Source of the DNA: Natrinema versiforme
GTDB lineage: Archaea > Halobacteriota > Halobacteria > Halobacteriales > Natrialbaceae
DNA length: 64,000 nucleotides
Direction of reading: 5' to 3'
NCBI RefSeq assembly: GCF_005576615.1
Contig: NZ_CP040330.1
Location: forward strand, 1,798,001 to 1,862,000
The stretch's first letter is position 1. The number at the start of each line of letters is the position of its first letter. The position numbers and the translations under genes were made by a program. Under the pieces are notes generated by a model. That model did no database searches, was not told the DNA's origin, and saw only the letters and a list, made by a program, of their open reading frames with translations. Below, one piece after another: positions 1 through 64,000 of this stretch.

Positions 1-838
1 TCCGGCCGAATTTGACCTGTACGTCGCCTGTGACTCGCTGATATCCGACTGCATCGATCACGAGAGAGTGCTGGCCGTGCTCGAGTTCGAGATCGAACTC
101 GCCCTCGCCGTCGACCGATACCCGTGCGCCGCCGGTCCGGACCGTCGCGTCGGTGACGGCGGTTCCGTTCGGGTCAACGACGCGCCCCTCGATCCGCCCC
201 GTTTCTGAAATCTCGTCGTCGCCCGCCTCGAGTTGGACCCAGCCGAATGCGGTCTCGCCGTCCTCGACGCGCACTTCCTGATAGCCGTCACTGTATCCCT
301 CGGCGTCCGTGACTAAGATCTCCCACCAGCCCTCGCTCACGTCGAAGCCGCTCCCCCAGCGATCGCCGTCGGGGATCGAGCCGCGCGATGCGGTGACGTC
401 GTACCGGTCGTCACCGAAGACCGTGATCTCACACGGGATCGTGCTGCCGCCACCGACCGGGGTCGCGTACACCTCGAGTTCGCCGGTGCCCGGTCCCCAC
501 TCACGCTCGAGGGCGAACTCCCTCGTACGGGTTTCGTCGTTCGCGGCGTTGATAGTGGTCGAAACCGGTGTGTATCCGGGGGCGGTGACCATGAGGGTGT
601 ACTTGCCGGGCTCGAGGGACAGCGTGTACGAACCCGTTTCGTCGGTCGTGGTTTCGGTCCCGTCATCGGCGGTCACCGTCGCCTCGTCCACCGGAGTGCC
701 GAAATGGGTTATCGTTCCCTCGATACGTCCGTCGTCGGTTTCACTGGCGGCCGCTACGGCGGTTCCGGACGCGGTTCCGAACAGTCCCGAACCGAGCAGC
801 GCCGTCCGCCGGAGAATCTGTCGGCGATGGCTTGTCAT
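1..838 (-). CDS. Tat-exported protein with carboxypeptidase-regulatory-like domains (partial)
   Basis: The gene reads leftward and runs off the window edge, so its C-terminus is missing. The start at 838 gives an N-terminus with a twin-arginine motif (RRQILRR) followed by a hydrophobic Gly/Ala-rich stretch, which indicates Tat export of a folded protein. After the signal come two similar beta-sandwich repeats, each opening with GRIEG and ending in a G-K/Q-Y/H-x-L-x-V turn. This is the pattern of carboxypeptidase regulatory-like (CarboxypepD_reg) domains. A structural or adhesive role at the cell surface is likely. No catalytic domain is visible in the part present. Confidence 0.8.
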   Translation of the reverse strand, partial: MTSHRRQILRRTALLGSGLFGTASGTAVAAASETDDGRIEGTITHFGTPVDEATVTADDGTETTTDETGSYTLSLEPGKYTLMVTAPGYTPVSTTINAANDETRTREFALEREWGPGTGELEVYATPVGGGSTIPCEITVFGDDRYDVTASRGSIPDGDRWGSGFDVSEGWWEILVTDAEGYSDGYQEVRVEDGETAFGWVQLEAGDDEISETGRIEGRVVDPNGTAVTDATVRTGGARVSVDGEGEFDLELEHGQHSLVIDAVGYQRVTGDVQVKFGR

Positions 839-1015
839 GGGGTTTCGACCGTACCACCGGGAGATTCGTGCATAACAGTTCCGTACGAGAAAAGCGTCAG
901 AAACGGCGATAGACGCGAAATACTGTCTTTCCGGTCCGTTGACTCGCCGGCTACGGCGACGGCCGTGCTCCGGCAACCGAACCCGAAGCGAGACCGCTCG
1001 TTGCGCTCGAGTCGG

Positions 1016-1180
1016 TCACTCGAGTAACTCGTCGCCTCGGTCCGGGAGCGGGTCGGCGACCACGCCGTCCCGCCTTCCCAGCACGCGAGCGTGAGCGGCG
1101 CAGACGAGCCGGTTCTCGTCCCACGGGACGTGTAACTCGACTGCGGCGGGACGTTCGCAGTCGCCTTCGGAACACTCCAT
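1016..1180 (-). CDS. Small zinc-finger-like protein, 54 aa
   Basis: A 54-residue ORF beginning MECSEGDCERP. It carries Cys3, Cys8, Cys27 and His30 in a C-x4-C...C-x2-H arrangement, consistent with one bound zinc. Small proteins of this type are common in haloarchaea and mostly uncharacterised. It lies just upstream of the convergent end of the exported-protein promoter region and downstream of the DUF456 gene on the same strand. The start was chosen because the short frame contains the whole Cys/His set. The longer reading frame through it overlaps the DUF456 gene and is a shadow. Function unknown. Confidence 0.65.
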   Translation of the reverse strand: MECSEGDCERPAAVELHVPWDENRLVCAAHARVLGRRDGVVADPLPDRGDELLE

Positions 1181-1224
1181 AGGCGTGCGAACGAGACCCA
1201 CGGATACAGTCGTTGCGCCGCGGC

Positions 1225-1710
1225 TCAGAACAGGACGACCGCGACGAGGAAGCCGAGCAGGATCGACACCGTCAACAGGACCTGTACCGCCGTGGACGCG
1301 AGGACGCCCGCGGTCGTGTAGACGGCAGAGCGCGTGCTTCCCTCGAGTTCCCCGTTGCGGACGAACTCGAGGACGAAGACGGTCCCGAAGAGTCCGACGA
1401 GCAGCCCGACCGGGCCGGTGACGACCATCAGGAGGATGCCGACGACGGCCGCGGCGGCACTCGTCACCCACGAGGCACCGCCGGCTCGAGCGGCGATCGA
1501 GCCGCCGAAGAGTTCGACGACGACGGTCAAGACACCGAGGAGGGCGAGGACCGCGAGCGTGATCGTTCCGGGGTCGGAGAAGCCGGAGCCCCACCAGTAG
1601 ACGCCGAGGCCCGCGAGCGAGAGGAGACCGCCGGGGACCAGCGGGACGACCGTGCCGACGACGCCGCCGACGAGCAACGCGACTGCGAGGATGGTGACCG
1701 CATCGACCAT
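1225..1710 (-). CDS. DUF456 family membrane protein
   Basis: This 161-residue protein is almost wholly hydrophobic, with about four to five membrane segments and Gly-rich turns (VPLVPGGLL near residue 23, VTGPVGLLVG near residue 98). The length and the PxxPG motif after the first segment match the DUF456 family of small integral membrane proteins. The family has no established biochemical role. It is followed on the same strand by the small zinc-finger ORF, with which it may be cotranscribed. The upstream side faces the divergent SDR gene. Confidence 0.8.
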   Translation of the reverse strand: MVDAVTILAVALLVGGVVGTVVPLVPGGLLSLAGLGVYWWGSGFSDPGTITLAVLALLGVLTVVVELFGGSIAARAGGASWVTSAAAAVVGILLMVVTGPVGLLVGLFGTVFVLEFVRNGELEGSTRSAVYTTAGVLASTAVQVLLTVSILLGFLVAVVLF

Positions 1711-1786
1711 ACGCCCTCGACGACGGACCGCGGCAAAGGCCTACCGCCTTCAGTAGCGTTACGTTGCCGGCTTCGAACGTGTGATC

Positions 1787-2527
1787 ATGACACAACAGCG
1801 CGGCGCGATCATCGTCGGCGCGTCGTCGGGCATCGGCGAAGCGCTGGCCCGGCGGCTCGCGGCCGACGGTTACGAGATCGGGCTGGCCGCCCGTCGGACG
1901 GAGCGCATGCGACGGATCGGGGCGGAACTGCCGACCAAATCGTACGTCGCGACGATGGATATCTCCGCGACCGAGGACGCCCGGCGGGGGTTTTTCGAAC
2001 TCGCCGAGGCGATGCCGTCGGTCGACCTCGTCGTCATCAGCGCCGGCGTCGCACCGGTCAATCACGACCTCGAGTGGGAGGCCGAACGGCAGACTGTCGA
2101 CGTCAACGTCCGCGGGTTCACCGCCATGGCAACGGCCGCGATGGAGTACTTCGAGGAGACGCCCGACCACGCGAGCGAGGCCGACGGCCACCTCGTCGGG
2201 ATCTCCTCGGTCGCCGCTCACTTCGGGAGCGGCGGGACGCAGGCCTACAGCGCGTCGAAAGCCTACGTCTCGACGTATCTCGAGGGGCTGCGCGACCGGC
2301 AGGCCGACCGCGATGCGAACGTGACGATCACGACCATCGAACCCGGCTTCGTCGACACCGACCTCTCGCTGGGCGGCTTCTGGGAGTGTTCACCCGAAAT
2401 GGCGGCGGCCCAGATCGCTCGAGCGATCCGGAAGGAGCGGAGCCACGTCTACGTGACGCGGCGGTGGCGGCTGATCGCGTGGTTCCTGGATCTGGCTCCG
2501 GAAGGAGTGCTTCGGCGACTGTTCTAA
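1787..2527 (+). CDS. SDR family NAD(P)-dependent oxidoreductase
   Basis: A classical short-chain dehydrogenase of about 246 residues. The N-terminal Rossmann motif GASSGIG, the AAR segment after beta-2 that often binds NADP, an SAG motif in place of NAG, and the YSASK catalytic Tyr/Lys pair near residue 155 are all present. It probably interconverts a hydroxyl and a carbonyl group on a small metabolite. The substrate cannot be inferred. The ATG at 1787 is preferred, but an in-frame GTG lies two codons earlier at 1781. The gene is divergent from the DUF456 gene and convergent with tmcA. Confidence 0.88.
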   Translation: MTQQRGAIIVGASSGIGEALARRLAADGYEIGLAARRTERMRRIGAELPTKSYVATMDISATEDARRGFFELAEAMPSVDLVVISAGVAPVNHDLEWEAERQTVDVNVRGFTAMATAAMEYFEETPDHASEADGHLVGISSVAAHFGSGGTQAYSASKAYVSTYLEGLRDRQADRDANVTITTIEPGFVDTDLSLGGFWECSPEMAAAQIARAIRKERSHVYVTRRWRLIAWFLDLAPEGVLRRLF

Positions 2528-2577
2528 GTTCGGTGTGCGGAGCCGCATTTATTTCGATTTGGACGCAGGCCCGCTGA

Positions 2578-4869
2578 TCACTCGTCGACGAACCGGTCCC
2601 GAACCTCGAGCGCCGCGTCCGTCCCGTACAGATCGACGAGCGGGCGGAAGGCGTCGCCGAGCGCTCGCAGACACTGGCTCGAGGAGTGATAGCCGAGGCG
2701 GTCAGCGACGGTTTCCACGTCCCGACCCTGCAGCACGCGGCGGACGAGTAAGCGTTCCTCGCGGCCGCTCAGGTCGATATCAGTGGGGTTGTCGACGAGA
2801 TAGCGGACGACGAGGTCCCTGAACGGACCGGGATCGACGGCGAACAGTCCCGGGCCGTAGGCCGCGCTCGCGACGAGGTCCCACTCGTGGTCGGCCAACG
2901 CGAGCGGGGGTCCGGCGTCGGCGTCGACGCTCCGGAGCACCGCTCGAGCCACGTCCGGCTCGAGGTCGTCGAGCGGGTCCGAACAGAGGGCGGCGAACCG
3001 GCGGACGAACCGGTCGGCGTGGCGGTCGTGGAGTGCCCGTCCCGCGTCGCTCGTCGGCGCGAGCATGAGCGCGGAGTACTCGCCGCTGGCGTCGTTGCGG
3101 GTCGTCGAGACGAAGACCGTCCGGTAGCCGTTCTCGCGCCAGAACGCAAGCAAGCCGGGCGTCGCGCCGAAGCCGGTGCCGAGCCAGTCGATGGCACCGG
3201 ATTCGTCACCGGCGTCGCTCCCGGTGGCGAACTCCTCACCGATGTGCTCGAGCAGGCGCGAGCCCAGCCCCCGCGAGCGGGCCGCGTGGTGGGTCGCGAT
3301 GCGGACGACCCGGAGGCCGGCCGGCTCGCCGGCCGCCTCGTCTCGCAGTTGGCTCGTCAGCACGTCCGGCAGCATGTTGCCCCGCACCCGGCCGCCCTCG
3401 TACATCATCGATCGGGTTTCCGCCGGCAGGTTCCCCTCGCGTGCGAGCAGGGCGACGCTGACGACGTGGCCCTCGGAGAGGAGCGCCCGCGCCTCGAGGT
3501 TGGGCGCGTCGAGCAGCCGCGCGAGGTCGTTGGGTTCGGTCCGGTAGTGTGCGAGGACGAGCAGCCCGAAGGCCTCCCGCAGCAGGCGGTCGTCGGCGAG
3601 GAGGTCGTCGGGCTCGAGCCGCCGGTAGTCGACCGACTCGGGTGTGGCGTCGGCCACAAGCGGGTCGACCGGGGGACGCGCGTCGAGCAGCAGTGCGCGG
3701 AAGGCCCACACCTCGACGGGGTCTCCCGCCGCGTACCGGATGGGCTCGACGAGCGTGCAGTCGGTCACCGCGCGGTCGCTCTCGGCGAGGTGGTCCCGGA
3801 ACCGGACCGAAAAGCCCCGCCCAGCACCCTCGTAGCCGTGGATCGTCGTCGCGAACGCGACCCGGCCGGCGGCGAGCAGCGAGTCGAGCGTCGCGACCGG
3901 GAGCGCGGCGGCCTCGTCGACGATGACGATGTCCGCCGACTCGAGGTCGTCGACGGCCGCGCTGGGCTCGAGAAATCGAACGGAGCCGCCGGCGGCCGTC
4001 TCGATCCGGTGAGATTCGACGGTGTGGCCGCGATCGGAGTCGTCCGCGAGCGTCGCACAGAGTTCCGCCGCCCGGTCGAACAGTTCCGCGGCGTTCCGCG
4101 CGGCGGGGGCGGTCACGAGCACGTCCTCGCCATCGGCGGCGAACGCCCCCGCGGCCAGCCCCGCGGCGCTCGACTTGCCCCGGCCGCGGTCGGCCTCGAG
4201 GACGACGGCCTGTCCGTCCTCGAGCAGCGACTCGAAGGCGGCGACGGCGTCGGCCTGATCGGCCGTCAGGCAGGCCTCGTAAGCAGCGGCGGGAAACCGG
4301 TGATCCGGTGGAGGGGCCGGCGCTGCCGTCGCCAGTCGGGGAGCCGGATCGGTCAGCCCGTCGGCCTCAAGTCGATCGCGGTCGAGATCGACGATCGCGA
4401 TCCCGCGGTGGGCTCGCAGCGTCTCGACGAGGCGGCGTCTGAACCGGCCGGTGACCGCGTCCAGTTCGAACGGCGGGACGGCCAGCGACGCGTCGAACTC
4501 GCCGCGGCGCTCCGGCCACGCCTCGAGCGGCGGCGTCAGCAGGATCAGGAGGCCGCCGCCGTCGACCGCTCCGGCGACTTTCCCGAGCGCGTTCGGCTGG
4601 AGTTCCGCGTGGGCGTCGACCGCGATAACGTCCCGCGTCGTCCCGAGGAGGTCGTCCGCGTTGACCTGCCGGAGCCGTTCACAGCGGAGCCGGTCGTCGG
4701 GGCCGACGAGCGTCGTTCCGGTGATCGGGACCGGAAGCGCCTCGAGGATCGACTCGAGGGCGTCGTACCCCCGCTCGTGGTCGCCCGCGAGCACCAACAG
4801 CCGTCGCTCGTTCGCTCGCTCGGCTTCCTCGCGGAGCGATTCGGCGAGGGCGGCCGCATCGACGTCCAT
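2578..4869 (-). CDS. tmcA: tRNA(Met) cytidine acetyltransferase TmcA
   Basis: A 763-residue protein with the TmcA/NAT10 layout: an N-terminal DUF1726-like region, a helicase-type ATPase with Walker A (DRGRGKSS, about residues 228-235) and a DEAA Walker B-like box, then a GNAT acetyltransferase domain (acetyl-CoA loop RSRGLGSRL near residues 530-540) and a C-terminal tRNA-binding tail. The enzyme uses ATP and acetyl-CoA to make N4-acetylcytidine. In bacteria the target is the tRNA-Met wobble base. In archaea related enzymes modify more RNA sites. The gene is monocistronic and convergent with the SDR gene. A 669-aa frame on the other strand is a high-GC shadow. Confidence 0.95.
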   Translation of the reverse strand: MDVDAAALAESLREEAERANERRLLVLAGDHERGYDALESILEALPVPITGTTLVGPDDRLRCERLRQVNADDLLGTTRDVIAVDAHAELQPNALGKVAGAVDGGGLLILLTPPLEAWPERRGEFDASLAVPPFELDAVTGRFRRRLVETLRAHRGIAIVDLDRDRLEADGLTDPAPRLATAAPAPPPDHRFPAAAYEACLTADQADAVAAFESLLEDGQAVVLEADRGRGKSSAAGLAAGAFAADGEDVLVTAPAARNAAELFDRAAELCATLADDSDRGHTVESHRIETAAGGSVRFLEPSAAVDDLESADIVIVDEAAALPVATLDSLLAAGRVAFATTIHGYEGAGRGFSVRFRDHLAESDRAVTDCTLVEPIRYAAGDPVEVWAFRALLLDARPPVDPLVADATPESVDYRRLEPDDLLADDRLLREAFGLLVLAHYRTEPNDLARLLDAPNLEARALLSEGHVVSVALLAREGNLPAETRSMMYEGGRVRGNMLPDVLTSQLRDEAAGEPAGLRVVRIATHHAARSRGLGSRLLEHIGEEFATGSDAGDESGAIDWLGTGFGATPGLLAFWRENGYRTVFVSTTRNDASGEYSALMLAPTSDAGRALHDRHADRFVRRFAALCSDPLDDLEPDVARAVLRSVDADAGPPLALADHEWDLVASAAYGPGLFAVDPGPFRDLVVRYLVDNPTDIDLSGREERLLVRRVLQGRDVETVADRLGYHSSSQCLRALGDAFRPLVDLYGTDAALEVRDRFVDE

Positions 4870-5000
4870 GCGCCGACGTGGGCTCCGCGAGAGTAATAGG
4901 CTCCGGAACGTTCTGGGGGCGACGGAATCCCGGCCGATCCCCGCGTCGAGCGCACATGTACGGGAGTACCGTTATCGGGATCTCGAGCGGGGATTTCGGT

Positions 5001-5381
5001 ATGACCGACGCAGCCGACGACCGCCCGCTGGTGTACTCCTGTTCGGGCTGCTCGAGCGCAGCGCAGATGGCGAACGATCTGGCCGTCTCGCTGGACAGGG
5101 ACGGGATCGCAGAGATGTCGTGTATCGCCGGCGTCGGCGGCGACGTGGCGCCGCTGGTCGAGACCGCGACGTCCGGACGGGAGATCGTCGTCATCGACGG
5201 CTGCCCGCTGGAATGCGCAAAGCAGTGTCTCGATCACCACGACATCTTGCCCGACCTGCACTACAACCTCGCACGGGAGGGCGTGTCGAAGGAGTACCAC
5301 ACGGACTACGACGAGGACGAAGCCGAGACGCTGCGACGAGAATTGGAGGCGGGCATCGAGAAGCATATGAAACAGAATTGA
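5001..5381 (+). CDS. Putative zinc-binding protein, DGC family
   Basis: A 126-residue cytoplasmic protein with CSGCSSAAQ near the N-terminus and IDGCPLECAKQC near residue 70. The Asp-Gly-Cys tripeptide and the surrounding cysteines match the DGC-motif zinc-binding family (PF08859). The C-terminus is acidic and helical. Biochemical function is unknown. The start at 5001 follows an AT-richer stretch and begins just before the conserved core. An upstream in-frame extension to 4878 runs through the tmcA promoter region and is less likely. An inverted repeat at 5408-5432 lies just downstream. Confidence 0.8.
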   Translation: MTDAADDRPLVYSCSGCSSAAQMANDLAVSLDRDGIAEMSCIAGVGGDVAPLVETATSGREIVVIDGCPLECAKQCLDHHDILPDLHYNLAREGVSKEYHTDYDEDEAETLRRELEAGIEKHMKQN

Positions 5382-5450
5382 CTATTCGGGATAGATCACT
5401 GCTATCGGGCCGTGCGGTGGTATCCCACGGCCTCGTGCGTTTGAACACGC

Positions 5451-5606
5451 TTTTAAGGGGGGCAGCGCTATTCGAGTGTACACCCTACGCGGGGTTGATG
5501 ATGCTCCTAGCTTCACAGGACTTCCGCCGGAATCGGTCCGGCACGGGTACCCAGTGCCCGGACGGCAGGGGAGCGCGAGCCCACGTGTAGGAGAGGTGAA
5601 CAACCA
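5451..5606 (+). promoter_or_regulatory. rpl7ae promoter and structured mRNA leader with kink-turn-like loop
   Basis: A TATA-like TTTTAAG sits at 5451-5457, predicting transcription from about 5480. The RNA that follows can form a closing stem of 5484-5495 with 5579-5591 (one bulged A at 5583) and a second stem of 5503-5508 with 5569-5574. The internal loop between them has GA at 5500-5501 facing GA at 5577-5578, next to UGAUGA, which resembles a kink-turn or box C. The Shine-Dalgarno-like GGAGAGGTGA at 5590-5599 begins inside the closing stem. L7Ae binds kink-turns, so feedback control of the operon is plausible. An embedded guide RNA is an alternative. Confidence 0.55.
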
Positions 5607-5969
5607 ATGTCAGTCTACGTCAATACCGACATCCCAGCCGACCTCGCCGACGACGCTCTCGAAGCGCTCGAGGTCGCACGAGACACCGGACGCGTAAAGA
5701 AAGGAACGAACGAAACCACGAAGGCGATCGAGCGCGGCAACGCCGAGCTCGTCTACGTCGCCGAGGATGTCTCCCCCGAGGAGATCGTCATGCATCTGCC
5801 CGAGCTCGCCGACGAGAAGGGTATTCCCGTCGTCTTCATCGAGACCCAAGACGATGTCGGCCACGCGGCCGGCCTCGAGGTCGGCTCGGCCGCCGCGGCG
5901 GTCGTCGACGCCGGCGAAGCCGAAGACGACGTCGAGGATATCGCTGATAAGCTCGAGGACCTCGACTGA
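5607..5969 (+). CDS. rpl7ae: Ribosomal protein L7Ae
   Basis: A 120-residue protein with the L7Ae/L30e/Gadd45 RNA-binding core: [14 protein letters not shown] (about residues 31-44), which contacts the kink-turn, followed by [12 protein letters not shown] and a hydrophobic loop. It is part of the large subunit and, in archaea, also of box C/D and H/ACA guide RNPs and RNase P. The C-terminus is acidic, as usual in halophiles. It is the first gene of the rpl7ae-rps28e-rpl24e-ndk operon. A strong Shine-Dalgarno-like sequence lies 8 nt upstream of the ATG. Confidence 0.97.
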
Positions 5970-5980
5970 GGTGATCAGAG

Positions 5981-6205
5981 ATGAGTGCTGAAGAGGAAGA
6001 AAGCGGCTCCACGCCCGCCGAGGTCATCGAGATCGTCGGCAAGACCGGCATGCACGGCGAAGCCATGCAGGTCAAATGCCGAATCAAGGAGGGCGAGAAT
6101 CAGGGACGCATCATCACCCGGAACTGCCTCGGACCGGTCCGCGAAGGGGACGTACTCCAACTTCGCGAGACCGCCCGCGAGGCCGACTCCATCGGAGGAC
6201 AATAA
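5981..6205 (+). CDS. rps28e: Ribosomal protein S28e
   Basis: A 74-residue small-subunit protein. The family core is clear: [17 protein letters not shown], then [16 protein letters not shown] and a C-terminal LRETAREAD, as in archaeal and eukaryotic S28e. An acidic N-terminal extension ([10 protein letters not shown]) is the halophilic variation. It begins 11 nt after rpl7ae, and its TAA stop shares one base with the ATG of rpl24e, so translation is probably coupled along the operon. Confidence 0.97.
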
Positions 6206-6564
6206 TGGTCGAGAAACGAACCTGCGACTACACGGGCGAAGAGATTGAACCCGGCACGGGCATCATGTACGTCAAGAACGACGGCAGCGTGCTCCACTTC
6301 GTCGACTCCAAGGCGGAGAAAAACTACAAGCTCGGGCGCGAACCGCGCGACCTCGAGTGGACCGAGGAAGGTCGTCGCGGCAAGGGTCCCACACAGGCCG
6401 ACACGCCTGCTGACGAGGAGGCCGACCAGACCGAGCAGGTCGAGGCCGGCGAAGACGAGGACCTGGAAACGGAGGCCGAAGCGGTCGACGACGACGAGGA
6501 AGACGTGCCCGCCGGGGACGAAACCGTCGACGAGACCGAGGAAACCGAAGCCGAGGAAGCATGA
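6205..6564 (+). CDS. rpl24e: Ribosomal protein L24e, zinc-less form with acidic tail
   Basis: The first 60 or so residues match archaeal L24e ([22 protein letters not shown]). The usual family zinc ribbon has four cysteines. Here only Cys7 remains: the partner positions read CDYT, HFVDSK and KAEK, so zinc binding appears lost. After residue 62 the protein continues with about 55 residues that are mostly Glu, Asp, Ala and Thr, making it roughly twice the usual length. It overlaps rps28e by one base and ndk by four. The tail reads in frame to the ndk start, so it is not a frameshift artefact. Confidence 0.93.
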
Positions 6565-7025
6565 GCGATCACGAGCGAACCTTCGTGATGGTCAAGCCCG
6601 ACGCCTTCGCGCGCGGACTCGTGGGCGAAGTCGTCTCTCGACTCGAGGACCGCGGGCTCAAGCTCGTCGGTATCAAAGTCGAGAACATGCCCCGCGAGCG
6701 AGCGGAAGAACACTACGGTGAACACGAGGACAAGCCGTTCTACGACGACCTCGTCGACTTCATCACCTCGGGACCGGTCGTCCCGATGGTCTGGGAGGGC
6801 CAGGACGCGACCCGACAGGTCCGCCAGATGATCGGCGAGACCGACCCGCTCGAGGCCGAACCCGGCACGATCCGGGGCGACTACGCGCTCGATCTCGGTC
6901 GGAACGTCGTCCACGCGGCGGACCACGAGGACGAGGGCGCAAACGAACGCGAAATCGGGATCCACTTCGACGACGACGAACTGATCGACTACGATCAGCA
7001 CGACGCCGAGTGGCTCTACGAGTAA
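6561..7025 (+). CDS. ndk: Nucleoside diphosphate kinase
   Basis: A 154-residue NDK, transferring the gamma phosphate of ATP to nucleoside diphosphates through a phosphohistidine. Recognisable are [14 protein letters not shown] at the N-terminus, [10 protein letters not shown] near residue 71, the phosphate-binding region RQMIGETDP, and the active-site His in NVVHAADH near residue 116. The ATG overlaps the rpl24e stop (ATGA). An intrinsic-terminator-like hairpin follows the stop codon, ending the operon. Confidence 0.97.
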
Positions 7026-7033
7026 GCTTCTCG

Positions 7034-7055
7034 ACGGCCTGAAAGCCGTTTTATT
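7034..7055 (+). terminator. Hairpin and T-rich tract after ndk
   Basis: ACGGC at 7034-7038 pairs with GCCGT at 7045-7049, and TTTATT follows directly. It sits 9 nt past the ndk stop and is the likely end of the ribosomal operon transcript. Confidence 0.6.
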
Positions 7056-7296
7056 GTAACCGAACGATCGGTAGCGGTCACGAGTGTTCGGAGTGCCGCC
7101 GATTCAATCTCACAGCCACAGCGACCGGTCCGGAAATTGCTGTTCGTCGAGCTATCGACGCGTCACTATTCACATGCCGAGAATAATATCGGATTTAACA
7201 CACGTATATTTCTAGGGAGACGTAAGGTCTAATGTGAGGGCTGTAGTAGGCTCCCTTGGTGGTTTCGAATGGTAACATACGGTAGGTGGTTCGTGA

Positions 7297-7698
7297 ATGC
7301 GTGAACGGGAGGGCGAGGCGACGGCAGTGACGGGGGATGCGACGCCGTCGCTCGATCTCGTTTTCGAACTGCTCTCGAACAGTCGGCGGCGGTACGCGCT
7401 CTACTACCTGAACGACCGGCCGGCCGGTGTCGCGACGGTCGAAAACCTCGCCGAGAACGTTATCGCTCTCGAACGGACGATAGACGGCGACGAGGGGGAT
7501 ACAGCGGAACCGATTACCGTGGCCGACTCGGCCGCCGGTCAAACGGGCGTCCGGACGGAACTCCAGCACATTCACCTTCCGAAACTCGAGGACGCGGGGA
7601 TCCTCGAACACGATCAGCGGAGCGAGACGGTTCGATACTGGAGTCAACCGTCGCTCGAGGAGTGGCTCGAACACGCACACCACAAGGAAATCAAGTAG
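7297..7698 (+). CDS. Winged-helix-like haloarchaeal protein (DUF7344 type)
   Basis: A 133-residue cytoplasmic protein. The core LVFELLSNSRRRYALYYL (about residues 24-41) followed by a helix and the segment QHIHLPKLEDAGILEHD matches the small haloarchaeal winged-helix proteins grouped as DUF7344, which are presumed DNA-binding regulators. About 270 nt without a gene precede it, with a GGTAGGTGG ribosome-binding-like site just before the ATG. Neither a target nor a ligand is evident. It lies between the ribosomal operon and superoxide dismutase but has its own upstream region. Confidence 0.75.
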   Translation: MREREGEATAVTGDATPSLDLVFELLSNSRRRYALYYLNDRPAGVATVENLAENVIALERTIDGDEGDTAEPITVADSAAGQTGVRTELQHIHLPKLEDAGILEHDQRSETVRYWSQPSLEEWLEHAHHKEIK

Positions 7699-7905
7699 TC
7701 CGACGAGGCGGCTAGTGGTGATCGATACGACAGTGGGGATACCGACCGGGAGCCGCTGAAAGCTTTAAGACCTAGTCCGTGGTGGAACCAGTGACGTGTC
7801 GGTAAATCGCACGACGGAGCGGCCGTGACTTTGTGAGGTGTGATATCGTCTCACTCCTCAAAACTTAACAGGCGAGATACCGATACAGGACGTGAGGTGC
7901 ATACT

Positions 7906-8508
7906 ATGGCTGATCACGAACTTCCACCACTGCCGTACGATTACGACGCGCTCGAACCGGCTCTGTCCGAACAGGTACTGACCTGGCATCACGATACGCA
8001 CCATCAGGGCTACGTCAACGGCCTCAATGCAGCCGAGGAGACCCTCGCCGAGAACCGTGAGGACGGCGACTATAGCTCGACGCCCGGTGCCCTCAAGGAC
8101 GTTACCCACAACGGCTGTGGTCACTATCTCCACACGCTGTTCTGGGAGAACATGTCGCCGAACGGCGGCGGCGAACCCGAAGGCGATCTCGCGGATCGCA
8201 TCGAGGAGGACTTCGGGTCCTACGAGGGCTGGAAGGGCGAGTTCCAGAAGGCAGCCGGTGCCGCCGGTGGCTGGGCGCTGCTGGTCTACGACCCGGTCGC
8301 GAAGCAGCTTCGCAACATCGCGGTTGACAAGCACGACCAGGGCGCGCTCTGGGGCGCACATCCCGTGCTCGCGCTGGACGTCTGGGAGCACTCCTACTAC
8401 TACGACTACGGTCCGGACCGCGGGGACTTCATCGACGCCTTCTTCGATGTCGTCAACTGGGAGAAGGCCGAAGAGGAGTACCAGACGTGTCTCGATCACT
8501 TCGAGTGA
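7906..8508 (+). CDS. sod: Superoxide dismutase, Fe/Mn family
   Basis: A 200-residue Fe/Mn SOD, converting superoxide to oxygen and peroxide in the cytoplasm. The metal ligands can be placed: His in LTWHHDTHHQGYV (about residue 28), His in CGHYLHTLFW (about 78), and the Asp and His of LDVWEHSYYYDYG (about 163 and 167). The dense acidic surface is halophilic. Haloarchaeal members usually use manganese. The start at 7906 begins with MADHELPPLPYDY, the conserved family N-terminus. A TTTAAG promoter element lies near 7764. A T-run at 8548-8553 probably ends transcription. Confidence 0.96.
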   Translation: MADHELPPLPYDYDALEPALSEQVLTWHHDTHHQGYVNGLNAAEETLAENREDGDYSSTPGALKDVTHNGCGHYLHTLFWENMSPNGGGEPEGDLADRIEEDFGSYEGWKGEFQKAAGAAGGWALLVYDPVAKQLRNIAVDKHDQGALWGAHPVLALDVWEHSYYYDYGPDRGDFIDAFFDVVNWEKAEEEYQTCLDHFE

Positions 8509-8730
8509 TCTAACCGGCAGTAGACGCGACGAGTTGTCTATCTCGACTTTTTTGGAGTCCAGTGATGGATACCGCCGATAGCGGTCAGTCTCACACTCAC
8601 CCTCTCAGCCAAGACGTTCGTCGACCGTTTCCCTCGTCTCCTCAATCGCTCGGCTGTGTGTTCCCAACACTACACGGACTGTGACCGAGTACCACGGTTT
8701 AACTGCGTGTATCACGATGAATCATCGCAT

Positions 8731-11700
8731 ATGGCCGCCGAGGATAGCAGCGTCGACGCGACGGTCGAGGATCGAAACGGAGAGCGACGGGGCACACCGC
8801 TCGAGACGGGATCAGACGGTGACGGCGGGGCGCTCGCGGCCGGCCTTCGGGCCGCCTGCGACGGCGACGTGCGGTTCGACGAGTACACGCGCGTCCTCTA
8901 CGCGACCGACGGAAGCATCTACGGCGCGCAACCGGCGGGCGTCGTCTTCCCGCGGGATACCGACGACATCCGTGCGGCGATGCGCGTCGCGGCCGACCAC
9001 GGCGCGCCGGTTCTGCCGCGGGGGGCTGGCTCCTCGCTCGCCGGACAGACGGTCGGGCCGGGCTGTGTCGTCCTCGATCTGTCACGACATATGGACGAGA
9101 TTCGGGCTATCGATCCCGAGAAACGGACCGCCGTCGTTCAGCCGGGGGTCGTCCAGGACGACCTCGACGCCGCACTCGAGCCCCACGGCCTCCGGTTCGC
9201 CCCCGATCCGGCCTCGTCGAACCGGGCGACGATCGGCGGCGGGATCGGGAACAATTCGACGGGCGCACACTCGGTACGGTACGGGATCACCGACGCCTAC
9301 GTCGAGGAGTGCGAGGTCGTCCTCGCCGACGGGTCGCTGATCCGCACTCGAGACGTCGTCCTCGATAGCCCCGAATGGGACCGGATCGTCTCGAAGGACG
9401 ACCGCGAGGCCGAAATCTACCGGACAGTACGCGCACTCGTCGAGGACAACGCGGCGGAGATCGAGGAGCGGTATCCGGATCTCAAGCGGAGCGTCAGCGG
9501 CTACAACCTACAGAAAGTGATCCGGGAGGGCCCCGAAGGGAACCGGGTACTCAACCTCTCGAAACTGCTCGTCGGTGCCGAAGGGACCCTCGGCGTCGTC
9601 GTCGAAGCCACGCTCTCGCTCGTGACCCGACCCGACGAGACCGCACTGGGCGTCTACTGTTACGACGACTTGCTCGAGGCGCTGGCCGCGGTCCCCGACG
9701 CCCTCGCGCTCGAGGCCAGCGCGGTCGAACTCATGGACGACGAGGTATTCCGGTTAGCCGCGGAGTCGGCGGAGTACGCCGAGTACGCGGAGCCGATTCC
9801 CGAGGGAACCGAGGCGGCGCTGATGCTCGAGTTCGATTCGGAAGTCGTCGACGACCTGCCGGACGCGATCGCGGCCGCGACGACCGATCTCGTCGACGGC
9901 GGGGCGGCGTTCGGCTCGATCGAGGCGTTCTCGCCGGCGAAACAGGACAAACTCTGGAAGCTCCGGAAAGCCGCCATCCCGCTGCTGATGAGCATGGAGG
10001 GCGATCCGAAGCCCTACCCCTTCGTGGAGGACGCGTCCGTCCCGCCCGACGAGCTGGCGGAGTACGTCGCGGGATTCCGGGGAATTCTCGAGGACCACGA
10101 CACCACGGCGGCCTACTTCGCCCACGCGGGGGTCGGCACGCTCCACATTCGACCGGTCCTGAATCTCAAGGCGGAGAACGACGTCGAGAAAATGCGCGCG
10201 ATCGCCGACGACGTCACGGATCTCGTCCGCGAACACAACGGCTCCTTTTCGGGCGAGCACGGCGACGGCCTCGCGCGGACGGAGTTCAACCCCAAGCTGT
10301 ACGGGCCGGATCTCTGGGAGGCGTTTCAGGATCTCAAATCGGCGTTCGATCCGGACTGGCGGCTGAACCCCGGGAAGGTAGTCTACCGGGACGAGGACCC
10401 GACCGACATCCGCGAACACCTCCGCTACGGCCCGGACTACGCCGCGCTCGAGCCCCGGACGACGCTGGATTTCGACGACGAGGGCGGGTTTGCCGACCTC
10501 GTGGAACTCTGTAACGGCTGTGGCACCTGCCGGCAGACCGACGGCGACGTGATGTGTCCCACCTACCGGGCGACCGAGGAGGAGATCGCGACCACGCGGG
10601 GGCGAGCCAACCTGCTCCGGGCGGCGATCAGCGGCGAGATCGACCCCGAGGAACTCTACGGCGAGCGGTTTCAGGACGAGGTGCTCGACCTCTGTATCGG
10701 CTGCAAGGGCTGTCAGAGAGACTGTCCGACCGGAGTCGACCTCGCGAAGCTCAAGGCCGAAGTGAAACACCAGTACCACGACCGCGAGGGGACGAGCCTG
10801 CGGGAACGGTTGTTCGCGAACGTCGACCGGCTCGCCGCGGTCGGGAGCGCGTTCGCGCCGATTGCCAACCGCGCGACGGCGCTTCCGGGTGCGCGAACGG
10901 CACTCGAGAAGACCGTCGGAATCGCTGCCGATCGCACGCTGCCGACCTTCCGGCGGGAGTCGCTAGTCGATTGGTTCCGGCAGCGAGGTGGGCCACAGGT
11001 CGCCGCCGAAGACGCGACGGCCGGCGTCGTCCTCTTTCCCGACACGGAGACGAACTACTCGACCCCTGAACTCGGGAAGGCCGCCGTCGAGGTCCTCGAG
11101 GCCGCGAACATCCGCGTCGCGATTCCCGATCTGGGTCCGACCGGTCGGGCGGCCTACTCGACCGGCATGCTCGACGTAGCGGCGGAGCAGGGCCGGGAAC
11201 TGCTCGCGGACCTCGAGCCGTACCTTGAGCGCGGCTGGGCGGTCCTGTTCGTCGAGCCCTCCGACGCGGCGATGGTCGTCGACGAGTACCGGAGCCTGCT
11301 CGCGGACGAGCGGGTCGAACTCCTCGCGGCGAACGCCTTCGGCGTCTGCGAGTACGTCGACCAGCGGCGGCTGGACGAGGACCTGCCGTTCGCCCAGTCC
11401 GAGAATGCGGACGCGCGATTGATCTTCCACGGCCACTGCCACCAGAAAGCCCGCGGCGCGGACCATCACGCCGTCGGCGTGCTCCGGCGGGCCGGCTACG
11501 CCGTCGACCCCGTCGACTCGGGCTGCTGTGGCATGGCGGGTAGTTTCGGCTACGAGGCCGAACACTACGAGCTCTCGAAAGCGATCGGCTCGCTGCTCCG
11601 AGAGGAACTCGAGGCCAGGGGGGTCGGACGGGCGGACGGTGACGGCGAGTCGATCGTCGTCGCGCCGGGCACCTCCTGTCGAACGCAGGTGGGCGACTTC

Positions 11701-11760
11701 GAGGGCTACGACCGGCCCGCCCATCCCGTCGAATTACTCGCGCGGGGACTCGAATCGTAG
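8731..11760 (+). CDS. FAD/Fe-S dehydrogenase, D-lactate or glycolate type
   Basis: This 1009-residue protein fuses what are often separate subunits. An FAD-binding-4 (PCMH) domain comes first (RGAGSSLAGQTVG near residue 96), then the FAD-linked oxidase C-terminal domain. A ferredoxin-type double [4Fe-4S] module follows (CNGCGTC near 594 and CIGCKGC near 655), then two CCG cysteine-rich domains (GHCHQK near 901, SGCCGMAG near 930). The layout matches GlcD-GlcF or Dld-type enzymes that oxidise a D-2-hydroxyacid and pass electrons to quinone. D-lactate is the most likely substrate, but glycolate is not excluded. The gene stands alone. Confidence 0.88.
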   Translation: MAAEDSSVDATVEDRNGERRGTPLETGSDGDGGALAAGLRAACDGDVRFDEYTRVLYATDGSIYGAQPAGVVFPRDTDDIRAAMRVAADHGAPVLPRGAGSSLAGQTVGPGCVVLDLSRHMDEIRAIDPEKRTAVVQPGVVQDDLDAALEPHGLRFAPDPASSNRATIGGGIGNNSTGAHSVRYGITDAYVEECEVVLADGSLIRTRDVVLDSPEWDRIVSKDDREAEIYRTVRALVEDNAAEIEERYPDLKRSVSGYNLQKVIREGPEGNRVLNLSKLLVGAEGTLGVVVEATLSLVTRPDETALGVYCYDDLLEALAAVPDALALEASAVELMDDEVFRLAAESAEYAEYAEPIPEGTEAALMLEFDSEVVDDLPDAIAAATTDLVDGGAAFGSIEAFSPAKQDKLWKLRKAAIPLLMSMEGDPKPYPFVEDASVPPDELAEYVAGFRGILEDHDTTAAYFAHAGVGTLHIRPVLNLKAENDVEKMRAIADDVTDLVREHNGSFSGEHGDGLARTEFNPKLYGPDLWEAFQDLKSAFDPDWRLNPGKVVYRDEDPTDIREHLRYGPDYAALEPRTTLDFDDEGGFADLVELCNGCGTCRQTDGDVMCPTYRATEEEIATTRGRANLLRAAISGEIDPEELYGERFQDEVLDLCIGCKGCQRDCPTGVDLAKLKAEVKHQYHDREGTSLRERLFANVDRLAAVGSAFAPIANRATALPGARTALEKTVGIAADRTLPTFRRESLVDWFRQRGGPQVAAEDATAGVVLFPDTETNYSTPELGKAAVEVLEAANIRVAIPDLGPTGRAAYSTGMLDVAAEQGRELLADLEPYLERGWAVLFVEPSDAAMVVDEYRSLLADERVELLAANAFGVCEYVDQRRLDEDLPFAQSENADARLIFHGHCHQKARGADHHAVGVLRRAGYAVDPVDSGCCGMAGSFGYEAEHYELSKAIGSLLREELEARGVGRADGDGESIVVAPGTSCRTQVGDFEGYDRPAHPVELLARGLES

Positions 11761-11796
11761 CGGCCGGTGTGCCATCGAGTTCGGTCTGCAGGCCCC

Positions 11797-12486
11797 TTAC
11801 GTCTCGTCTTCGACGCCGGCCGCTCGGAGGTACTCCTCGAGCAGCGTCGGGAACTGCCCGCCGCGGACGTACCGCAGCCCGAACTCGTCGGCCCACGAGA
11901 TGATGCCCCGGTCTTCGGTGACCACGCCGGCGTCGAGTTCCCGCGCGAGAACGAGCAGGTCGAAGTCCTCCCGGGAATCGAGGACGCCCTGCCGGAGCGC
12001 CCGGCGGTACTTGTCCCGCATGTTCGAGAGGATCCGATCGGCGTCGGTCATGTACTCCTCGCGCCCGTCGTCGGTGTTCGGTTCGGCCGCGAGGGCTTCG
12101 GGATCGAGCTGTTCGACCTCGCGGATCGCCTGTTCGGAGACGCGCAGCCCGCGATCGACTCGATCGCTCATCTCGTCGATGAAGTTGTAGACGATGTTCG
12201 CCGGAATCGTGACGCCGTACCGGTCGGGACTCTTGCGGACGACCCACGTATCGAGCCGCGAGAACACCGCCTCGTCGACATCCCGTTCGCGCAACATCGT
12301 CGCGAGTTCGTCGTGGATCGAGGGCGGCACGTAACAGGAGATGTTGAGCTCGAGCCGAGCGGTCGCGACCAGATCGAGCAGGCGGACGACGGCCGCCTCG
12401 AGGGACTCGTCGTCCCGCCGGATCTCCTCGGTGATGAACAGCGACGTGTCGAGGACGAACTGTTGGCGCGGCAGTTCCCCGGGCAT
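11797..12486 (-). CDS. PIN-domain RNA ligase partner protein (UPF0278)
   Basis: A 229-residue protein with a PIN-type nuclease fold: an early Asp (FVLDTSLFI, about residue 12), internal acidic residues, and a late Asp pair ([22 protein letters not shown], about residues 180-200). It matches the archaeal UPF0278 family named RNA ligase partner for its frequent gene association. It is divergent from the RNA ligase here, with 125 nt between the starts. The ATG at 12486 is preferred over an upstream in-frame ATG because the conserved region starts immediately after it. Probably an RNase acting with the ligase, but the substrate is unknown. Confidence 0.88.
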
Positions 12487-12611
12487 AGTCGTGCCTTCGG
12501 CGGGAACGCACATAGGCCTCATCCCGCCGAACTCCGGGGCGGCCGCGATCGATCCGACTGACGATCGGGACCGGCCCGGTGTTTTTGAGCGGGAACGTGG
12601 TCGAACGACGT

Positions 12612-13751
12612 ATGGACCGCGAGGACTACCTCGACCGGCTCGAGGCGACCGCGGAGGACCCGGCCGATCTCTTCGAGCACTTCGAGCAGCGGTCGGTAGC
12701 CGGCCGGACGCACTACATCCTCACCGCCGCCCGCCACGGCGTCGAGCGCGGGACCGTCATCGTCGCGGACACCGACAGCGTCGTCCGAGGCTATCCGAGC
12801 GTGCCGCGGATCCTCGTGCTCGATCCCGGTATCCCCTCGTTCTTCGAAGAGAACGAGACAGTCGCGATCGAGGAGAAACTGGACGGGTTCAACGTCCGGA
12901 TCGCGGTTCCCGACGGCGAGGGGAGCGACCCCCTCGCGTTCACCAGAAGCGGCTACGTCTGTCCGTACACGACCTCGCGGGCGCGCGATCTGCTCCCGCT
13001 CGAGGAGTTCTTCGCGGATCACCCGGAAAAGACCCTCTGTACCGAACTGATCGGGCCCGAGACGCCCTACACGACCCACGACTACGAGGGCGTCGGCTCC
13101 CACGAGTTCCGGGTGTTCGACGTCCGCGTCCGCGAGTCCGGCGACCCCCTCGCCGTGGCCGATCGGCGGTCGCTCTGTGCGGAGTACGGGTTCAGCCAAC
13201 CGCGCCAGTTCGGACGGGCGGAGCCGTCGGCCGCGGTCGAAACGGTCGGCGATGCGATCGACGATCTCGAGACAGCGGGTCGGGAGGGCGTCGTGATGAA
13301 ATCCGGCGACGGCGAGTCGATGGTCAAGTACACGACGGCGTCCCAGCACCGCGAGGAACTCGCCTACGCGTTCTCGCTGCCGTTCGAGCACGGCCGCGAC
13401 TTCGTCTTCTCCCGAATCGTTCGAGACGCGTTTCAGGCGGCCGAGTTCGACGAGGACGACGATCGCCTCCGGGAGCGAGCACACGATCTCGGCGAGTCGA
13501 TCCTCGAGCCGATGGTCTCGACCATTCGGGACGTGGCAGACGGCAAGACGATCGGCGAACGGCACACGGTCAGGGGCGATCCCGACGCGATCGACGCGCT
13601 CCTCGAGCACCTCCGCGAGCAGTCGCTCACCATCGACCTCGAGTCGGATCGGCTCGAGGACGGCGAGCGGGTCATCGAGTTCGTGAAAGTCGCAGAGTCG
13701 AGCCGGGATCGGATCCGGTACTATCTGGACGGCGGCACGCGGGACGAGTAA
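12612..13751 (+). CDS. ATP-dependent RNA ligase (archaeal Pab1020 type)
   Basis: A 379-residue nucleotidyltransferase. Motif [10 protein letters not shown] (lysine about residue 88), is the site of adenylation. ELIGPETPY and EFRVFDVRV correspond to the following motifs, and [14 protein letters not shown] contains motifs IV/V. The C-terminal domain is helical, as in the archaeal homodimeric Pab1020-type RNA ligases. The biological role in archaea is unresolved, with RNA repair or circularisation proposed. It is divergent from its PIN partner. The ATG at 12612 starts eleven codons inside a longer frame and gives the usual N-terminus. Confidence 0.92.
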
Positions 13752-13811
13752 TGGTGCGCGATCTCGAGCGCGAACGAATCATTTAGGCGTCGGCCCGCGG
13801 TACGGAGGGGT

Positions 13812-14078
13812 ATGCCCGTCTCGAAATCGGAGTTCGAGGAGCTGCCGCCGTGTGACTTCTATACGCCGGCGGAACTGTTCGAGGACGACCAGATGTACAC
13901 TGTCTACGAGATCGCCCGCATGCTGCAGGGCGTCGAGCCCGACGCCGAACTCGACCCCGAGACCGAGGACATCCTGCTCGACTGGGCGATCCCGTGGGTC
14001 ATGACCAACGCGGACGACCTCGTGGTCGCCGAGCCACGAGACGAGGATGAACCCGGCTACTACGGCCTGAAAGAATGA
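13812..14078 (+). CDS. DUF5827 family protein
   Basis: An 88-residue acidic cytoplasmic protein. FYTPAELFEDDQMYTVYEIARMLQG and a C-terminal WAIPWVM match the haloarchaeal DUF5827 family, which has no known function. It overlaps the P-loop ATPase by four bases (ATGA), which points to coupled translation and a shared role. It begins 60 nt after the RNA ligase on the same strand, so the three genes may form an operon. Confidence 0.82.
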   Translation: MPVSKSEFEELPPCDFYTPAELFEDDQMYTVYEIARMLQGVEPDAELDPETEDILLDWAIPWVMTNADDLVVAEPRDEDEPGYYGLKE

Positions 14079-14905
14079 TCCTCCTCGTGGTCGGTGCCGA
14101 CCGCGTCGACGCCGGCAAGACCACGTTTTCGGCCGGCCTGCTCGAGCGAACCGGGGGCGTCGGCTACAAACCCCGCGCCGGCAACGACTTCTGGTTCGAT
14201 CACGACGACTGCCGGCGAGCGCTCGCCGACGGTCGACTGTACGGCAAGGACGCGGCCCGGCTCTCGGCGGCGGACGGCCGCGACCGCCCGCCCGAGCGAC
14301 TCAATCCCGTCCACCGGCTGTGGCGGCCCGCCCCCGGCGGCGACAGCGGGCTGCTCGGACGCGCCGACAGGGAGTTCCTCGTCGACCGCGTCGGTCGCGA
14401 CGGCGACGACCCGCTGTTCGTCCGCAACGCGACCGCCGAGATACCGGACGCGGTCGCCGAGGCGCTCCCGCTCGAGGACGCGATTCCCGTCGAGACCGTC
14501 GACGAGTTCAACGACCTCGCTCGGCAGCGGTACGTCCCCGCCTTCGAGCGACTGGCCGCCGACATCGAGTCGGAAGACGTCGCCGTCGTCGAGTCCTACA
14601 GCGACATCGCGCGGCCGCTCGAGGCGCTCGATCCGTCCTCGGTCGCCGCGGTCGCGGCCGTCGAACCCGGCCGCGTGCGGACCTACGCCGGCGACCGCTA
14701 CTGTCGCGCCTGCGAGATCGCGAGTTCGAGCCCCAGAGACGGGGCCGTCGAGAAGCGCGTCGGCGACGCCCTCGACTACCTCGATCCGCTCGAGCGGGTG
14801 TCGCTTCCGGCCCTCGGCGAGGACGCCCGGACCGACCCCGTGCGGATCGCGGACGCGTACGCCGACGCCTACGACGCGGTCCTCGACGCCGCCGCACGGC
14901 GCTAA
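14075..14905 (+). CDS. Predicted P-loop ATPase/GTPase
   Basis: A 276-residue protein opening with a deviant Walker A, GADRVDAGKTTFSAGLL (about residues 7-23), of the kind seen in cobyrinate-synthase/MinD-related P-loop enzymes. PRAGNDFWFDHDD follows shortly. FNDLARQRYVPAFERLA and VVESYSDIARPL lie in the middle, and RYCRACEI supplies a possible metal-binding CxxC near residue 211. Haloarchaeal homologues are annotated only as ATPases. It overlaps DUF5827 by four bases. A perfect palindrome downstream marks the convergent end with the MBL gene. Confidence 0.72.
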   Translation: MILLVVGADRVDAGKTTFSAGLLERTGGVGYKPRAGNDFWFDHDDCRRALADGRLYGKDAARLSAADGRDRPPERLNPVHRLWRPAPGGDSGLLGRADREFLVDRVGRDGDDPLFVRNATAEIPDAVAEALPLEDAIPVETVDEFNDLARQRYVPAFERLAADIESEDVAVVESYSDIARPLEALDPSSVAAVAAVEPGRVRTYAGDRYCRACEIASSSPRDGAVEKRVGDALDYLDPLERVSLPALGEDARTDPVRIADAYADAYDAVLDAAARR

Positions 14906-14922
14906 CCGGACCGGATCCGGAG

Positions 14923-14942
14923 TCTCCGCTCGCGAGCGGAGA
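14923..14942. terminator. Perfect 20-bp palindrome between convergent genes
   Basis: TCTCCGCTCG and CGAGCGGAGA are exact inverted repeats with no spacer. They lie between the P-loop ATPase and the MBL hydrolase, which converge, so a bidirectional terminator is likely. Confidence 0.5.
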
Positions 14943-14983
14943 GAAATGCCGGATTGTGGAGCGGTTCCCGGTGCGGTCAGGAC

Positions 14984-15562
14984 TCAGGACTGGCGCGCCA
15001 TCTGTGCCGAGAGTTCGACGTGATCGTAGGGCTCCCTCGTCACGCTCGACCCGTGGCCGGTGTGCATTGCCGCGAGTTCTGGATCGATCCGCTCGAGTAC
15101 CCGATCGATGCTCTCGATCAGGGTCGCTCGATCGCCCTCCTCGAGATCGGTGCGGCCGAAGCTCCCGTTCTGGAAGATCAGATCGCCCGCGAACAGGACC
15201 CCCGCCGCCTCGGAGTAGAAACAGAGGTGGTCGTCCTTGTGGCCGGGCGTGTGAAGCGCGACATACTCGTGGTCGCCCAACCGGACTGTCTCCTCGTCGG
15301 CGATGGCGTGATCGACGCCCTCGATCGAGGCGTCGTACCCCCACGCGTCGACACCGAAGGCGTCTTTGACCGCCTCGAGATTGCCGACGTGGTCACGATG
15401 CGTGTGCGTGAGGATCACCGCCTCGAGGTCGTCGACCTCGGAACGGACGGCGTCGACGACGTCGAAGTTCGCCCCGGTATCGACGAGTACGGGCCGGTCG
15501 CCGGTCACCAGAAAGACGTTGCTGGTAAACGCTTGCACGTTCCCCGCGAGATTAGTGATCAT
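14984..15562 (-). CDS. MBL-fold metallohydrolase
   Basis: A 192-residue metallo-beta-lactamase-fold hydrolase. The zinc motif HTHRDH (about residues 52-57), the third ligand His in LHTPGHKDD (about 104), the bridging Asp in LFAGDLIF (about 126) and a final His in AAMHTGHG (about 168) are all in place. Size and order resemble glyoxalase II-like thioesterases and small MBL hydrolases. The substrate is unknown. The gene is transcribed alone and converges on the ATPase gene. Confidence 0.9.
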   Translation of the reverse strand: MITNLAGNVQAFTSNVFLVTGDRPVLVDTGANFDVVDAVRSEVDDLEAVILTHTHRDHVGNLEAVKDAFGVDAWGYDASIEGVDHAIADEETVRLGDHEYVALHTPGHKDDHLCFYSEAAGVLFAGDLIFQNGSFGRTDLEEGDRATLIESIDRVLERIDPELAAMHTGHGSSVTREPYDHVELSAQMARQS

Positions 15563-15752
15563 GGCGACCGATACGCGGTCGACCGATTTGTGGGTATCGA
15601 CACAGGTCGGTCGACGGCGGACGGCAAACGTGTTTGAACGGAAAACACCACCCTGACGACCTGCAACGTAGGAAATAGCGCAGAGCGGCGTCTATTTCGA
15701 TCGACTCACGTATTCACAAGCATTTTTAGCTCCGGCACGTAGTGGTAGACGA

Positions 15753-17012
15753 ATGAATCGGCCGGTCTCCGTCGGACTCGTCGTTCTCGTCATCCTCGCG
15801 TCCGTTGCCGGTATCAGCGGATCGGTCGCCTCGGCAACGGCCGGACCGACCGACCCGTCGGCGACGGAGCCCGCTCTCGCGGAGAGACAGGTCGAGACGA
15901 CGGCCGACGCTGCTGACTCAAGTCCGTTCGTCTCACAGGAAGCCCAGAACTTCGACAATCGGACGTTCGATATCACGATTTACGAGAACGGGAGCGCGAC
16001 GTGGACGTTCCGGTACGAACGCCACTTCGCGAACGAAGAGAACGAGACGGAGGCCGAAGCGAACTTCGAGACCTTCATCGAGCGGTTCGAAGCGAACGAA
16101 ACCGGCCTCTACGATCAGTTCATCAACCGATCGCGGTTACTGACCGAGGCCGGTTCGGCGGAGACCGGCCGGGAGATGGAGGCGACGGACTTCCGGCGGT
16201 CCGCCCGAATCGAGGAGTGGCCGAGCAAGCGAGGGGTCATCGAGATGTCGTTTACCTGGAACGGGTTCGCGGCCGTCAACGACGGGACCGTCGTCGCGGG
16301 TGACGTCTTCCAGGACCTCTACCTGCCGCCCGGGCAGGCGATCGCCTACGAGGCCGGCGGCGACCTCACCTTCCGCTCTATCGAACCGAACGGGGAGTAC
16401 GCAGGCAACTCGCTCGAGTCGGCGAACTCGGTCCAGTGGAACGGTCAACAGCAGTTCGTCGACGGCCGCCCGCGTGCGGTTCTCGAGCGGCCCGACAGTG
16501 CCGCGGCCGGCAGCGGGAGCGGCGACCCGATTACGGCGATGACCGGTGCCGACATCGTCTGGTATCTCGTCGCCGGGCTCCTCGTGACCGGGATCGGGAT
16601 CGCAGCCGTGGTCTGGTATCGACGATACGGTCCCGGTGCCGACGATCCGGCCGGTGGCGCCGGCGCGGCCGAACGCTCGTCCGAGTCGACGCGACCGCCC
16701 GCCGCAACTCACGCCGGCGCGTCCACACCGGACGCCGACGCGACCCCCGACTCGGATGACGCGGCACCCCTCACCGACGATGCGCTCATGACCGATGAGG
16801 ACCGCGTCGTCAAACTCATCCGCGAGAACGGCGGCCGAATGAAACAGGTCAACATCGTCGACGAAACCGGCTGGTCGAAATCCAAGGTCAGCATGCTGCT
16901 TTCGGACATGGAAGACGACGGCACCATCAGCAAACTCCGCGTCGGCCGCGAAAACATCATCAGCCTCGAGGGCTTCGAACCCGAAGCGACGAAGTCGCCG
17001 TTCGACGAGTGA
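15753..17012 (+). CDS. Membrane-tethered winged-helix regulator
   Basis: A 419-residue protein with three parts. There is an N-terminal signal segment (about residues 6-30), then a long beta-rich extracellular region with Asn-rich glycosylation-type sites (residues 60-255, DUF7345 type). One membrane segment (about 263-288) is followed by a low-complexity linker and a cytoplasmic winged helix (about 345-405, RVVKLIRENGG, GWSKSKVSMLLSDMEDDG). It looks like a one-component sensor: an outside signal could alter DNA binding inside. Haloarchaeal relatives are annotated as HTH transcriptional regulators. Its targets are unknown. Upstream, CATTTTTAGC near 15720 may be the promoter. Confidence 0.82.
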   Translation: MNRPVSVGLVVLVILASVAGISGSVASATAGPTDPSATEPALAERQVETTADAADSSPFVSQEAQNFDNRTFDITIYENGSATWTFRYERHFANEENETEAEANFETFIERFEANETGLYDQFINRSRLLTEAGSAETGREMEATDFRRSARIEEWPSKRGVIEMSFTWNGFAAVNDGTVVAGDVFQDLYLPPGQAIAYEAGGDLTFRSIEPNGEYAGNSLESANSVQWNGQQQFVDGRPRAVLERPDSAAAGSGSGDPITAMTGADIVWYLVAGLLVTGIGIAAVVWYRRYGPGADDPAGGAGAAERSSESTRPPAATHAGASTPDADATPDSDDAAPLTDDALMTDEDRVVKLIRENGGRMKQVNIVDETGWSKSKVSMLLSDMEDDGTISKLRVGRENIISLEGFEPEATKSPFDE

Positions 17013-17129
17013 TCGCCGCACCGGTATCCCGTCGTTGATCGGTTCTTGCGTGGGACTGTCCGCCACTCTCGAGACGAAACGGAATCCTTAAACATCGTAC
17101 TGCGCTACGATTGGATGGAGACGAAGCCC

Positions 17130-17204
17130 GCTCCGATGGTGTAGTCCGGCCAATCATATTGCCCTCTCACGGCAATGACCTGGGTTCGAATCCCAGTCGG
17201 AGCA
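17130..17204 (+). tRNA. tRNA-Glu (CTC)
   Basis: A 75-nt cloverleaf. The acceptor arms GCTCCGA and TCGGAGC pair, the discriminator is A, and the anticodon stem TTGCC/GGCAA carries the loop CTCTCAC with anticodon CTC (reads GAG, Glu). The T arm is TGGGTTCGAATCCCA. CCA is not encoded. A CTTAAAC element at 17087-17093 is a plausible promoter about 40 nt upstream. Confidence 0.97.
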
Positions 17205-17557
17205 TACTGCTGTTTTCGAAGGGTTCAGACGACTTCCGTGCTATAAGAGCAAGCCGTATCCAAAAACCTCGGTGGGCACGCCATCGTCGGCATCGATGAA
17301 CGACACCTCGTCAACCCGACGAATCGAGACGACCTCACATGGCACCATCCCGACCAAGACCGCCTGAGCGATGGTGTCCCCCGACACCCGCTACGCGCTG
17401 ATGGAACTCACGCAACCCCGGCGTATCGGCAAATTCGACGCTGAGAAGCGCATCCGCACCGAACTGGGCACCGGTGCGCCGGCAACAGCACCGATCGTAT
17501 CCGTTCGCCACCAATCACTTTTCAGAGGCCGTCGGTATCTCAACTGCCAGTTCGACC
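17205..17557. other. Gene-free stretch downstream of tRNA-Glu
   Basis: About 350 nt with only short frames. One (from 17371, 76 codons) has codon usage close to real genes but overlaps the end of the membrane-protein gene on the other strand and matches no family I recognise. It could be a decayed remnant next to a tRNA, a usual integration site, but no tRNA-3'-end repeat or integrase fragment is visible. Confidence 0.4.
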
Positions 17558-18004
17558 TCAGGACCGATACCCGATCGTGTAGCGACGTAACACCCCTGTG
17601 ACCGTGACCGATCCGATGACGAACCCAATCCCCAGCAGTATCGCCACGTAGATTTCGTTCATTACGAACGAGTAGATCTGTGTGCCAAACACCACGTAGA
17701 ACGCGGAGAAGACGATCCCAGTAACGAGTCCGTATCCGATCCCACTGAGCGCGTAGTTGCAGGCCAGCGGTCGCGCCTCGAGATAGTACCACGCCATTCC
17801 CAATACGACTGCCGTCACGGCCACACAGAGCAGATAGAAGTGGAAGTACGTGTGTCCGAGCAAGAACAGCAGCGTTTCACCGACCCCGCGGGGACCGCTC
17901 AGGTGGTCCGCGATGAACGGGAGCACGTATCCGCCGATGAGGATCACTACCGTCAGAGCGGTATTTTGGCTCCGGCCGGGAAGGCTGATTGAACCTTCAC
18001 TCAT
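17558..18004 (-). CDS. Hypothetical membrane protein, about four TM segments
   Basis: A 148-residue protein with four predicted membrane segments (about residues 20-40, 50-75, 85-110 and 118-140). It has no motif I recognise. GHTYFHFYLLC in the second segment is notable for its histidines. The ATG at 18004 (MSEGSISLPGR) is preferred over one 14 codons earlier because the hydrophobic region follows at a normal distance. Function unknown. It is a single gene with no obvious partner. Confidence 0.55.
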   Translation of the reverse strand: MSEGSISLPGRSQNTALTVVILIGGYVLPFIADHLSGPRGVGETLLFLLGHTYFHFYLLCVAVTAVVLGMAWYYLEARPLACNYALSGIGYGLVTGIVFSAFYVVFGTQIYSFVMNEIYVAILLGIGFVIGSVTVTGVLRRYTIGYRS

Positions 18005-18229
18005 CGTCGTTCGAGTGTGGGCCACCGTCTTGTAGGGTAAAGTCACTGGTCGTTTTCACTGTGACCGTGGTATGATCAGCGGCAAGAGTCGGCGAGCGAT
18101 CCGTTCTGAGATCGACGTGACATGTACGTCCCGCGTCAGGGTCAAGAACTCGAGTAAGCCGCCGTCGGAGCCCGTCCCGGCGATGGCGTTACGGCCGTGG
18201 TAGGCGTCTGGTGATCGTATCAGTACTCT

Positions 18230-18832
18230 CTATTGCTTGTACCGGTTCGGGACGTAGTCGTCGACGGGCTCGGGGACGGCGTCGAAGACGACCGGCGCGG
18301 CGTTCGCGAGCCGCCGGCGAAAGAGGACGTACAGCCCGCCGACCAGCAGGGCGGCACCGACGAGCCATCGGAACGGCCCGTCGAGAAGTATCCACAGCGG
18401 GACGCCGGCGAGCGCCGCGAGCAGTAGGTCCTCCGGCGCGCCGTCGTACCGAACCCAGCGCTTCGGGGCTCGCCAGCGGCGTCGCACGTGGTCGTAGACC
18501 GCTCGGTCGGAGGTCCCCTCCCACGGCCGGAGTTCGAGGCCGCCGCCGTAGCGGTCCATCCGACAGTGGAGGGCGGCCCCGACGAGCAGGAACGCGGCGG
18601 TGACGAGCCACGGAGCTGCAATGAGCGCTGCCGCGATCGCGATCGGGACGGAAGCGACCACGTACAGCGTCGGATAGTGGAGCGTTCGCCGATGTCCCGC
18701 GTAGAGATCGAGATCCGGGAGGACGCCGCCGAGGAACCCCCCGATGAGCGCCGCCGGTGCGAGTTCCGGGGCGAAGACGACGAACGGCGCTGCGATGGCC
18801 AGCCCCAGCAGCGCGTGTGTCGGGAGCATCAT
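18230..18832 (-). CDS. Membrane-bound metal-dependent hydrolase-like protein (YdjM/DUF457 type)
   Basis: A 200-residue membrane protein. The N-terminal MLPTHALLGLAIAAP and the GGVLPDLDLYAGHRRTLHYPTLY segment (about residues 37-57) carry the His/Asp residues typical of LexA-regulated YdjM-type (DUF457) membrane-bound hydrolases. Four to five membrane segments surround them, and the C-terminus is soluble. The enzymatic activity of the family is predicted rather than shown. Two adjacent ATG codons (18832 and 18829) are possible starts. It is divergent from the next membrane-protein pair. Confidence 0.78.
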   Translation of the reverse strand: MMLPTHALLGLAIAAPFVVFAPELAPAALIGGFLGGVLPDLDLYAGHRRTLHYPTLYVVASVPIAIAAALIAAPWLVTAAFLLVGAALHCRMDRYGGGLELRPWEGTSDRAVYDHVRRRWRAPKRWVRYDGAPEDLLLAALAGVPLWILLDGPFRWLVGAALLVGGLYVLFRRRLANAAPVVFDAVPEPVDDYVPNRYKQ

Positions 18833-18892
18833 ATATCACCTCGAAGGGGAGTCGGCGAGATAAGCCCACCGGCGGATTTATGACTCGATGGT

Positions 18893-19549
18893 GTGTCGAA
18901 CCCGAAAATGCCGAGGAACGATAGCGATGTGTCGCCGGAACCCCGCGCGGACGCGGCGGCGGACGTGTTCGAACGACTGTTTCGGAGCGGTCGAACGAAC
19001 GCCCTCCTCGCGTGGCTGGTGGTCGGCGTCCTCGCGACGGTGTTCGTCGAGAGCGCGCTCGATTTCGACCGCCAGTGGCTCGTCTTCGTCGCCGGGGTCG
19101 GCACGGTCGTTCTGATTCCGCCCGTCGCCTACGGCGAGTGGCGCGTCATGTTGCCGTGGGAGTTGCTCGTCATCGCGACGTTGCCCATCCTCGTTCGGGG
19201 ACTGTTCGGCGGCAGCGTCGGGACGTTCGCCGCTTACCTCGCGGTCGCCGGGCTGGCGCTGCTCATCACAGTTGAGCTCCACATGTTCACGTCGCTGCAA
19301 GTGACCCACTGGTTCGCCATCGCGTTCGTCGTGTTGACGACGCTGGCGTCGGTCGCGGCCTGGACCATGGTCCGATGGAACCTGGATCGGGCGTTCGGCA
19401 CGTCGTATCTCTCGACGAACGAGGTGTTGATGGCTGAGTGGCTCTCCGTGACCGTCGCCGGGCTGGCGGCCGGCGTGTTGTTCGACGCCTACTTCAGACG
19501 CCGCGACCGACAGCTCCGGCGCGCGCTCAGGCGAGCGGTGCGCCGATGA
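18893..19549 (+). CDS. Hypothetical membrane protein, first of a pair
   Basis: A 218-residue protein with a soluble charged N-terminus (about 40 residues) and five to six membrane segments. The fourth loop region reads TVELHMFTSLQVTHWFA, with histidines at the membrane face. The C-terminus is very basic (RRRDRQLRRALRRAVRR), unusual in a halophile. The start is GTG at 18893, and an ATG at 18908 is an alternative. It overlaps the next membrane gene by four bases, so the two products probably work together. I do not recognise a family with certainty. Confidence 0.6.
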   Translation: MSNPKMPRNDSDVSPEPRADAAADVFERLFRSGRTNALLAWLVVGVLATVFVESALDFDRQWLVFVAGVGTVVLIPPVAYGEWRVMLPWELLVIATLPILVRGLFGGSVGTFAAYLAVAGLALLITVELHMFTSLQVTHWFAIAFVVLTTLASVAAWTMVRWNLDRAFGTSYLSTNEVLMAEWLSVTVAGLAAGVLFDAYFRRRDRQLRRALRRAVRR

Positions 19550-20178
19550 CGCGGCTGCCGCGGCCCTCGGTTCGAAACCAGCGACGGCTCACGCGGGCGA
19601 TGCAACTCGTCTTGGTCGCGCTCGTCGGCTACGGACTCCTCGACGGCCAACCGAAGGCGATCGTCAACGGCAGCGTCGCGCTCCTGATCACGGTCCTGCC
19701 GGCGCTGTTGGAACGCAACTACGACCTGCCGTTGGATCCGTGGCTCGCCCTCTGGATCACGTCCGCCGTGTTCCTCCACACGCTCGGGTCGGCGGGGCTG
19801 TACGGACAGATCGGCTGGTGGGATCACCTCACGCACGCGCTGTCGGCGTCGCTCATCGCCGGCGTCGGCTACACGGCCGCTCGAGCGGTCGACCTCCACG
19901 TCGACGACATCCACATCCCGAGTCGGATCGCGTTCGTCTACATCTTCGCCGTCGTGATGGCCTTCGGCGTCATCTGGGAGCTGTTCGAGTTCGGGCTCGA
20001 CATCCTCGCCGCTGAGACGGGCCTGACAATGCCGCTGGCCCAGCACGGGCTCGACGACACGGTCCGCGATCTGATGTTCAACTCGCTGGGCGCGCTCCTC
20101 GTGGGGCTGTTCGGACAGGTCTACCTGACCGATGTCGCCGAGACGGTCCGGGAGCGGCTGCTCACGGTGCAGTCCTGA
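19546..20178 (+). CDS. Hypothetical membrane protein, second of a pair
   Basis: A 210-residue protein with about six membrane segments. YGQIGWWDHLTHALSASLIAGVGY (about residues 86-109) and FGVIWELFEFGLDILA (about 144-159) combine Trp, Asp, His and Glu within or next to the membrane. DTVRDLMFNSLGALL follows. This pattern resembles DUF2238/YjdF-like integral membrane proteins, though I am not certain of the family. The ATG overlaps the preceding stop (ATGA). Role unknown, but coupling to the preceding gene is clear. Confidence 0.6.
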   Translation: MTRLPRPSVRNQRRLTRAMQLVLVALVGYGLLDGQPKAIVNGSVALLITVLPALLERNYDLPLDPWLALWITSAVFLHTLGSAGLYGQIGWWDHLTHALSASLIAGVGYTAARAVDLHVDDIHIPSRIAFVYIFAVVMAFGVIWELFEFGLDILAAETGLTMPLAQHGLDDTVRDLMFNSLGALLVGLFGQVYLTDVAETVRERLLTVQS

Positions 20179-20227
20179 CGAAACGGTTTCTCCTGCCCGA
20201 ACCCGACCGCTGACGGATAGCTGTCGA

Positions 20228-21127
20228 TCAGTCATCACCGCCGATCTGGTCGTCCGAGAGCGCGAGATGGCCCGTCGGAAACTGCCACAGTTCCGGGACC
20301 GAATCCGCGTGCGGATCGAACGCGGTGTAGGCAAACGCCTGCCAGAGCACGCGTTCGGGATAGGGGCGAGCGGAGAGGTCGACGCCCAGCGACGCCGCGA
20401 GGGCTTCGTGATCGAGTTCGCCATTGGCCGTCGGGACGGCGAGCGGGGACGGAACGGCCTCGAGGTCGAGCCCGAACGACGGGAACAACCGGTAGTTCGC
20501 CCCGATCACCGGATGGTGTAGCTCGCGTTGACCGGGGAATCGAACGCGGAGTTCGGGCGTCGTCTCCGTCGGGCTTTCCTCCCCGTCGACTCGGATCACC
20601 GTCCGCTCGGCGAGCGAGACGCGCCGTCGCGTCCCCGCCGGAACGACGACCGCGGTGCCGTCGACCAGCACCTCGAGGCGCGACTCGGACAGCGCCCGGA
20701 TTCGAACGTCGGGGACGGCGTAGGACTCCACGAGCGTCCGCGTCGAATCGCCGGCGATCGTCCCGTCGACGGTCACTGCCGTCGTCTCGTCACGTCGCGA
20801 CACGAGATCGAAGTCGGTCGGCCCACGGTCCGTAACCGGCGAAAGCGACTCCGTCGTCGCACAGACGCCGCTCCACTCGCCCGGCTCGCCCGATCCGGAC
20901 TCGAGGGTCGGCCGCCAGTAAAAGACACGATGGGTGCCCTCGAGCGCGTACGGGATCGCGTCCGGAAAGAACGAGTCGCCGTACGCGGTCGGCTCGAGGT
21001 CCGGGTGCTCGAGCGCGAGTTCGACGTACGGACGGCGCTCGACGATCGGTTCCGCGCGGTCCGCGCCGGACGACCGCTCCCAGCGGCTGTCCGTCGTTCG
21101 ATCGGCATCGGGTGCTGGTCGGTCCAT
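20228..21127 (-). CDS. Hypothetical haloarchaeal protein, 299 aa
   Basis: A soluble acidic protein with no motif I recognise. The segments RPYVELALEHPDLEPTAYGDSFFPDA and TTAVTVDGTIAGDSTRTLVESYAV look like beta-rich binding domains. The C-terminal part has ELWQFPTGHLALSDDQ. The ATG at 21127 (MDRPAPDADRT) starts where codon usage becomes typical. A longer in-frame start at 21268 exists. It is divergent from the CopD-like gene and convergent with the membrane pair. Function unknown. Confidence 0.55.
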   Translation of the reverse strand: MDRPAPDADRTTDSRWERSSGADRAEPIVERRPYVELALEHPDLEPTAYGDSFFPDAIPYALEGTHRVFYWRPTLESGSGEPGEWSGVCATTESLSPVTDRGPTDFDLVSRRDETTAVTVDGTIAGDSTRTLVESYAVPDVRIRALSESRLEVLVDGTAVVVPAGTRRRVSLAERTVIRVDGEESPTETTPELRVRFPGQRELHHPVIGANYRLFPSFGLDLEAVPSPLAVPTANGELDHEALAASLGVDLSARPYPERVLWQAFAYTAFDPHADSVPELWQFPTGHLALSDDQIGGDD

Positions 21128-21289
21128 CGACACTCGCCACAACTCGGGTTCGGCCGACCGAAACGCTGTTTCCGGAGATGTTCGGGGACTGGGCGGCGAG
21201 TGCTCGTCCGCCGGCTGCACCGCGAGGCGAATATGTCCGCGATCGAACTTAGCGTCGGTGAGCGACAATCCTCGAGCGAGTGACCAGCC

Positions 21290-22270
21290 ATGTCTGATTC
21301 ACCGGCGGGCGTTCGGACGACCGTCTCGACCGATCTCTTCGATAGATACCTCCTGCCGACGGTCGCACTCGCCGTCATTCTGACCGGGTCGCTGCTCGGG
21401 ACGTGGGTGACCGGCCGGTTCGGCGGCCAGTCGGTGGCTGTCACGCTCGCCAAGTGGTCGTACCTCGTCGCGACGGGCGTGCTCACCGGCGGCCTCGTCT
21501 GGAAACACTGCTTCGTGCGGCCGCGGGATCTCGGAGCGAACGCCGGGGACTACTGTGCCGAGATGTACGCGCGATTCGATCGAATCGCGACCGGGGCCGT
21601 CGCTCTCCTTGCGGTGACCGGGCCGATCGTCCTCGCGGCGTACGGCTCGGCGCTCGGAGCCGGGGGGCTCACGGTCGGGTTGGGTGTGCTGCTCGCAGCG
21701 TGGCTCGGAACGATCGCCGTGACGACACGGCGCTCGGGAACCGCCGAGACTCAGTTCCGGAGTCCAGCCGGTCTCCTCGCGCTGACCCTCTCGCTGGCGG
21801 TCGTCGCGGGAACGGGGATCGCGGAGGTGAGTCTGCGCGGGTTCGACCCGGTCGCGGCGGGCGTCCGGACGATACACCTGTTCGCGTTCGCCGCGTGGAT
21901 CGGCGGGGCCGTCTGGAACATCTTCATCGCCGTCCCGACAGGACAGAAGCGACCGACGACGGCCGTCGTTCGAGCGGCGGGCGACCAACTCGAGCGCTTC
22001 CGCTGGACGGTTCGGTTCATCATCCCGCTCATATTCCTGACCGGAGCGTATCAGGCCGTCGCTGTCTTCGGCGTCCGCCTCGAGAGCTACGCGGGGACGG
22101 CGATCGGATGGGCCGTCATCGCCAAAATCGGCAGCATCGGGCTGTTGGCCGTCATCTTCAAACTCTGTCCGATGTGGCGGGCCTGCTCGCCCGTCGAGGG
22201 CGTCTGCGACCTCGAGGGAACGGCTGCCGGACGAGCGGGGAATGCCGGCGGAGGAGAGGGCGATGACTGA
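21290..22270 (+). CDS. CopD-like membrane protein
   Basis: A 326-residue protein with about eight membrane segments. The segments VRTIHLFAFAAWIGGAVWNIFIAVP (about residues 187-211) and KWSYLVATGVLTGGLVWKHC (about 53-72) resemble the CopD/YebZ and DUF4149-like families of copper-export or haem-related membrane proteins, in which His in the membrane binds the ligand. The C-terminus has two nearby cysteines (LCPMWRACSPVEGVC). It overlaps the TusA-like gene by eight bases, so a sulfur- or copper-related function is a reasonable guess, not proven. Confidence 0.65.
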   Translation: MSDSPAGVRTTVSTDLFDRYLLPTVALAVILTGSLLGTWVTGRFGGQSVAVTLAKWSYLVATGVLTGGLVWKHCFVRPRDLGANAGDYCAEMYARFDRIATGAVALLAVTGPIVLAAYGSALGAGGLTVGLGVLLAAWLGTIAVTTRRSGTAETQFRSPAGLLALTLSLAVVAGTGIAEVSLRGFDPVAAGVRTIHLFAFAAWIGGAVWNIFIAVPTGQKRPTTAVVRAAGDQLERFRWTVRFIIPLIFLTGAYQAVAVFGVRLESYAGTAIGWAVIAKIGSIGLLAVIFKLCPMWRACSPVEGVCDLEGTAAGRAGNAGGGEGDD

Positions 22271-22547
22271 GGTCGAGATTCCCGAAACGGCCCCCGATGT
22301 CGATCCCGACCTGACGGTCGACAACCGGGGACGGGGCTGTGCGAGCGGCATCGCTCGCGTCCAGCGCGCGCTCGAGGACCTCGAGAACGGGTCGATACTT
22401 CGCGTTCGGAGTACGGATCGACGGGCGAAACGGGAGTACTCGCAGCTGGCGGCACAGACCGACCACGAACTGCTGGCGATCGAAACGAATCGGCGCAAAC
22501 TGCTCCGAAAAGAGTACACGACGTACCTCGAGATACACCGCTCCTGA
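22263..22547 (+). CDS. TusA/SirA-like sulfur-carrier family protein
   Basis: A 94-residue protein with the TusA fold signature: LTVDNRGRGCASGIARVQRALEDLENGSILRVRSTD. The catalytic cysteine position is kept (Cys28), but the classical CPxP is replaced by CASG, so it may not act as a normal sulfur carrier. The C-terminus, with EYSQLAAQTDHELLAIE, follows the beta-alpha-beta pattern. It overlaps the CopD-like gene by eight bases, which implies a shared transcript. The partner could supply sulfur or metal chemistry at the membrane. Confidence 0.65.
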   Translation: MTEVEIPETAPDVDPDLTVDNRGRGCASGIARVQRALEDLENGSILRVRSTDRRAKREYSQLAAQTDHELLAIETNRRKLLRKEYTTYLEIHRS

Positions 22548-22626
22548 GCGGCAGTTGCTCGGGCACCGGTTCCGGCTGCGGGGCCATCATACTCGCCCCG
22601 TTTCGGCCGGCGCTGTCGTCGGCAAC

Positions 22627-23079
22627 TCAGTCGTCTCCCGGATTTCGGCGTGCGATCATGCCGAGTCCGATCCACGAGATGACGACATCCCCGTCCTGTG
22701 TGACTCCCTCGAGGCGGCTATCGACGTAGCCGCGTTCGGGGTCGCTCTCGGAGACGCGCTTGTCGACGACCTCGGTGCGGATCGAGAGCGTGTCGCCGGG
22801 CCTGACGGGCCGGTTCCACCGGAGTTCGTCGACGCCGCGGGCACCCATGCCGGCCCGGTCTTGCATCGGGCCGTCGACGAGCATCCGCATACACATCGCG
22901 GCGGTGTGCCAGCCCGAGGCGACCAGTTCGCCGAACGCCGAGTCCTCGGCGGCTGCCTCGTCGGTGTGAAACGGCTGGGGATCGTACTGTTCTGCAAACT
23001 CGAGGATCTCCTCTTTCGTGACGTGATATTCGCCGAATTCGTAGGTTTTGCCGACCTCGATATCCTCGTAGTACCGCAT
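22627..23079 (-). CDS. MaoC-family dehydratase
   Basis: A 150-residue hot-dog fold protein. YYEDIEVGKTYEFGEYHVTKEEILEFAEQYDPQPFHTDEAAA contains the hydratase-2 motif with the catalytic Asp and His (about residues 31 and 36). GELVASGWHTAAMCMRM and VRPGDTLSIRTEV are typical of MaoC-like (R)-specific enoyl-CoA hydratases. It probably hydrates an enoyl-CoA in fatty-acid or polyhydroxyalkanoate metabolism, or a mesaconyl-type CoA. It is convergent with the TusA-like gene and divergent from the epimerase gene. Confidence 0.9.
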   Translation of the reverse strand: MRYYEDIEVGKTYEFGEYHVTKEEILEFAEQYDPQPFHTDEAAAEDSAFGELVASGWHTAAMCMRMLVDGPMQDRAGMGARGVDELRWNRPVRPGDTLSIRTEVVDKRVSESDPERGYVDSRLEGVTQDGDVVISWIGLGMIARRNPGDD

Positions 23080-23222
23080 AACCGTGTGGTGTGGTACGTA
23101 TCGGCAAGAGCCTGTGGGCCGAGGCAGAATGGGAGCAGTCCGCGGGTCGGCTTCGGTGCCGCGTCATCAGTTCTAGTCGAGGTTTCACAACATCTATTCG
23201 TTGCCGGGTAGGGGATTTCCGT

Positions 23223-24152
23223 ATGACTCTCGAGGAGCAGACCGTTCTCGTCACCGGCGGCGCAGGGTTTATCGGCTCGAATCTGGCGAATCACCTCGCC
23301 GAGACGAACGACGTGACCGTCGTCGACGACTGTTATCTGGGCACGCCGGCGAACCTGTCCGACGAGGTCGAGTTCGTCGACGCGAGCGTTCTGGACGACG
23401 ACCTGCCGACGGACGTCGACGTGGTGTTTCACTTGGCGGCGCTGTCCTCGTACGCGATGCACGAGGAGGATCCGACGACGGGTGCCAGAGTGAACGTCGA
23501 GGGGTTCGTCAACGTGGTCGAGCAGGCCCGGGAGGAGGGTTGTGAGACGGTCGTCTACGCCTCGACGTCGTCGATCTACGGCAGCCGCACCGAGCCGTCG
23601 CCCGAGGAGATGGACGTCAGCGTCAACACGGGCTACGAAGCCTCGAAACTGGCGCGTGAGCGCTACGGGGAGTACTTCTCGAACCACTACGACATGTCGA
23701 TGGCCGGAATGCGATTTTTCTCGGTCTATCAGGGCTACGGCGGGGCCGAGGAGCACAAAGGCGAGTACGCCAACGTGATCGCGCAGTTCGCCGACGACAT
23801 CGCCAACGGCGAGTCGCCCGTGCTCTACGGCGACGGCACCCAGACGCGGGACTTCACCCACGTCTCCGATATCGTCCGCGGCCTCGAGTCCGCCGGTGCG
23901 GCGGAACTCGACGGCATCTACAATCTCGGGACCGGCGACGCCTACGATTTCAACACGGTCGTCGAGATGCTCAACGACGAACTGGGGACCGAGGTGGAAC
24001 CGGAGTACGTCGAGAACCCGATCCCGGATTCGGTCTACGTCCACGATACCTGTGCCGACGCCTCGAAGATTCGCGAGGAAGTCGGCTGGGAGCCCCGGAT
24101 CGATTTCGAGGAGGGGATTCGCCGCGTCTGTGCGCAGTACACCGACGAATAA
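23223..24152 (+). CDS. NAD-dependent sugar epimerase/dehydratase
   Basis: A 309-residue extended SDR. The N-terminal VTGGAGFIGSNLA binds NAD, FHLAALSS is the HxAA region, and YEASKLARERYGEYF (about residue 139) has the YxxxK catalytic pair. FFSVYQGYGG and DGTQTRDFTHVSDIV are typical of UDP-glucose 4-epimerase and related nucleotide-sugar enzymes. The exact sugar is not readable from sequence. It is a lone gene, so a role in surface glycan or S-layer precursor synthesis is a guess. A perfect palindrome lies 33 nt downstream. Confidence 0.9.
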   Translation: MTLEEQTVLVTGGAGFIGSNLANHLAETNDVTVVDDCYLGTPANLSDEVEFVDASVLDDDLPTDVDVVFHLAALSSYAMHEEDPTTGARVNVEGFVNVVEQAREEGCETVVYASTSSIYGSRTEPSPEEMDVSVNTGYEASKLARERYGEYFSNHYDMSMAGMRFFSVYQGYGGAEEHKGEYANVIAQFADDIANGESPVLYGDGTQTRDFTHVSDIVRGLESAGAAELDGIYNLGTGDAYDFNTVVEMLNDELGTEVEPEYVENPIPDSVYVHDTCADASKIREEVGWEPRIDFEEGIRRVCAQYTDE

Positions 24153-24184
24153 CGACCCTTGGACTGTCGGCGTCCGTGGTGGCG

Positions 24185-24202
24185 CTCGAGACTCGTCTCG
24201 AG
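24185..24202 (+). terminator. Palindrome downstream of the epimerase gene
   Basis: CTCGAGAC at 24185-24192 pairs with GTCTCGAG at 24195-24202 across a 2-nt spacer. It lies 33 nt after the stop codon. No long T-run follows, so the terminator assignment is moderate. Confidence 0.4.
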
Positions 24203-24561
24203 ACCGTTCAGTTCGAACGCGAGTGGCGGCTGATTTCCGTACGAGAAAATACAGCATGATATAAACTGAATCCGGCTCGGTCCTCGATGTGTAGATGATT
24301 ATTAATTGCATAGAATGAGGGTCTGCAGTCGTGAATTCTCTCGAGCCATCGCTCGTTCAACGAGGGATATAATTTACATTCGTAGTAAATATCTGGTTTC
24401 GAGCTAGTGGTTCCCGTACCGATTCGCCGCACTGATTATCGAGCCGACATTGGCCGTTCGTCGGCTGTCGAACCCTGCTAATAGTCATCACGGGATCCGA
24501 TGAACGGGCGAATCAGTGCTCCTGCGAGGGATTTTTACCATGGCATCTATATCTCCATGAT
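24203..24561. other. AT-rich gene-free stretch upstream of ppc
   Basis: About 360 nt with lower GC than the surroundings and only short frames. It holds several TATA-like stretches (for example TATAATTT near 24369 and ATTTTTACC near 24530), the latter close to the ppc start. It is probably the ppc regulatory region, and nothing else is identified. Confidence 0.45.
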
Positions 24562-27252
24562 ATGCGACTTCACAACAGGGATGTCCGACAGGACGTCCGC
24601 GAACTCGGCGCGTTGCTCGGGGACGTTCTCGAGGACCAAACGTCTCGCAGGGCGTTCGATACCGTCGAGTCGTGTCGACAGGCCGCCATCGAGTACCGTT
24701 CAGGCGAACTCGAGTCGCGAGATCCACTGGTCACGGAACTCGAAAACCTCTCGCCACACCAACAGCGGATCGTCGCCCGTGCGTTCACGACCTACTTCGA
24801 GTTGATCAACCTCGCCGAAGAGCGCGAGCGGGTTCGGACGATCCGGACTGAGTCTCAGGAGGGGACCCTCGACGACAGCCTCGAGACCGCAGCCGAGGAA
24901 CTCGGCGAGGCCGATATCGAAACCGTCCAGCAGGTACTCGACGACGTGCTGATCGAGCCGACCTTCACGGCGCATCCGACGGAAGCCCGCCGGAAGACGG
25001 TCAAATCCAAGCTCCGGGAGATTTCGACGTACATCGAAACGTTAGACGAGCGGCTGCTGACCGATAAGGAAGAAAGTCAGGTGTGGCGGGACATCGACGC
25101 CGAGGTGACCAGCCTCTGGCAGACGCCACAGGTTCGCAACCGCCAACCTGAACCCGAAGACGAAGCGCGCAACGTCCAGTGGTATCTCGAGAACACGCTG
25201 TTCGATGTCGTCGGCGAAGTCTACGACGAACTCGACGACGCCATCGACGAGGAACTCCCGGGCAACCTCGAGATTCCGAAACTCTTCGAATTCCGGTCGT
25301 GGGCGGGCAGCGACCGCGACGGGAATCCCTACGTGACTCCCGACGTGACCGCCAATACACTCGAGCGCCAGCGGTCGGTCATCGTCGAGCAGTACCGAAC
25401 CCAACTCAAGCGTCTCTCGGGAGTGCTGAGCCAAGACGGCAGCCGCATCGACGCCGGCTCCGCCTTCCAGGCTTCCCTCGAGGCGGACCGGGAGCGACTG
25501 CCCGGCAGCGCTCGGACGGCCGAAGAGCGGTATCCGGGCGAGCCCTACCGGCAGAAACTCAAGCTCATGCGCGAGCGCCTCCGCCGGGTCGGCGACGTCC
25601 GCCCGGGCGGCTACGACGATGTCGACGATCTCCTCGAGGACCTCGAAGTGATCGCGACGAGCCTGCGGAACAACGGAGCCGAGAGCGTCGTCGACGCCCA
25701 CGTCGACCCGATCCGCCGGCAGGTCGCCACGTTTGGCTTCTCGCTCGCGAGTCTCGACCTGCGAGAGCATCAGGCGAAACACACCGACGCCATTGCGGAA
25801 GCCCTCGAGGCTGAAGGGATCGACTACCACGGACTCTCGGAGGACGAACGCGTCGAGTTCCTGACCGATGCCGTCCTGCAGGAGGAATCCGTCATCAATC
25901 TGAGCGACACCGAGAACCTCTCGGACGATTCGGAGCGGGTCCTCCGACTGTTCGACAGTCTCGCCGACTGGCAGACCGAGTACGGCAGCCACGCCATCGA
26001 CACCTACTGCATCTCGATGACCGAGGAACCCAGCCACGTCCTCGAGGTGCTCTTCTTGGCCGATCAGGCCGGAGTGGTGTCCCTGCCCGAGCACGCAGGG
26101 ATCGATATCGTTCCGCTGCTCGAGACCGAGTACGCCCTCTCCGGTGCTCGCCGGATCATGGGTACCCTGTTCGAGAACGAGGCCTACGCGCAGGTGCTCG
26201 AGGCCCGCGGACAGACCCAGGAGATCATGCTGGGGTACTCGGACTCGAACAAGGAGAACGGGTTTCTGGCGGCGAACTGGTCGCTGTACAAGAACCAGCG
26301 CCGACTCGGCGAAATCTGTGACGACCACGACGTGACGATGCGGCTGTTCCACGGCCGCGGCGGCTCGATTTCACGCGGCGGCGGGCCGATGAACGAGGCC
26401 CTGCTCGCGCTTCCAAACTCGACGGTGACCGGACAGGTCAAGTTCACCGAACAGGGCGAAGCCATCGCCGAGAAGTACGCCAACCCCCGCATCGCCGAGC
26501 GCAACATCGAACAGATGCTCAACGCCCAGCTTCGGGCGCGAAAGCAAGCGATCGACCAACCCGAAGAGGAGGTTCACGAGGAGTGGGTCGACGCCATGGA
26601 GACCATGGCCGATACCGCTCGGCAGGAATATCGGGACCTCCTCGAGAGCGAGGGATTCGTCCAGTACTTCGAGCAGGCGACGCCGATCACGGTCATCGAG
26701 GACCTCGATCTGGGGTCGCGTCCGGCCTCCCGGAGCGGTGAGCGGACCGTCGAGGACCTGCGGGCGATCCCGTGGGTGTTCTCGTGGACCCAATCGCGGT
26801 GTATCCTCCCGGGCTGGTACGCCATCGCGACCGGCATGGAAGCGTATCTCGAGGACGGCGGATCGATGGAGACGCTCCAAGAGATGTACGACGAGTGGCC
26901 GTTCTTCCGGACGACCCTCGACAACGCCGCGCTCTCGCTGTCACGGACCGAACTCGAGATCGCCGAGCGGTACGCCGAGATGGCCGATCCGGAACTTCGC
27001 GAGCGGTTCTTCCCCCGCGTCTCCGACGAGTACGAGCGAGCCGCCGACCTGATCACCGAGATCGGGCAGCGCGACCGCCTGCACACCCGCGACTGGCTCG
27101 GCGAGAACTTGGAGCGCCGGAACCCGTACGTCGACCCGCTGAACGTCCTCCAAGTCCACTTGCTCAACCGAAACCACCGAACGGATATCGAGGAGCGGAC
27201 GCTCCGACTGACGGTCAAGGGAATCGCGGCCGGCATGAAGAACACGGGGTAA
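24562..27252 (+). CDS. ppc: Phosphoenolpyruvate carboxylase
   Basis: An 896-residue bacterial-type PEP carboxylase, making oxaloacetate from PEP and bicarbonate to refill the TCA cycle. The catalytic His lies in LTFTAHPTEARRK (here FTAHPTEARRK, about residue 137). Also clear are GSDRDGNPYVT (about 250), MLGYSDSNKENGF (about 557), the Gly-rich loop FHGRGGSISRGGGP (about 596) and the C-terminal end RNTG-like NTG. Full length for the family. It is monocistronic, behind an AT-rich upstream region and followed by a weak hairpin. Confidence 0.97.
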   Translation: MRLHNRDVRQDVRELGALLGDVLEDQTSRRAFDTVESCRQAAIEYRSGELESRDPLVTELENLSPHQQRIVARAFTTYFELINLAEERERVRTIRTESQEGTLDDSLETAAEELGEADIETVQQVLDDVLIEPTFTAHPTEARRKTVKSKLREISTYIETLDERLLTDKEESQVWRDIDAEVTSLWQTPQVRNRQPEPEDEARNVQWYLENTLFDVVGEVYDELDDAIDEELPGNLEIPKLFEFRSWAGSDRDGNPYVTPDVTANTLERQRSVIVEQYRTQLKRLSGVLSQDGSRIDAGSAFQASLEADRERLPGSARTAEERYPGEPYRQKLKLMRERLRRVGDVRPGGYDDVDDLLEDLEVIATSLRNNGAESVVDAHVDPIRRQVATFGFSLASLDLREHQAKHTDAIAEALEAEGIDYHGLSEDERVEFLTDAVLQEESVINLSDTENLSDDSERVLRLFDSLADWQTEYGSHAIDTYCISMTEEPSHVLEVLFLADQAGVVSLPEHAGIDIVPLLETEYALSGARRIMGTLFENEAYAQVLEARGQTQEIMLGYSDSNKENGFLAANWSLYKNQRRLGEICDDHDVTMRLFHGRGGSISRGGGPMNEALLALPNSTVTGQVKFTEQGEAIAEKYANPRIAERNIEQMLNAQLRARKQAIDQPEEEVHEEWVDAMETMADTARQEYRDLLESEGFVQYFEQATPITVIEDLDLGSRPASRSGERTVEDLRAIPWVFSWTQSRCILPGWYAIATGMEAYLEDGGSMETLQEMYDEWPFFRTTLDNAALSLSRTELEIAERYAEMADPELRERFFPRVSDEYERAADLITEIGQRDRLHTRDWLGENLERRNPYVDPLNVLQVHLLNRNHRTDIEERTLRLTVKGIAAGMKNTG

Positions 27253-27371
27253 GCGAGCGCGGGTTCGCTCGAGGCTGAGCGGGCCACAACCCCGATCGGC
27301 GTGAGCGAACCTATCACAGGGAGCGAGAAAATCGAAACGGGTAAAAACGTCACTCGGGTAGGTATGAGTGA

Positions 27372-27456
27372 GCCGAGATAGCCTAGCCCGGCCAAGGCGG
27401 TAGATTCGAAATCTACTGTCCTCACGGACTCGGGAGTTCAAATCTCCCTCTCGGCG
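27372..27456 (+). tRNA. tRNA-Ser (CGA)
   Basis: An 85-nt class II tRNA. The acceptor arms GCCGAGA/TCTCGGC pair, the anticodon stem GTAGA/TCTAC carries the loop TTCGAAA with anticodon CGA (reads UCG, Ser). There is a long variable arm (TGTCC...GGACT), and the T arm is GGGAGTTCAAATCTCCC. Discriminator is G, and CCA is not encoded. Its last 21 nt recur twice just downstream (see the repeat entry). Confidence 0.96.
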
Positions 27457-27769
27457 CTTTTCCGACGAACAAAACCGACGAGCGCAGCGAGTCGTCCGTT
27501 CGTCGGAAAACGGCAGGGAGTTTGAATCAGGGAGTGGAGCGAAGCGAAACGACCGTGGTTCAAATCTCCCTCTCGGCGCTTTTCCAGCAACAAACCGATG
27601 AGCGCCGCACAGCGGCGCGAATCAATCCTCGTTGCTGGAAAACGATGCGGGAATTTGAACGAGAGAAGACGAGCGCAGCGAGAGCGCGGTCGCTATGCGA
27701 CCGCGATTGCGAGCGGCGAAGCCGCGAGCGAGCACGTCTCGGCGTAGTTCAAATCTCCCTCTCGGCGCT
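27436..27769 (+). repeat. Three copies of the tRNA-Ser 3' end separated by hairpin modules
   Basis: The tRNA 3' end GTTCAAATCTCCCTCTCGG plus CGCT occurs at 27436-27458, 27558-27580 and 27747-27769. After copies 1 and 2 an inverted repeat follows: TTTTCCGACGAAC (27458-27470) pairs with 27498-27510, and TTTTCCAGCAAC (27580-27591) pairs with 27631-27642. Each is followed by a degenerate complement of the T arm (27516-27526 and 27649-27660). Further perfect hairpins lie at 27602-27618, 27685-27705 and 27713-27725. The stems differ between units but remain paired. No integrase is nearby. Confidence 0.9.
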
Positions 27770-28023
27770 GTTACAGTGGCGGTAAACAGCGAACAACGGG
27801 ATCCACTCCGAGTTTTGGACGATTCTCGAGTATCCCGACCGCTCGAGGCCCGTCTCACGACCCTCCGTTCTGAAACCCGCCGGACCGGACTCTCGAGCAC
27901 GCGAGCGGTTTCTCGCCCGTCATTCGCAGGCAGGGTCACTACGACCATACTAGTGATATGTGCAGTGACTCAAGCCACAATGATTGCCACTCGAGAACCA
28001 ACAGCCGCGACGCGGTGGGACCG

Positions 28024-29634
28024 ATGAGTTTCGACGACGAGCCGGGGGACGACGAGGAGGCGTTTCATCCGCTCGGAGAGGCGTGGCAAGACGAACTCGA
28101 GGACGTACTGGAGGACACGGAGTACGACACGGAACTCGGGATGGAGATGGCGAAAGACGCCATGCGAGTGACGAAGGGGGAACTGGCGGAAGCGGAGTTC
28201 CACGAGCGGTATCACGACGATGTCATGGAGGAGTTCGGCGAGGACGAACGACCGATCGCCAGCCCGGACGATGTCGACGAGGGTGGGATGGGATCGATGC
28301 TCTCGCGACTGGGTGCGAGCGAGGAGTCCCGGCGCGAGATGCTCAAGAAAGCGAGTGCGGGTGCCGGCTTCCTCGGGCTAGGTGCGTGGGCCACGGCGGA
28401 GAACCGCGAGCCCGCCGATATCGCCGCCGAGGAGACGACCGAAACCGAAGAGACCGAAGGAACCCAGTGGGGGATGACGATCGACCTCGAGCACTGCGAC
28501 GGCTGTCTCTCCTGTGTGACCGCCTGCAATCAGGAACACCAGTGGGACGACGGGGCGAACTGGATGTACGTCCTCGCCTACGAGGACGGCAACGTCGAGT
28601 CGCCGGACCCCGACGATTTCGACAGCGTTCGGGACTTCAACTATCTGGTGCGGCCGTGCCAGCACTGCACGGACGCCCCCTGCGAGAAGGTCTGTCCGAC
28701 GACCGCCCGCCACACGCGCGACGAGGGCGGACTCGTCCTGACCGATTACGAAGTCTGTATCGGCTGTCGGTACTGTCAGGTCGCCTGTCCCTATGGCGTC
28801 AACTACTTCCAGTGGGACGAGCCCGACGTCGAGCGGGAGGAACTCGAGCCCGAAGGGATCTACGACGAGCGCGGGCGGCCGGTCAGTCGGCGCGCGCCGC
28901 GGGGCGTCATGTCGAAGTGCGTCTTCGATCCGGCTCGCCAAGACGGTAACGCGGGCGAGGAACTCGTCGGGACGACCGCCTGCGAGCAGGCCTGTCCGCC
29001 GAACGTAATCCAGTTCGGGGACAAGAACAACCCCGCGAGCGACCCGCAGCGCTACGAGGAGAACCCGAGCCGGGCCCGAACGGTCATCCGGATGGACTCC
29101 GAACTCCCGTCGCCGAACTCGGTCGAATCGTCGCTCGAGGGCGTCGACGGCGATCTGGATGCCGTCCTCGACGCCGTCGACGACCTCACCGAAGAAGCGG
29201 TCGCCCTCGCGAAAGGGGTCGAGTTGACGACCGAGGAGTACGAAGAGGAGGCCCCAGCGGGCGATAGCCTGCCGGACAAGGAGGAAACGGTCCTCTCGGT
29301 CGTCAGTGCGATCGAGGACAGCGGGCTCGACCTCGAGACGCAGGACATCCTCGTCCGGCTCGAACTCGGGGAAGAACCCGGCGACGACGAGGAGTTTCAG
29401 GGGCCGAGCGAGGAACTCGCACAGGAGCGCTTCGAGGCGTTCGCCGACGGCCCCGAATCACAGTTCGAACTCCTCGAGGACATCGGGACGAACCCGAACG
29501 TCACCTATCTCGGAAACCAGCCGGGACCGAACGCCGAGCAGGTCGAAGGGCCGACCAGCTACGAGGATGTCGAAATGGTCGACGTTCGACAGGACGTCCT
29601 CGACGACCAGACGATCGGTCTCGATTACTCCTAA
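28024..29634 (+). CDS. Ferredoxin-type iron-sulfur subunit (DmsB/PsrB-like) with internal Tat-like motif
   Basis: A 536-residue protein. The first 95 residues are acidic and helical. A Tat-like motif (SRREMLKKASAG, about residue 101) then precedes the PsrB/DmsB-type domain with four [4Fe-4S] sites (CDGCLSCVTAC near 158, CQHCTDAPCEKVC near 213, CIGCRYCQVAC near 245, and C...CEQACPP near 299-325). The C-terminal third is acidic with no recognised fold. Such subunits carry electrons for molybdopterin oxidoreductases or complex III-like assemblies. No catalytic or NrfD-type membrane partner is nearby. The start at 28024 (MSFDDEPG) follows a region of repeats. Confidence 0.82.
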   Translation: MSFDDEPGDDEEAFHPLGEAWQDELEDVLEDTEYDTELGMEMAKDAMRVTKGELAEAEFHERYHDDVMEEFGEDERPIASPDDVDEGGMGSMLSRLGASEESRREMLKKASAGAGFLGLGAWATAENREPADIAAEETTETEETEGTQWGMTIDLEHCDGCLSCVTACNQEHQWDDGANWMYVLAYEDGNVESPDPDDFDSVRDFNYLVRPCQHCTDAPCEKVCPTTARHTRDEGGLVLTDYEVCIGCRYCQVACPYGVNYFQWDEPDVEREELEPEGIYDERGRPVSRRAPRGVMSKCVFDPARQDGNAGEELVGTTACEQACPPNVIQFGDKNNPASDPQRYEENPSRARTVIRMDSELPSPNSVESSLEGVDGDLDAVLDAVDDLTEEAVALAKGVELTTEEYEEEAPAGDSLPDKEETVLSVVSAIEDSGLDLETQDILVRLELGEEPGDDEEFQGPSEELAQERFEAFADGPESQFELLEDIGTNPNVTYLGNQPGPNAEQVEGPTSYEDVEMVDVRQDVLDDQTIGLDYS

Positions 29635-29693
29635 CCGGCCGGCGTGCTGGCTCGAGTCCATGCGCTGTCCCGCCGCCGCTCGATCGGCGGGAT

Positions 29694-31367
29694 TCAGACG
29701 TCGAATCCGAAGTTGAAGTCACCCTGCCACTGCGAGCGCTCGCCGCGGAAGGCAGTCTCGCCGCGGTGGCGGTTGCCCGTCCACAGCACCGACGAGAGGG
29801 TCGTCTCGGGGTCGCTCATGACGAGTCCCTCGAAGAACGAACTCTCGACGGTGTGGTCCGCCCCGCTCTCGGCGAACCGAAGGCTCGCGCCGTCGGCGTC
29901 GATGGTGCAGTTCTCGAGCGTGAGTCGGTCGAGGTCGTCGCCGCCGTCGGTGACGAAGACGCCGTGTCGATCCGTCGACGACTGCGGCGCGATATCGAAC
30001 TCGCAGTCGTCGAAGGAGACGTTCGACGACCGGACGTAGACCGCGTAATCGGCCGTGGACGGGCTCGAGCGGTCGGTGATCGTACAGCCGTCGAACGCGG
30101 TCGGCGCGTCGTCGTTGTCGTTGACGCGGATCGCCCGGCCATCGGTTCCCTCGTCGGTGATGTGAACGTCGGTCAACCGGGCCGGCCCGTCCTGAGTGAG
30201 GCGGACGATCTCGGTGTCCTTCTTGATCTGGTTGTTCACCAGGAGCTGGGAGACCAGTTGGCCGCCGCCGTTCTCGAGCCAGAGGCCGGACCACGGGAAT
30301 CCGGGATGTTCGGTCATCGTGATCTGACAGTCCTGGACGTGGTCGTTCGGGCCGATTCGGATGCTGGCACCGGCACAGTTCCGGACGTGACAACCGGTGA
30401 CGATGTTTCGGCCGTCGTCGCCCGAGACGTAGATTCCGTTGTCGATGTAGCCGGATACCTGACAGCCTTCCCAGTAGTTCGTGCCGTGGTTGTAGACGTC
30501 CGAACTGAACGGGATCGCGTGACCGACGTGGGTCGATCGGTCGTACTTCGTATCGCCGTTGTTGAGGTGACAGCCGCTGATAACGTTGGTCGTCGAGGGC
30601 CGGACGCCGTCGACCAGAATCGTGTGCCGATCGCCGCCGTACTGGGGATTGAACTTGTCGCGTTTTCCCCGCATCGAAATGTTCTCCATGTGCCCGTACC
30701 GGTAGGTGAACCAGCGGGCGATGCCGGCGTCGTAGTCGCCGCGAATGTCGACCTGGAGATCGCGCATGACGGTCCGCTGTGCGTGGGGAAGCGACGCGTC
30801 CAGTGATCCGACGGTCATCAGCCGATCGACGTCCTGATCGGCGACCTCGAGGACGGCGAAGGGAGCGCCGACGATGCCGAGGAATTCGTGGGCGTCGAAG
30901 TGGATGTTGTCGGTCTCGACGTGCCACGTTCCCGCGGGAATCTCGTAGCAGTGGTTGCGGTCCGTCGGTTCGAACGAGGTGTAGTGGTCCTCGATCGCAG
31001 CCCACAAATCGTCCCCCTCGGGTTCGACGCCGAGATCCTCGCGGACGTTGACGATGTTCGGGTTCGTCTCGCTCCCTACGGTGACAGTGTCCGAACCCGA
31101 CTCGGTCGCCGAGAACGACGCACCGAAATCCAGCTGTGCCACGTCGTCGCCGACCATCGTCCCCGAATCGCTGACGCGGATCCCGCCTGCGGAGCCGGTA
31201 CCGTTACCGTTGCTCTGTGCCGCAGCGACGCCGCTCTGTGAACCCGTCGCGGCGACCCCAGTGAGCGCGCCGCCGAGCCCCACCGCACCGAGCAGTCGAA
31301 CGTACGAACGGCGCGTCGTCTTGCCAGCGGTACTAGTCGATTGGTCTCGCTGATGGTCATCTTCCAT
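29694..31367 (-). CDS. Tat-exported right-handed beta-helix protein
   Basis: A 557-residue exoprotein. A twin-arginine motif (TTRRSYVRLLG, about residue 18) and a hydrophobic stretch end near an AAAQ cleavage-like site. The rest is a pectate-lyase-type parallel beta-helix: repeated short strands with Asn and Gly turns (NVISGCHLNNGDT, NIVTGCHVRNCAG, SFDDCEFDIAP, TLENCTIDADG). Haloarchaeal homologues are annotated as right-handed parallel beta-helix repeat proteins. It could bind or cleave polysaccharide, but no catalytic residues can be assigned. An ATG nine codons earlier is an alternative. A TTATAAC promoter element lies near 31400. Confidence 0.82.
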   Translation of the reverse strand: MEDDHQRDQSTSTAGKTTRRSYVRLLGAVGLGGALTGVAATGSQSGVAAAQSNGNGTGSAGGIRVSDSGTMVGDDVAQLDFGASFSATESGSDTVTVGSETNPNIVNVREDLGVEPEGDDLWAAIEDHYTSFEPTDRNHCYEIPAGTWHVETDNIHFDAHEFLGIVGAPFAVLEVADQDVDRLMTVGSLDASLPHAQRTVMRDLQVDIRGDYDAGIARWFTYRYGHMENISMRGKRDKFNPQYGGDRHTILVDGVRPSTTNVISGCHLNNGDTKYDRSTHVGHAIPFSSDVYNHGTNYWEGCQVSGYIDNGIYVSGDDGRNIVTGCHVRNCAGASIRIGPNDHVQDCQITMTEHPGFPWSGLWLENGGGQLVSQLLVNNQIKKDTEIVRLTQDGPARLTDVHITDEGTDGRAIRVNDNDDAPTAFDGCTITDRSSPSTADYAVYVRSSNVSFDDCEFDIAPQSSTDRHGVFVTDGGDDLDRLTLENCTIDADGASLRFAESGADHTVESSFFEGLVMSDPETTLSSVLWTGNRHRGETAFRGERSQWQGDFNFGFDV

Positions 31368-31729
31368 CACGTCCAGACTGTCACGAACTTGCACGATTTG
31401 TTATAACCAGTCTACTGATACTTGTGCCGCTGTAAACCGCTGGCACTCTGTTTCCTGCCTGCAACTGTTTTGAACGATCGCAGTAGGGGCCCGCATATCC
31501 AGACGCAGTCATCCTGGCGCCGTCGCGGAGAAATTGCCGACTATACCGGACCGAATCGCGCTCCCCACGAGTCCGTTGTGAGACGGCAGGCCAATAGCTG
31601 TCTGATTATTGATCCGACAGGGTCGACTGTCCGAAAGCACGCGTATTCGAGCGACTCGAGTCGAACTATCGGCACCGGATCGTCGAAAACGATGGTGGGT
31701 CAGCCGACGAGTGGGACGAAGTGGTCGGC
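31368..31729. other. Gene-free stretch between beta-helix protein and LeuA-like synthase
   Basis: About 360 nt. It carries the beta-helix gene promoter (TATA-like GTTATAAC near 31400, minus strand). No convincing gene is seen in the rest, and short frames there are shadows. Confidence 0.4.
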
Positions 31730-33262
31730 TCAGTCGTCGGCCGGTGCGAGCGGCTGCTGGTCGGACGCGAGCAGTCGGTCGAGCGCGTCGACCATCGCCG
31801 TGACGCTCGCGCGAGTGATGTCGGCCTCGCTGCGGGCGACCGTCACCGAGCGGTCGTTGCGAACCATCGTCACCTCGACGGTGACGACGGCGTCGGTCCC
31901 ACCGGTCACGGCGTCGACGTGATAGGACTCGAGTTCGGCGTCGGCCATCGAGCCGAGCGCCTCGCGGACGGCGGAGACGGCAGCGTCGACGGGACCGGAG
32001 CCGGTGCCGCTGGCGACGCGTTCCTCGCCGTCGACGGCCAGTCGGATGCTCGCGGTCGGAACGGCACCCCCGCTGGTGGCAGTGAGATCGAGCAGATCGA
32101 CGACGCGCTCGCGGTCGTCACCGGTCACGTCCTCGGCGACGGCGAGGAGGTCGGCGTCGGTCACCCGGCGGCCGCGGTCGCCGAGTTCGGTCACGCGGTT
32201 CGCTATCTCGGCGATTTCGTCGTCGTCGGCCTCGACGCCGTGTTCCTCGAGGGTGGCCTTGACGCCCGCGCGGCCGGTGTGTTTGCCCAGCGCGAGCCGG
32301 CGCTCACGGCCGACGGTTTCGGGCGCGTAGGGCTCGTACATCTTGTCGTCCTTGAGGGTGCCGTCGGTGTGGATGCCGCTCTCGTGGGTGAAGGCGTTCT
32401 CGCCGATGACGGCCTTGTTCGGCGCGAGTTGAACCCCCGTCGCCCGAGAGACGATCTGTGCGAGATCGTACAGCTCCTCGAGTTCGAGCGTTTCGAGGTC
32501 GTAGACGTGTGAGAGGGCGATCGCGACTTCCTCTAAGGCGACGTTGCCGGCGCGCTCGCCCAGCCCGTTGACGGTGCAGTGAACGAGGTCTGCACCGGCG
32601 GAGATGGCTGCGAGCACGTTGGTCACGCCCAGTCCGAGGTCATCGTGGGTGTGTGCGCTGACCGGGCCGAGTTCGGCGAGTCGGGAGACGGCTTCGTAGG
32701 TGTGTTCCGGCCCCGTGTGACCGACGGTGTCGGCGAAGCAGAACCGATCCGCACCCGCGTCGAGCGACGTTTCGGCTAGCTCCTCAAGGTAGTCCAGATC
32801 CGCCCGGGAGCCGTCCTCGCCGATGACCTCGACCCAGAGGTCGTGGTCTTTCGCGTAGGCGACGAGTTCGGCGGTTTTCTCGAGGTTGTCCTCGCGGGAG
32901 GTGCCGACCTTGCCCTCGACGTGACGGTCGCTGGCGGGGACGACGATGTGGACGCCGTCGACGTCACACTCGAGCGCGAGGTCGATGTCGCCTTTCATCC
33001 CGCGACAGAAACTGGTGACGCGGGCGTCCAGATCGAGGTCGGTCACCCGCGAAATCGCCTGTCGCTCACCCGCCCCGGTACAGGCGCTGCCGGCTTCGAT
33101 GACGGAGACGCCGGCTCGCTCTAACGAGCGGGCGATCTCGACTTTCTCGTCGGGGGAAAGCGAGACGCCCGGCGCTTGTTCGCCGTCGCGAAGCGTCGTG
33201 TCGAGAAGGCGCACTGTACGGTCCGATTCGATCGTCTGTTCGGCGGAGTGAGGTACGGGCAC
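31730..33262 (-). CDS. 2-isopropylmalate/(R)-citramalate synthase family
   Basis: A 510-residue HMGL-like aldolase. LLDTTLRDGEQAPGVSLS binds the divalent metal, SAHTHDDLGLGVTN (about residue 200) and HESGIHTDG (about 290) supply other metal and catalytic residues, and a LeuA dimerisation/regulatory domain occupies the last 140 residues. It condenses acetyl-CoA with 2-ketoisovalerate (leucine) or pyruvate (isoleucine). Sequence alone does not settle which. The best start is GTG at 33262, since no ATG is available in frame. A 29-codon ORF lies just upstream. The gene is not next to other leu/ilv genes. Confidence 0.92.
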   Translation of the reverse strand: MPVPHSAEQTIESDRTVRLLDTTLRDGEQAPGVSLSPDEKVEIARSLERAGVSVIEAGSACTGAGERQAISRVTDLDLDARVTSFCRGMKGDIDLALECDVDGVHIVVPASDRHVEGKVGTSREDNLEKTAELVAYAKDHDLWVEVIGEDGSRADLDYLEELAETSLDAGADRFCFADTVGHTGPEHTYEAVSRLAELGPVSAHTHDDLGLGVTNVLAAISAGADLVHCTVNGLGERAGNVALEEVAIALSHVYDLETLELEELYDLAQIVSRATGVQLAPNKAVIGENAFTHESGIHTDGTLKDDKMYEPYAPETVGRERRLALGKHTGRAGVKATLEEHGVEADDDEIAEIANRVTELGDRGRRVTDADLLAVAEDVTGDDRERVVDLLDLTATSGGAVPTASIRLAVDGEERVASGTGSGPVDAAVSAVREALGSMADAELESYHVDAVTGGTDAVVTVEVTMVRNDRSVTVARSEADITRASVTAMVDALDRLLASDQQPLAPADD

Positions 33263-33278
33263 GGGTGATGAAGTAGGC

Positions 33279-33368
33279 TTAGTTTCGTCGGAGAATTTCG
33301 CATCCAGCCGGGTCGCCCCGACTTCCTCTATCCTCGTCGTCCGGCGTTGAGATGGAATCTCGTGCCAT
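33279..33368 (-). CDS. Possible 29-aa upstream ORF in the leuA leader
   Basis: ATG at 33368 to TAA at 33279, encoding MARDSISTPDDEDRG and 14 more residues. It ends 16 nt before the GTG start of the synthase and lies downstream of a TTTAAG-like promoter element near 33398. It may be a leader peptide or chance, since nothing in the peptide suggests branched-chain amino-acid codon control. Confidence 0.2.
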   Translation of the reverse strand: MARDSISTPDDEDRGSRGDPAGCEILRRN

Positions 33369-33486
33369 TGTACTGTGGGCTAACGTATCATGCTGACTTA
33401 AATCCGCCGGTCATGGCTCGATGCGGCCGGGTTCGGACGCCACACCGCGCTCGCGGCGCGAGTCGCGTTCGGTCGTCTGCGGCCGT

Positions 33487-33873
33487 TCACTCGCTCTCGA
33501 GACCCAGTCGGTCGCCGGGTTCGACATCGGCCGCGGTGCCGGCGGGGAGTTCGACGATCAGGTCCGCTTCCGCGCGAGCGAAGCTCCGCCACGGGCGGAG
33601 CGTCTCGACGCGCCGGACGACGCCGTCGGCGATCCAGACGGCGTCGATGGGGAAGAAGACGAACAGCATGTGGAGGTCCCGCGTCTTCGCCGACCCGAAC
33701 TGGAACGCCAGCGCGTAGTCGTCCGGAATCGATCGCCGGAACATGAGCCCCAGCGTCTGGCTCACGATCGAGTCCGCGAGGTCGACCTGCGTCGCCAGTA
33801 CCCGAGCGTCGCGGTCGGTATCATCATCGCTGGATTCGTCGTCAGCAGAGACCGGGTCGTGGACGAGTCGCAC
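33487..33873 (-). CDS. DUF192 family protein
   Basis: A 128-residue protein with the DUF192 core: VDLADSIVSQTLGLMFRRSIPDDYALAFQF, HMLFVFFPIDAVWIADG, and RPWRSFARAEADLIVELPAGTA. The family is a small beta-sandwich of unknown function. The likely start is GTG at 33873 (VRLVHDPVS). No ATG fits, and the upstream in-frame reading is out of register with any gene. It lies 107 nt downstream of the CPBP protease on the same strand. Confidence 0.88.
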   Translation of the reverse strand: MRLVHDPVSADDESSDDDTDRDARVLATQVDLADSIVSQTLGLMFRRSIPDDYALAFQFGSAKTRDLHMLFVFFPIDAVWIADGVVRRVETLRPWRSFARAEADLIVELPAGTAADVEPGDRLGLESE

Positions 33874-33980
33874 GCCCTCGAGTCGGAACGGCGACAGCAA
33901 AAACCTTCCCGCCGATGGCGGTCGGTCGGGGCGGTCGGAACCGCGGACGCCGGCCCACCCTCGCCGTCGATCGGGTGCGA

Positions 33981-34658
33981 TCAGCCGAACGCCGCCGCGA
34001 CGAGACCGACCGTCGAGACGGTGTTGATCAGGACGTGTGTCACCGTGCTGCTGGCGGTTCCCCAGCGATGACGGACGACGCCGAAGAGGAAGCCGAGGGT
34101 CAGCAGCGTCGTGATGCGGATCACCGACAGATCCACGATCACGTGCTTGCCGGCGAACAGGAGTGCCGTCACCGCGATCCCCGCAGGGACGCCCCAGCCG
34201 TCGACGAGGTTCGTCTGGACGATCCCCCGCCAGACCTGCTCCTCCGCGATCGGGACGACGACCCCGTTCCCGACGAGCAACAGGAGCGCGATCGCCGCGG
34301 ACAGTCCGTCGCCGCGCGTCGTCGCGCTCTCGTCGAGGCCGAACAGCGCCGAATCGACCTGTGCAGCACCGGCGACCAGCACGAAGCCGACGAGCGCCGC
34401 GAGGACGCCGGCTCCGAGGGCTCGCGGCGTCCAGTCCCAGCCCCACCGCTCGCGGTCCTGTCCCCGCTCGAGTGCGTACCAAGAGAGGACCGCCGCGATG
34501 GCTGGGAAGCCGATCGCGAGGACGAGGGCGTCGACCAACCCCGGGTCAACGCCGACGGCAGCGGCGGCGATGACGAGGCCGCGTCGAAGCGCGAACTCGA
34601 GGGCGATCCATCCGGCGACGACGGCGGCGGCGAGTGTGATCGAGTTCGATCTGCTCAT
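33981..34658 (-). CDS. CPBP family intramembrane metalloprotease
   Basis: A 225-residue protein with about seven membrane segments. The ABI/CPBP motif EEQVWRG (about residue 141) gives the Glu-Glu and Arg of the active site. FAGKHV (about 171) and THVLINTVS (about 207) supply the histidines. Members may cleave prenylated or other membrane proteins, and some are bacteriocin-immunity factors. The ATG at 34658 is preferred: a TAGAATAT box at about 34683-34690 predicts a leaderless transcript there. Confidence 0.9.
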   Translation of the reverse strand: MSRSNSITLAAAVVAGWIALEFALRRGLVIAAAAVGVDPGLVDALVLAIGFPAIAAVLSWYALERGQDRERWGWDWTPRALGAGVLAALVGFVLVAGAAQVDSALFGLDESATTRGDGLSAAIALLLLVGNGVVVPIAEEQVWRGIVQTNLVDGWGVPAGIAVTALLFAGKHVIVDLSVIRITTLLTLGFLFGVVRHRWGTASSTVTHVLINTVSTVGLVAAAFG

Positions 34659-34761
34659 GGATTCGAGTTGTAACCGTGACATATTCTAGCTTTCCGTGTC
34701 GAACCGCAGCCGCCGGACGCCACCTTCAACTACTCGGTGCCCCAAGGACGGCCGAGCGACG

Positions 34762-35292
34762 ATGGAGAAAACGCCGCAAGGGACCTCGGTCGGCGTCGAC
34801 GACCCCTACGAGTTCGCGGGGCTCTGTGACCACCTCACCGGCGAGGGACAGTGTCGGTACGCCCTCGAGCACCACGGACACGACCCGGAATTCGGTCGCG
34901 ATCGCGCAGCCGACGACTACGCGTGTCCCGTGGTCGACCCCGAATCGGACTGGTCGTGGGCCGACTGCCCGCACTTCCGCTCGCGCAACCGCGACCGCGA
35001 GTGCGTCCGTTGCGGGCTCGAAGAAAAGCGAATGGCCCACGACGACGAACGCCCGCTGCTCGAGGAACACCACCTCTCGTATGCGCGCGACGGCGAGACC
35101 CTCTCCCACGAGATCACGATCTACCTCTGTCGGTGGTGCCACGCCAAAGTCCACAACTCCTGGGCGCGGATCACCGACGACGCCGCGCCCGAACCCGACG
35201 CGATCGCCGCGCTCGAGCAGCGTCGCGGCCGCGAACAGTCGGAACTGGGATTCGAGTCGGCGGCCGAGCGATACGATGGTGACGACGGATAG
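34762..35292 (+). CDS. HNH-like zinc protein (DUF7097 type)
   Basis: A 176-residue acidic protein. The N-terminal half has spaced Cys/His (LCDHLTGEGQC, ACPVVDPE, CPHF). The second half has a CVRCG knuckle followed by LEEHHLSY and YLCRWCHAKVHNSWAR, the layout of an HNH endonuclease with a zinc-binding CxxC pair. Haloarchaeal relatives are grouped as DUF7097. It may be a nuclease, but the first His of HNH is in an HH pair and activity is not assured. The start at 34762 is a single ATG followed by halophilic codon usage. Confidence 0.75.
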   Translation: MEKTPQGTSVGVDDPYEFAGLCDHLTGEGQCRYALEHHGHDPEFGRDRAADDYACPVVDPESDWSWADCPHFRSRNRDRECVRCGLEEKRMAHDDERPLLEEHHLSYARDGETLSHEITIYLCRWCHAKVHNSWARITDDAAPEPDAIAALEQRRGREQSELGFESAAERYDGDDG

Positions 35293-35319
35293 GCGGCCGT
35301 CCGTTCGGCGAGCGGCGAT

Positions 35320-36258
35320 TCAGACGAGTTTTCGAAGCAGGCCGTAGACCGCATCGCGCAGTCGATCCGGCAGGTAGCGCGCGTAGACGCCGTACTGGGC
35401 GAGCGGGCCGACCGGGTACCGCGCCGGCGGATCGGGGCTGGTCGCGGATTCGACGATCGCTTTCGCGACGTCTTCGGGATCGGATGCGAACGGACCGCCG
35501 CCCCCGCCGCCGATCAGTTGGGCCTCGTCGTAGAGGTCGTATAGCGACTCGTAGGCCGGCGTCCGCTCGTCTTCGGGCAGTTCTTCGTCGACGCGGTCGG
35601 AGAAGTTCGTCTCGACCGGACCGGGTTCGATCACGACGACGTCGATTCCGAACTCGTCGACCTCGGCGCGCAGGGAGTCGCTCATCGCCTCGAGCGCGTG
35701 TTTCGAGCCGGCGTAGGAACCCGCACCGGGGAACGAGATCCGACCGATGATGCTCGAGACGTTGACGATCCGGCCCGCGCCCTGTGCGCGCATGTGCGGC
35801 AGCGCGGCACGGGTGAGCCGGTGGGGGCCGTAGACGTTGACGTCGAACTGCCGGTGGAGGTCGACCGTCGCGATGTCCTCGAGCGGCCCCATCTGGGCGT
35901 AGCCGGCGTTGTTGACGACGCAGTCGATCGCGCCGGCGATATCGACGACCCGCTCGACGACCGACGCGACCTGTTCGGGATCGGTAACGTCCAACTCGAG
36001 GGTTTCACAGCCCGCCTCCCCGAGGGCCGCGATGTCGTCGACGTTGCGCGCCGTCGCGAAGACCTGCCAGTTCTCGGCGAGGAAGGCCTGGGCAGTCGCG
36101 CGGCCGATCCCCGACGAGCAGCCGGTGATGAGGACCGATTTCTTGCGCGTGTAGCGATCGTCGTCGGTCCCGGCGGTCTCGCGGCCGCGGTCGTCCTCGA
36201 CGACGGTCCCGTCCGGCCCGTCATCGGCTGTCCTCTCGACGTCCTCAGCGGTGGCCAT
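35320..36258 (-). CDS. SDR family oxidoreductase
   Basis: A 312-residue short-chain dehydrogenase with an acidic 40-residue N-terminal extension. The core is clear: VLITGCSSGIGRATA, a D-D/V beta-4 segment, NNAGYAQMG, YAGSKHALEAM (Tyr about residue 190, Lys four later), and VVIEPGPVETNF. Similarity of the C-terminal region to retinol-dehydrogenase-like SDRs suggests a hydrophobic alcohol or ketone as substrate. It is a single gene, convergent with the DUF7097 gene. Confidence 0.88.
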   Translation of the reverse strand: MATAEDVERTADDGPDGTVVEDDRGRETAGTDDDRYTRKKSVLITGCSSGIGRATAQAFLAENWQVFATARNVDDIAALGEAGCETLELDVTDPEQVASVVERVVDIAGAIDCVVNNAGYAQMGPLEDIATVDLHRQFDVNVYGPHRLTRAALPHMRAQGAGRIVNVSSIIGRISFPGAGSYAGSKHALEAMSDSLRAEVDEFGIDVVVIEPGPVETNFSDRVDEELPEDERTPAYESLYDLYDEAQLIGGGGGGPFASDPEDVAKAIVESATSPDPPARYPVGPLAQYGVYARYLPDRLRDAVYGLLRKLV

Positions 36259-36439
36259 GTGTGACGGGTTCGAGAGACGATACCTAAGTATCGACGGTTT
36301 GTCGCGCTATCCGTAATTTCAAGACATCGTTGAGATGACGACGACTCGGACGATCGATACGGGACAGCAAACACCTCGAAAGTCCCACCCACAACGGGCG
36401 GTTGGTCAGGCAGCTGTGGCCAGTGGCTGAGTCGCGGGC

Positions 36440-37231
36440 CTAGTCGTCGAGAGTTTTCTTCGCGTCGTCTGCGTACTTGTCCGCCAGTCGGACCGGCTCC
36501 GGGAGTTTGTACGACGAGGAAAGCGCGAGTGCGATATCGGCCGCCGTGTCGGGGCCGACGCGGTGGCCGGGACTGACGTAGAGCGGGTTGATGTACCGGT
36601 TCGGCGAGTCGTACTGTCGGGTCTGGACGGCATAGCCGAGCAGGGTCCCGTCGGGCGCGTCGACTCTGGAGTTCGATTCGATGCCGACCGTCGTCCCTTC
36701 GGGGAGGTCGTCGGTATCTCCGCGGGGAGACCCACAGAGCAGGCTCTTAGCGACGCCGATACTCGGCACGTCCCTGACCACGCCCATGTGGGTCGCGATG
36801 CCGGCCTGCCGGAAGTGGATGCGGCCGCTGCCGTCGAACAGGAACAGGTCCGGGTCGACGGACAACTCCTCGAGCGCCGCGAGGATCGGCGCGCCTTCGC
36901 GAAAGGAGAGGAGGCCAGGGATGTAGGGGATCTCGAGGGGCGTGACGGCGAAGACGCGCTCGATGACCTCGCCGCCACGCATCGCGACGACGGCGCTCAG
37001 CGCGCGGTCCTGATCGCCGTCGTCGTTCGTGAGAAACGACTGGTCGACGCCGACGACGACCGGCGGTTGTCCCCCGCTCGAGGTCGTCGCGAGCGGGTTC
37101 GAGATCGTGTTGGGGTCGAACGCGAACGCGTCTTCGAAGACGGCGGCGTCGGCGATTTCGCGCTGAAGCGCTTCCATCTCATCGCGCGAGAGGCCGGCGT
37201 CGGGGGCGAGATCGGGACGAGGCTGACTCAT
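36440..37231 (-). CDS. nfi: Endonuclease V
   Basis: A 263-residue endonuclease V, which nicks DNA or RNA one base 3' of deoxyinosine/inosine. Asp in VGVDQSFL (about residue 60), Glu in YIPGLLSFREGAPI (about 113), and Asp in LFLFDGSGRIH followed by AGIATHMGV give the metal-binding and wedge (YIPG) motifs. The N-terminal 45 residues and the acidic C-terminal tail are haloarchaeal additions. The family HPR is replaced by HFR. Single gene with its own promoter region. Confidence 0.92.
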   Translation of the reverse strand: MSQPRPDLAPDAGLSRDEMEALQREIADAAVFEDAFAFDPNTISNPLATTSSGGQPPVVVGVDQSFLTNDDGDQDRALSAVVAMRGGEVIERVFAVTPLEIPYIPGLLSFREGAPILAALEELSVDPDLFLFDGSGRIHFRQAGIATHMGVVRDVPSIGVAKSLLCGSPRGDTDDLPEGTTVGIESNSRVDAPDGTLLGYAVQTRQYDSPNRYINPLYVSPGHRVGPDTAADIALALSSSYKLPEPVRLADKYADDAKKTLDD

Positions 37232-37309
37232 CTGAGTGCGAATAGACGCCGGGTGAAAATCAGTTGCGGGGTTGTAGCGGGACGACGGTCCCGCGGACGG
37301 GTCGAAGTA

Positions 37310-38251
37310 TCAGAACCGACGGCGACCGCCCGGACCGCCCGGTCCGCCAGGGCCGCCACCGCCGAACTGGAGCTGGTTCGGCGCGCTGACGTTTCGGTTT
37401 CGCTTGACGTACTCGCCGTAGGCGAGCCCGATCACGAGCCCGACGAGGTGGGCCATGTGGGCGATGCCGCCGGCACCGCCACTACCGACTCCGAGGAATG
37501 CGACGCTGATGAACGCGTAGCCGGCGGTGAGCAGCCAGATCGGAACCGGGAGGATGAAGTAGAGGTACACCTTGAGCCCGGGGTTCAGGATTGTCAGTAC
37601 GCCCAGAATCGCGAGTGCGGCACCGCTGGCTCCGAGGACGGCAGTCGAACTTCCCTGTGCGGCCGTGATCCCGATTTGGCCGAGTCCGGCGAGGACGCCA
37701 CTAACGATGAACAGGATCGAGAAGTTCCGGGACCCGACGTAGCGCTCGACGAGCGGGCCGAAGAAGAATATCACGATACTGTTCCCCACGATGTGGAAGA
37801 AGCTACCGCCGGGGAGGAGAAACGGCGAGTGGGCGAAGATGGACGTGACCCAGGTCCAGACGTACTCCGGATGCTGCGAGGAGAGAACGAACAAGGACTG
37901 GTGAAGGGACACACCGCCGACGATCAGAGCGGCGGCCTGAAGCGCGTACGTGACCCAGATCAAGAGCAGGAACGTGTAGGTCGCGTTCCCGCGGAAGTAC
38001 GCGAGCGGCCCGCCCGGACCGGTATCGATCGGAAGCTTGTCCATGAGACTCGAGGCCCGGGAGGTATTCCCACCGGAACTGACGCTGTCGTCGAAGCCGC
38101 TGTCGAAGACGCCCTGTGGATCGTTCCAGTTTTGCAGCCCCGAGCAGTCGTGGTTCTCGGGGAGCCGATGGTCGGCACAGAAGGTCCCGCCGCAGTGCCG
38201 ACAGTTGTACGGCATGTTTTCGTCCTTCCCACACACGTCGCACTTGGCCAT
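37310..38251 (-). CDS. Rhomboid intramembrane serine protease with AN1 zinc finger
   Basis: A 313-residue protein. Residues 4-40 are an AN1-type zinc finger (CDVCGKDENMPYNCRHCGGTFC...H...C). A linker precedes six membrane segments of the rhomboid fold, with the catalytic Ser in LGASGAALA (about residue 209) and His in IAHMAHLVGLVIG (about 270). The C-terminus is Gly/Pro-rich (GGGGPGGPGG). The fusion of AN1 to rhomboid is common in haloarchaea. The finger may recognise substrates. Single gene, divergent from the DUF5788-polX operon. Confidence 0.94.
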   Translation of the reverse strand: MAKCDVCGKDENMPYNCRHCGGTFCADHRLPENHDCSGLQNWNDPQGVFDSGFDDSVSSGGNTSRASSLMDKLPIDTGPGGPLAYFRGNATYTFLLLIWVTYALQAAALIVGGVSLHQSLFVLSSQHPEYVWTWVTSIFAHSPFLLPGGSFFHIVGNSIVIFFFGPLVERYVGSRNFSILFIVSGVLAGLGQIGITAAQGSSTAVLGASGAALAILGVLTILNPGLKVYLYFILPVPIWLLTAGYAFISVAFLGVGSGGAGGIAHMAHLVGLVIGLAYGEYVKRNRNVSAPNQLQFGGGGPGGPGGPGGRRRF

Positions 38252-38410
38252 TGACCGGGGGTATGTGGGGAGCCGCTAAGGGATTTGGGGTTTGACCGTC
38301 ATAACTATCGGCGCGCGCGAACGGCCCAACGCTCGAGTCTGGGCCGCCGACGCTGGTGACAGGTCGGTGTAGACTGTACATTTTTGCCTCCCCGTCCCCC
38401 ATCTCTGGAC

Positions 38411-38851
38411 GTGCAAGAGTACGAGCGCAAGCAACTGCTCGAGCGCGTCGAGCGCGAGGGCGCGACCGTCGGCGCGGACATCCCGGAGACGATCACGGTC
38501 CAGGGGGAGGAGATCGACCTCCGGACGTTCGTCTTCGAGATCAAGCGCCGCGAGACGGTCCCGGCCGGCGAACGCGACCGCGTCGAGCAGGCAAAGCGGA
38601 ACCTGCGACGCGAGCGGCTCGAGCGACTCGAGCGGATCGAGGAGGGCGACATCAGCCGCGAGGTGGGCGACGAACTCGCCCAGAGCATCATCGGCATCGA
38701 TCGGGCGTTAAACGCCCTCGAGAGTCTGGGACCGACGGACTTAGAGCGCGAGCAGCAGGTCCAGCAGGCCCAGGACCGCAAGCGCTGGATGTCGTTCCTC
38801 AAGAAGGCGCTGGGACAGGACGACGACACCAGTTCCCGGAGGGGCCGATGA
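38411..38851 (+). CDS. DUF5788 family protein
   Basis: A 146-residue, highly charged helical protein (QEYERKQLLERVEREG, ERDRVEQAKRNLRRERLERLERIEEG) with probable coiled-coil segments. It matches the haloarchaeal DUF5788 family, of unknown function. The start is probably GTG at 38411. A TTG at 38384 is a weaker alternative. It overlaps polX by four bases (ATGA), suggesting a supporting role in the same DNA-repair process. Confidence 0.8.
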   Translation: MQEYERKQLLERVEREGATVGADIPETITVQGEEIDLRTFVFEIKRRETVPAGERDRVEQAKRNLRRERLERLERIEEGDISREVGDELAQSIIGIDRALNALESLGPTDLEREQQVQQAQDRKRWMSFLKKALGQDDDTSSRRGR

Positions 38852-40599
38852 CGACCAACGCCGAACTCGCCGCCCGCTTCGAGGAGTTCGCCGACCTGCT
38901 CGAGGCCGACGGCGTCGACTACAAACCCCGCGCGTACCGGCGCGCAGCCGAGAACATCCGCTCGCACCCGTCGCCGCTCGCCGATCGGATCGAGGCCGGC
39001 GATCACGAGACCGTCGAGAACATCGACGGGGTCGGCGACGCCATCTCCTCGAAGATTATCGAGTACGTCGAGACCGGCTCGATCGACGAACTCGAGGAAC
39101 TGCGGGCCGATCTCCCGATCGACATCGCTGATATCACCCGCATCGAGGGCGTCGGCCCCAAGACCGCGGGGAAGCTCTACCGCGAACTCGGCGTCCAGAC
39201 GTTAGACGACCTCGAGGCGGCCGCCGAGGCCGGCGAGGTACAGGAGGTCAAGGGATTCGGCCCGAAGACCGAGCAGAATATCCTCGAGAACCTCGAGTTC
39301 GCCCGGACCGTCGGCCAGCGCCAGTTGCTGGGCGAGGCGCGACCGCTCGCCGACGACGTGCTCGAATTCCTCGAGTTGATCGACGCGGTCGAGCGCTGCG
39401 AGGTGGCGGGGTCGATCCGCCGGTGGCGCGAGACGATCGGCGACGTGGACGTGCTCGCGGCGACTGACGCCGGCGAGGACGTCGTCGAGGCGTTCGTCGG
39501 ATGGAGGTCGGTCGACGACGAGATCGAATCCGGCCCCGAGAAGGCGAGCATCCGTATCGGCGAGAGTCGCGTCGATCTGCGCGTGGTCGTCCCCGAAGAG
39601 TTCGGCTCCGCCCTGCAGTACTTCACGGGGAGCAAGGACCACAACGTTGCCCTGCGCAACTACGCGATCGACCGCGGGATGAAGCTCAACGAGTACGGCG
39701 CCTTCGATGTAAGCGAAATCGAGGACCCGGAGAGCGGGCAGCGCGTCGGCGAGCGCGTCGCCGGCGAGACCGAGGAAGGGATGTACGACGCGCTCGGCCT
39801 GCCGTGGATCCCGCCGGAACTCAGAACGGATCGCGGCGAAATCACCGCCGCGGAACGCGGCGAGCTACCGGCGCTGATCACTCGAGACGATATCCGCGGC
39901 GACCTGCACAGCCACACCGAGTGGTCCGACGGCAACACCGACGTTGCCGCGATGGTCGAGGCCGCCGCCGAGCGGGGCTACGACTACTTCGGCATCGCCG
40001 ACCACGCCGAGGGACCCGGGATCGTCGGCGGCATGGGGCTCTCCGATACCGAGATCCTCGAGTACGCCGAGGAAATTCGTGCGGTCGGCGAGGAGGCTGA
40101 GATCGAGGTCTTCGCCGGCATCGAAGCGAACGTCGACGCCGACGGCGAGATCGACCTCTCCGCGGAGGTGATCGAGACGCTGGACGTGATCGTCGCCTCG
40201 ACCCACAGCGCGCTCGACCAGGACGCCGAAACCGCCACCGAGCGGCTCGTCCACGCCATCGAGAACCCGGCGATCGACGTACTGGGCCATCCCAGCGGCC
40301 GCCTGCTCAACGAGCGCTCCGGCCTCGAGTTCGACGCGACCGCGCTCGGGGAAGCCGCCGCCGCTCACGACACCGCACTCGAGGTCAACGCCAATCCCCG
40401 CCGGCTGGACCTGTGGGGCAGCGCCGTCCAAGCCGCCCTCGAGGAGGGCGCGCCGATTTCGGTCAACACGGACTCCCACCAGCCCTCGACGCTCGAGTAC
40501 ATGCGCTGGGGCGTCCACACCGCGCGCCGCGGGTGGGCCGAACCCGACGATGTGATCAACACGTGGGCGGTCGGGGACCTCCGCGAGTTCCTTCACTGA
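38848..40599 (+). CDS. polX: DNA polymerase X / PHP exonuclease (PolX)
   Basis: A 583-residue X-family polymerase. The N-terminal 8-kDa-like region and helix-hairpin-helix motifs (GVGDAISSKI, GVGPKTAGKLY) precede the catalytic palm with GSIRRWRETIGDVDVLA (about residues 188-204). The C-terminal third is a PHP domain (DLHSHTEWSDGNTD about 351, GIADHAEG, GHPSGRLL), typically a Mn-dependent 3'-5' exonuclease. A role in base-excision repair or gap filling is likely. It is translationally coupled to DUF5788 and followed by a Mut7-C protein. Confidence 0.95.
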   Translation: MTTNAELAARFEEFADLLEADGVDYKPRAYRRAAENIRSHPSPLADRIEAGDHETVENIDGVGDAISSKIIEYVETGSIDELEELRADLPIDIADITRIEGVGPKTAGKLYRELGVQTLDDLEAAAEAGEVQEVKGFGPKTEQNILENLEFARTVGQRQLLGEARPLADDVLEFLELIDAVERCEVAGSIRRWRETIGDVDVLAATDAGEDVVEAFVGWRSVDDEIESGPEKASIRIGESRVDLRVVVPEEFGSALQYFTGSKDHNVALRNYAIDRGMKLNEYGAFDVSEIEDPESGQRVGERVAGETEEGMYDALGLPWIPPELRTDRGEITAAERGELPALITRDDIRGDLHSHTEWSDGNTDVAAMVEAAAERGYDYFGIADHAEGPGIVGGMGLSDTEILEYAEEIRAVGEEAEIEVFAGIEANVDADGEIDLSAEVIETLDVIVASTHSALDQDAETATERLVHAIENPAIDVLGHPSGRLLNERSGLEFDATALGEAAAAHDTALEVNANPRRLDLWGSAVQAALEEGAPISVNTDSHQPSTLEYMRWGVHTARRGWAEPDDVINTWAVGDLREFLH

Positions 40600-40636
40600 T
40601 CGATTCGGTCTCTCCCTCCGACAGCACTCCAACACC

Positions 40637-41080
40637 ATGCAACTACTCCTCGATGTCATGTGCGGCGGGCTCGTCGCCTACCTGCGAATATGCAACTACG
40701 ATACCGCCGACGCCGGCGACCGCGGGCTCGAGGCCGACGACGACCTGCTCGCCGTCGCCCGGGACGAGGGCCGAACGGTCGTCACTCGAGACGTCGAACT
40801 CGCGGGTCGTGCCGACGAGGCGATCCTGCTCGAGTCCCGCGAGGTCGATGCCCAACTCGCTGAACTAGACGCTGCGGGGCTCGACCTCTCGCCGGCCGCC
40901 GAACCCGCGTTCTGCGGCCGCTGTAACGGCCCGCTCGCGGACGTCGATCCGGCGACCACGACGCCGGCGTACGCCCCGGACCCCTCGGGAGTCGAGATGT
41001 GGGTCTGTCGCGACTGCGGACAGTATTTCTGGCGCGGCAGTCACTGGGATCGAGTCGTAGCGACGCTCTCGGAAATCTGA
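40637..41080 (+). CDS. Mut7-C RNase-domain protein
   Basis: A 147-residue protein. The N-terminal part (LLDVMCGGLVAYLRICNYDT, DDDLLAVARDEGRTVVTRD) is a PIN-like Mut7-C (DUF82) nuclease domain. The C-terminal part is a zinc ribbon: CGRCNGPL near residue 93 and CRDCGQYFWRGSHWDR near 125. It starts 37 nt after polX on the same strand. The target could be RNA or DNA ends, and nuclease activity is inferred from the fold. Confidence 0.88.
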   Translation: MQLLLDVMCGGLVAYLRICNYDTADAGDRGLEADDDLLAVARDEGRTVVTRDVELAGRADEAILLESREVDAQLAELDAAGLDLSPAAEPAFCGRCNGPLADVDPATTTPAYAPDPSGVEMWVCRDCGQYFWRGSHWDRVVATLSEI

Positions 41081-41128
41081 GACGCGAAGCCGCGCTATCG
41101 AACGGGAGAGCGCGGACGACAGGGAGCG

Positions 41129-41899
41129 CTAATAGACGGCAACGTCGTCGAACCGGCCGTCGTAGGCGATGTGCTGTGGATGGGTCGGCTCCGTCCCCGA
41201 GAGGAACAGTCGGTCGATCTTCTTCCACGTATTCTCGTAGACGAGATGGCCCAGTTCCGCCGCTGTCGTCGCCCACCGATCGAAGCCGTTGTCGTAGACG
41301 ACGCGGCGAGCGATGCCGTCCTCGAGTGCGGTCACGAGATCGTTCTCGCTCTCGATGGCCGCGTCGAATTCGGTGTGGGCCACGCCGACGGATCGGGGGA
41401 GATGGGCGTACGAGGAGGTAAACGGCGGCATCGAGAGCTCGTCGGCCAGTTTCCGCGCGCGGCGATTGTCCGGCGGGAGGTGACGCGGGTTGAAAATCTC
41501 GATCGCGTCGATCGTCTCCGCGTGCGTCCGAATGTCTCCCTCGCCGAGACTCACGTTCGCAAAGCCCGGATGGGGGACGAGCACCGTCGCGTCCTGTCGC
41601 TCGAATTCGGCCATCGCCGCCTCGAGCGGGATGAAGTCCGGGACGGGCTCCTCGAGGCCGATCGCGAGGACGTGTTTTCGGTTCCGCCACGACCCGGTAA
41701 ACACCTCACGGGCGGGGATCACCAGAAGGTCCTCGCTGGAGTACGCCGCCGCCCGTTCGCGGATCTCCGGGAGGCGGGTGAAGTGGGGTGCATAGACGAC
41801 CGCGTCGAGGCCGATCTGCTTGGCCCGCTCGACGACGCGATCGGAGAGCACCTTCACGTGACAGTCGATTCGGAACGTCACTCCATCGGTCACGATCAC
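41129..41899 (-). CDS. PHP-associated domain protein
   Basis: A 256-residue metal-hydrolase-like protein. FRIDCHVKVLSDRVVERAKQIGLDAVVYAPHF corresponds to the PHP N-terminus, but DxHxH reads as DCHVK, so one metal ligand may be absent. VLVPHPGF (about residue 111), EIFNPRH and SYAHLPRSVG (about 160) supply other His. Probably a phosphoesterase, with uncertain activity. The start at 41899 is GTG, and a later GTG is possible. It may be cotranscribed with the DUF7522-like gene, which lies upstream on the same strand. Confidence 0.75.
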   Translation of the reverse strand: MIVTDGVTFRIDCHVKVLSDRVVERAKQIGLDAVVYAPHFTRLPEIRERAAAYSSEDLLVIPAREVFTGSWRNRKHVLAIGLEEPVPDFIPLEAAMAEFERQDATVLVPHPGFANVSLGEGDIRTHAETIDAIEIFNPRHLPPDNRRARKLADELSMPPFTSSYAHLPRSVGVAHTEFDAAIESENDLVTALEDGIARRVVYDNGFDRWATTAAELGHLVYENTWKKIDRLFLSGTEPTHPQHIAYDGRFDDVAVY

Positions 41900-41918
41900 T
41901 ACTTCCGGGACAGCCGAG

Positions 41919-42347
41919 TTATGAATTCTGATTCGGCGGCCACTCGAGGGTCCCCTTGATCGCGTCGACGATGGGAACGACGGGCTCGTCCGGGTCGATC
42001 GAGATGAACAGCCCGTCGTCGCCGACGTAGACCCGGAGGATCTTCAGAAAGTCCATCGACGTGGTGATGTACTCGACCCGTTCGGCCTCGGGAAACAGCG
42101 TATTCCGGAAGAGTTTGCTCTGCATGAAGTCCATGTGCACGTTCGTGTGGATTCGCTCGAAGTGCTCGAGCATCGCCTCGCGGCTGTCGTACATCGAGAT
42201 CGTTCGATCGTCGATATAGAGCGGTCGAAACGACTCCGTGTCGTACTCGCAGAAGGCGTACAGCGGGCCGGACACCGTCTCTTGGACGACACGGCGCACG
42301 CGGTCGGCGTCGAACGCGGCCAGCGTCGACCTGTTAGTCGCCGGCAT
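41919..42347 (-). CDS. Hypothetical haloarchaeal protein (DUF7522 type)
   Basis: A 142-residue soluble protein. VSGPLYAFCEYDTESFRPLYID, REAMLEHFERIHTNVHMDF and FLKILRVYVGDDGLFISID alternate helix and strand. The pattern matches a widespread haloarchaeal family (DUF7522) with no known function. The ATG at 42347 (MPATNRSTL) was chosen over an upstream extension that is not halophilic in composition. It lies 19 nt upstream of the PHP-associated gene on the same strand, so they may be cotranscribed. Confidence 0.7.
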   Translation of the reverse strand: MPATNRSTLAAFDADRVRRVVQETVSGPLYAFCEYDTESFRPLYIDDRTISMYDSREAMLEHFERIHTNVHMDFMQSKLFRNTLFPEAERVEYITTSMDFLKILRVYVGDDGLFISIDPDEPVVPIVDAIKGTLEWPPNQNS

Positions 42348-42458
42348 ATCTCGAGGGGACGGGCCGCAGGGACGAAGGGCTGTCGGGCACACCGCTTCCG
42401 GTCGAGGGGTATCGCTGCGAAAGGATCATTAGGACGGCCGTTCGAGTGGCAGTATCGA

Positions 42459-42746
42459 ATGGCATGGGAATGCGGGATCGACGGCTGTGGAGCAGTCTTC
42501 GAGGACGTCGAGTCGGCCGTCGTCCATCAGGCGACGGAGCACCAGCGCCGCGAGTGTAAGGTCTGTGGGACCGTCGTCCCCGACGGCTACCTCGCGATCC
42601 GTCACGCCTTTACCGACCACAGCCGCGCCGAGTACGTCCGCGCCTACGGTGCCAGTTCCGAGGAAGTCCGGGAACGCGAAGAGCTGCTCGAGGAGATCGA
42701 GTCGGAAGCGGACATGCAAGCGATCGCAACGGAACTGAAGCGGTAA
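42459..42746 (+). CDS. Double C2H2 zinc-finger protein
   Basis: A 95-residue protein with two complete fingers: CGIDGCGAVFEDVESAVVHQATEH (residues 5-28) and CKVCGTVVPDGYLAIRHAFTDH (residues 33-54), each C-x2/4-C...H-x4-H. An acidic helical tail follows. Small two-finger proteins of this kind are common in haloarchaea. Nucleic-acid or protein binding is likely, but no target is known. Monocistronic. The repeat region carrying the duplicated spt5 end begins shortly after. Confidence 0.8.
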   Translation: MAWECGIDGCGAVFEDVESAVVHQATEHQRRECKVCGTVVPDGYLAIRHAFTDHSRAEYVRAYGASSEEVREREELLEEIESEADMQAIATELKR

Positions 42747-42869
42747 CGACCGGTCTCGGAGTTGGCCGTGTTAGGGCCGCGACCGATATTCTCGCCGTGT
42801 AGGACTATCGTTGCTCGCAAACTGTAGTTAAGACTCCCTCGGTGCTCGCTGCTCTCGGGTGCTGCGAAC

Positions 42870-43202
42870 CCGTTCGCATGGTCCGACGAACTACCGTTCG
42901 TCGCTGTCGAGTACGCGAATCTGGTCGCCCCGCACCGTCACGGGAATCGGAACCGTCGCGCACCTAAATTTTACGTCGTCGGGTAGCCTCGCCGTGCTCA
43001 GCTACCGCTCCTCGCAAAATGTAGTATAAAACGATCTCAGTGCTCACCTAAGGTTCGCACCGAGTGAACCGACTCGCTATCGCTCGTCGGAGTCTGCTCA
43101 CGGCGCGAAGCGCCGTTCGCATGGTCCGACGAACTACCGTTCGTCGCTATCGAGTACGCGAATCTGGTCGCCCCGCACCGTCACGGGAATCGGAACCGTC
43201 GC
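42870..43202 (-). repeat. Tandem duplication of the spt5 3' end and its hairpins
   Basis: Positions 42870-42959 repeat 43113-43202 (offset 243) with one mismatch (42906/43149). Both copies contain the spt5 stop codon inside a palindrome, CGACGAAC-TACC-GTTCGTCG, at 43127-43146 and 42884-42903. The sequence between the copies and beyond is related but diverged (TGTAGT near 42823 and 43023, GTGCTC, CTCGC), so the original unit was about 243 bp. Confidence 0.9.
42891..42959 (-). pseudogene. Duplicated 3' fragment of spt5
   Basis: It encodes the last 22 residues of Spt5 ([22 protein letters not shown] region) with a stop codon, but nothing upstream continues the frame. The same piece is intact at 43134-43202. 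It is a remnant of the tandem duplication, not a gene. Confidence 0.85.
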
Positions 43203-43571
43203 CTCGTACAGTTCGACGGTGACCTGATCCTTGCCCTCGTCGATCCGCTGGACCTGCGCTTTCTCGCCCTTGAACGGGCCGGCGATGAGTTCGACGATGT
43301 CGCCCTCGGCGATTCCCTCGACGTCCGGCTTCGGCGAGAGGAAATGCTCGACTTCCGAGATATCCGACTTGCCGGGGACGATGCTGCGCGCGTGGGGAAT
43401 GTCCTCGAGGACGCGGTTCAGGACCGCGTTCCCCTCGGCTTCGACCATCACGTAGGAGGTCAGCGAGTCGGGGGCGAGCGCGGCGTGGATCTCCGGCTCC
43501 TCGCGGTTGATGATCATGTCCGCGACGGTGCGTTCTTGACTCGCCGTCGTTTTGACAGCAAAGATTCCCAT
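43134..43571 (-). CDS. spt5: Transcription elongation factor Spt5
   Basis: A 145-residue archaeal Spt5/NusG. The NGN domain ([20 protein letters not shown] to about residue 85) binds the RNA polymerase clamp and promotes processivity. A KOW motif follows ([33 protein letters not shown], about residues 88-120). It pairs with Spt4, which is not in this window. Its ATG overlaps the secE stop by one base (TAATG). The stop codon lies in the loop of a perfect hairpin that is repeated 243 bp downstream. Confidence 0.97.
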
Positions 43572-43744
43572 TAGATGCCACCCGGCAGTAACAGCATGAT
43601 CGCACCGATGAGGAATCCGATGAGACCGACCAGGAGGATCCCTGCACCGGCGATTTTCGACACCTGGAAGAACTCGTTAGTAGTGGGTGTCGTCGCCATT
43701 TTCAACACCCGAATGTACGAGGTGAGGTCGTACGGAACGTCCAT
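43571..43744 (-). CDS. secE: Protein translocase subunit SecE (Sec61 gamma)
   Basis: A 57-residue protein with one C-terminal membrane helix (about residues 33-53) and an amphipathic N-terminal helix containing [22 protein letters not shown], the typical SecE signature. It holds SecY together in the translocon. The short gene is located by its position before spt5, a conserved archaeal pair, and by the one-base overlap with spt5. A TTTTATC promoter element lies near 43770 on the shared upstream side. ftsZ, often upstream in haloarchaea, is not here. Confidence 0.93.
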
Positions 43745-43881
43745 ATCTGTCTATTCACAGCGTGGGGTCTTTTATCTGTCTTTCGTGTCTCGTGAACGTC
43801 CGCGGCCGGGCGCCCGGCGCTGTCGGCGACGTTGCACTCGACGGCCCCGCGTCCAAACCGCTCGAGGTCGAACGCCTCTAC

Positions 43882-44094
43882 ATGGCTGAAGACGATTCCG
43901 ACAGAGCAAACGAGTACGAGGCGGAACGAGAGGCCGAAATCGAGGACGAACTCGAGCGGATCGACCGCGATCCGGACGAAGTCGACGAGGGAGACGGCGA
44001 CCTCGGAACCCAGAACGCGCCCCGCGAGGACGCGGATGACCTCGAGGAAGCCGAGGAGGCAGACGAATCCGATGCGGACGAGGAAGCAGGCTGA
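43882..44094 (+). CDS. Small acidic protein, 70 aa
   Basis: A 70-residue protein in which about half the residues are Glu or Asp (MAEDDSDRANEYEAEREAEIEDELERIDRD at the start). There is no fold signature beyond helix propensity. Small acidic proteins like this are often conserved near secE/spt5 or htrA in haloarchaea. The ATG at 43882 is more likely than the extended frame from 43762, which includes non-halophilic sequence. Function unknown. Confidence 0.55.
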   Translation: MAEDDSDRANEYEAEREAEIEDELERIDRDPDEVDEGDGDLGTQNAPREDADDLEEAEEADESDADEEAG

Positions 44095-44147
44095 GATCGG
44101 CGACTCGCAGCGAAGCGATCCGTTCTCGAGCGGGTGGCCGAGGTCGA

Positions 44148-45326
44148 TTAGGGATCCGTGGCCGGCGGCTCCTCGCGCGGGCCGCCGATCGGGGTCCGCG
44201 GCCGTTCGGCTTCCGGCCGCTCCTCGAGGGTGACCTCGACGGTCCGGCGCTCTCCCTCGCGGACGATTTCGAGTTCGATCGTGTCTCCGGGCGACGTCTC
44301 GAGCGCGAGATACGACGAGAGCGCCGGCTGATTCGGGATCTCCTCGCCGTCGATAGCGACGATTACGTCACCGCTGCCCGGCTGAGCGGTACTGGCCGGC
44401 TGGAGGGCCCCGTCGGCGGGGCCGTCGGGGACGACTTCCATGACAAGCACGCCGGTCGCTTCCTCGAGGCCGATTTCGGCGGCGATTTCCGGACCGACGG
44501 GCTGGACGCCGACGCCCAAGTAGGCGTGGTCGTACGATCCGTCCTCGATGAGCGCGGGTACGACGCGGTTCGCCAGCGCCGCGGAGATGGCGAACCCGAT
44601 GGTCTGGCCGGCGCCCGCGAAGACGACGCCGAGTACCTCCCCCTCGAGGCTCACCAGCGGCCCGCCGCTGTTCCCGGGGTTGATCGGCGCGTCGGTCTGG
44701 ATCGCGGCCGGGATCGAGAACCCGGTGGGACTGGGCAGCGAGCGGCCAGTTCCGCTGACGATCCCCTGCGAGACCGACGCGTCGAGTCCGAGCGGGTTGC
44801 CGATCGCGAGCACCTCCTGTCCGATGATCGGTTCGGACTCGGCAAGGGACAGACCGGACGCGACCTCGGGCATGTCCTCGACGCGGAGGACGGCGAGGTC
44901 GCTGTAGGCGTCCGTCCCGACGATCGACGCGGCTCGCCACTCTTCGTTACTGAACTGGAGTTCGATATCGCCCTCGCGTGCGGCCTCGACGACGTGGTTG
45001 TTGGTCAGGACGTATTCGTCGTCGATGACGAACCCGGTTCCGAGTCCGCCGCCGCCGGGCTCGGGCCCGCCTGTCCCAGTGACGGTGACGAGAACGACGG
45101 AGTCGATCGTATCGCGGTACACCGCCGCGTACTCGCTGTCCACCTCTGTCTCCGCCGGCTGTTCTGCCCCGTCCGATGCGTTCGAGTCCGCGGACTCGTT
45201 TTGGGCCACGCCGGCTCCGGAACCGCCGAGCCCGAACGCCGCGGCGGCCCCGGCTGCACCGACGACGCCGGTCGCACGCAGTAGCCGTCTGCGAGTGCAA
45301 CGGTCTGGGTCTGAAGTCACGCCCAT
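44148..45326 (-). CDS. HtrA-like serine protease, Tat-exported
   Basis: A 392-residue protein. A twin-arginine motif (RRRLLRATGVVG, about residues 11-22) and hydrophobic segment are followed by an acidic linker. The trypsin-like domain carries His in TNNHVVEAA, Asp in YSDLAVLRV and Ser in PGNSGGPLV, the complete triad. A PDZ domain follows (YLGVGVQPVGPEIAAE, GDVIVAIDGEEI). It probably removes or refolds damaged proteins outside the membrane. The ATG at 45326 gives a normal Tat signal. A frame beginning at 45392 adds 22 unlikely residues. Confidence 0.93.
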   Translation of the reverse strand: MGVTSDPDRCTRRRLLRATGVVGAAGAAAAFGLGGSGAGVAQNESADSNASDGAEQPAETEVDSEYAAVYRDTIDSVVLVTVTGTGGPEPGGGGLGTGFVIDDEYVLTNNHVVEAAREGDIELQFSNEEWRAASIVGTDAYSDLAVLRVEDMPEVASGLSLAESEPIIGQEVLAIGNPLGLDASVSQGIVSGTGRSLPSPTGFSIPAAIQTDAPINPGNSGGPLVSLEGEVLGVVFAGAGQTIGFAISAALANRVVPALIEDGSYDHAYLGVGVQPVGPEIAAEIGLEEATGVLVMEVVPDGPADGALQPASTAQPGSGDVIVAIDGEEIPNQPALSSYLALETSPGDTIELEIVREGERRTVEVTLEERPEAERPRTPIGGPREEPPATDP

Positions 45327-45419
45327 TGCCACCCCGACGAGCGGTATAAAACGGTTCCCAGCAACAGCCGATCGGTTCGGGGTTGCTCGCAACGCGGTCG
45401 CCGAGCGTGCCCCGGTCGA

Positions 45420-46073
45420 CTACTCGCTTCGCGCTTCGTCGACTGCCTCGACGAACGAGGCGGCCGTCTCTCGGACCCGGTCCATGTCGCCGTCGGCGAC
45501 GGCCGAATCGTCCACGATGGCACCGCCGGCACCGACGGCCACCGCACCGGCGTCGAAGAAGTCGGCGACGTTCTCCCGCGAGACGCCGCCCGTCGGAATG
45601 ATGTCGACATCGCCCAGCGGCCCCGCGAGCGCGCCGATGTGGCCCGGTCCGACCGTCGACGCGGGGAACATCTTGAGGAGGTCCGCGCCGGCTTCCATCG
45701 CCGTCACGGCCTCCGTCGGCGTCATGACGCCGGGCGCGACGAGGACGCCGTGGCGGTTACAGGTCCGGACCACGTCCGGGTCGGTGTGGGGCGAAACGAC
45801 GAACTCGGCGCCCGCGTCGATCGCGGCCTGTGCGGTCGGCGCGTCGAGGACGGTCCCCGCCCCGACGACCGCGTCGGTGTCCGCGAGTTCACGGTCGACG
45901 GCCGCGATCTGCTCGGCCGCGCGCGTCCCGTCCGCCGTGATCTCGAGCGCGTCGACGCCGGCGTCGTGGATCGCTCGAGCGACCGGCACGATTTGGTCCT
46001 CGTCGATGCCCCGGAGGACCGCGATGACACCGCTCTCGGTGATCCGCTCTCTGACTGCCCGCTTCTCGGTCAT
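45420..46073 (-). CDS. 2-keto-3-deoxy-6-phosphogluconate aldolase
   Basis: A 217-residue class I aldolase of the Eda type. ESGVIAVLRG, the proton-handling Glu in GVDALEITADG (about residue 45), GAGTVLD, VSPHTDPDVV, the Schiff-base Lys in ADLLKMFPAS (about residue 134), and PTGGVSREN are all typical. It splits KDPG into pyruvate and glyceraldehyde 3-phosphate, the last step of the semi-phosphorylated Entner-Doudoroff route in haloarchaea. It lies downstream of the gluconate-dehydratase-type gene on the same strand, with the repeat array between them and its own TATA-like TAAATTTATT near 46180. Confidence 0.93.
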   Translation of the reverse strand: MTEKRAVRERITESGVIAVLRGIDEDQIVPVARAIHDAGVDALEITADGTRAAEQIAAVDRELADTDAVVGAGTVLDAPTAQAAIDAGAEFVVSPHTDPDVVRTCNRHGVLVAPGVMTPTEAVTAMEAGADLLKMFPASTVGPGHIGALAGPLGDVDIIPTGGVSRENVADFFDAGAVAVGAGGAIVDDSAVADGDMDRVRETAASFVEAVDEARSE

Positions 46074-46264
46074 TCGTCCGTCCCTCCTGCGACCGCCGTT
46101 CGACGCTCGCTCGCGAACCGTCTACTCCATCCGGCGAGACGTTCCATACGGCGAACCGTCTGTCCCCGGCCCCAATAAATTTACTCACGATCGAAAAAGC
46201 AGTCGCGGTCAGTGGCACGCACCTCGAGCGCGATCGGACCCGCGAGAAGTCGCCGGGGCTATCG

Positions 46265-46492
46265 GCTTACGCTTCGTCAAACACCGCCGAGCAGAGCTCG
46301 GCGAGCCCGACGAAGCTTATGCTTCGTCGAACAGCGGAAGACTCGCGATGCTCGCCTTCCGAGCTCGACGCGGCTTACGCCGCGTCGAACAACGCAAATC
46401 GGAGATTTGCTGGCTTGACGTCGGCTTACGCCTCGTCAAACACCGCCGAGCAGAGCTCGGCGAGCCCGACGAAGCTTACGCTTCGTCAAACA
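46265..46492 (-). repeat. Five copies of the dehydratase 3' end with paired hairpins
   Basis: GCTTACGCTTCGTCAAACA-like 19-mers, read as the gene's last codons plus stop on the minus strand, occur at 46474-46492 (gene end), 46424, 46373, 46315 and 46265, spaced 50-58 bp. Around the stop codon, GACGAAGC-TTAC-GCTTCGTC (46468-46487) forms a perfect stem. In copy 3 the stem is GACGCGGC/GCCGCGTC (46367-46386), changed on both sides. Between copies are second hairpins: 46444-46462, 46394-46410 and 46336-46357. The spacers after copies 1 and 4 are identical over 31 nt. Confidence 0.93.
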
Positions 46493-47714
46493 ACTCCTCG
46501 CCCTCGACCATGTGCTCCTCGACGACGTCCATGTCGAGCGTGACGCCCAGTCCGGGCTCCTCGGGGATCTCGATGTAGCCGTCCTCGATGACATCCTCCT
46601 CGACGAGGTCCTCCCACCAGTCGAGTTCGTAGGAGTGGTACTCGACGGCGAGCGAGTTCGAAATCGCCGCGCCGACGTGGGACCCGGCCATCGTCGCCAC
46701 GGGCGAAGCGACGTTGTGCATCGCGACAGGGACGTAGTACATGTCCGCGAGATCCGCGATCTTCCGCGTCTCGCGCATGCCGCCGACCTTGGGCATGTCC
46801 GGCGCGACGATGTCCAGCGCCTGCTCTTCGATCAGGCGGCGCTGGCCGTGCTTGCGGTAGACATTCTCGCCGACGGTAATCGGCGTCGACGTGCTCTGGG
46901 TGACCTCCCGCTGGACGTCGTGGTTCTCCGGCGGGACGGGGTCCTCGAGCCACCAGATATCGTACTCCTCGAGGCGCTTCGCGAGCCGTTTCGCGCTGCC
47001 GCCGGAGAAGGTCCAGTGGCAGTCGAAGGCGACATCGGCGCGGTCGCCGACGCGCTCGGTGACCTTCTCGACGATCTCGGCCTTGTGCTCGATTTCGGGC
47101 TCGCGGAGGTGGCGGTTCGCGCGGTCTTTCTCGTGGCCGCTGGGCACGTCGAGGTCGAACTTCAGGGCGTCGTAGCCCAGCTCCTCGACGACGCGTTCGG
47201 CCTCGTCGGCGCAGGCGTCGGGGTCGGCCTCGTCCTCGGTGTGACAGTCACAGTAGACGCGGACCTCGTCGCGGTACTTGCCGCCCAGCAGCTGATAGGC
47301 TGGGACCTCGAGGATCTTCCCGGCCAGATCGTGCAGGGCGACCTCGATGCCCGAGATCGCGGTGACGGTGACGCCGCCGATCGAGCCCTCGCCGGACATC
47401 TTCTGGACGAGGTGCTCGGTCAGCCGGTCGATGTCGAGCGGGTTCTCGCCCACGAGGAACGGCGTCATCCGCTGGATCAGTTCCGGGACGCCGGCGCCCC
47501 AGTAGGCTTCGCCCGTGCCGACGATGCCGGAATCGGTGTAGATCCGGACCAGCGTCCACGGGAAGTTCCCGTCGATCATCGTCGTCTGGATGTCCGTTAT
47601 CTCGACGTCTCGGCCGCCGCCGCGCTCGCCCGTAACGCCCATCGTTTCTGCCGAGAGGTCACGCATCGTGTACTCGGCGTTCGGATCGTGCAACTGCGAG
47701 TAATCGACTCCCAT
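46476..47714 (-). CDS. Gluconate dehydratase-type enolase-superfamily enzyme
   Basis: A 412-residue mandelate racemase/muconate lactonising family protein. VALHDLAGKILEVPAYQLLGGK precedes the barrel. The metal ligands are Asp in VAFDCHWTF (about residue 230), Glu in WWLEDPVPPEN (about 257) and Glu in ITVGENVYRK (about 282). VAMHNVASP supplies the general-base region. It most resembles the haloarchaeal D-gluconate dehydratase GnaD, which feeds the KDPG aldolase next door, though galactonate or another sugar acid is possible. A GTTAGTAATAG-like promoter region lies upstream. The C-terminal LFDEA and stop are repeated downstream. Confidence 0.88.
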   Translation of the reverse strand: MGVDYSQLHDPNAEYTMRDLSAETMGVTGERGGGRDVEITDIQTTMIDGNFPWTLVRIYTDSGIVGTGEAYWGAGVPELIQRMTPFLVGENPLDIDRLTEHLVQKMSGEGSIGGVTVTAISGIEVALHDLAGKILEVPAYQLLGGKYRDEVRVYCDCHTEDEADPDACADEAERVVEELGYDALKFDLDVPSGHEKDRANRHLREPEIEHKAEIVEKVTERVGDRADVAFDCHWTFSGGSAKRLAKRLEEYDIWWLEDPVPPENHDVQREVTQSTSTPITVGENVYRKHGQRRLIEEQALDIVAPDMPKVGGMRETRKIADLADMYYVPVAMHNVASPVATMAGSHVGAAISNSLAVEYHSYELDWWEDLVEEDVIEDGYIEIPEEPGLGVTLDMDVVEEHMVEGEELFDEA

Positions 47715-47847
47715 GGGAACAAATTCACTCGTAAGTTAGTAATAGTTTCTACCTGCCGGAGGCAGTCTCGACACCGTTGGTCGAGCGGTGGAAACGCGCA
47801 GATATGAATTCGTCGCTTGCGAGAGCCGTCGCCTGCACCCCTTGCCG

Positions 47848-48741
47848 TTACTGTCGCCCGCTGGCGGGTCGCACGCGCTCGAGTTCGTCGCCGACCTCCT
47901 CGAGATCGACATCCAATGCCGATGTCGCGGCGAAAGCGGCCCGCTTCTCTGCGGTTCGTCGATCGATCGCCTGCGGGCCGACGGCGAATTCGATTCGGGT
48001 CACGCCCGCGTCGGGACTCGAGCGGCCGAGCACCGTCACGGGGCCGACTTCGCGGGTGTTCCGGACGTGGGTGCCGCTACAGGCCGACACGTCCCACGGA
48101 TCCGTCGGGCCGGTCGCCCCGGAGAGGCGGTTCCCACCCCGATTGACGGGTTCGTCTTCGATCGTGACGATGCGGACCCGGCCCTTTCGTACCGCGCCCG
48201 CGTCGGCACCCTCGGCGTCGAACGCGACCGCCTCGCGCTCGCGCGCCTCCGCAATCGGCACGTCGTCCCACGCCACCGGCCGTGACTCCCAGACGACGCG
48301 GTTGACGGCCTCGTCCAGTTCGATCAGCGTCTCGTCGTCGAGGACCGTCCCCGTCTCGAGGTCGACGCGAACCGTCTCCGGGCCGATTTCGAGGCCGGCG
48401 TAGGTCGCCCCCTCGAGCAGTCGCCGGGCGGCCCCGACGAGGACGTGACTGGCAGTGTGGGCTCGCATGCAGTACATCCGAAAGGACCAGTCGACCGAAC
48501 AGAGGACGCGGTGGCCCGGCTTGAACGACGGGTCCTCGGCCAGCACGTGGACCTGTTCGCCGTCGACGAACTGCACGTCCGCGACCGCGATATCCCCGAT
48601 CGTTCCGCGGTCGGCCGGCTGTCCGCCGCTCGCACCGAAGAAGTGACTGCGCTCGAGCCAGACCCGTCGGCCGTCGATCGACGTCACCTCGGTCTCGAAC
48701 CGCGTGGCGTACGGCTCCGCTGCCGCCCGTTGCCCGGTCAT
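47848..48741 (-). CDS. Alanyl-tRNA editing protein (AlaX type)
   Basis: A 297-residue free-standing editing domain. HFFGASGGQPADRGTI and MRAHTASHVLVGAARR (about residues 92-107) carry the zinc-binding HxxxH, and WDVSACSGTHVRNTREVG (about 217-234) has the distal Cys/His. The order matches AlaX, which hydrolyses Ser or Gly mischarged on tRNA-Ala. It lacks the aminoacylation domain of AlaRS. Single gene upstream of the dehydratase promoter on the opposite side of a gene-free gap. Confidence 0.92.
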   Translation of the reverse strand: MTGQRAAAEPYATRFETEVTSIDGRRVWLERSHFFGASGGQPADRGTIGDIAVADVQFVDGEQVHVLAEDPSFKPGHRVLCSVDWSFRMYCMRAHTASHVLVGAARRLLEGATYAGLEIGPETVRVDLETGTVLDDETLIELDEAVNRVVWESRPVAWDDVPIAEAREREAVAFDAEGADAGAVRKGRVRIVTIEDEPVNRGGNRLSGATGPTDPWDVSACSGTHVRNTREVGPVTVLGRSSPDAGVTRIEFAVGPQAIDRRTAEKRAAFAATSALDVDLEEVGDELERVRPASGRQ

Positions 48742-48814
48742 CGGTCACAGTCTGTTGCCATCGCTTAAAAGTCTGCTCGCCGAGACGGTCACGAACTCGA
48801 GAAAACAGTCTCGC

Positions 48815-49339
48815 TTACTCCGCGAGGGTCACGTCGAGGCGCTCCTCGAGGGCCTCGATCAGTCCGCCGCCGACGCCGGCTTGGGTCGCGCGTCCCTGTT
48901 CGACCGCGAGGATGTCTTTCGCCGGCGCGCCGAGTTCCTCGGCGAGTTCCTCGCGCTGGAGGCCGGCGTCCCGCCGGGCCTCGACGAGGGCCTCGCCGTA
49001 GTCCGAGACGAGGTAGGGAAGGGGGTCGTCGTCGTAGTTCGTCCCCTCGCTCTCCCAGTGTTCGGAGTCGCCGTCCCAGACCGGGTTCGCCTTCGCGACG
49101 TTCTGGGCCGCCTTCCGTTTGCGGTTAGTTTCGTCGTCCGAACCGCTGTCTTGCTCGCTCCGACTCCGATTCTCGTCCCGGCCGTGCGTCTCGGAATCGT
49201 CGTGGGGCGCACAGTCCGGACAGACCTCGAGTTCGGCTCCGGCGACCGATGCGAGCGTGAGCGAGTTGCTCTCGGCACCGCAGAGTTCGCAGTTCGTCCC
49301 GCCACCACCGCCGGACGAACCGGTCGAGTATTTGGCCAT
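48815..49339 (-). CDS. Multiprotein bridging factor 1-like transcription factor
   Basis: A 174-residue protein. An N-terminal Gly-rich stretch and zinc ribbon (CELCGAESNSL, CPDCAPHD) are followed by an acidic linker and a C-terminal Cro/C1-type helix-turn-helix (YGEALVEARRDAGLQREELAEELGAPAKDILAVEQG, about residues 113-150). This is the archaeal MBF1 layout. MBF1 is thought to contact TBP or the ribosome. The ATG at 49339 gives MAKYSTGSS, the usual start. Single gene. The AT-rich region next to the insertion sequence begins about 100 nt upstream. Confidence 0.93.
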   Translation of the reverse strand: MAKYSTGSSGGGGGTNCELCGAESNSLTLASVAGAELEVCPDCAPHDDSETHGRDENRSRSEQDSGSDDETNRKRKAAQNVAKANPVWDGDSEHWESEGTNYDDDPLPYLVSDYGEALVEARRDAGLQREELAEELGAPAKDILAVEQGRATQAGVGGGLIEALEERLDVTLAE

Positions 49340-49637
49340 GCGAGGCTTTGGCATCTGTCGCATTTCAACTGTTCGGTACCGTGGGTGGTGTCGATCGATA
49401 CCGGTCAGGCGACCTCTTCCCTATTCGTATTTCTTCCCGGAGAGGGAAGGTACCAGCTCCATATATAATCAATGGATCATACATGTACTCCAACCTATTA
49501 ATAATATACGACATTGAATATCGTATGCCGTTGTGAGAATATAGGCCACATATGCACTACACTCTTAGCACATATATCTGAATTATATCGCTTATTTATA
49601 TTATTGTGTTCATATGGGCAGAACCATAGGTATGAGG
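49340..49637. other. AT-rich gene-free stretch before the insertion sequence
   Basis: About 300 nt. From about 49455 to 49620 the base composition drops far below the window average (runs such as TATATAATC, ATTAATAATATAC, TTATTTATATTATTG). ATACGA and TCGTAT (near 49505 and 49520) form an inverted repeat. No gene is visible. Such stretches are common insertion targets and mark foreign DNA in haloarchaea. Confidence 0.7.
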
Positions 49638-50356
49638 GCCTGTCGGCGAGGCGCTGTTCAGATACGGTCTGAAAAGCGAGGCGGTCAGAATTCTAGGTGT
49701 CCATGCCAGAACTCAGCCGCCTCAACGGCTCTAGTAGCGGCATTCAATTAGATTTTGTGGAGCGCGAGGCGACACCGCGCGAACTGATGCGACTGAGTAT
49801 CCAGCTCCATCTGGCCAAATTATCACTTTCGGATACTGTTTCTGTCTTAGAGAGATTCGGTGTCGAACGGGCAAGATCGACGATCCATAATTGGGTGCAA
49901 AAAGCCGATTTACAGCCGGCAGCTGGCAAACAGCCGGATCACGTTGCGCTCGACGAAACCGTGATCCAACTCGACGATCAACGCTACTGGCTGTACGCTG
50001 CTATCGATCCCAAAACACACGAATTCCTCCATTTCAAGCTCTATTCAACGCGTACAACCGCACTCACTGAGATGTTTCTCCGCGAACTCACAGAGAAACA
50101 CGATGTCGAAGACGCCGTGTTTCTCGTCGATTCAGCACTCTGGCTCAAAGCTGCACTCCATCATCTTGGGCTCCGATTTCGATACGAAAAACATGGAAAT
50201 TGGAACGCTGTCGAACGTCTCTTCCAAGAGATAAAGCGACATACCTCTCAGTTTGGAAACTGTTTCAGAAACGCCGATCCAGCAACTGCTGAAACATGGT
50301 TGCAGAGCTACGCATACTGCTGGAACCAGCTAATCTGACCAATGCCGATCACAGGG
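49638..50356 (+). mobile_element. IS6-family insertion sequence, about 0.72 kb
   Basis: One transposase gene fills the element. The proposed ends are imperfectly inverted: CCTGT-CGGC...TTCAGAT near 49639-49665 and, on the other strand, CCTGT...CGGC...CAGAT near 50328-50355. No target duplication of equal sequence is obvious, so the ends are approximate. Length is normal for haloarchaeal IS6-type elements (about 700 bp). Confidence 0.6.
49703..50338 (+). CDS. IS6-family transposase
   Basis: A 211-residue DDE transposase. An N-terminal helix-turn-helix (LAKLSLSDTVSVLERFGVERARSTIHNWVQKA) binds DNA. The catalytic Asp residues lie in DHVALDETVI (about residue 78) and VFLVDSALWL (about 145), and the Glu in NAVERLFQEIKRHT (about 173). 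Homologues are the haloarchaeal ISH-type IS6 elements. It is uninterrupted and may be active. The start at ATG 49703 is preferred over GTG at 49697. Codon usage is more AT-rich than in neighbouring genes, typical for an IS. Confidence 0.9.
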   Translation: MPELSRLNGSSSGIQLDFVEREATPRELMRLSIQLHLAKLSLSDTVSVLERFGVERARSTIHNWVQKADLQPAAGKQPDHVALDETVIQLDDQRYWLYAAIDPKTHEFLHFKLYSTRTTALTEMFLRELTEKHDVEDAVFLVDSALWLKAALHHLGLRFRYEKHGNWNAVERLFQEIKRHTSQFGNCFRNADPATAETWLQSYAYCWNQLI

Positions 50357-50492
50357 AGAGATTGATTCGGTAACATATATTTTAAACGATAATATTGAGT
50401 TATGGTAATCTAACGCTCACTTCTGGCATAGACAATCACTCGTCTCTGTCTCGGATGCGTCTGAGATCGGCACCATATTCGAGCGGTCGGGT

Positions 50493-51470
50493 CTACGACA
50501 GTGGAGACGATAGTTCATCGCCGTTAAGCGTCGTTTCCGGCATCGTTCCGTCGTGTACGGATCGCACGTTGTTCACCGATCGACGACTCATTTCGGTGAG
50601 CGCTTCGGTCGTCTGGGCCCCGATATGCGGCGTTAGCACGGCGTTTTCGTACTCGAGTAGCGGATGCGCCTGTGACGGTGGCCCGTCGGCGAACACGTCG
50701 ATACCGACACCGGAGAGCTCGCCCGCCTCGAGCGACGAGATGAGCGCGTCGCGGTCGACGATTTCGGCTCTCGCCGTGTTGATGAGTATCCCAAACGGAG
50801 CCAATCGCCCTAATTCCGCCTCGGAGATGGCGGCCCGCGTCTCCGGTGTCAGCGGTGCGTGGACGGAAACTGCATCGGCCCGATCGAACAGATCGGCGAC
50901 CGGATCGACCTTCGTGACGTGTGCGGCTAGTTCGCTTTCGTCAACGTACGGATCGTAGACAAGACAGTCCATCCCGAGGCTGGAGACCAAGCTCGCGACT
51001 TCGGATCCGATGTCCCCATAGCCGTACAGTCCGACGGTATCGTTCCGGAACTGGTCGGTGACAGTGTCGTATCTCTCTCCGGTTCCCGATCGAACGGCGC
51101 CGTCCGCCAGCCGAAGGCGTCGCCGCACCGCCAGCAACAGGGTAATCGCGTGTTCGGCGACCGCGCGCGAATTGACGCCCGGCGTATTCGTCACGGGGAT
51201 GCCGTTTTCGGTCGCGGCATCGACATCGATGTTGTCGTATCCGACCCCGTGTTTGGAGATGATCTCGAGCTCGAACGCAGCGGTGATGAATTCCCTGTCG
51301 ATCGGTTCGGTGCGCGTAATAACCGCGTCGAACCGATCCGCGTCGGCGAGGAGTTGCGCTCGAGTCTCGTATTCGTCTCGGCTCACCGTGGTCGCGATAT
51401 CGGCGATCGATTTCGGCCCTGCCGGATGAATCTCGGCGGGAAGCAGGACGGTCCACTCGTGGTTAACCAT
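50493..51470 (-). CDS. D-2-hydroxyacid dehydrogenase
   Basis: A 325-residue NAD-dependent dehydrogenase. The Rossmann motif LYGYGDIGSEVA (about residues 148-159), the catalytic Arg in LINTARAEIVDRDAL (about 232), Glu in SGVGIDVF (about 262) and His in LTPHIGAQT (about 287) are those of the D-3-phosphoglycerate/D-lactate dehydrogenase family. The substrate may be D-lactate, glycerate or hydroxypyruvate. It lies between the insertion sequence and the CoA-transferase remnant, at the edge of the sugar-acid island, whose products it could oxidise. Confidence 0.9.
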   Translation of the reverse strand: MVNHEWTVLLPAEIHPAGPKSIADIATTVSRDEYETRAQLLADADRFDAVITRTEPIDREFITAAFELEIISKHGVGYDNIDVDAATENGIPVTNTPGVNSRAVAEHAITLLLAVRRRLRLADGAVRSGTGERYDTVTDQFRNDTVGLYGYGDIGSEVASLVSSLGMDCLVYDPYVDESELAAHVTKVDPVADLFDRADAVSVHAPLTPETRAAISEAELGRLAPFGILINTARAEIVDRDALISSLEAGELSGVGIDVFADGPPSQAHPLLEYENAVLTPHIGAQTTEALTEMSRRSVNNVRSVHDGTMPETTLNGDELSSPLS

Positions 51471-51648
51471 ACATTCGTCAAACGGGGAGTGTTACATAGG
51501 CCCTTTGTCGAACGAATCACATCTTCAGGTGCTGCCATCCGGGACCGAGCGCCGGAATGGTCCACTCGGGTCTCGAGCACCTGCATCGAGGTGCTCTGTC
51601 GGTCGTGTCCCGTCCCGGAGAGACCGATCCGGTTCTTCGCGTTGTGTG

Positions 51649-52310
51649 TTTCGGCGTTGGCTCGCTCGGCAACGCGTTGATGGGCGAACTTAAGGAGATC
51701 GAGTTCGGCAACCATGACGTCGTCTACTTCGGGGAGGTCATTCAGGACGGACTGTTTGATATGCTCGACGCCGGTGGATTAGAATGTGCGAGCGCGACGG
51801 CCTGGCCCTGACCGATGAGGGGCAAGATCGCCTCTTTGCGGATGTCGAACGATGCGCAGGATATCGTTCTCCGGTCGGCGGACGTCTCGAACCATCCCGA
51901 GCTGATCGATCAGTTCGGTGTCATCGGCGTGAACAGCGCGATCGAATTCGACATCTACGGAAACGTCAACTCGACGCACGTCGGTGGGAAACGAATGATA
52001 AACGGGGTCGGCGGCTTGGGTGATTTCAACCGTAACGCACTGCTGACGATCTGTGCGCTCCCGTCGACGCACGACGACGGTGATGTTTCGCGTGTCGTCC
52101 CGATGACGTTCCACGTCGATCACACCGAACGCGACATCGACATCTTCGTCACCGAGCAGGGGGTCGCGGACGTCCGTGGCTGGTCACCGGTCGAACGCGC
52201 CGAACTGATCATCGAGAACTACGCTCATCCTTCATTCGAATCTCGACTCCGCGACTACCTCGAGAGCGTTCGGAGTCAGCACAACCACGTCCCCACGACG
52301 TCCAGCGAGC
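51649..52310 (+). pseudogene. Decayed acetyl-CoA hydrolase/transferase
   Basis: Translation matches the C-terminal part of the acetyl-CoA hydrolase/CoA-transferase family: GVGSLGNALMGELKE, FGEVIQDGLFDMLDAGGLECASATA, then GVIGVNSAIEFDIYGNVNSTH, INGVGGLGDFNRNALL and VTEQGVADVRGWSPVERAELI. Near 51803 one base is missing (GCCTG where GCCCTG is expected), and near 51855 two are missing, so ALTDEGQDRLFADVER reads in another frame. The first half of the protein is absent. A sequencing error is possible, but the truncation is not explained by it. Confidence 0.8.
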
Positions 52311-52472
52311 AGTCGAGTGGCAGGCGTAACCGCCATCTCCGCGCGCTCGATTCGCTCCTCTCGGCGTCGGGTCACGGCGAACGTCGGCTTCGCGTCGGTA
52401 CTGATCGTCGCGTTCGCTCCGATTGCTCGAGCGACCGCAACGAATCCGCGAGACGGAGAGTCCCGCCGACGC

Positions 52473-52706
52473 TCACCCGCCGAAGTAGAGGGTGAGCCAG
52501 TAGAGGTAGCCGACGGTGAGGATGATCGCGATGATCGCCTCCATGATCGAGATGTATGTCTTGCCGTGGGTGCTGCGGAAGTCCTGAATCAGTTGGACCC
52601 GGCTCCAGATCGGCATCAAGTGGGGCGGAAGGATCTCCTCGAGTCCGCCGACGTTCTCGGTGTCGACCATCTCTTCAGGTGGCTCGTCGGACGATCCTGC
52701 GCTCAT
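52473..52706 (-). CDS. Small single-TM protein at the end of the TRAP operon
   Basis: A 77-residue protein with a soluble acidic N-terminus and one membrane helix (about residues 53-73, ISIMEAIIAIILTVGYLYWL). It overlaps the TRAP permease by four bases, so it is translationally coupled. No family is recognised. It could be a small accessory subunit of the transporter, since the permease here lacks a separate DctQ partner. Confidence 0.6.
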   Translation of the reverse strand: MSAGSSDEPPEEMVDTENVGGLEEILPPHLMPIWSRVQLIQDFRSTHGKTYISIMEAIIAIILTVGYLYWLTLYFGG

Positions 52707-54697
52707 TGTCCTACCCCTCTGAGGAACGGTAATTTCATGCCGCGGACCATCACCTTCTCCATAACGAAGACACCGACGAACAGGGCAATTCCGGCGAGCT
52801 TGACGTATCGGCCGGGATAGACCATCACGACGGTCCCGACGACGGTCAACGCGAGCCGGAGCGCGAGCCGGCGGCCGAAGCCCATCCTGAACGGGTAGTT
52901 GAGCCCGTAAATCATCGTGATCGCACCCAGGAGCACCAACGAGCCGGCTATCACAGTCGTCAGTCCGAACGACATGGAGATCATTCCTGGATTGTAGACG
53001 AACGCGATCGGTAGTACGAATAGCGGTGCAGCGATCTTGATCGCCGCGCCACAGACCCGCCAGAAGTTCGCCTCGGCGATGCCGGCCGTGACGACGGCTG
53101 CGGTCGCCACCGGCGGGGTAATGCCCGCCAGAATTGCGGCGTAGAACACGGTGTAGTGAGCCGTGATCTCGGGAATGCCGAAGTCTGAGATGAGCGTCGG
53201 GGCAATGAGGATCGCGACGATGACGTACGCCGCGACCGTCGGCATCCCGACGCCCATCAGGATGCTCACGAGCATCGCGAGGAGCACGGCGAGCAGTAGG
53301 ACGCCGCCCGAGAGGTCGATCAGCAGCAGCGCGATCTTGTTCGGCACGCCGGTCACGCTGAAGATGTCGACGACGCCGTTGACCGCTGCCAGAATGATCG
53401 CGATCGGTGCGAGGATTATCGCACCGCGGCGGAAGCCGTGGATCGTGTTCCAGAACTGGGTGACGAACTCCGAGAGGGCCCCGAACACCGAGTCGTCTAT
53501 CAGGCGCTGAACCATGGGGAAGAAGACGCCGGTGAGGACCATCGAGACGATGGTCCAGAGCGCGGCCGTCATGACCGTGTACTGGGCGATCCCAAGGAAA
53601 TAGATCAGGACGAAGAACGGAATGCCGAACCGGACCGCTTCGGTGAGCTTCTGTCGGTTCGACAGTTCCTCGTCGAAGAACTCGGTGAAGTCCATCTCCT
53701 GACTGCTCGCGTCACTGATCGCAGTGTAGTGGACGGCGATACCGACCGACGCGACGAGAATCGCCGCTGGAACGATCCCGGCGACGACGATACTGAGATA
53801 GGCGACACCCAGATACGACGCCATGACGAACGCCGACGCACCCATAACGGGCGGGAGGACCTGTCCGGAGGTCGATGCGACGGCTTCGATGGCGGCCGCT
53901 CGATGAGATGCCATCCCGCTGTCTTTCATCGTCGGAATAGTAAACGAACCCGTCATAGCGGCGTTGGCAGTATAGGAGCCGTTAATCGACCCGATGACAG
54001 TCGAGGACAGTACCGCCGTCTGGGCCACACCGGACCTGATGTAGTTCGCCGATTCGATCGCGACCCGAAGGATCAGATCGAACGCGCCGTAGGCAAACAG
54101 CAGGCCGGCGTACAGGAGGAACGGTGCGATCCACGCGGCGGTCAACTGCGTTAGGCTTCCGTAGAAGCCGTACAGATCAGTGACCAACGACTGCAGTAGC
54201 GTCAGTTCGGTCATCCCGCCATGGTTCAGTATCCCCGGGGCCATGTTCCCGTACATCCCGTACAGGATGACCCCGCCGACGAGTCCGAGGAACAGGTTCC
54301 CGAACTCGCGCCACGTGAGATACAGTATCGAAAGAATAATGAGGCGTGCTAACATATACTCGTGTTCGAACGCGTACCCCTGCTGGTGGACGTAGACGCG
54401 TTCGAAATTCATGGCGAAGTAGACTGATGCCGTGATGAGCACGATCGAGGCCGGCAACAGGACGGCGGCGTCTATCCGATCGCCCCCTTCGTACGCTTGC
54501 CGCGTCTGATCGAGCGCGTACACGGTGAGAATCGCACCGATGAAAATCACGCCGTACTTTACTCGGGCCCACCCCTGCGTGCGCGCCCAGTAGAGGACGA
54601 TCGCCCAGAACACGAGCGAGCTGAGTGTCACGCTAACATCGAGCACGCGGGGAACTCTTGATACCGACGAACGGTTGGATTCTGTTTCTGAAGTCAT
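52703..54697 (-). CDS. TRAP transporter permease (fused small and large subunits)
   Basis: A 664-residue membrane protein with about 16 or more helices. The first part corresponds to the four-helix DctQ subunit and the rest to the twelve-helix DctM-type transport subunit (LPPVMGASAFVMASYLGV, GMPTVAAYVIVAILIAPTLI, AILAGITPPVATAA). The fused form goes with TAXI-type binding proteins. It imports a small acid, probably using the Na+ gradient. It overlaps the small single-TM gene by four bases and follows the binding-protein gene by about 50 nt. Confidence 0.95.
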   Translation of the reverse strand: MTSETESNRSSVSRVPRVLDVSVTLSSLVFWAIVLYWARTQGWARVKYGVIFIGAILTVYALDQTRQAYEGGDRIDAAVLLPASIVLITASVYFAMNFERVYVHQQGYAFEHEYMLARLIILSILYLTWREFGNLFLGLVGGVILYGMYGNMAPGILNHGGMTELTLLQSLVTDLYGFYGSLTQLTAAWIAPFLLYAGLLFAYGAFDLILRVAIESANYIRSGVAQTAVLSSTVIGSINGSYTANAAMTGSFTIPTMKDSGMASHRAAAIEAVASTSGQVLPPVMGASAFVMASYLGVAYLSIVVAGIVPAAILVASVGIAVHYTAISDASSQEMDFTEFFDEELSNRQKLTEAVRFGIPFFVLIYFLGIAQYTVMTAALWTIVSMVLTGVFFPMVQRLIDDSVFGALSEFVTQFWNTIHGFRRGAIILAPIAIILAAVNGVVDIFSVTGVPNKIALLLIDLSGGVLLLAVLLAMLVSILMGVGMPTVAAYVIVAILIAPTLISDFGIPEITAHYTVFYAAILAGITPPVATAAVVTAGIAEANFWRVCGAAIKIAAPLFVLPIAFVYNPGMISMSFGLTTVIAGSLVLLGAITMIYGLNYPFRMGFGRRLALRLALTVVGTVVMVYPGRYVKLAGIALFVGVFVMEKVMVRGMKLPFLRGVGQ

Positions 54698-54750
54698 TGT
54701 ATGGAGTCGTATACTAGCTGGGGCGTCCCCTCTTCGATGCTATCGGTCGA

Positions 54751-55794
54751 TTATTCCGGAGTGGGGAGACTGTCGTCCCAGGCGTCGTTATCCTGGTAAT
54801 ACTCGACCGCACCGGGGTGGAAGGGAAAGTCGTCGCCCTCGAGGGCTTGACCGAGCATGTCTTCCGTCGATTCGAAGTCATTGAACTGATCTTCGGCCTC
54901 GTTGACGGTATCGTTGTGCTCGTCGACGACGCGACAGAGTTCGTAGACCGCATCGTCGCTGGCGTCCGGGTGGAAGACGTAGTTGACTTGCAGGTCCCAA
55001 GTGAAGACCTCGTCCGTCCCGATGTCCTGTTCGAGGCCCCAGTCCTCGTACGGGGTCCGTGAGGAACTGGCCCCGGCGTACGTGTCGGCGGATTGCTCGA
55101 GTGCATCGGTTGGTTCGACGTAGTGGACGTCGACGCGGGCGTCGTACTCGGTCACCCAGCCGGTGTAGCTGACGCCCGGCGTCCCGTAGGCGATCGCAGC
55201 GTCGATGCGCCCCTCCTCCATGGCACCCGGCGCGTCGCTGACACCCATGTCCATGATGTTCATTTCGTCGTACACGTCCGCCGTCGGGTCCTGACTCCAG
55301 ACATCCAGCGTCGTCGCGCGCGTTGAGTACCCGGGTTCAGCCGGGTACACGTTCGCACCGGCGAGATCGTCGAACGTTTCGATATCCGTGTCATCACGAG
55401 CGACGATGTAGATACTGTACGGGAACGCGGCGAATCCCTGGTAGGGTATCAGGTCGACCCCGCGGTCCTCGAAGTCACCGCGGCCCTCTACCGCCTTCGA
55501 CATCGAGTTGTTGTCGGTGATCCCCGCGTTGAACTGGTCCTGATCAAGCCGGTACAGCGTCCCGATGTAGCCGGGGCTCTCGACCGTCGAGTAATCGAGT
55601 TCGTCGCTGTGTTGGCTTACCGCGCGTTCGACGGCCAGACCGACGTCTTGCGTGCCGCCCGCGGAGGTGCCGACGCGAAGCTGCATCTCATCGCCGCCAC
55701 CACCGCCGATACAGCCGGCGAGACCGATCGCGCTTGCAGTTGCTGCCCCTCGAATGAATCGGCGTCGATTAACACCATCTTCTGGCATATCCAT
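54751..55794 (-). CDS. TAXI-family TRAP solute-binding lipoprotein
   Basis: A 347-residue protein. A Tat motif (NRRRFIRGAAT, about residues 9-19) and a lipobox (GLAGCIGGGGG, Cys about 28) show export and lipid anchoring on the outer face. The mature part begins MQLRVGTSAGGTQDVGLAVERAVS and continues AGITDNNSMSKAVEG, the TAXI (TRAP-associated extracytoplasmic immunogenic) pattern. It captures the substrate for the permease gene that follows. It lies upstream of an inverted-repeat region that could control the operon. Confidence 0.93.
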   Translation of the reverse strand: MDMPEDGVNRRRFIRGAATASAIGLAGCIGGGGGDEMQLRVGTSAGGTQDVGLAVERAVSQHSDELDYSTVESPGYIGTLYRLDQDQFNAGITDNNSMSKAVEGRGDFEDRGVDLIPYQGFAAFPYSIYIVARDDTDIETFDDLAGANVYPAEPGYSTRATTLDVWSQDPTADVYDEMNIMDMGVSDAPGAMEEGRIDAAIAYGTPGVSYTGWVTEYDARVDVHYVEPTDALEQSADTYAGASSSRTPYEDWGLEQDIGTDEVFTWDLQVNYVFHPDASDDAVYELCRVVDEHNDTVNEAEDQFNDFESTEDMLGQALEGDDFPFHPGAVEYYQDNDAWDDSLPTPE

Positions 55795-55857
55795 TTGTGG
55801 TATTACATGGCACGGTTAACAATCTACCTCTTGGTTTCTACTAGTGAGTACAGGAAC

Positions 55858-55885
55858 AATGACATTGGAGAGTTATAATGTCATT
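55858..55885. promoter_or_regulatory. Inverted repeat upstream of the TAXI-TRAP operon
   Basis: AATGACATT (55858-55866) and AATGTCATT (55877-55885) are perfect inverted repeats 10 bp apart, about 65-90 bp upstream of the binding-protein start. AT-rich sequence surrounds them. Size and position suit a regulator dimer site or part of the promoter. No matching copy was noticed elsewhere in the island. Confidence 0.45.
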
Positions 55886-56014
55886 ATATTCCGAGTAACG
55901 ATACAAATGCGACCGACTTGTAGGAGCGCAGCACCGACGGTCTCGTCCCCGGCAGAGCCGTCCGAGTGAGCTACGTGCTCGAGAACTCGTTTCCGTTTCT
56001 ACGCAGTCTCAGTA

Positions 56015-56446
56015 CTACCCCTCCCGCATCGTTACCGTCACCGGTCGATCGGCACCGAGCAGTACCGACTGTGTGACGCTCCCGAACAACGCTTTCCCGG
56101 TCGGACTCCGTTTCCGACCGCTCATGACGATCGTCTCGACGTCGATCTCCGTCGCAGTCGCCAGAATCTGGTCCGCCGGATCACCGTGTTCTCGGCGCTT
56201 CGTAACCGACATTCCCGCCGCCTCGAGGTGATCCTCGACGGCCGTGACGCTCGACGGGAACGCGCTCTTGTCGTAGAGGTCTTCGGAGCTGATCGATCTG
56301 CCTTCTCCGGAGACTTCGAACCCTTCGAAGACGTTCAGCAGGACGACTTCCTTTTCGGCGGCCGGTCCGGGAAGTTCGGTGACGATGTCCGCCGCCGTCT
56401 GGGCCCGCTGTTCGTTTTCGCCGATCGGAACGAGTATTCGATACAT
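56015..56446 (-). CDS. Universal stress protein
   Basis: A 143-residue UspA-fold protein. MYRILVPIGENEQRAQTAADIV is the first strand and helix, LLNVFEGFEV is beta-2, and the C-terminal nucleotide loop GRKRSPTGKALFGSVTQSVL (G-2x-G-9x-G-S type) is intact, so ATP binding is expected. The ATG at 56446 is favoured because the family starts at MYRILVP. An extended frame reaches 56536. In this position it probably belongs to the sugar-acid island, but its function there is unknown. Confidence 0.9.
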   Translation of the reverse strand: MYRILVPIGENEQRAQTAADIVTELPGPAAEKEVVLLNVFEGFEVSGEGRSISSEDLYDKSAFPSSVTAVEDHLEAAGMSVTKRREHGDPADQILATATEIDVETIVMSGRKRSPTGKALFGSVTQSVLLGADRPVTVTMREG

Positions 56447-56584
56447 GCCGTCAGCTAGCGCGCTGCTAGATAATAAATTCTGGTTCATGATAACACACCA
56501 CAAATAACAGTACGGTACCGGACGACGGGGTCGCATCGAGTCCCGTCCGAACCGTCTACTCGCCGAGGGGAGTTTCTCCGAGCG

Positions 56585-57805
56585 CTATTCGAAGCCGTCC
56601 GTCCCCTCGAGTCGGTGTTCCTCGGCGACCGCGTCGTCCAGTTCGATCCCGAGACCGGGAGCCTCCGGCACTTCGATGTAGCCGTCCTGAATGAGCGCCT
56701 CGTCGCGGGTGTGTAAGTCGTTCCACCAGTCGACCTCGAGGGCGTGATACTCGAGGAGATCGAAGTTCGGGATGGCGGCACCGAGGTGGACGCAGGCCAT
56801 CGTCCCGATCGGACTGCAGACGTTGTGGGGCGACATCGGCATGTAGTTCTCTTCGGCGCGGTCCGCGATCCGCATCGTTTCGCCGAGTCCGCCGACGGTC
56901 GTCGGATCCGGCGTCACGATATCCACGCCGTGGTCGTAGATCAAGTCGGAGAGTTCGTGAACCCGGAACCGGTTCTCACCGGTCGCGACCGGGGTCTTCG
57001 TCGCCTTCGTGACCTCCGTCTGTGCGTCCATGTTCTCCGGCGGGATCAGGTCCTCGAGCCACATGAGATCGTACACCTCGAGTTTGTGGGCGAGCCGTTT
57101 GGCGCTCTCGACCGAGTAATCCCAGTGACAGTCGAACGCCAGATCGACATCGTAGCCGATTTCCTCGCGGACGGCCTCGACGATCGTTCGCTTGTGTTCG
57201 ATGGCGCCGTTACTGAGCCGACCGTTGAACGGATCCGGATTGTTGTCCATCTCGAGGTCGAGGTCGAACTTGAGCGCGGTAAAGCCCATGTCGACGACGC
57301 GGCGGGCTTCGTTCGCGTACGCTTCGGGTGAGTACGCGTCGGCGTCGGCGTACTCGGTATAGCCATCCTCGACGGCGTAGGCCTCGCCCGCGTGACAGTC
57401 ACAGTAAATCCGAACCTCGTCGCGGAACTTCCCGCCGAGGAGTTGATAGACCGGGAGGTCGAGGATCTTCCCGGCGACGTCCCACAGCGCGATCTCGATG
57501 CCCGATGCGGCGGTAATGACCTTGCCTGTCGTCCCGCCGTGGCCGGACATCTCCTGAATGATTCGCCTGTAGAGTCGCTGGACGTCGAGCGGGTTCTCGC
57601 CGATTAGAAACCGCTTCGTGTATTCGACGAGTTCGGGAACGCCGCCGCCACGATAGGACTCGCCGATCCCCGTCACACCGGCGTCCGTTTCGATCTTGAT
57701 CAGGTTCCATTCGAAGTTGCCGTCGACAACAGAGGTCTGAATGTCGGTTATTTCGACGTCGCGATCCGCGTTCCGGTTCGATATCTGGTTTGAGAAGTCT
57801 TTCAT
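56585..57805 (-). CDS. Enolase-superfamily sugar-acid dehydratase
   Basis: A 406-residue paralogue of the dehydratase at 46476 (same DVEITDIQTSVVDGNF and VPELVEYTKRFLIGENPLD layout). Metal ligands Asp in LAFDCHWDY (about residue 222), Glu in MWLEDLIPPEN (about 250) and Glu in VATGENRFR (about 274) are present, and MSPHNVCSP is conserved. Probably removes water from a 2-hydroxy sugar acid to give a 2-keto-3-deoxy acid. The substrate in this island may be gluconate-, rhamnonate- or fuconate-like. It lies downstream of the second dehydratase on the same strand. Confidence 0.88.
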   Translation of the reverse strand: MKDFSNQISNRNADRDVEITDIQTSVVDGNFEWNLIKIETDAGVTGIGESYRGGGVPELVEYTKRFLIGENPLDVQRLYRRIIQEMSGHGGTTGKVITAASGIEIALWDVAGKILDLPVYQLLGGKFRDEVRIYCDCHAGEAYAVEDGYTEYADADAYSPEAYANEARRVVDMGFTALKFDLDLEMDNNPDPFNGRLSNGAIEHKRTIVEAVREEIGYDVDLAFDCHWDYSVESAKRLAHKLEVYDLMWLEDLIPPENMDAQTEVTKATKTPVATGENRFRVHELSDLIYDHGVDIVTPDPTTVGGLGETMRIADRAEENYMPMSPHNVCSPIGTMACVHLGAAIPNFDLLEYHALEVDWWNDLHTRDEALIQDGYIEVPEAPGLGIELDDAVAEEHRLEGTDGFE

Positions 57806-57828
57806 TGTTCTGTGTAGTGGTAGTCATG

Positions 57829-58941
57829 CTAGTTTGTCTGTCTGAATCGCTCGAGCGCGTCTTCGTCCAGCCGCACGCCGTGGCCCGGATCGTCCGGGAG
57901 CGGAATCATCCCGGTATCGTCGGGCCGAAGCGGACTCTCGACGATGTCGTCGAATACTTTCACGTCCATATCGCGGTAGAAGTACTCGGTCCAGAGTCCG
58001 TTCTCGATCGCACCGAGCAGCGACGAGTGAAGATTCCAGTTGTAGTGTGGCGCGATCTGGATATCGTTGGCCGCCGCGTAGTGGGCGATCTTGAGCCACT
58101 CCGTGATGCCGCCACAGACGGTCGCGTCGGGCTGTAAGATGTCCGCAGCGCCGTCAGCGATGAGTCGCTCGAAGGAATAGCGCGGTCCCTCGAGTTCGCC
58201 AGTCGCAACCGGGTACGGGATGGCGTCGTTGACTGCCGTCATCGCGCCGACGCTATCGACCATGACCGGTTCTTCGATGAAGTACGGGTCGAACGGTTCG
58301 AACGCGCGGCATGCTCGGATCGCCTCCGTCGTGCCCGACCAGGCACCGTTGGCATCGAGTAACAGGGTCCGATCGGGCCCGATCTCGTCGCGAACGGCTT
58401 CGACTCGGTCCGCTTCGTCGGGGATCGACCGGCGGCCGACTTTCATCTTGACGATGTCGTGGCCCTCGTCGAGATAGCGCCGCATCTCGTCGCGGAGCCC
58501 TTCGTGGCCCTTCTCGTCGCGGTAGTACCCCCCGCTCGCATACGCGGGGACCGAATCGGCGTGGCCGCCGAGGAGTTTGTACAGCGGCTGGTCGGCGGCT
58601 TTCGCTTTGATGTCCCAGAGCGCGATGTCGACCGTCGAGATCGCGCGAAGGAGGACGCCCGATCGGCCGATCTGGACCGTTCCATCGAACATCTCTCGCC
58701 ACAACCGCTCGGTGTCCCGCGGATCTTCATCGACGACGATCGGCGCGAGGAGCGACTCCACTGCTTCCGAGATGAGCCCCGCTCCCTCGTATCCGAGCGA
58801 GTAGCCGACGCCTTCATGGCCGCTCTCGGTCCGGACGTACGTGATCGCGTGATCCCGATACGTGAGGGTTCTGTTCGAGAACGATACCGGCTCCTCCAGC
58901 GGTATTTCTACTGGGAAGGACTCGACGCGGTCGATCTCCAT
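57829..58941 (-). CDS. Mandelate racemase/muconate lactonising family enzyme
   Basis: A 370-residue enolase-superfamily protein with the KxK motif of the MLE/MR subgroup (VKMKVGRRS, about residue 164) and metal ligands Asp in LLLDANGAW (about 195), Glu in YFIEEPVM (about 220) and Glu in VATGELEGP (about 245). APHYNWNLHSSLLGAI carries the opposing His. It may racemise or dehydrate a sugar acid. It starts 92 nt from the divergent LarA-like gene and runs into the second dehydratase 23 nt later, so the two probably share a transcript. Confidence 0.88.
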   Translation of the reverse strand: MEIDRVESFPVEIPLEEPVSFSNRTLTYRDHAITYVRTESGHEGVGYSLGYEGAGLISEAVESLLAPIVVDEDPRDTERLWREMFDGTVQIGRSGVLLRAISTVDIALWDIKAKAADQPLYKLLGGHADSVPAYASGGYYRDEKGHEGLRDEMRRYLDEGHDIVKMKVGRRSIPDEADRVEAVRDEIGPDRTLLLDANGAWSGTTEAIRACRAFEPFDPYFIEEPVMVDSVGAMTAVNDAIPYPVATGELEGPRYSFERLIADGAADILQPDATVCGGITEWLKIAHYAAANDIQIAPHYNWNLHSSLLGAIENGLWTEYFYRDMDVKVFDDIVESPLRPDDTGMIPLPDDPGHGVRLDEDALERFRQTN

Positions 58942-59033
58942 ACCGGGAGGACGAGGGAGAACAATGAAAGATACTCACATACAGGCAAGTATTACGAGGG
59001 GAGAACTATACGTCGGGCGGCTAGACATCGGGT

Positions 59034-60326
59034 ATGGAGTTTCCCGAGCAGGCAGATATAGCGAAACTCATCGACTCGCAACCGTACCCGTCGTTCGCTC
59101 GAGTCAGCTACGAGCCGGCTACTGAGACTATTGCAGACCCCCTAGAGACGGTCCGATCGGAGGTAGATCGACTCGCGTTCGAGGAGCTCGAGCCGGGATC
59201 GACGGTCGCCGTCGGCGTCGGCAGCAGGGGAATTCACCTGATTGCGGATATCGTCGCCGAGACGGTCACGGCCATTGAGGAACGAGGGTTCGCACCGATC
59301 ATCGTCCCGGCAATGGGGAGTCACGGCGGTGCGACTTCCGAGGGCCAACGCGAAATTCTCGCGGCGCTCGATATCACCGAGGACCGTATCGGCGCGCCGA
59401 TCGATGCGCGCATGGACGTCGCGAAACTCGACGACGTGTCCGTCGACGGGACCGAGACGCCGGTTTACTTCGCCACCGCCGCGCTCGAGGCCGACGCAGT
59501 GATGGTGATAAATCGAGTCAAGCCGCATACGAACTTCACCGGTCGGATCGAAAGCGGCCTCTGTAAGATGCTCACGGTCGGCCTCGGCAAGCAACAGGGG
59601 GCGCAAGCGTTCCACTCGACGGCGCTCGCCGAGGGGTACGTGCCGACGATCGAGTCACTCACTGCGGCTATCAGGGAGTCGGTCCCGTTGCTCGGCGGAC
59701 TCGCGCTCGTGGAAAACTTCTACGAGGAGACGGGCGTCATCGAAGCGATTCCGGGATCCGCGTTCGAAGAGCGCGGACCGGAACTGCTCGAACGCGCTCG
59801 TGCAGAGATGGCGACGCTCCCGGTCGACGATATCGATCTGCTCGTCGTCGACGAACTCGGAAAGGAAATCTCCGGTGCGGGAATGGATACGAACGTGATC
59901 GGCAGGTACCAAGTCATCAACGCGCCCGATCCGGAGACACCCGCGATCGATCTCATCTACGCCCGCGGGCTTACGGACGAGACGAGCGGCAACGGCAACG
60001 GAATCGGACTGGCGGACATAACCCGTCGAGCCGCCGTCGACCAACTCGATTTGCGGAAAACATACGCGAACGCGCTGACGAGCGGGTCACTCGCCAAAGC
60101 GAAGCTTCCTCCCGTCGCACCGAACGACGAACTAGCACTCAGGGTCGCACTGAACGCACTCGGCGGCTACGACCCGGAGACGGCTAGGGTTGCCTGGATC
60201 GAGAACACGACTGACCTCGACGAGTTTTACGTCTCGGACGCTCTGCTCGAGGACATCGAGGACGAGGTCGCGGTTCGAAATCGGGTCCAGTTGACGTTCG
60301 ACGACGGGACGGCGTTGTTCGAGTGA
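59034..60326 (+). CDS. LarA-like lactate racemase family protein
   Basis: A 430-residue LarA/DUF2088-type protein. VAVGVGSRGIH and VPAMGSHGGATSEGQ (about residue 97) carry the cofactor-region His, INRVKPHTNFTGRIESGLCKMLTVGLGKQ (about 160-188) is the Lys/His-rich active site, and DLLVVDELGKEISGAGMDTNVIG follows. Known LarA enzymes use a nickel-pincer cofactor to racemise lactate or related hydroxyacids. The genes that make it (larB, larC, larE) are not in this window. It probably racemises or epimerises a hydroxyacid from the island pathway. Confidence 0.85.
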   Translation: MEFPEQADIAKLIDSQPYPSFARVSYEPATETIADPLETVRSEVDRLAFEELEPGSTVAVGVGSRGIHLIADIVAETVTAIEERGFAPIIVPAMGSHGGATSEGQREILAALDITEDRIGAPIDARMDVAKLDDVSVDGTETPVYFATAALEADAVMVINRVKPHTNFTGRIESGLCKMLTVGLGKQQGAQAFHSTALAEGYVPTIESLTAAIRESVPLLGGLALVENFYEETGVIEAIPGSAFEERGPELLERARAEMATLPVDDIDLLVVDELGKEISGAGMDTNVIGRYQVINAPDPETPAIDLIYARGLTDETSGNGNGIGLADITRRAAVDQLDLRKTYANALTSGSLAKAKLPPVAPNDELALRVALNALGGYDPETARVAWIENTTDLDEFYVSDALLEDIEDEVAVRNRVQLTFDDGTALFE

Positions 60327-60350
60327 GACGGTCGACCGTCTGTGCCTCGC

Positions 60351-61154
60351 TCACTCGACGATGTGGTCGGCCGAACTGTCCGGTGACGAGTAAGTAATGT
60401 TTAATTCGAGTTCGTTCGCGGCTGTGAGCAGCATATTGGGTACCTCCGATTCGAGTCGATCCCCGTTCAACCGATGGGACGGACCAGCGACCGCGAGGGC
60501 ACCGAGAACCGATCCGTCCCGCACGACGGGGACCGCGACGCCGTTGATTCCGTCGACGTGTTCCTCCCGATTGAACCCGACCCCGCGCTCGCGAACGGCC
60601 TCGAGTTCGTCGTACAGCGCCTCGCGATCGGTGATGGTGTTGTCGGTGAGCGCCGGCAGTTCCCAGCGATCGAAGATTTCGTCGACGCGGTCCCGCGGGT
60701 AGTGAGCGAGGATCGACTTGCCGGCCGACGACCCGTGGAGGTGGATCTGTCGACCGACGTCGAACCCGGCTCGGACTGCCTTGCTGCCCGTTTCCACGTG
60801 GAGGTAAATACCGAGACCGTAGTCTTCGACGACGAACTGCGAGCGCTCCTGGGTCTCCTCGGCGAGGTCCTGGACGTGTTGCCGCGCCGTCTCGTACGCC
60901 GGGTCTCTCGTCCGTGCCGCTCGCCCGAGCCGTGCGAATCGGAGCCCGATCTGATATCGTTCGCCCTGCCGCGACACGTACCGGAGGTCACAGAGCGTGT
61001 TGAGGTGACGATGTGTCGTACTCTCGGTGAGATCAAGTTCGGTGGCGATCTCGGAGAGACGGGACGGCCCGTTTTCCTGAAGCTCGTGGACGATCGCGAA
61101 ACTCGTCTTCGTGCTTCCGATCCGATTTCCACCGCCGGCGTCTCGTTCTGTCAT
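60351..61154 (-). CDS. IclR-family transcriptional regulator
   Basis: A 267-residue regulator. The N-terminal winged helix (SRLSEIATELDLTESTTHRHLNTLCDLRYV, about residues 33-62) binds DNA, and the C-terminal IclR effector domain (GAAGKSILA-like GSSAGKSILAHYP, about 140, and GVAVPVVRDGSVLGALAVAGP) binds a small acid. It converges on larA and faces the SDR operon across 488 nt. Palindromes of one 15-bp consensus lie just upstream of it and of the SDR, so it probably controls itself and the operon. Confidence 0.94.
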   Translation of the reverse strand: MTERDAGGGNRIGSTKTSFAIVHELQENGPSRLSEIATELDLTESTTHRHLNTLCDLRYVSRQGERYQIGLRFARLGRAARTRDPAYETARQHVQDLAEETQERSQFVVEDYGLGIYLHVETGSKAVRAGFDVGRQIHLHGSSAGKSILAHYPRDRVDEIFDRWELPALTDNTITDREALYDELEAVRERGVGFNREEHVDGINGVAVPVVRDGSVLGALAVAGPSHRLNGDRLESEVPNMLLTAANELELNITYSSPDSSADHIVE

Positions 61155-61183
61155 ACGATGACATCGTTTTTTACAGTTTAAAA

Positions 61184-61200
61184 GTTCCGCTATATGGAAC
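61184..61200. promoter_or_regulatory. Predicted IclR operator 1
   Basis: GTTCCGCTATATGGAAC fits the 15-bp consensus TTCCGCNATRYGGAA with one flanking pair. It lies 30-46 bp upstream of the iclR start, next to a TTTTAAAC box, where binding would block or limit its own transcription. Confidence 0.65.
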
Positions 61201-61322
61201 TCGTTCGTTCAGAACGGCACCCGCAATCGCGATCGAGTCCGTTCGTCCGGAACAACGCCCTCGAGCGCGATCAAATTCCGCTGCTCCGAGAATTTGCCCG
61301 CCTGTTCCACCGACTAACTGAC

Positions 61323-61337
61323 TTCCGCAATGCGGAA
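61323..61337. promoter_or_regulatory. Predicted IclR operator 2
   Basis: TTCCGCAATGCGGAA, a perfect palindrome around a central A, matches the same consensus as sites 1 and 3. It lies mid-way between the two divergent genes. Confidence 0.65.
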
Positions 61338-61514
61338 AGGAGCGTGCCTCCATCACCTGATCAAGTGCCCCTAGATTACGAAAATATGAATGTAAAGGAT
61401 GCTGTAGAGGGCGCGATAATACGATCAATAATACTGAGAAACGATCGGTATTTCCGTCGCATTGAGTCTGTCAGCCCGATCTGGGGATACCGCTTTATCG
61501 AGAGGAAAGTAGCA

Positions 61515-61529
61515 ATTCCGCGATATGGA
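61515..61529. promoter_or_regulatory. Predicted IclR operator 3
   Basis: TTCCGCGATATGGAA, same consensus. It lies about 115 bp upstream of the SDR start, in the likely promoter region of the SDR-cupin-FAH operon. The whole 61155-61642 gap holds no gene. Confidence 0.65.
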
Positions 61530-61642
61530 ACTAGAGCTACTGCTAGTATGGGGAACTGATGACCAAATCATCGTGATTGGTGGGTGGTATCACTTACCGC
61601 AACGACAAGTTTTTTGCCCCTCTCGTGGGGGAATACGGACGA

Positions 61643-62428
61643 ATGGATCTACAACTCACGGAAAACGTAGCGCTGGTAACCGCGTCCTCGAGCGGACTCG
61701 GAAAAGCGTCGGCGAAAGCCCTCGCTCGAGAGGGTGCAAACGTCGTCATCAACGGCCGCGACGAAGAGCGCCTCGACGCCGCGAAAGCCGATATCGAGGA
61801 CGTTGCCTCGGGACGTGTCGTCGCCCAACAGGCCGATCTCACGAACGAAGACGATATCGAGACGCTGGTCGAGACCACCGTCGACGAGTTCGACGGGATC
61901 GACCACCTCGTGACGAGCGCGGGTGGTCCCCCGTCCGGGCCGTTCCTCGACACCGACGACGAGGACTGGTATCAGGCGTACGATTTGCTCGTCATGAGCG
62001 TCGTCCGACTCGCGCGCGAGGCCGAACCCCACCTCCGCGACGGCGAGGGCACCATCGTGAACATAACCTCCCGAAGCGTCAAGGAAGCCATCGATAGCCT
62101 CGTGCTGTCGAACTCGGTCCGAATGAGCGTTATCGGTCTCGAGAAGACCCTCTCGAAGGAGTTCGCTCCCGAGGTACGGACGAACGCCGTCCTCCCCGGT
62201 CCCCACGAGACCGAGCGAATCGAGAGCCTCGTCGAGCAGGCGGTCGATCGCGGCGACTACGACTCCTACGAGGAGGGGCTCGACGACTGGGCGAGCAACC
62301 CGCTCGATCGGATCGGCGATCCGATGGAACTCGGTAACACCGTCGCGTTCCTCTCGTCGCCGCTGTCGGGGTATATCAACGGCGAGAGCGTACTGATCGA
62401 CGGTGGCTCCACGGGGGCGACCCTATGA
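61643..62428 (+). CDS. SDR-family protein lacking the catalytic tyrosine
   Basis: A 261-residue protein of the FabG-like SDR fold. VTASSSGLGKASA, NGRDEERL and SAGGPPSGPF (NAG-like) are present, but at the catalytic Tyr-x-x-x-Lys position it reads SNSVRMSVIGLEKTLSKE, with no Tyr. This matches the BKR_like_SDR_like subgroup. LINGESVLIDGGSTGATL-like (YINGESVLIDGG) is the usual C-terminus. In diketo-hydrolase pathways a related SDR oxidises the C4 hydroxyl of 2-keto-3-deoxy acids, which fits this operon. It overlaps the cupin gene by four bases. Confidence 0.88.
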   Translation: MDLQLTENVALVTASSSGLGKASAKALAREGANVVINGRDEERLDAAKADIEDVASGRVVAQQADLTNEDDIETLVETTVDEFDGIDHLVTSAGGPPSGPFLDTDDEDWYQAYDLLVMSVVRLAREAEPHLRDGEGTIVNITSRSVKEAIDSLVLSNSVRMSVIGLEKTLSKEFAPEVRTNAVLPGPHETERIESLVEQAVDRGDYDSYEEGLDDWASNPLDRIGDPMELGNTVAFLSSPLSGYINGESVLIDGGSTGATL

Positions 62429-62772
62429 GGCCGGTCGACTTCGACGACGCGGAGACGTACGAACCCGACGACGGCTGGCGGCGCGTCTCGATGGCCGGCA
62501 GCGACCAGTTCTCCTTCGAGTGGTTCGAGAAACCGCCCGGACACAGCTCACCGATGCACGACCACGAGAACGAGCAGGTCTGTCTCTGTCTCGAGGGCGA
62601 ACTCACGGTCGCGACCGAGGACGACGAAGTGACCCTCGAGAAGTTCGACTCCGTCCTGCTCGAGTCCGATGAACCCCACCGCGTGGAGAACACGGGCGAC
62701 GAACTGGCGGTCGGACTGGACGTCTTCGCGCCCGGCCGATCGTTCGACTTCTGGACCGACAGGGACGAATGA
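62425..62772 (+). CDS. Cupin-domain protein
   Basis: A 115-residue single-cupin protein. HSSPMHDHENEQVCLCLEGELTV (about residues 37-59) supplies the metal-binding His-x-His...Glu, and EPHRVENTGDELAVGLDVFAPG (about 80-100) the second His. It may bind a metal and sense or isomerise a sugar acid. The ATG overlaps the SDR stop by four bases and its own stop overlaps the FAH gene by four bases. Confidence 0.9.
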   Translation: MRPVDFDDAETYEPDDGWRRVSMAGSDQFSFEWFEKPPGHSSPMHDHENEQVCLCLEGELTVATEDDEVTLEKFDSVLLESDEPHRVENTGDELAVGLDVFAPGRSFDFWTDRDE

Positions 62773-63590
62773 AGTACCTCGCACGAACTGCCGATGGGCG
62801 ACCGCTGCTCGGTGACGGCGAGGGGTTCGTCCCCCTTTCGTCGGCCGCTCCGGACGCCGAGACCGTCCGCGACGCGCTTCCCCGCGCTGCGAGCGGGACG
62901 CTGCCCGACATCGACGATGCTCCCGCCGACCGGATCGACCGGGAGCACGTCCGGTTCGGACCGCCGCTTTCCCGGTTCGGGAAGCTCTGGGGAATCGGCC
63001 TGAACTACGCCGAACACGCCGGTGATCTGGACGAACAGCGGCCCGACGAACCGGCGAGCTTCCTGAAACCCGACAACGCCCTCACCGGGCCCGGTGGACC
63101 GATCCGGCTCCCACCGGCCGAGCAGACTGACGGCGTGACGGCAGAGGCCGAACTCGCCGTGTTGATCGGTCGAGAGTGTCGCAACGTCGACGAGGAGTCA
63201 GCCGACGACGTGATCGCCGGCTACCTCCCGGTCATCGACATGACCGCTGAGGATATTCTCCAGCGGAACCCGCGATTCCTGACGCGGGCCAAAAGTTTCG
63301 ACTCGTTCCTCGTCGTCGGACCGACGATCGCCGTGCCCGAGGAACCGCCGTCGCTCGAGGAGATAACGGTCCAGACGATCGTCAACGAGACGGTCGCGGC
63401 CGAGAACGAGGTCAGCAACATGCTGTTCCCGCCCCGAGAGATCGTCTCGTTCCATTCCGACGTGATGACGTTACGGCCGGGCGATCTCTTCAGCACGGGA
63501 ACGCCCGGAGCGGAGCAGATCGATCCGGGCGATCACGTTCGCGCGTCCGTCGAGACGATCGGCTCCGTCGACGCGCCGGTCGTCCGTTGA
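62769..63590 (+). CDS. Fumarylacetoacetate hydrolase family protein
   Basis: A 273-residue FAH-fold protein. GIGLNYAEHA (about residue 76), FLKPDNALTGPGGPIRLP, the metal-binding Glu in AEAELAVLIGRECR (about 125) and RNPRFLTRAKSFDSFLVVGP are typical. Homologues in the diketo-hydrolase pathway cleave 2,4-diketo-3-deoxy sugar acids to pyruvate and a 2-hydroxyacid. It is the last gene of the coupled SDR-cupin-FAH operon. Confidence 0.92.
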   Translation: MKYLARTADGRPLLGDGEGFVPLSSAAPDAETVRDALPRAASGTLPDIDDAPADRIDREHVRFGPPLSRFGKLWGIGLNYAEHAGDLDEQRPDEPASFLKPDNALTGPGGPIRLPPAEQTDGVTAEAELAVLIGRECRNVDEESADDVIAGYLPVIDMTAEDILQRNPRFLTRAKSFDSFLVVGPTIAVPEEPPSLEEITVQTIVNETVAAENEVSNMLFPPREIVSFHSDVMTLRPGDLFSTGTPGAEQIDPGDHVRASVETIGSVDAPVVR

Positions 63591-63716
63591 CTGCTGACGG
63601 GAGACCGATTCGGCGTCGACACGAACGAGTTCGGACGGACGTGACCGCCGCCCGACTCCAATTCCGGCCTCCGGCTGACAAAGCGTTTTACCGTCGCGGC
63701 GAGACCGATACGGCAA

Positions 63717-64000
63717 ATGGAGCGAACGGTCTCGTGTTACGATTGCGGGGAGGCGTATACGGCCGCCGAGCGAAAACGCTGTGACTGCGGCGAGCCGCTC
63801 TGGTTCGATGTCGATCCGGACGGACTCGAGTGGCCCGACGCCGGATCGATCGACGACATGTGGCGGTACGCCGACGTCCTCCCAGTGTCCGATTCGACCG
63901 GAATCGCGCCGGGCGGGACGCCGCTATTCCGCGCGAATCGCCTCGACGATTACGTCGGTTGTAATCTGTCCCTGAAAAACGAAGGGCAAAACCCGACGGG
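63717..64000 (+). CDS. Threonine synthase-like PLP enzyme (partial)
   Basis: The N-terminal 94 residues are present. A zinc-knuckle-like start (VSCYDCGEAYTAAERKRCDCGEPLW, with CxxC pairs) precedes the fold-type II PLP domain beginning at WRYADVLPV, with PGGTPLFRANRLDDYVG and LKNEGQNPTG just before the expected SFKDR lysine site, which lies beyond the window. The pattern is threonine synthase, but related ammonia-lyases are possible. A promoter-like TTTTA lies near 63686. Linked to the island by position only. Confidence 0.85.
   Translation, partial: MERTVSCYDCGEAYTAAERKRCDCGEPLWFDVDPDGLEWPDAGSIDDMWRYADVLPVSDSTGIAPGGTPLFRANRLDDYVGCNLSLKNEGQNPT

What the first reader, a model, noticed from the sequence alone, without database searches (positions are those of the whole stretch)
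27436..27769. tRNA-Ser 3' end present three times, each with a hairpin whose sequence changes but pairing is kept
Copies of the last 23 nt recur at 27558 and 27747. Each of the first two copies is followed by an inverted repeat (CCGACGAAC/GTTCGTCGG, then CCAGCAAC/GTTGCTGG) and a degenerate complement of the T arm, so the tRNA end can pair with downstream sequence. Attachment-site duplication would not make the paired changes. No integrase is present.
Basis: seen in the sequence. Interest (0 to 1): 0.75.

Follow-up and report, generated by a model that had tools for sequence, protein, structure and literature searches.

The report
Hairpin cassettes behind haloarchaeal tRNA genes
Behind many transfer-RNA genes of salt-loving archaea sit rows of tiny (about 120 base) gene-less DNA units, each ending in a copy of that tRNA's own tail and built to fold into hairpins; they look like an undescribed class of minute mobile cassettes that slot into the tRNA gene.

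Summary
The window is a Natrinema-like haloarchaeon. Behind tRNA-Ser(CGA) lie two units (122 and 189 bp), each ending in a copy of tRNA positions G53-N73. The same architecture follows about 21 of 49 chromosomal tRNA genes in this genome, each unit carrying its own tRNA's end. It occurs in 45 of 59 sampled Halobacteriales genomes and in no genome sampled elsewhere in the phylum. Each unit is: tRNA 3' end, hairpin A, a complement of that tRNA's own T loop and T stem, hairpin B, next tRNA 3' end. Pairing covaries strongly. Loops are DNA-type d(GCGNAGC), almost only on the tRNA-sense strand; RNA-type tetraloops are depleted. The copied block is sharp, older copies are more diverged, and one orthologous pair (tRNA-His) shows a clean gain of a 123-bp unit between tRNA and old unit. 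Best explanation: tiny non-autonomous cassettes inserted in the tRNA T loop by a tyrosine recombinase acting in trans, probably on a folded single strand, as integron cassettes or CTXphi are. Insertion in the T loop is well supported; the enzyme and the folded-strand step are inferred.

The parts
27372..27457 (+). tRNA-Ser(CGA) gene; insertion site is its T loop (TTCAAAT, 27437-27443)
   Evidence: ARAGORN and Rfam RF00005
27436..27456 (+). block G53-N73 of the functional tRNA, the part that is copied
   Evidence: identity profile over 139 loci: 1.00 at G53, falls to 0.5 just past N73; sequence
27436..27557 (+). Unit 1 (122 bp)
   Evidence: spacing between copies
27458..27510 (+). Hairpin A of unit 1: TTTTCCGACGAAC / GTTCGTCGGAAAA, with inner CGACGAGCGCAGCGAGTCG holding d(GCGCAGC)
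27516..27526 (+). Complement of the T stem and T loop (GGGAGTTTGAA)
27516..27570 (+). Hairpin B of unit 1, type II (CAGGGAG...CGACCGTGG), outer stem closed by the next tRNA copy
   Evidence: covariance-model hit R1 E=1.6e-8; fold
27558..27578 (+). First downstream copy of G53-N73
27558..27746 (+). Unit 2 (189 bp)
27580..27642 (+). Hairpin A of unit 2: TTTTCCAGCAAC / GTTGCTGGAAAA
27649..27759 (+). Hairpin B of unit 2, type I (GAGAGAAGACG...CACGTCTCGGCGTAG), outer stem closed by the second copy
   Evidence: covariance-model hit R1 E=2.4e-9; only hit of GTCTCGGCGTNGTTC in the window
27747..27767 (+). Second downstream copy of G53-N73, end of the array

Best explanation
These are tiny, gene-less, non-autonomous cassettes that insert site-specifically into the T loop of tRNA genes. 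Each carries a replacement tRNA tail (T54-N73), so insertion leaves the tRNA intact and pushes the old tail downstream as a copy. Repeated insertion at the tRNA end builds a directional array. The recombination site is the T arm; in the cassette it is an inverted pair (complement of T loop and T stem ... T loop and T stem) that folds into hairpin B on the tRNA-sense strand and mimics the double-stranded T arm. A tyrosine recombinase supplied in trans (haloarchaeal genomes encode many) would join the folded single strand to the tRNA gene, as integron integrases do with attC and XerC does with CTXphi. SHOWN: architecture, tRNA-specific copy and complement, covariation, strand bias, DNA-type loops, order-wide range, decay with distance, one clean filled/empty pair. 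INFERRED: the recombinase, the single-stranded substrate, the origin of new units.
For: Copied block has sharp edges: identity with the tRNA 0.17-0.69 just upstream, 1.00 at G53, 0.86 at N73, 0.50 after. In 49 arrays of 2+ units the farthest copy is more diverged than the nearest in 25 and less in 5. Filled/empty site: this genome has tRNA-His + unit B; Natrinema versiforme has tRNA-His + new 123-bp unit + unit B, with the same downstream flank, and the displaced tail has mutated. A-B-A arrays with 99-100% identical A units. Similar hairpins occur behind different tRNAs with the tRNA-specific parts changed. Complement covers T loop and T stem only, not the acceptor strand (1.95 of 7 against 1.83 +/- 0.07). 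Hairpin B covariation: 26/28 paired against 13.3 +/- 2.2, and 25/28 against 13.9 +/- 2.1. GCGNAGC in 114 of 179 units against 20 in shuffles, 146 on the tRNA-sense strand against 9 on the other; GNRA and UNCG loops depleted; 12-16 times denser than background. A 58-kb element with a tyrosine recombinase beside it is inserted in the T loop of tRNA-Pro(CGG), identity from G57 to N73, and separates that tRNA from its unit array. 18 tyrosine-recombinase matches in this genome.
Against: No recombinase is linked to units here, and no free form was found: no credible hit in IMG/VR with a long exact signature, none in phages, and on plasmids only behind plasmid-borne tRNA genes. Tandem duplicates (108 x 3, 131 x 2) could come from unequal crossing-over. 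It is not explained how a unit that reaches a new tRNA type acquires both its tail and its complement. The hairpin A strand bias disappears with DNA energy parameters (p=0.11). The conventional T-loop element at tRNA-Pro shows no obvious hairpin complement at its left arm (read by eye). Only one pair (His) is a clean filled/empty case with matching flanks.
Confidence: 0.6

Rival explanations
1. RNA element: the tRNA trailer is transcribed and the T-arm complement competes with T-arm folding, while the downstream copy sequesters the complement; the array tunes tRNA maturation or makes small RNAs.
For: Same strand as the tRNA, starts right behind its 3' end, covariation and tRNA-sense-strand folding bias.
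Against: Loops are DNA-stable GCGNAGC and not GNRA/UNCG. Copies decay with distance. More than half of the tRNAs in the same genome lack units. Copy number and order vary among close relatives. It does not explain how copies arise.
Confidence: 0.13
2. Scars of ordinary integrated elements: attachment-site duplications left when larger integrase-bearing elements were deleted.
For: tRNA 3'-end copies are the classic mark of tyrosine-integrase insertion; integrase-bearing elements sit at the same T-loop position.
Against: Units are uniform in size (10th-90th percentile 102-155 bp), share two conserved hairpins and a tRNA-matched complement in dozens of genera, and a unit appears as a clean gain.
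Confidence: 0.1
3. Transposition by another enzyme: an IS200/IS605-type (HUH) or casposase-type non-autonomous element, with G53-N73 as a long target duplication.
For: Hairpins near both ends and single-strand signals resemble IS200/IS605 ends and the PATEs described in Haloquadratum (PMC3119063).
Against: IS200/IS605 elements and PATEs cause no target duplication (PMC3119063). A 21-bp duplication always ending exactly at N73 of any tRNA is unusual. The unit holds a tRNA-matched complement.
Confidence: 0.09
4. Host feature: a native hairpin tail behind tRNA genes (e.g. a DNA structure that stalls replication or marks termination), multiplied only by unequal crossing-over.
For: Found in nearly all good-quality Halobacteriales genomes sampled; identical tandem units exist.
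Against: Patchy among tRNAs within a genome and among relatives; heterogeneous neighbours in one array; the His gain is of a unit unlike the resident one.
Confidence: 0.08

Closest known systems
Integron gene-cassette arrays / CALINs (attC x attI, IntI)
   Same: Directional arrays at a fixed head site; a recombination site in each unit that folds as a single-strand hairpin with unpaired bases; one strand used; arrays without a neighbouring integrase.
   Different: Head site is a tRNA T loop, no gene cargo, the site is tRNA-specific, no IntI linked. Archaeal integrons reported so far are in 75 MAGs from nine phyla, with no mention of Halobacteria in the main text (PMC9668308).
CTXphi-type integration by XerCD at dif (from general knowledge)
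   Same: Two inverted core sites fold on one strand to make the recombination site; tandem satellites at the site.
   Different: A phage with genes at dif; here gene-less units at many tRNA genes.
Archaeal tRNA-targeting integrative elements (SNJ2-, SSV-, pNOB8-type; review PMC8371274)
   Same: Insertion restores the tRNA and leaves a 3' fragment at the far end.
   Different: Those encode an integrase and are kilobases long; the SNJ2 site is about 13 bp at the tRNA 3' end, not T54-N73.
MITEs, PATEs and small mobile repeats of Haloquadratum (PMC3119063)
   Same: Short, gene-less, hairpin-bearing, haloarchaeal.
   Different: Not described at tRNA T loops, no tRNA copies; PATEs make no duplication.

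Membership tests
Integron cassette array (CALIN) | Directional array of units each with a folding recombination site | tested here: inconclusive
   Directional array and conserved folding are met; that the fold is a recombination site is inferred
Integron cassette array (CALIN) | attC consensus (R/L boxes) and IntI in the system | not tested
   No attC model was run; the units' conserved parts are T-arm sequence and AGTCGC...ACGTCT or CAGGGAG...CGACCGTGG. IntI was not searched for specifically.
Integron cassette array (CALIN) | Gene cargo in cassettes | tested here: not met
tRNA-targeting tyrosine-integrase element | tRNA 3' end restored and duplicated with a sharp boundary | tested here: met
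tRNA-targeting tyrosine-integrase element | Encodes its own integrase | tested here: not met
   Units are too short for a gene; none beside the window array
tRNA-targeting tyrosine-integrase element | Excision and integration catalysed by a tyrosine recombinase | not testable with these tools
   Needs an assay
MITE / PATE | Dispersed through the genome with transposon-like ends | tested here: not met
   Signature hits are restricted to tRNA genes
Known structured RNA (Rfam) | Match to a family | tested here: not met
   Only tRNA matches credibly

The most novel reading that the evidence does not exclude
An order-wide archaeal cassette system, separate from integrons, in which ordinary tRNA genes serve as the insertion heads and gene-less folded single-stranded DNA units are inserted and reshuffled by a host or viral tyrosine recombinase in trans.
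Probability: 0.38. Interest if true: 0.92.

Novelty: new variant of a known kind. Interest (0 to 1): 0.8.

Why it matters
Nearly every good-quality haloarchaeal genome sampled carries these units behind tRNA genes, and ten searches of the open literature library found no description. If they are mobile, they are among the smallest site-specific integrating elements known. They would show a second, independent use of folded single-stranded DNA as a recombination site, with the tRNA T arm as the master sequence, and would explain part of the long-standing link between tRNA genes and integrases. They are testable in tractable laboratory strains of Haloferax or Natrinema.

Tried and rejected
A short pattern in IMG/VR (GTCTCGGCGTNGTTC) gave only chance hits, too unspecific; the 18-mer gave one chance hit in a coding gene of an unrelated phage contig. 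Phage blastn: chance hits. Signature hits 2.3-2.5 kb apart looked like cargo-bearing units but are paralogous tRNA genes, each with its own unit. An orphan unit at C2:3040252 looked tRNA-free but is the displaced tRNA-Pro(CGG) array behind a 58-kb element. The integrase of that element found no relatives in IMG/VR; its relatives in other genomes often sit at tRNA-Ala(GGC) without the hairpin complement, and one at a tRNA-Pro end beside unit-like sequence. RNAalifold on all hairpin B types found only the outer stem, so covariation was counted on type I with fixed spacing. A covariance model of hairpin A was not built.

Full report
Observation. tRNA-Ser(CGA) lies at 27372-27457. Its 3' end, from G53 (27436), recurs at 27558 and 27747. 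After the tRNA and after the first copy come an exact hairpin (A), then GGGAGTTTGAA or GGGAATTTGAAC, the complement of the T stem and T loop, then a second hairpin (B) whose outer stem uses the next tRNA copy. The units are 122 and 189 bp. The neighbours are PEP carboxylase and a 4Fe-4S protein, the same as in Natrinema thermotolerans, and no integrase lies beside the array.

It is genome-wide. The window is part of G000:C2. Of 49 chromosomal tRNA genes found by Rfam, about 21 have one to three downstream copies of their own 3' end, usually 80-160 bp apart. A covariance model of hairpin B plus the flanking T-loop pair finds about 33 places in the genome at E below 0.01, all but two of which I matched directly to a tRNA gene. 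One of these two is a second tRNA-His. The other, at C2:3040252, is an array of tRNA-Pro(CGG) units cut off from its tRNA by a 58-kb element.

It is order-wide. With the model, 45 of 59 Halobacteriales genomes have units at E<=1e-7, and 39 of 44 of the good-quality ones. None of the genomes of the same phylum outside the order had one (17 of 120 positive, all within the order). The exact 18-mer ACGACCGTGGTTCAAATC, the end of type II hairpin B, is in 100 of 392 genomes and 43 of 95 genera; the same letters read backwards are in none. Of 127 signature hits examined, 115 lie within 330 bp behind a tRNA on the same strand. Three more are in the same arrays, and the rest are at contig ends, behind undetected tRNAs, or chance hits in genes.

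Anatomy. From 207 tRNA loci I extracted 203 units behind 31 tRNA types; the sample is enriched for units because many loci were fetched by signature. Median unit length is 122 bp. The copied block is sharp: identity with the tRNA is 1.00 at G53, stays above 0.85 to N73 and falls to 0.5 directly after, and is 0.17-0.69 just before G53 (139 loci). The 7-nt T-loop complement is present (at most one mismatch) in 180 of 200 distinct units, against 9.4 in shuffles. The five bases beside it match the T stem of the unit's own tRNA 12 standard deviations above shuffled tRNA identities; the acceptor strand is not complemented. So the inverted copy covers the T loop and the 3' side of the T stem, about the size of a tyrosine-recombinase core site (general knowledge). 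Hairpin A, in its common short form, is an 8-bp stem of free sequence with a conserved interior CGARCAA...CGYGAG, compatible with tandem G.A pairs. Hairpin B has several types. In type I, two variable pairs are kept in 26/28 and 25/28 distinct sequences against 13.3 and 13.9 expected. Over all types, a base three nucleotides before G53 is unpaired in 92% of predicted folds.

Strand and material. Predicted folds are more stable on the tRNA-sense strand: hairpin B 161 against 18 with RNA parameters and 153 against 28 with DNA parameters. The seven-base motif GCGNAGC, known from work on DNA (Hirao 1994 and Yoshizawa 1997, cited in PMC6479982) as an extraordinarily stable DNA mini-hairpin, is in 114 of 179 units against 20 in shuffles, with all four bases at N. 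It is 146 times on the sense strand and 9 times on the other, and 12-16 times denser than in background sequence. Loops that RNA favours are depleted: GNRA 49 against 80 expected, UNCG 9 against 24. I read this as selection for folding as single-stranded DNA. It is indirect, and the hairpin A bias is not significant with DNA parameters.

Dynamics. In arrays of two or more units the distal copy is more diverged than the proximal in 25 of 30 informative cases, as expected if new units enter at the tRNA. At tRNA-His this genome has one unit; Natrinema versiforme has a different 123-bp unit between the tRNA and a recognisable relative of that unit (88% identical), the downstream flanks match, and the displaced tRNA tail has mutated. 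Other loci show offsets compatible with head gains (Met, Asp), A-B-A arrays with 99-100% identical A units (L246, L249) and tandem identical units. At the Ser(CGA) locus itself, relatives carry none to two recognisable units of changing kind and order. Similar hairpins occur behind different tRNAs with different tails and complements.

Link to recombinases. Units are too short for genes and no cargo was found. The genome has 18 tyrosine-recombinase matches. One, 337 aa with Phage_integrase and SAM-like domains, sits beside the far end of the 58-kb element in tRNA-Pro(CGG). The identity block there runs from G57 in the T loop to N73, and the old unit array lies beyond it. A relative 67% identical, in a different family of the order, also lies beside a tRNA-Pro 3' end next to unit-like sequence. 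So an integrase-bearing element uses the same place as the units. Whether such an enzyme moves units is not shown.

Interpretation. The best-supported reading is site-specific insertion of gene-less cassettes into the T loop of tRNA genes, by a tyrosine recombinase in trans, with a site that functions as a folded strand. This works like an integron array or CTXphi. It is not filed as an integron: there is no cargo, and the attC and IntI features were not tested. It is not a MITE or PATE: units are tied to tRNA genes. It matches no Rfam family. Ten literature searches in an open-access library found no description of it; subscription papers were not covered, so novelty is provisional.

Noticed in passing
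G000:C2:3040397-3098648 (outside the window; L424, L425): 58-kb integrated element in tRNA-Pro(CGG), tyrosine recombinase gene at C2:3040579-3041592, identity block G57-N73, unit array displaced beyond it.
   Followed up: partly
G000:C2:2401596-2410101 (L076): 8.4-kb integrated element in tRNA-Ser(TGA) with an almost full-length tRNA duplicate and integrase matches near its far end.
   Followed up: partly
G000:C2:1679104-1682400 (L069): About 3.2-kb segment behind tRNA-Val(CAC) with an integrase match; identity block begins 5' of the T stem, unlike the units, and is followed by a hairpin-A-like sequence.
   Followed up: partly
G000:C3:23121-25911 (L088): Dense cluster of about a dozen divergent tRNA genes on a 492-kb replicon, like a viral tRNA array.
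   Followed up: no
window 33290-33342, minus strand: leuA-Halobacteria cis-regulatory RNA upstream of a 2-isopropylmalate synthase-like ORF.
   Followed up: no
L247, L250, L257: Tandem arrays of (nearly) identical units (108 bp x 3, 91+55 alternating, 131 bp x 2), useful for copy-number polymorphism tests.
   Followed up: partly
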